From an uncultured Lachnospiraceae bacterium (GTDB lineage Bacteria > Bacillota > Clostridia > Lachnospirales > Lachnospiraceae), in NCBI GenBank assembly GCA_949283905.1, contig CASDUB010000249.1:1-14221 (forward strand): a stretch of DNA of 14,221 bases. Reading direction: 5' to 3'. The first letter of the stretch is position 1. Each line of letters begins with the position of its first letter. The notes below the pieces were generated by a model that searched no databases, was not told the origin of the DNA, and worked only from the letters and a program-made list of their open reading frames with translations. Positions 1 through 14,221 of the stretch are shown here, piece after piece. A program made the position numbers and the translations under genes.

Positions 1-6
1 AATAGT

Positions 7-375
7 ATGAAATCATATACGATAACAGTAAATGGAAATGTTTATCATGTTACAGTAGAAGAAGGAATTAAAGATGGCGCGGCTGCAGCTGCTCCTAAAC
101 AGGCAGCGCCGGTATCCGCACCTGCACCTGCACCGGATGCTAAAGCATCGGCTTCGGCAGGAAATATTGAGATAGCATCACCTGTTCCGGGCAAGATATT
201 TAAGATAGAGGCAAAAGAAGGACAGGAATTAAAAAGAGGAGACACTGTTCTTATTCTTGAGTCTATGAAAATGGAGATCCCGGTAGTTGCTCCTGAAGAC
301 GGAACGGTAGCAAGCATTGATGTTGCGGTAGGAGCGTCGGTTGAATCAGGCGATATTCTTGCTACGATGAACTGA
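7..375 (+). CDS. Biotin carboxyl carrier protein of a Na+-pumping decarboxylase
   Basis: This 122-residue protein carries biotin between the carboxyltransferase and the membrane decarboxylase of a sodium-pump decarboxylase (GcdC/OadC-like). A short N-terminal segment (about 1-23, opening MKSYTITVNG as in this family) is followed by an Ala/Pro-rich flexible linker (about 24-52), typical of swinging-arm carriers. The biotinyl/lipoyl domain fills residues 53-122. The biotinylation motif ESMKME lies at 85-90, with Lys88 as the expected biotinylated residue. The stop is 42 bases before the beta-subunit gene, so the two are very likely co-transcribed. The ATG at base 7 fits the family N-terminus, but the upstream ribosome binding site lies outside the window, so a longer form cannot be excluded. 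It could serve a glutaconyl-, methylmalonyl- or oxaloacetate-type enzyme; the gene two positions downstream favours oxaloacetate. Motif and length are seen; the substrate is inferred. Confidence 0.93.
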   Translation: MKSYTITVNGNVYHVTVEEGIKDGAAAAAPKQAAPVSAPAPAPDAKASASAGNIEIASPVPGKIFKIEAKEGQELKRGDTVLILESMKMEIPVVAPEDGTVASIDVAVGASVESGDILATMN

Positions 376-417
376 TGGGTTCAGATCAATCTCAATTAAA
401 ATCGGAGGTAAACATTA

Positions 418-1575
418 ATGTCTAGTCTTTTGGATACAATGTCCAACCTGGCTAATCAGACCGGATTCCTGAACCTGACTGTCGGCAATCTGATCATGAT
501 CGGAGTGGCTTGTTTATTGCTGTTTCTTGCGATCAAACATGGATTTGAGCCGCTTCTTCTGATTCCGATAGCATTCGGTATGCTTCTGGTAAATATTTAT
601 CCGGATATTATAGCGGATGCATATGTTGACGCGGCGGGAATCGAACATGCAGGTGGACTTTTCAGTTATTTCTTTAAACTTGATGAGTGGAGCATACTGC
701 CTTCGCTTATTTTCCTCGGGGTCGGCGCGATGACGGACTTCGGACCTTTGATCGCCAATCCTATCAGTTTCCTTATGGGAGCAGCAGCGCAGCTTGGCAT
801 TTATATTTCTTATTTCCTTGCGATCTTTCTCGGATTCAACGGAAAAGCAGCTGCCGCTATTTCGATCATCGGCGGAGCGGACGGTCCTACGTCTATTTTC
901 CTTTGCGGAAAACTCGGGCAGACCTCGCTGATGGGACCGATAGCAGTCGCGGCGTATACGTATATGTCGCTTGTACCTATCATCCAGCCGCCTGTAATGA
1001 AACTTTTTACAACGGAAAAAGAAAGAAAGATAAAAATGTCTCAGCTCAGACCGGTATCAAAGCTTGAGAAGATTCTTTTCCCTATCATCATAACAGTTGT
1101 TGTGTGTCTGATACTGCCGTCGACGGCGCCTCTTGTAGGTATGCTTATGTTAGGAAACCTCTTCAGAGAGAGCGGCGTTGTTCGTCAGCTTACTGACACG
1201 GCTTCAAATGCTCTTATGTATATCGTAGTTATCCTTCTTGGAACTTCTGTAGGTGCTACCACAAGCGCAGAGAACTTCCTCAACATCACAACAATTAAGA
1301 TCATTGTTTTAGGTGTTATCGCGTTCATTGGAGGTACGGCGGGAGGCGTGCTGCTCGGCAAACTGATGTGTAAGCTGACGCACGGAAAGATAAATCCGCT
1401 GATAGGATCTGCCGGCGTATCGGCAGTGCCTATGGCCGCCCGCGTTTCTCAGAAAGTCGGTGCGGAAGCAGATCCTACAAACTTCCTGTTGATGCATGCC
1501 ATGGGACCTAATGTTGCCGGCGTTATCGGTACGGCGGTAGCGGCAGGCGTATTTATGGCTATATACGGGGTATGA
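418..1575 (+). CDS. oadB: Na+-translocating decarboxylase beta subunit (OadB/GcdB family)
   Basis: This is the integral membrane subunit that decarboxylates carboxybiotin and exports Na+ across the cytoplasmic membrane. At 385 residues it has the usual family length, and most of the protein is hydrophobic helices. Family signatures are visible. GGADGPTS at 152-159 contains Asp155, which corresponds to the conserved aspartate implicated in Na+ binding in the Klebsiella enzyme. A Gly-rich segment with GTSVGATTSAENFL spans about 275-288. The C-terminal block GVSAVPMAARVSQ at 333-345 contains a conserved serine, and NVAGVIGTAVAAG follows. A GGAGGT ribosome binding site at 404-409 sits 8 bases before the ATG and supports this start. 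The gene lies between the biotin carrier and the carboxyltransferase, the expected partners. Family assignment is secure. Whether the complex acts on oxaloacetate or another acid cannot be read from this subunit. Confidence 0.95.
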   Translation: MSSLLDTMSNLANQTGFLNLTVGNLIMIGVACLLLFLAIKHGFEPLLLIPIAFGMLLVNIYPDIIADAYVDAAGIEHAGGLFSYFFKLDEWSILPSLIFLGVGAMTDFGPLIANPISFLMGAAAQLGIYISYFLAIFLGFNGKAAAAISIIGGADGPTSIFLCGKLGQTSLMGPIAVAAYTYMSLVPIIQPPVMKLFTTEKERKIKMSQLRPVSKLEKILFPIIITVVVCLILPSTAPLVGMLMLGNLFRESGVVRQLTDTASNALMYIVVILLGTSVGATTSAENFLNITTIKIIVLGVIAFIGGTAGGVLLGKLMCKLTHGKINPLIGSAGVSAVPMAARVSQKVGAEADPTNFLLMHAMGPNVAGVIGTAVAAGVFMAIYGV

Positions 1576-1633
1576 TCGTAAACATATTTATTCAGCAACA
1601 AAGTGAATTATTAGATTGATTTAGGAGAATAAA

Positions 1634-3046
1634 ATGGCAGAATTACAGAAAAAACCGGTAAAAATAGTTGAGACTGTTCTGCGTGACGCTCATCAGTCTC
1701 TGATCGCCACACGTATGCCGACCGAAGAAATGCTTCCTATCGTCGATAAACTCGATAAAGTCGGATATCATGCGGTTGAGTGCTGGGGCGGAGCTACGTT
1801 TGACGCATGCCTTCGTTTCCTTCATGAGGATCCGTGGGACAGACTCAGAAAGTTGAGAGACGGATTTAAGAATACAAAACTTCAGATGCTTTTCAGAGGA
1901 CAGAATATACTCGGATACCGTCCTTATGCTGATGATGTGGTTGAATATTTCGTACAGAAATCAGTCGCAAACGGAATAGATATCATTCGTATATTTGACT
2001 GTCTGAACGATCTGAGAAATCTTCAGACTGCGGTTACAGCGGCAAATAAAGAAAAATGTCATGCTCAGGTCGCTCTTTCTTATACGATCGGAGATGCTTA
2101 CACAACTGAATACTGGGTTAAAACAGCTAAGAGAATAGAAGATATGGGAGCAGATTCGATCTGCATCAAAGATATGGCGGGACTTCTTCTTCCGTATAAA
2201 GCTACAGAGCTTGTAACGGCGCTTAAAGAAGCTACGGATCTTCCTATAGAGCTTCACACGCATTACACATCAGGAGTTGCTTCGATGACATATCTCAAAG
2301 CTGTCGAAGCCGGCGTAGATATTATTGACTGCGCCATGTCACCGTTTGCCCTCGGAACATCCCAGCCTGCTACTGAAGTTATGGTAGAAACATTTAAAGG
2401 AACGCCGTATGATACGGGATATGATCAGAAGCTCCTTGCCGAGATCGCTGATTATTTCCGTCCGTACAGAGACGAGTGCCTCGAGAACGGACTTCTGAAT
2501 CCGAAGAATCTCGGTGTAAACATCAAGACGCTTCTTTATCAGGTTCCGGGCGGAATGCTTTCGAATCTTACAAGCCAGCTCAAAGAGCAGCATGCGGAAG
2601 ATAAGCTTTATGAAGTTCTTGAGGAGGTTCCGAGAGTTCGAAACGATCTCGGACAGTGTCCTTTAGTTACTCCGTCTTCACAGATCGTCGGCACACAGGC
2701 AGTATTCAATGTGCTTATGGGCGAAAGATATAAGATGGTCACAAAGGAGACGAAAGATATTCTTTTGGGCAAATACGGAGAGACTATATTGCCGTTCAAT
2801 AAAGAAGTACAGGAGAAATGTATCGGGGATGAAACGCCGATAACATGCCGTCCTGCAGATCTTATCGACAATGAGCTTGATAAACTCGAGTCGGAAATGG
2901 CAGCATATAAAGAGCAGGATGAAGATGTGCTTTCCTACGCTCTGTTCCCGCAGGTTGCTACGGATTTCTTTAAATACAGAGACGCTCAGAAAACAAAAAT
3001 CGACGCATCTGCGGCTGATTCTGAGAACAAGGCGTATCCTGTATAA
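1634..3046 (+). CDS. oadA: Oxaloacetate decarboxylase alpha / pyruvate carboxylase subunit B-type carboxyltransferase
   Basis: This 470-residue biotin-dependent carboxyltransferase transfers the carboxyl group between oxaloacetate and biotin. A DRE-TIM-like barrel covers about residues 10-270, and a conserved PYC/OADA domain covers about 290-455. Active-site residues are visible by comparison with OadA and transcarboxylase 5S. TVLRDAHQS has Asp18, CIKDMAG has Lys179 (the lysine expected to be carboxylated) and ELHTHYTS has His208 and His210. Asp18 and the two histidines are the likely divalent metal ligands. The protein ends about where the conserved domain ends, so it lacks the C-terminal biotin domain fused to many OadA proteins. 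The separate carrier at the left edge of the window would supply biotin. An AGGAG site at 1623-1627 supports the start. It lies 58 bases after the beta subunit, consistent with one operon. A pyruvate carboxylase subunit B role is possible if a biotin carboxylase partner exists elsewhere. Confidence 0.9.
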   Translation: MAELQKKPVKIVETVLRDAHQSLIATRMPTEEMLPIVDKLDKVGYHAVECWGGATFDACLRFLHEDPWDRLRKLRDGFKNTKLQMLFRGQNILGYRPYADDVVEYFVQKSVANGIDIIRIFDCLNDLRNLQTAVTAANKEKCHAQVALSYTIGDAYTTEYWVKTAKRIEDMGADSICIKDMAGLLLPYKATELVTALKEATDLPIELHTHYTSGVASMTYLKAVEAGVDIIDCAMSPFALGTSQPATEVMVETFKGTPYDTGYDQKLLAEIADYFRPYRDECLENGLLNPKNLGVNIKTLLYQVPGGMLSNLTSQLKEQHAEDKLYEVLEEVPRVRNDLGQCPLVTPSSQIVGTQAVFNVLMGERYKMVTKETKDILLGKYGETILPFNKEVQEKCIGDETPITCRPADLIDNELDKLESEMAAYKEQDEDVLSYALFPQVATDFFKYRDAQKTKIDASAADSENKAYPV

Positions 3047-3075
3047 ATGTTATTCGGTTTATCATTTAAAAAATC

Positions 3076-3120
3076 TTGTATTATTTGCAATAAACTGTTA
3101 TTTTATAATTAATATATAAT
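3076..3120 (+). promoter_or_regulatory. Candidate promoter region of fba
   Basis: This very AT-rich stretch between oadA and fba contains two exact TATAAT hexamers, at 3104-3109 and 3115-3120, which are plausible -10 boxes. TTGTAT (3076-3081) and TTGCAA (3085-3090) resemble -35 boxes, but neither has the ideal 17-base spacing to either -10 box. The exact promoter is therefore unresolved. No convincing terminator separates oadA from fba, so read-through could add to expression. Confidence 0.4.
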
Positions 3121-3159
3121 TTATTTTTGTATTTCAGATGCAAAAAAAGGAGGGTAAAA

Positions 3160-4128
3160 ATGTCACTTGTAACAACAAAAGAGATGTTTGCCAAAGCTTA
3201 TAACGGCGGATACGCTGTAGGAGCTTTCAACGTAAACAATATGGAAATCGTTCAGGGTATTACAGAAGCTGCCGGAGAACTTAAAAGCCCGGTTATCCTT
3301 CAGGTTTCAAAAGGCGCTCGTGCATACGCCAACCACAGATACCTTGTAAAAATGGTTGAAGCCGCTGTAGAAGAAAATCCGGAAATTCCGATCGCTCTTC
3401 ACCTTGATCACGGTGACAGCTTTGAACTTTGCAAATCATGTATCGACGGCGGATTTACATCTGTTATGATCGACGCTTCTTCAAAATCTTTTGAAGAAAA
3501 TATCGCTCTTACAAAACAGGTTGTAGATTATGCTCATGATCACGGCGTAGTAGTTGAGGCTGAGCTTGGAACTCTTGCCGGAGTTGAGGACGAAGTTGCA
3601 GTTGAGCACGGACAGGAAAGCTATACACGTCCTGAAGAAGTAGAAGAGTTTGTATCAAGAACAGGATGTGATTCTCTTGCAATCGCAATCGGAACATCAC
3701 ACGGTGCATATAAATTCAAAGCTTCACAGTGCACAAGAAATGAAAAAGGAATCCTTGTTCCACCTCCACTTCGTTTCGACGTTCTTGAAGAGTGCATCAA
3801 GAGACTTCCGGGATTCCCGATCGTTCTTCACGGATCATCATCAGTTCCTCAGGACTTCGTAGCAATGATCAATCAGTACGGCGGAAATATGCCGGATGCA
3901 ATCGGTATTCCTGAAGAAGAGCTTCGTCATGCTGCTGAACTTGCTGTATGCAAGATCAATATCGATTCAGATATCCGTATCGCTATGACAGCTACTATCC
4001 GTAAATATATGGCAGAGCATCCTGATCACTTTGATCCTCGTCAGTATCTTAAACCTGCACGTCAGGCTGTTAAAGATATGGTTGCTCATAAGATCCAGAA
4101 CGTTCTCGGATCTGCAGGAAAAGCCTGA
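3160..4128 (+). CDS. fba: Class II fructose-bisphosphate aldolase
   Basis: This cytoplasmic enzyme cleaves fructose 1,6-bisphosphate to glyceraldehyde 3-phosphate and dihydroxyacetone phosphate using a divalent metal, normally zinc. The protein has 322 residues from the ATG at 3160, which follows a strong AAGGAGGG ribosome binding site. A TTG 33 bases upstream is in frame but has no such site and would add an unlikely N-terminus. The start MSLVTTKEMF and the GAFNVNNMEI block (21-30) are typical. HLDHGD at 81-86 carries the catalytic aspartate and a metal-binding histidine (Asp83, His84). EAELG is at 133-137. HGAYKF (His181) and HGSSSVP (His224) supply the remaining expected metal ligands and the phosphate-binding segment. 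Leucine codons are strongly biased to CTT, consistent with high expression. The gene stands between a decarboxylase operon and a 6S RNA, with its own promoter-like region. Confidence 0.96.
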   Translation: MSLVTTKEMFAKAYNGGYAVGAFNVNNMEIVQGITEAAGELKSPVILQVSKGARAYANHRYLVKMVEAAVEENPEIPIALHLDHGDSFELCKSCIDGGFTSVMIDASSKSFEENIALTKQVVDYAHDHGVVVEAELGTLAGVEDEVAVEHGQESYTRPEEVEEFVSRTGCDSLAIAIGTSHGAYKFKASQCTRNEKGILVPPPLRFDVLEECIKRLPGFPIVLHGSSSVPQDFVAMINQYGGNMPDAIGIPEEELRHAAELAVCKINIDSDIRIAMTATIRKYMAEHPDHFDPRQYLKPARQAVKDMVAHKIQNVLGSAGKA

Positions 4129-4164
4129 TTCCATATTAAGAACCGTTAATTATCTTTAAAATTT

Positions 4165-4352
4165 AAAATTTCTCCTGGAGTGTTCGATAACCATGTTATT
4201 TTGAACCTACATTTACTTTAAAAAGGGATACCTATAATCAGCATTTTTGATGCCGGGCCTCCTAAGAGTGGAAGGCAGAAAAACTGCTTGCGGTATTAAC
4301 CCACCTAGCGTTGCTAGGAGTCAAAATACAAGGAACGGCACTCCGGGATTTT
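4165..4352 (+). ncRNA. ssrS: 6S RNA
   Basis: This roughly 188-nt non-coding stretch matches the 6S RNA layout. 6S RNA mimics an open promoter and sequesters housekeeping RNA polymerase. A closing stem pairs CCTGGAGTG (4174-4182) with CACTCCGGG (4339-4347) over 9 contiguous positions (one G-U), flanked by A/T-rich arms at both ends. The conserved GTTCG beside the 5' arm and CGGCA beside the 3' arm resemble the E. coli 6S termini. Inside are a long bulged region containing CCTATAATCAG in the presumed central bubble, GCAT/ATGC and GCAG/CTGC hairpins, and a perfect CCTAGC-GTT-GCTAGG hairpin (4304-4318). An intrinsic terminator follows within 5 nt. Exact ends are inferred. TAAAAT at 4157-4162 could be a -10 box, but no good -35 is visible, so transcription together with or processing from the fba transcript is possible. 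Confidence 0.88.
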
Positions 4353-4356
4353 AAAC

Positions 4357-4390
4357 GAGCTATATCCTTAAAAAAGGAGACAGCTCTTTT
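4357..4390 (+). terminator. Intrinsic terminator after 6S RNA
   Basis: GAGCT (4357-4361) pairs with AGCTC (4382-4386). An inner TCCTT/AAGGA pairing around an A-rich loop lies within it, and TTTT follows directly. It ends the 6S RNA (and any fba read-through transcript) before the pheST leader. Confidence 0.75.
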
Positions 4391-4540
4391 ATTGCGTTTA
4401 TGGGAAAGACTGTGTTCCAAGATCAAAATTTGTATTTTTTGTCCCTTGACTCATCAAATAGAAATTTTGATGTTGGTATACAGTAAAGACCATGCGCTGG
4501 AATTTCAGCATATTTTAAATAAAATTCGGAGGAACCAAAA
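4391..4540 (+). other. pheST leader/promoter region without a visible T-box
   Basis: This 150-base stretch separates the terminator from pheS. It contains TTGACT (4446-4451), a possible -35 box, but the position 17 bases downstream (GATGTT) is a poor -10, so no promoter is assigned with confidence. A perfect 7-bp inverted repeat, CATCAAA (4452-4458) with TTTGATG (4466-4472), overlaps this region and could be an operator or a small RNA hairpin. The conserved T-box sequence (GGTGGNACCGCG-like) and a terminator that could be regulated by it are both absent. The GGAGG ribosome binding site at 4529-4533 belongs to pheS. Confidence 0.4.
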
Positions 4541-5575
4541 GTGATTAACAACGAGATCAAAACAAAGCTTGACAGTATCCTTGATAAAGCACAGGAAAGC
4601 ATCAAAGCAGCTAAAGACATGGATATAATTAATGAGATCCGTGTAAAAGTTCTTGGAAAAAAAGGAGAACTTACGGCTGTTCTCAAGGGTATGAAGGATG
4701 TCGCGCCTGAAGACAGGCCGGCAGTCGGACAGCTTGTAAACGATACAAGAACAAAAATAGAATCAGCCCTCGAGACAGTAAAGACACGCCTTGAAAAAGC
4801 TCAGATGGAGGCTCGTCTTGCTGCTGAAAAAATAGACGTAACGCTTCCGGCTAAAAAATACAATATCGGACACAGTCATCCGAATACGATCGCTCTTGAA
4901 GAAGTTGAGCGTATTTTCATCGGAATGGGATACGAAGTAGTAGAAGGTCCTGAAATAGAATATGATCTCTACAATTTCGAAAAACTCAATATTCCGGCAA
5001 ATCACCCTGCAAAAGATGAGCAGGATACATTTTATATTAATTCAGACATCGTACTTCGTACGCAGACTTCGCCTGCCCAGGCGCGTGAAATGGAAAAAGG
5101 AAAACTTCCTATCCGTATGATCTCACCGGGACGAGTATTCCGTTCTGACGAGGTGGATGCTACACATTCGCCTTCATTCCATCAGATAGAAGGACTTGTA
5201 GTAGACGAACATATTACATTTGCGGATCTTAAGGGAACTCTTCAGGAGTTTGCTCGCGAATTGTTCGGACCTGAAACAAAGACTAAATTCCGTCCTCATC
5301 ATTTCCCGTTTACAGAGCCGTCTGCCGAGATGGACGTAAGCTGTTTTAAATGCGGCGGAAAAGGATGCCGTTTCTGCAAAGGCGAAGGATGGATCGAAAT
5401 CCTCGGATGCGGTATGGTTCACCCTCATGTATTTGAAATGTGCGGAATCGACCCTGAGAAGTATACAGGTTTTGCTTTCGGCGTCGGACTTGAGAGAATC
5501 GCTCTCTTAAAATATGAGATAGACGACATGCGTCTTCTTTACGAAAACGACATCAGATTCTTAAATCAGTTCTGA
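4541..5575 (+). CDS. pheS: Phenylalanyl-tRNA synthetase alpha subunit
   Basis: This is the catalytic subunit of the (alpha-beta)2 cytoplasmic enzyme that charges tRNA-Phe with phenylalanine. The 344 residues start with an N-terminal coiled-coil arm (about 1-95) that contacts tRNA, followed by the class II synthetase core. HSHPNTIALEEVERIF lies at 111-126. Motif 2, GRVFRSDEVDATHSPSFHQ, is at 197-215. Motif 3, GFAFGVGLERIALL, is at 310-323. A CxxC-x4-CxxC cluster (Cys268, 271, 276, 279) forms a knuckle-like insert that also occurs in other Firmicute PheS proteins; metal binding is inferred, not shown. The start is a GTG placed 7 bases after GGAGG (4529-4533), and no better ATG is present. pheT follows after 38 bases. 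Confidence 0.97.
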   Translation: MINNEIKTKLDSILDKAQESIKAAKDMDIINEIRVKVLGKKGELTAVLKGMKDVAPEDRPAVGQLVNDTRTKIESALETVKTRLEKAQMEARLAAEKIDVTLPAKKYNIGHSHPNTIALEEVERIFIGMGYEVVEGPEIEYDLYNFEKLNIPANHPAKDEQDTFYINSDIVLRTQTSPAQAREMEKGKLPIRMISPGRVFRSDEVDATHSPSFHQIEGLVVDEHITFADLKGTLQEFARELFGPETKTKFRPHHFPFTEPSAEMDVSCFKCGGKGCRFCKGEGWIEILGCGMVHPHVFEMCGIDPEKYTGFAFGVGLERIALLKYEIDDMRLLYENDIRFLNQF

Positions 5576-5613
5576 TCCTAATCATAAGAAAAACTTGAAC
5601 AGGAGAAAAATAA

Positions 5614-8031
5614 ATGAATACTTCATTAAAATGGATAAAACGATATGTTCCCGATCTTGAATGTACTTCTCAGGAATATATGGATGCAATGACTCTCTCA
5701 GGAACAAAAGTAGAGGGATATAAAGAATTAGACGAAAATCTTGAAAAGATCGTTATAGGACAGGTTACAAAGATAGAGAAACATCCTGATGCCGATAAAC
5801 TTGTAATTTGCCAGGTCAATATAGGAACAGAAAGCATACAGATCGTTACCGGAGCGCCGAATGTATTTGAAGGCGCAAAAGTTGCCGTTGTCCTTGACGG
5901 CGGAAAAGTAGCGGCAGGTCATGACGATAAAAAAGTAGAAGGCGGTATTGTAATCAAAGCCGGAAAGCTCAGAGGCATCGAATCGAACGGAATGATGTGT
6001 TCTATCGAGGAACTGGGCTCTACAAGAGAAATGTATCCTGAAGCTCCCGAATACGGCATATACATTTTTGATGACGACGCAAAAGTCGGAGCAGACGCAG
6101 TAAAAGCTCTTGGTCTTGATGACGTTGTTTTTGAATACGAAGTAACATCTAACCGTGTAGACTGCTACAGTGTGATAGGCATCGCAAGAGAAGCAGCTGC
6201 CACATTCGGAAAGAAATTCTATCCACCCGAAGTTAAGGTTATCGGAAACGATGAAAAGGCTTCTGATTATATAAGAGTAGAAGTTACAGATAAAGAACTC
6301 TGCCCAAGATACACTGCCAGAGTAGTAAAAAATATTAAGATCGGCCCGTCTCCGAAATGGATGCAGAGATGTCTTGCGGCGTCAGGTATCAGACCGATTA
6401 ATAATCTTGTTGATATAACAAATTATGTAATGGAAGAATTCGGTCAGCCTATGCATGCGTATGATCTTGATACTATTGAGGGAAATAAGATCATTGTAAG
6501 AAGAGCCGAAAACGGTGAAAAATTCGTTACTCTTGACGGAAAAGAGCATGTGCTCGATGAAAACGTCCTTATGATCTGTGACGCCGAAAAACCTGTAGGT
6601 CTTGCAGGCATAATGGGCGGAGAGAATTCGATGATAACTGATAATGTAAAAAATGTATTATTCGAAGCCGCTAATTTTGACGGAACAAATATACGTCTTT
6701 CGTCAAAACGTCTCGGCCTGAGAACAGATGCGTCAGGTAAATTTGAAAAAGGACTTGATCCTAACAACGCAGAAGCGGCCATCAACAGAGCGTGCCAGCT
6801 TATAGAAGAGCTTGGCTGCGGAGAAGTGGTCGGCGGAATGGTTGATGTTTATCCTGAAGTAAGAAAAGAGTCAAGAGTTCCGTTTGAGCCTGAAAAGATC
6901 AATGATCTGCTCGGAACAGACCTTTCTAAAGATGAGATGCTTAAGTATCTTGCAGCTGTAGAACTCACGCTTGTTGAAAAGACAAATGAGATCGTTGCGC
7001 CTACTTTCCGTCAGGATATTCACTGCATGGCGGACCTTGCGGAAGAAGTTGCGAGATTCTTCGGCTATGACAATATACCGACTACACTTCCCAAAGGTGA
7101 AGCGACAACGGGTAAACTTCCGTTTGATCTCAGAGTTCAGCAGAAAGCAAGAGAGATCGTACAGTACAGCGGATTTTCTCAGGGATATACCTATTCATTT
7201 GAAAGTCCTAAGGTATTTGACAGATTGAGACTTGATAAGGATGCGCCTGAAAGAAAAGCCATCGAGATTATTAATCCTCTCGGAGAAGACTTCTCGATCA
7301 TGAGAACTCTTTCGGTAAACGGAATGCTTACATCTCTTGCGACAAACTATAACAGAAGAAACAAAGACGTTAAGCTCTATGAACTTGGAAATATTTATTT
7401 AGCAAAAGAACTTCCCCTTAAAGAACTTCCTGAAGAAAAAATGATGCTGACTCTCGGAATGTTCGGAAAATATGATTTCTTTGATATGAAAGGCGTTATT
7501 GAAGAGTTCTTTGAAAAAGTAGGCATGAATGAGATCGTGGAATACGATGCGAAAGCAGGAAAACCATATCTTCATCCGGGACGTCAGGCTAATATCATTT
7601 ATAAAGGGGAAGTCGTAGGATATCTCGGCGAAGTTCATCCTGAGGTTGCAAAAGACTATGGTATCGGCGGAAGATCATATATAGCAGTTATCGATATGAC
7701 CGAGATCGTTAAATTTGCTACGTTTGACAGAAAATATAAGGGAATAGCAAAATTCCCTGCTGTAAGCAGAGATCTTTCTATGGTAGTGCCGAAGGACGTT
7801 CAGGCGGCCGACATCGAAAAGATCATACGTCAGCGCGGCGGAAAGATCCTCGAGTCTGTTGAACTCTTTGATATTTATGAGGGCGAGCAGATTCAGGAGG
7901 GATTCAAATCCATGGCATATAAATGCACGTTCCGTTCGGCTGAAAAAACTCTTGAAGAGCAGGATATAAGCGCCGTTATGAAGAAGATATTAAACGGACT
8001 TTCGGTTCTTGGCATTGAATTGAGACAATAA
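5614..8031 (+). CDS. pheT: Phenylalanyl-tRNA synthetase beta subunit
   Basis: This is the 805-residue structural, editing and tRNA-binding partner of PheS, with normal bacterial length and domain order. An EMAP-type tRNA-binding domain lies at about 40-150 (segment IVIGQVTKIEKHPDADKL is characteristic). It is followed by the B3/B4 editing domain (about 210-390, with SGIRPINNLVDITNYVM and HAYDLD), the B5 domain (about 405-475), a catalytically inactive synthetase-like core (about 480-690), and a C-terminal ferredoxin-fold anticodon-binding domain beginning near FPAVSRDLSMVVP (about 710-804). An AGGAG site at 5601-5605 supports the ATG. The gene is 38 bases after pheS and 33 bases before the phosphatase gene, so it is probably in the same transcript. 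No frameshift or missing domain is seen. Confidence 0.97.
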   Translation: MNTSLKWIKRYVPDLECTSQEYMDAMTLSGTKVEGYKELDENLEKIVIGQVTKIEKHPDADKLVICQVNIGTESIQIVTGAPNVFEGAKVAVVLDGGKVAAGHDDKKVEGGIVIKAGKLRGIESNGMMCSIEELGSTREMYPEAPEYGIYIFDDDAKVGADAVKALGLDDVVFEYEVTSNRVDCYSVIGIAREAAATFGKKFYPPEVKVIGNDEKASDYIRVEVTDKELCPRYTARVVKNIKIGPSPKWMQRCLAASGIRPINNLVDITNYVMEEFGQPMHAYDLDTIEGNKIIVRRAENGEKFVTLDGKEHVLDENVLMICDAEKPVGLAGIMGGENSMITDNVKNVLFEAANFDGTNIRLSSKRLGLRTDASGKFEKGLDPNNAEAAINRACQLIEELGCGEVVGGMVDVYPEVRKESRVPFEPEKINDLLGTDLSKDEMLKYLAAVELTLVEKTNEIVAPTFRQDIHCMADLAEEVARFFGYDNIPTTLPKGEATTGKLPFDLRVQQKAREIVQYSGFSQGYTYSFESPKVFDRLRLDKDAPERKAIEIINPLGEDFSIMRTLSVNGMLTSLATNYNRRNKDVKLYELGNIYLAKELPLKELPEEKMMLTLGMFGKYDFFDMKGVIEEFFEKVGMNEIVEYDAKAGKPYLHPGRQANIIYKGEVVGYLGEVHPEVAKDYGIGGRSYIAVIDMTEIVKFATFDRKYKGIAKFPAVSRDLSMVVPKDVQAADIEKIIRQRGGKILESVELFDIYEGEQIQEGFKSMAYKCTFRSAEKTLEEQDISAVMKKILNGLSVLGIELRQ

Positions 8032-8064
8032 GCATTTATTTAAGACAGATTTATGGAGTAGATC

Positions 8065-8703
8065 ATGCGTTTATATGTTATTCGCCACGGCGAAACACAG
8101 TGGAACAGAGAAAGAAAGCTTGCGGGCTGGTCGGATATTCCTATAAATGAGACAGGCGTTAAGCTTGCAAAAGAAACAGCTGAGGGACTTAAAGATGTGG
8201 AGTTTGATCTCTGCATCTCAAGTCCTTTGAGAAGAGCGAGAATGACGGCTGAAATTGTGCTCGGAGACAGAAAAAATGTAATGATCGCTTTTGATGAAAG
8301 GATTAAGGAGATTAATTTCGGAGAATATGAAGGCGTAACCTGTGTTAAACCCGGAAATATCATTACTGTTCCTGAATACGAAGGCTTTCAGAAGGATCCG
8401 TTAAATTTTAAAGGAATGCCCGGAGGAGAGAGCATCAGAGCGGTGATGAAAAGGGCAAATGACGCTTTGCAAGATTACTGTACTGATCCTGAGCTTCAGG
8501 ATAAAACTGTTCTGATTTCTACGCACGGCTGTCTTTACAGGGCTTTTCTTAACAGCCTGTATGACGATCCGTCTGATTTCTGGCAGGCGGGCGTTCCTAA
8601 AAATTGTGCCGTTTCAATAGTAGACGTTGAAAATAAAGTACCGAAGCTGGTTAAAAGCGATCTTTTATACTATGATCCTTCGCTGGCCTTAAAATATTTC
8701 TGA
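8065..8703 (+). CDS. Histidine phosphatase family protein (phosphoglycerate mutase-like)
   Basis: This 212-residue soluble protein belongs to the histidine phosphatase superfamily. RHGE at 7-10 contains His8, which would form the phosphohistidine intermediate. SSPLRRAR at 52-59 supplies the conserved Arg56. EINFGEYEG at 82-90 holds the probable acid/base Glu82, and STHG at 152-155 gives the second catalytic His154. These are the complete core residues, so it is predicted to be active. The substrate is not evident: relatives include cofactor-dependent phosphoglycerate mutases and the phosphatases of cobalamin and other small phosphorylated metabolites. A GGAG at 8055-8058 precedes the ATG. It lies 33 bases after pheT and 13 bases before queA, so it is probably co-transcribed, though neither neighbour suggests a specific role. 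Confidence 0.9.
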
Positions 8704-8716
8704 GTTAGGAATAAAT

Positions 8717-9742
8717 ATGAAAACAAGTGATTTTTATTATGATCTTCCCGAAGAACTTATTGCACAGGATCCTCTTCTTGACAGGAGTTCTTCAAGGCTT
8801 CTTCATCTTGACAAAAAAGACGGAAGCATTGAACATACGGTATTTAAAAAAGTAACTGAATATTTAAATCCGGGCGACTGTCTTGTTATCAATAATACAA
8901 AAGTTCTTCCTGCAAGACTTTACGGAGAAAAAGAGGATACGCATGCTCTGATCGAAATTCTTTTACTTAAGAGACATTCGGCTGACGTATGGGAAGTTCT
9001 TGTAAGACCGGGCAAAAAGTGCAGACGGGGAGCACGTATTATATTCGGAGACGGTCTTCTTAAAGGTGAGATCACTGATATAGTCGAAGAGGGAAACAGA
9101 CTTATCAGATTTGAATTTGACGGTATCTTCGAAGAAATACTTGACCGCCTCGGAGAAATGCCTCTTCCGCCTTATATTACTCATAAGCTTCAGGATAAAA
9201 ACAGATATCAGACGGTTTATGCAAAGGAAGCAGGATCAGCGGCGGCGCCGACTGCAGGACTTCATTTTACAAATGAGCTGCTGGATGAGATAAAGGCTAA
9301 AGGTGTCAATATTGCTCATGTGACATTGCATGTAGGACTCGGAACATTCAGACCTGTTAAGGTCGATGATGTCACTCAGCACCATATGCATTCCGAGTTT
9401 TACGTAGTAGAAGAGGAACAGGCAAAACTTATAAACGATACGAAGAAAAACGGCGGCAGAGTTATCTGTGTCGGCACAACAAGCTGCAGGACGCTTGAAT
9501 CTGCCGCTGAAGAAAACGGCGTCTTAAGATCAGGGAGCGGATGGACAGATATATTTATTTATCCGGGCTATAAATTCAAGATAATGGATGCTCTTATTAC
9601 AAATTTCCATCTGCCGGAATCGACACTGATCATGCTTGTATCGGCCTTTGCGGGAAAAGATAAAGTGATGCATGCATATGAAGAAGCAGTCAAAGAGCGA
9701 TACAGATTTTTTTCCTTCGGCGACGCAATGATAATCATTTGA
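8717..9742 (+). CDS. queA: S-adenosylmethionine:tRNA ribosyltransferase-isomerase QueA
   Basis: This enzyme transfers and isomerises the ribosyl group of S-adenosylmethionine onto preQ1-modified tRNA, forming epoxyqueuosine in the wobble position of GUN anticodons. The 341 residues match the family length. Diagnostic blocks are [15 protein letters not shown] near 6-20, [10 protein letters not shown] at 59-68, [10 protein letters not shown] at 176-185, [11 protein letters not shown] at 204-214 and [10 protein letters not shown] at 295-304. The ribosome binding site (AGGA at 8706-8709) is modest. It follows the phosphatase gene by 13 bases and is the last gene before a strong terminator. No other queuosine gene (such as tgt) is in the window. 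Confidence 0.97.
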
Positions 9743-9781
9743 GTTTTTTACAGATACGAAAAAATTGAATAGCAATTTATA

Positions 9782-9834
9782 AAGCACATAATTCTAAGTC
9801 AGTATATTACTGACAAGAGTTATGTGCTTTTTTT
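9782..9834 (+). terminator. Long two-part intrinsic terminator after queA
   Basis: AAGCACATAA (9782-9791) pairs with TTATGTGCTT (9820-9829), which leads into a run of seven T (9828-9834). Within it, TTCT can pair with AGAG (one T-G), and GTCAGTA (9798-9804) pairs perfectly with TACTGAC (9808-9814) around a TAT loop. Together this gives an almost continuous stem of about 21 bp. It closes the pheST-phosphatase-queA transcript. Confidence 0.9.
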
Positions 9835-9862
9835 AGTTTGCCTTTTTCTGTATCACTTCAAT

Positions 9863-9880
9863 GTGTTAAATCATTAACAA
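9863..9880 (+). promoter_or_regulatory. Rex-type redox operator 1
   Basis: The 18-base site reads TGTTAA-ATCA-TTAACA plus flanking bases. It matches the Rex consensus known from Clostridia and Bacilli (TTGTTAA-N4-TTAACAA) at 13 of its 14 defined positions. Rex represses fermentative and hydrogenase genes and releases DNA when NADH is high. It lies about 280 bases upstream of the hydrogenase operon, and Rex control of such hydrogenases is known in other Clostridia. No rex gene is in the window. Confidence 0.72.
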
Positions 9881-9885
9881 TACAT

Positions 9886-9903
9886 ATGTTAAATATATAA
9901 CAA
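9886..9903 (+). promoter_or_regulatory. Rex-like operator 2 and nearby half-site
   Basis: TGTTAA-ATAT-ATAACA with trailing A matches 12 of the 14 defined Rex consensus positions, with one mismatch in each half. Its centre is 23 bases (about two helical turns) from operator 1. A further half-site, TTAACA (9908-9913), makes an 8-base inverted repeat between ATGTTAAA (9886-9893) and TTTAACAT (9907-9914), so the region holds a small cluster of Rex-like half-sites. Confidence 0.5.
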
Positions 9904-9951
9904 GCCTTTAACATATATAAATATGATATGACAGATTATCGTAATGTAATA

Positions 9952-9981
9952 TTATGCAAGCATTAAAGTTTTATGTATAAT
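9952..9981 (+). promoter_or_regulatory. Probable promoter of the hydrogenase operon
   Basis: An exact TATAAT -10 box lies at 9976-9981. The best -35 candidate is the weak TTATGC (9952-9957) at 18-base spacing. The predicted start, near 9988, falls a few bases before the structured leader that begins at 9993, which supports the assignment. The weak -35 suggests help from an activator, or a different promoter nearer the Rex-like sites (for example TATGAT at 9922-9927). Confidence 0.5.
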
Positions 9982-9992
9982 AGAATCGAAGA

Positions 9993-10119
9993 TAACTGCT
10001 GTGAAAACGCTTCATTTTTCTAAAATTTTTATGCTGCCGGCACAATGCTCAAATGCGTTATACAACATAAAAATCATATTAATAATGAAGCTTGAATTTA
10101 GAGTAAAGATCAGCAGTTA
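9993..10119 (+). ncRNA. Candidate structured leader RNA upstream of the hydrogenase operon
   Basis: Three nested long-range complementary pairs fold this 127-nt leader into one long arm. P1 is TAACTGCTG (9993-10001) with CAGCAGTTA (10111-10119). P2 is GCTTCATT (10009-10016) with AATGAAGC (10084-10091). P3 is ATTTTTATG (10025-10033) with CATAAAAAT (10066-10074). All pairs are Watson-Crick. Asymmetric internal loops separate the stems, and the 32-nt apical region (10034-10065) is less AT-rich and includes the palindrome TGCCGGCA. P1 ends about 12 nt before the hndA ribosome binding site (AAGGAAG, 10132-10138), and the arm starts about 5 nt after the predicted transcription start. It matches no riboswitch consensus I recognise. 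It could be a new regulatory leader or only a stabilising 5' structure. Confidence 0.5.
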
Positions 10120-10145
10120 AATAAGAGTAGAAAGGAAGTATATTT

Positions 10146-10634
10146 ATGAGCTGCACAAACTTTCCATGTTACGGAACGCTGGAACAGGGAACGGAATTAA
10201 TGAACTGGCTTGAAGCGAATAAGGACATGCCGGGAATAGTTCTTCCCGCCCTTCAAAAGGCACAGGAAATCTACGGATATGTTCCGCGTCCCGTACAGCA
10301 GATAATTGCTGATTTTGCGCATAAGCCGCTTTCAGAAGTATACGGAGTAGCAACGTTTTATTCACAGTTTAACCTTGAGCCGAAGGGCAGAAACCAGATC
10401 AGCGTATGTCTCGGAACCGCCTGCTATATCAAAGGCAGCGGAAAGATCTTACAGATGCTCCAGGAAAAACTCAATGTAAACGAATCAGGAGTAACGGAAG
10501 ACGGACGTTTCAGTGTCGATTCATGCAGATGTCTCGGATGCTGCGGAATGGCTCCCGTTATGAAAGTAAATGATGATGTGTACGGAAATCTGTCAGGAGA
10601 AGAGCTCGATGCGATTCTCGCTAAATACGAATAA
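10146..10634 (+). CDS. hndA: NuoE-like [2Fe-2S] subunit of NAD(P)-linked [FeFe]-hydrogenase (HndA/HydC type)
   Basis: This 162-residue soluble electron-transfer subunit of a multimeric [FeFe]-hydrogenase has the NuoE fold: a helical N-terminal part (about 10-80, with LQKAQEIYGYVP and VYGVATFYSQF) and a thioredoxin-like [2Fe-2S] domain. The cluster ligands are visible as C-x4-C in CLGTACY (Cys88, Cys93) and C-x3-C in CLGCC (Cys129, Cys133). Length and motifs match HndA of Desulfovibrio and HydC of bifurcating hydrogenases. A complex I role is unlikely because the following genes encode a NuoF-like flavoprotein and an [FeFe]-hydrogenase. An AAGGAAG site at 10132-10138 supports the ATG. Its TAA stop is embedded in the next gene's ribosome binding site. 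Confidence 0.94.
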   Translation: MSCTNFPCYGTLEQGTELMNWLEANKDMPGIVLPALQKAQEIYGYVPRPVQQIIADFAHKPLSEVYGVATFYSQFNLEPKGRNQISVCLGTACYIKGSGKILQMLQEKLNVNESGVTEDGRFSVDSCRCLGCCGMAPVMKVNDDVYGNLSGEELDAILAKYE

Positions 10635-10649
10635 GGAGGAGACTGATAT

Positions 10650-11036
10650 ATGGGAAATAAAGTTACAAAGATACAGTCCCTTGCCGAACTGAACAAGATC
10701 AAAGAAGAAGAGAACAGACGAATGAGCATTCAGGATGGCGTAAGAATTGTTGTCGGACTTGGAACATGCGGAGTAGCTGCAGGAGCACAGCCTGTATATG
10801 ATGCGATAGCGGCATATATTAAAGAGAACGGAATGCAGGAAAGAGTACTCCTTGAGGAAACAGGATGCGTAGGAATCTGCCAGTATGAACCTGTTGTGGA
10901 AGTATATGAACCTAATATCCGCACAACATATGTTCATATGACAGTTGAAAGCGCAATCCGTGTAATGAAACAGCATATCCAGGGCGGAAATCCGATTGCA
11001 GAGTTTACCATCGGATCATCGAAAAACAGGAGGTGA
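10650..11036 (+). CDS. hndB: HndB-like thioredoxin-fold [2Fe-2S] ferredoxin domain protein
   Basis: This 128-residue small subunit sits between the NuoE-like and NuoF-like genes, exactly where HndB lies in HndABCD operons. The N-terminal 25 residues are charged and probably helical. The rest resembles a thioredoxin-like [2Fe-2S] domain, with VGLGTCGVAAGA (33-44) and EETGCVGICQYEP (69-81). Only Cys40, Cys73 and Cys77 are at cluster positions. The residue expected to be the second ligand of the first pair (about 45) is Gly, so binding of a standard four-cysteine cluster is uncertain. I recall the same GTCG-AAGA pattern from other HndB proteins, so this is probably a family trait and not damage. 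TAAGGAGGAG at 10632-10641 gives a strong ribosome binding site overlapping the previous stop. Confidence 0.88.
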   Translation: MGNKVTKIQSLAELNKIKEEENRRMSIQDGVRIVVGLGTCGVAAGAQPVYDAIAAYIKENGMQERVLLEETGCVGICQYEPVVEVYEPNIRTTYVHMTVESAIRVMKQHIQGGNPIAEFTIGSSKNRR

Positions 11037-11037
11037 T
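11028..11037 (+). promoter_or_regulatory. Near-perfect ribosome binding site of hndC containing the hndB stop codon
   Basis: AGGAGGTGAT is complementary to the 16S rRNA 3' end over ten bases and contains the hndB TGA stop (11034-11036). It lies 5 bases before the hndC ATG, which implies tight translational coupling between the two genes. Confidence 0.85.
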
Positions 11038-11042
11038 AGTGT

Positions 11043-12842
11043 ATGTATCGTAGTTATGTAATGATATGCGGAAGCGAAAACTGTTCTTCGATCCCCGGAC
11101 ACGATCAGCTTTACAATGAGTTCCAGAATCAGATCAAAGCTGCCGGACTTACAGATGAAGTTATGGTTATTACAGGCAGCTGTCTCGGAATATGTCATGA
11201 AGGCGTAGGCCCAAACGTAGCTGTTTTCCCTGAGGGATCTATATATACAGGAGTTAAAGTAGAGGATGTAGCGGAGATCGTTTATGAACATCTTCTTAAA
11301 GATAACCGTGTCACACGTCTCCTCTTTGATGAAACAGTAACAGTAGGAAACGCAAGAAGCATCGAAGATACCGAATTCTATAGAAAACAGTGCAGGATCG
11401 CCATGCGCAATTGCGGTATTATCGATCCTAAAAATATAAATGAATATATAGCTAAAGACGGATATCAGGCTCTGTATAAAGCTCTTACTGAGATGACGCC
11501 TGATGAAGTAATAGATGTAGTGCTGGCATCAGGACTCAGAGGCCGAGGCGGCGCAGGTTTCCCTACCGGAAGAAAATGGAAATTTGCCAGCGGAAACAGA
11601 GGAAAAGTTCAGAAATATGTATGCTGTAACGCAGATGAAGGAGATCCGGGAGCATTCATGGACAGAAGCGTTCTGGAAGGAGATCCTCACAGCGTTATCG
11701 AAGCTATGGCTATCGCTGCGTATGCGATCGGATCAGATCACGGATATATTTATGTACGTGCCGAATATCCCGAAGCTGTAGAGCATCTTGAAATCGCTAT
11801 CGGACAGGCTAAAGAGTACGGACTGCTTGGAAAAAATATCTTCGGAACAGATTTCAACTTTGAACTTGAGATCAAACTTGGAGCCGGCGCATTTGTATGC
11901 GGCGAGGAAACAGCGCTTATGACTTCAATAGAAGGAAAACGAGGAGAACCTCGTCCGAGACCTCCATTCCCGGCTTCAAAAGGTCTTTTTGCAGTTCCTA
12001 CAATATTGAACAACGTTGAGACATATGCAAATATTGCTCCTATTATTTTAAAGGGCGCTGAATGGTTCTCGTCTATCGGCGTACCTTCAAGTACAGGAAC
12101 GAAAGTATTTGCTCTCGGCGGAAAGATCAGAAATACAGGTCTTGTGGAAGTTCCGATGGGAACGACCCTCAGAACTATCGTTGAGGATATCGGCGGAGGT
12201 ATTCCTAACGGACGTTCATTTAAAGCTGCGCAGACAGGCGGACCTTCCGGCGGATGTATACCTGCAAGTCTTATCGATACTCCTGTCGATTTTGACTCTC
12301 TTTCGAAGATCGGCGCAATGATGGGTTCCGGCGGACTTATCGTTATGGATGATTCAACCTGTATGGTAGATATAGCGAAATTCTTCCTTGAATTTATCGT
12401 TGAAGAAAGCTGCGGAAAATGTACTCCGTGCCGTGTCGGCACAAAACGTCTTCTTGAGCTTCTGACAAAGATAACGGACGGAAGAGGTACAATGGAAGAT
12501 TTGAACCGCATCGAAGAGCTTGCTTCATTTATGAAAGATAACAGTCTTTGCGCTCTCGGACAGACGGCGGCAAATCCGGTTCTTTCTACAATAAAATATT
12601 TCAGAGATGAATATATTGAGCATATTGAGAATAAACATTGTCCTGCAGGCGTATGTAAGAATCTTCTCACATATCATATAGATCCGAAACTTTGCAGAGG
12701 CTGTACGGCGTGTGCAAAAGCATGTCCTGTACACGCAATCGTTGGAACTGTTAAGAATCCTCATGCGATTGATACTACAAAATGTATCAAGTGTGGAAGC
12801 TGCATTGAAAAATGCCGTTTCGGTGCAATAGAGAGAAAGTAA
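11043..12842 (+). CDS. hndC: NuoF-like flavoprotein subunit of NAD(P)-linked [FeFe]-hydrogenase (HndC/HydB type)
   Basis: This 599-residue subunit carries the FMN and NAD(P)H site of the hydrogenase. An N-terminal thioredoxin-like [2Fe-2S] domain has Cys9, Cys14, Cys47 and Cys51. The NuoF core follows. GLRGRGGAGFPTG (164-176) is the nucleotide-binding glycine-rich loop, and NADEGDPGAFMDR (196-208) is the FMN-binding segment. An SLBB domain comes next, then the N3-type [4Fe-4S] site ESCGKCTPC (Cys457, 460, 463) with Cys503. The C-terminus adds a two-cluster ferredoxin domain (Cys551/554/557/561 and Cys581/584/587/591) that complex I NuoF lacks, which marks it as a HydB/HndC-type subunit able to handle ferredoxin electrons. 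Length matches this group. The ribosome binding site overlaps the hndB stop, and the TAA stop begins the hndD ribosome binding site. Choice of NAD or NADP cannot be read from the motifs. Confidence 0.96.
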   Translation: MYRSYVMICGSENCSSIPGHDQLYNEFQNQIKAAGLTDEVMVITGSCLGICHEGVGPNVAVFPEGSIYTGVKVEDVAEIVYEHLLKDNRVTRLLFDETVTVGNARSIEDTEFYRKQCRIAMRNCGIIDPKNINEYIAKDGYQALYKALTEMTPDEVIDVVLASGLRGRGGAGFPTGRKWKFASGNRGKVQKYVCCNADEGDPGAFMDRSVLEGDPHSVIEAMAIAAYAIGSDHGYIYVRAEYPEAVEHLEIAIGQAKEYGLLGKNIFGTDFNFELEIKLGAGAFVCGEETALMTSIEGKRGEPRPRPPFPASKGLFAVPTILNNVETYANIAPIILKGAEWFSSIGVPSSTGTKVFALGGKIRNTGLVEVPMGTTLRTIVEDIGGGIPNGRSFKAAQTGGPSGGCIPASLIDTPVDFDSLSKIGAMMGSGGLIVMDDSTCMVDIAKFFLEFIVEESCGKCTPCRVGTKRLLELLTKITDGRGTMEDLNRIEELASFMKDNSLCALGQTAANPVLSTIKYFRDEYIEHIENKHCPAGVCKNLLTYHIDPKLCRGCTACAKACPVHAIVGTVKNPHAIDTTKCIKCGSCIEKCRFGAIERK

Positions 12843-12854
12843 GGAGGATTGATT

Positions 12855-14221
12855 ATGATCAGTAAAAAGGTGGATACCATGGATATGATAAACATCAAAA
12901 TCAACGGAATTCCTTGCCAGGCTCCTGCAGGTTCTACTATTTTGGAAGCAGCACACGCATCTGGAATCGCAATTCCGACACTTTGTTACTTAAAAGAGAT
13001 CAATGCGATCGGCGCATGCCGTATCTGCGTTGTTGAAGTAAAGGGAGCAAAAACACTTGTTCCTGCCTGTGTACATCCGATAAGTGAAGGAATGGAAATA
13101 TTCACAAACACGAAAAGAGTACACGACGCAAGAAGAACAAACTTAAAACTTATACTTTCAACACACCGTCAGGAATGTCTGTCATGCGACAGAAACGGTC
13201 ATTGTGAACTTCAGAATCTCTGTTATGAATATGCAGTAGACAGCAACATGGCTTTTGAAGGTGAAAAGATCAAATACGAGATCGATGACAGCGCGGTTCA
13301 TATGCAGAGAGACAATACAAAATGTATTATGTGCCGCAGGTGTACGGCAGTCTGCAATCTGGCTGAAGGCGTAGGATGTATAGGCGTTTCGGGAAGAGGA
13401 TTTACGGCAAAGATCGGTTCAAGCTTTGGAGAAAAACTTGCAGATTCACAGTGCATTCACTGCGGACAATGTATCGTTGCATGTCCTACGGGAGCTCTTT
13501 CCGAGAAAGATGATACATCTAAAGTCTGGGAGGCCATTGCTAATCCTGAAAAATATGTTATCGTGCAGACGGCCCCTTCTGTAAGAGCAGGTTTGGGCGA
13601 AGAGTTCATGATGAACATCGGAGAAAATGTAGAAGGAAAGATGGTTACGGCTCTTCGTATGCTCGGCTTTGACGCCGTATTTGATACGGACTGGGCAGCT
13701 GATCTTACTATAATGGAGGAGGCAACAGAACTTCTTCACCGTATACAGAACGGCGGCACAATGCCTATGTTTACAAGCTGCTGTCCGGGATGGGTTAAAT
13801 TCTGTGAGACATTTTATCCTGAATTTATTTCGAATCTTTCTACATGCAAGAGTCCGCAGAGTATGCTCGGCGCTATGGCAAAATCGTATTATGCTAAAAA
13901 GATGAATATCGATCCTAATAATATCATAGTTGTATCGGTAATGCCGTGTACGGCTAAGAAATTTGAGATCACACGCGACGATATGTCGGGTGCAGGCGAA
14001 GGACTTCGTGATGTTGATATTTCGATTACAACGAGAGAACTCAGCAAGATGATCCGCCGTGCAGGTCTTCTTTTCAACATTCTGCCTGAATCGGAATTTG
14101 ACGCTCCTCTCGGAATCGCTTCGGGAGCAGGTCATATCTTCGGAGCTTCGGGCGGCGTTATGGAAGCAGCGCTTCGTACAGCGGCTGAAGTTATTACCGG
14201 AAAGAGTCTCGGCGCGGTAGA
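12855..14221 (+). CDS. hndD: [FeFe]-hydrogenase catalytic subunit (HndD/HydA type), 3'-truncated by window edge
   Basis: The open frame runs 455 codons to the window edge without a stop. It encodes the subunit that makes or consumes H2 at the H-cluster. Accessory clusters come first. A [2Fe-2S] domain has Cys44, 55, 58 and 72. A His-Cys3 [4Fe-4S] site has His104, Cys108, 111 and 117. A two-cluster ferredoxin domain has Cys157/160/163/167 and Cys200/203/206/210. The hydrogenase domain shows motif L1, TSCCPGW (307-313; Cys309 probably for proton transfer, Cys310 as ligand), and L2, MPCTAKKFE (363-371, Cys365). The 55-residue spacing equals that in Clostridium pasteurianum CpI. The third motif lies beyond the window. 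TAAGGAGG at 12840-12847 supports this ATG; in-frame ATGs at codons 9 and 11 are alternatives. Order and subunits indicate an HndABCD-type, probably electron-bifurcating, cytoplasmic hydrogenase. Confidence 0.97.
   Translation, partial: MISKKVDTMDMINIKINGIPCQAPAGSTILEAAHASGIAIPTLCYLKEINAIGACRICVVEVKGAKTLVPACVHPISEGMEIFTNTKRVHDARRTNLKLILSTHRQECLSCDRNGHCELQNLCYEYAVDSNMAFEGEKIKYEIDDSAVHMQRDNTKCIMCRRCTAVCNLAEGVGCIGVSGRGFTAKIGSSFGEKLADSQCIHCGQCIVACPTGALSEKDDTSKVWEAIANPEKYVIVQTAPSVRAGLGEEFMMNIGENVEGKMVTALRMLGFDAVFDTDWAADLTIMEEATELLHRIQNGGTMPMFTSCCPGWVKFCETFYPEFISNLSTCKSPQSMLGAMAKSYYAKKMNIDPNNIIVVSVMPCTAKKFEITRDDMSGAGEGLRDVDISITTRELSKMIRRAGLLFNILPESEFDAPLGIASGAGHIFGASGGVMEAALRTAAEVITGKSLGAV

Follow-up and report, generated by a model that had tools for sequence, protein, structure and literature searches.

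The DNA from about position 9988 to 10154 of the window (the whole 14,221-nt stretch that was analysed) is a real conserved structured element ahead of an [FeFe]-hydrogenase operon, and it probably acts through control of translation. The reading that we prefer, still tentatively, is that this operon is under Rex control and that its structured, conserved 5' leader would set translation of the first gene, hndA, by way of two folds and may be a small lineage-specific translation switch. Its features are given here by window position, with reference to the corresponding leader of a second species of the same genus (genome G003; the window's own genome is G000):

9863..9880, + strand: Rex-like operator 1, GTGTTAAATCATTAACAA, with 1 mismatch to TTGTTAAN4TTAACAA; 17 of 18 bases identical in G003, the change lying in the consensus part
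9886..9903, + strand: Rex-like operator 2, ATGTTAAATATATAACAA, with 2 mismatches to TTGTTAAN4TTAACAA; 18 of 18 bases identical in G003
9976..9981, + strand: putative -10 box TATAAT, seen in the sequence and present in G003
9993..10001, + strand: P1 5' arm, TAACTGCTG, seen in the sequence, the fold and the G003 pairing; within the identical run 9991-10001
10009..10016, + strand: P2 5' arm, GCTTCATT, seen in the sequence; the G003 counterpart GCTAC/GTAGT is not significant
10025..10033, + strand: P3 5' arm, ATTTTTATG, seen in the sequence, the fold and the G003 pairing
10034..10065, + strand: apical loop, holding the run CTCAAATG at 10048-10055, identical in G003
10066..10074, + strand: P3 3' arm, CATAAAAAT; in G003, one pair changes on both sides (A-U to G-C) and two on one side only
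10084..10091, + strand: P2 3' arm, AATGAAGC, seen in the sequence
10111..10119, + strand: P1 3' arm, CAGCAGTTA, whose GCAGTT (10113-10118) is the strand common to both predicted folds
10113..10154, + strand: alternative start-codon hairpin, predicted in both species (10113-10118/10149-10154, 10121-10125/10143-10147 and 10127-10129/10139-10141)
10130..10138, + strand: ribosome binding site, GAAAGGAAG, forming the 9-nt loop of the alternative hairpin
10146..10634, + strand: hndA/NuoE-like subunit, 162 aa, first gene of the operon; TIGR01958, 142.1 bits against a cut-off of 142.4
10650..14219, + strand: rest of the operon (2Fe-2S ferredoxin-like, NuoF-like and group A [FeFe]-hydrogenase genes), cut by the window end

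Within the operon, the ferredoxin-like gene scored 40.1 against an NCBIfam cut-off of 195, so that its likeness is distant only, and the NuoF-like gene scored 393.7 against 389 in one NCBIfam model and 509.9 against 558.65 in another. The hydrogenase exceeded the group A cut-off (432.1 against 405.95); its best model was group A6, at 685.9 against 765, the gene being truncated. Upstream of the leader lies queA (503.6, cut-off 324), followed at about 9783-9834 by an inverted repeat and T run (AGCACATAA...TTATGTGCTTTTTTT), also present in G003, where queA transcription likely terminates; this repeat is absent from the output of the terminator scan, presumably owing to a loop above the size that the scan permits. 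Further NuoE-like copies of about 40% identity were seen at G000:C196:471-830, G000:C76:830-1192 and G003:C64:8121-8501, the last lying downstream of the hndA described here at a distance of about 8 kb, and the genus seems to carry more such operons.

Three nested pairs of arms had been proposed by the initial annotation, and each pair is a perfect reverse complement. The leader reaches 26 nested Watson-Crick pairs against a mean of 12.4 in dinucleotide shuffles of 9988-10145, where 1 of 1000 shuffles reaches 26. Its folding-energy signal varies with the boundaries chosen: z was -0.62 for the 158 nt initially delimited (48 of 200 shuffles equally low), -1.90 for 139 nt (41 of 1000) and -2.79 for 131 nt whose ends were picked after the stems were known. 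All three stems are present in the minimum-energy fold of the window leader without coding sequence, P1 being displaced once hndA coding sequence is added, and P2 is significant in the window, with 33 of 2000 shuffles as good. The leader DNA has a single match in its own genome at E <= 0.001, which speaks against a repeat or mobile element.

This hndA copy occurs in two of the seven genomes of the genus, G000 and G003, with proteins 99% identical; of the others, two carry nothing closer than copies of about 40% identity and three carry no copy, several assemblies being incomplete. The G003 leader and start codon were pieced together from contigs C109 and C64 (exact 87-nt overlap), with the whole arm inside C109. 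The two leaders align without gaps over 139 nt with 82 identities, close to the roughly 60% seen at third positions of queA, which are taken as the regional neutral level. The identical bases cluster in runs, namely GATAACTGCTG in the P1 5' arm, AATTTTT and AAAAAT in P3, CTCAAATG in the loop, and GCAGTTAAATAAGAG, which covers the P1 3' strand and beyond and begins at 10113, the first base of the alternative stem; the final 40 bases 5' of the ATG are identical at 37 positions.

Folded unaided, the G003 leader adopts P1-P2-P3, with a minimum free energy of -29.5 kcal/mol that 3 of 1000 shuffles equalled. All 18 pairs of P1 and P3 are retained there; a single pair changes on both sides, from A-U to G-C, and three change on one side, the sole variation in P1 being one U-A to U-G pair; sliding the partners by 1-3 columns as a control retained 36-50%. 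RNAalifold on the two-species alignment gave a z of -4.6 (1 of 500 column shuffles equally low), and a covariation shuffle was as good in 270 of 500 cases, a figure that is uninformative for an alignment of two rows only. P2 had no independent support in G003 (1392 of 2000 shuffles as good), and the position and GCTxC start that it shares between the species are suggestive only. The initial annotation had expected a functional element to keep its stems in homologous leaders and, as judged from the two sequences, P1 and P3 are conserved across both species with pair-preserving changes.

By eye, the loop CTCAAAT of the window looked able to form a pseudoknot with the 3' internal loop; in G003 no counterpart was visible by eye, and the idea was set aside. 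Leader-peptide attenuation was not supported: an ATG at leader position 65 is common to both leaders, but the encoded peptides, MRYTT and MRYNVQKFKDGVVG, differ in length and sequence. By eye, this ATG has no purine-rich ribosome binding site upstream, and the remaining ATGs of the window leader have no counterparts in G003.

Translational riboswitches and bistable leaders use a shared strand. The leader resembles them in that 10113-10118 is predicted to pair either in the closing helix or with the translation start, with states near in energy, and differs from them in that no ligand is known and no broad conservation or Rfam match was found. In the alternative fold, GCAGTT of the P1 3' arm would pair with AGCTGC of hndA codons 2-3, and the next helix would join AUAAG to UUUAU (4 pairs in G003, not 5), covering the first two bases of the AUG. 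The stability of this hairpin was equalled by 11 of 1000 shuffles for the window and 1 of 1000 for G003, both copies being nearly identical here; its conservation gives no independent support, since the stretch is nearly identical in both species and spans codons as well as the ribosome binding site. When coding sequence is left out, the probability of P1 is 0.99 in the window and 0.97 in G003; with 40 nt of coding sequence these values become 0.02 and 0.20, and the alternative hairpin takes 0.94 and 0.76, respectively. Constrained ensembles favour the alternative hairpin by 2.4 (window) and 1.1 (G003) kcal/mol, and the P1 fold and the start-codon hairpin are computed to be mutually exclusive in both species, an arrangement that 9 of 400 shuffled leaders show as well. 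The near-invariance of both P1 arms would follow from one strand having two partners.

We favour, tentatively as stated, a translational leader with two folds; Rex would act on the upstream DNA to set transcription and do the redox sensing. On the messenger, an ON fold would have P1 closing the P1-P3 arm with the start codon free, and in an OFF fold the P1 3' strand, once released, would pair with hndA codons 2-3 and bury the AUG. Transcription finishes P1 before it reaches the start codon, so each new messenger would start out ON and drift to OFF unless it were held ON by ribosomes or a bound factor; the likeliest regulators would be the order of synthesis, ribosome traffic, or a factor on the conserved arm and loop. 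That both folds form in the cell, that their balance is regulated and that a signal lies behind this regulation, we infer. Were this reading true, the hydrogenase operon would be under two-level control, by Rex at the DNA and by a leader with two states in the messenger, and this leader would be a young element caught in one genus, informative on how such switches arise; a reporter could test it directly, thanks to its helix arms and the one strand that both folds share.

Control at the level of translation had been raised by the initial annotation, and the anatomy of the predicted start-codon hairpin points there. The absence of a terminator was borne out, with no terminator-like site in 9700-10200 by a scan that admits loops of 3-8 only, which leaves a transcription attenuator unsupported. 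The switch first proposed fared less well: ATAAC and GTTAT are complementary in the window at 9992-9996 and 10057-10061, but their pairing has a probability of 0.0 in both species, and G003 reads GATAT. An RNA thermometer was not supported either, the modelled start hairpin weakening only partly between 25 and 50 C (0.95 to 0.83 in the window, 0.83 to 0.60 in G003). PMC6239172 proposes that structured long 5'-UTRs in Acetobacterium bakii control genes of acetogenesis and energy metabolism, in a cluster that includes a bifurcating hydrogenase. The likeness to those 5'-UTRs lies in structured long leaders of energy-metabolism genes, and they are tied there to low temperature, unlike the partly weakening hairpin modelled here.

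A passive 5' hairpin is a possible, if somewhat unlikely, alternative: placed near the presumed 5' end, the arm would shield the messenger from 5'-end-dependent decay or free the ribosome binding site, with no switching. If transcription starts at 9988, as presumed from the TATAAT box, P1 would follow about 5 nt later; the computed ensembles leave the ribosome binding site mostly unpaired (means 0.73-0.99), and P3 is predicted at 0.91 or above in both species even with coding sequence included, all of which such a hairpin accommodates. By itself, however, it leaves unexplained the near-invariant P1 arms, the conserved apical CTCAAATG and the competition of the start region with P1.

That AT-rich intergenic DNA happens to carry complementary arms with no RNA function, its conserved stretches being promoter and ribosome binding site, we consider unlikely. 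The low z of the interval first delimited and the lack of support for P2 in G003 agree with chance, as does the finding that, among shuffled leaders placed before the same start region, the AUG was paired in 108 of 400 and the whole two-state anatomy, a long-range helix displaced by the start region with the AUG paired, arose in 9 of 400. Against it stand the nested pairing and the two-species consensus energy, each matched by a single shuffle in the tests above, and the fact that every variable P1 or P3 pair remains paired.

We then consider how widely the leader occurs, using a covariance model, R1, built from the window and G003 leaders. R1 matched two of the seven genus genomes, G000 and G003 (E about 1e-31). 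Among 299 family genomes the window's own match alone was convincing, five others having best E values of 0.01-0.14, and among 392 order genomes, a sample overlapping that of the family, the window's own was the only match at E <= 0.001; both scans ran with stricter filters able to miss weak matches. In the five genomes behind the nearest loci no match was found at E <= 0.1, and across 121 sources good matches were confined to the window itself and, in G003, to loci L003 and L167. Weak matches occurred in G027, G064, G212, G272, G002 and G003:C202, most of them truncated or with arms broken or deleted, and at E 0.08-1.4 in L100, L008, L131, L164, L020 and L019. The best full-length weak match, G064:C36 (L171), retains most of the P1 pairing and has a 3' flank like that of the leader; it was taken as chance because it lies antisense within a 132-aa ORF and has a different fold. 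As a separate observation, L171:1501-1632 folds strongly (z -5.39, 0 of 200 shuffles equally low), antisense inside a short ORF.

By BLAST against 397 family genomes, the leader gave short matches besides itself among the matches listed, the best at E 3.2e-4 over 24 nt; this result carries little weight, G003 being absent among the matches listed, and even a longer query, run by BLAST against G003, aligned the leader only in part. The leaders at L061 and L063, whose HndA proteins are 77-79% identical, differ in sequence from this one, and both fold with the AUG mostly paired, which is not evidence of homology. In L061 and L062, the hndA gene, 77% identical in protein, is preceded by a long leader that is rich in GC and in hairpins and unrelated in sequence. 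We found no print report of this leader in the open-access literature.

This distribution bears on the idea of a new, narrow class of metabolite or cofactor riboswitch, with P1-P3 and the loop as putative aptamer and the start hairpin as expression platform, which we regard as quite improbable. Its genus-restricted form, in which the closed P1-P3 arm would bind a putative hydrogenase-related cofactor or redox metabolite, free the hndA start and add to Rex, we hold to be just as doubtful. An arm that is closed and carries a conserved apical run of 8 bases, a shared switching strand and states 1-2.4 kcal/mol apart are what such an RNA would offer. The leader also fits no known Rfam family, in keeping with the initial remark that it could not be matched to the consensus of FMN, TPP, SAM, THF, Moco, preQ1 or cyclic-dinucleotide riboswitches: none of the 4227 families reached its gathering score, relaxed searches of both leaders gave sub-threshold matches only, and the leaders of L003, L061 and L063 yielded nothing above cut-offs. 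The element occurs, however, in two species only, and conserved unpaired sequence is scant. On the sequences compared, the leader does not appear to hold an aptamer conserved across related organisms, one mark of a riboswitch, and the broad RNA class first envisaged gives way to an element of two species in one genus.

Redox control of the operon is more readily placed on DNA. The TATAAT box was confirmed at 9976-9981, and a promoter scan returned no -35/-10 pair using it. Further upstream, two Rex-like sites with at most 2 mismatches were matched by 0 of 3000 shuffles of intergenic 9743-9988; they end 95 and 72 bp 5' of TATAAT and start 283 and 260 bp 5' of the start codon. The window genome has a Rex-domain gene at G000:C228 (PF06971, 84.3 bits, cut-off 27; only the N-terminal domain was searched). 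Across hndA loci, which include close relatives, a Rex-like site was present in 16 of 102 at up to 2 mismatches (6 of 1020 mononucleotide shuffles) and in 46 of 102 at up to 3 mismatches (69 of 1020), the count taking in 102 of 108 loci, with L091 and L135 omitted and four more having short upstream DNA or no start. PMC5886521 predicts a Rex site, TTGTTAATAAATTAACTA, ahead of hfsABCD, with further sites ahead of hydG and of ech; the motif found here is similar to sites given there, and it lies beyond the 200 bp limit that the paper applied.

As in the Rex regulon of fermenting Firmicutes, the operator motif stands 5' of hydrogenase genes and a rex gene is present, so that by sequence the operon appears to qualify for this regulon, with a predicted operator upstream and a Rex-domain gene in the genome. 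Rex works on DNA, and the leader is a separate element. With two Rex-like operators upstream and a Rex-domain gene, redox control needs no RNA sensor, and the RNA redox sensor put forward initially is displaced by this simpler explanation; most simply, redox control would be Rex's, although the predicted operators are unusually far upstream. That the leader itself is a DNA-level element, either bound by a protein or belonging to the Rex control region, its inverted repeats being the binding sites, is very improbable in spite of the two upstream operators: a scan with up to 3 mismatches found the Rex consensus at those two sites only and not in the leader arms, and arms so far apart are, to our knowledge, unlike familiar operators.

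Searched as a whole against Rfam, the window contains 6S RNA only (RF00013, 4169-4353, + strand, 61.7 bits against a cut-off of 46.4). It is flanked by what we take, from names given by eye, to be an aldolase-like ORF at 3127-4128 and a GTG-started ORF at 4541 resembling pheS.
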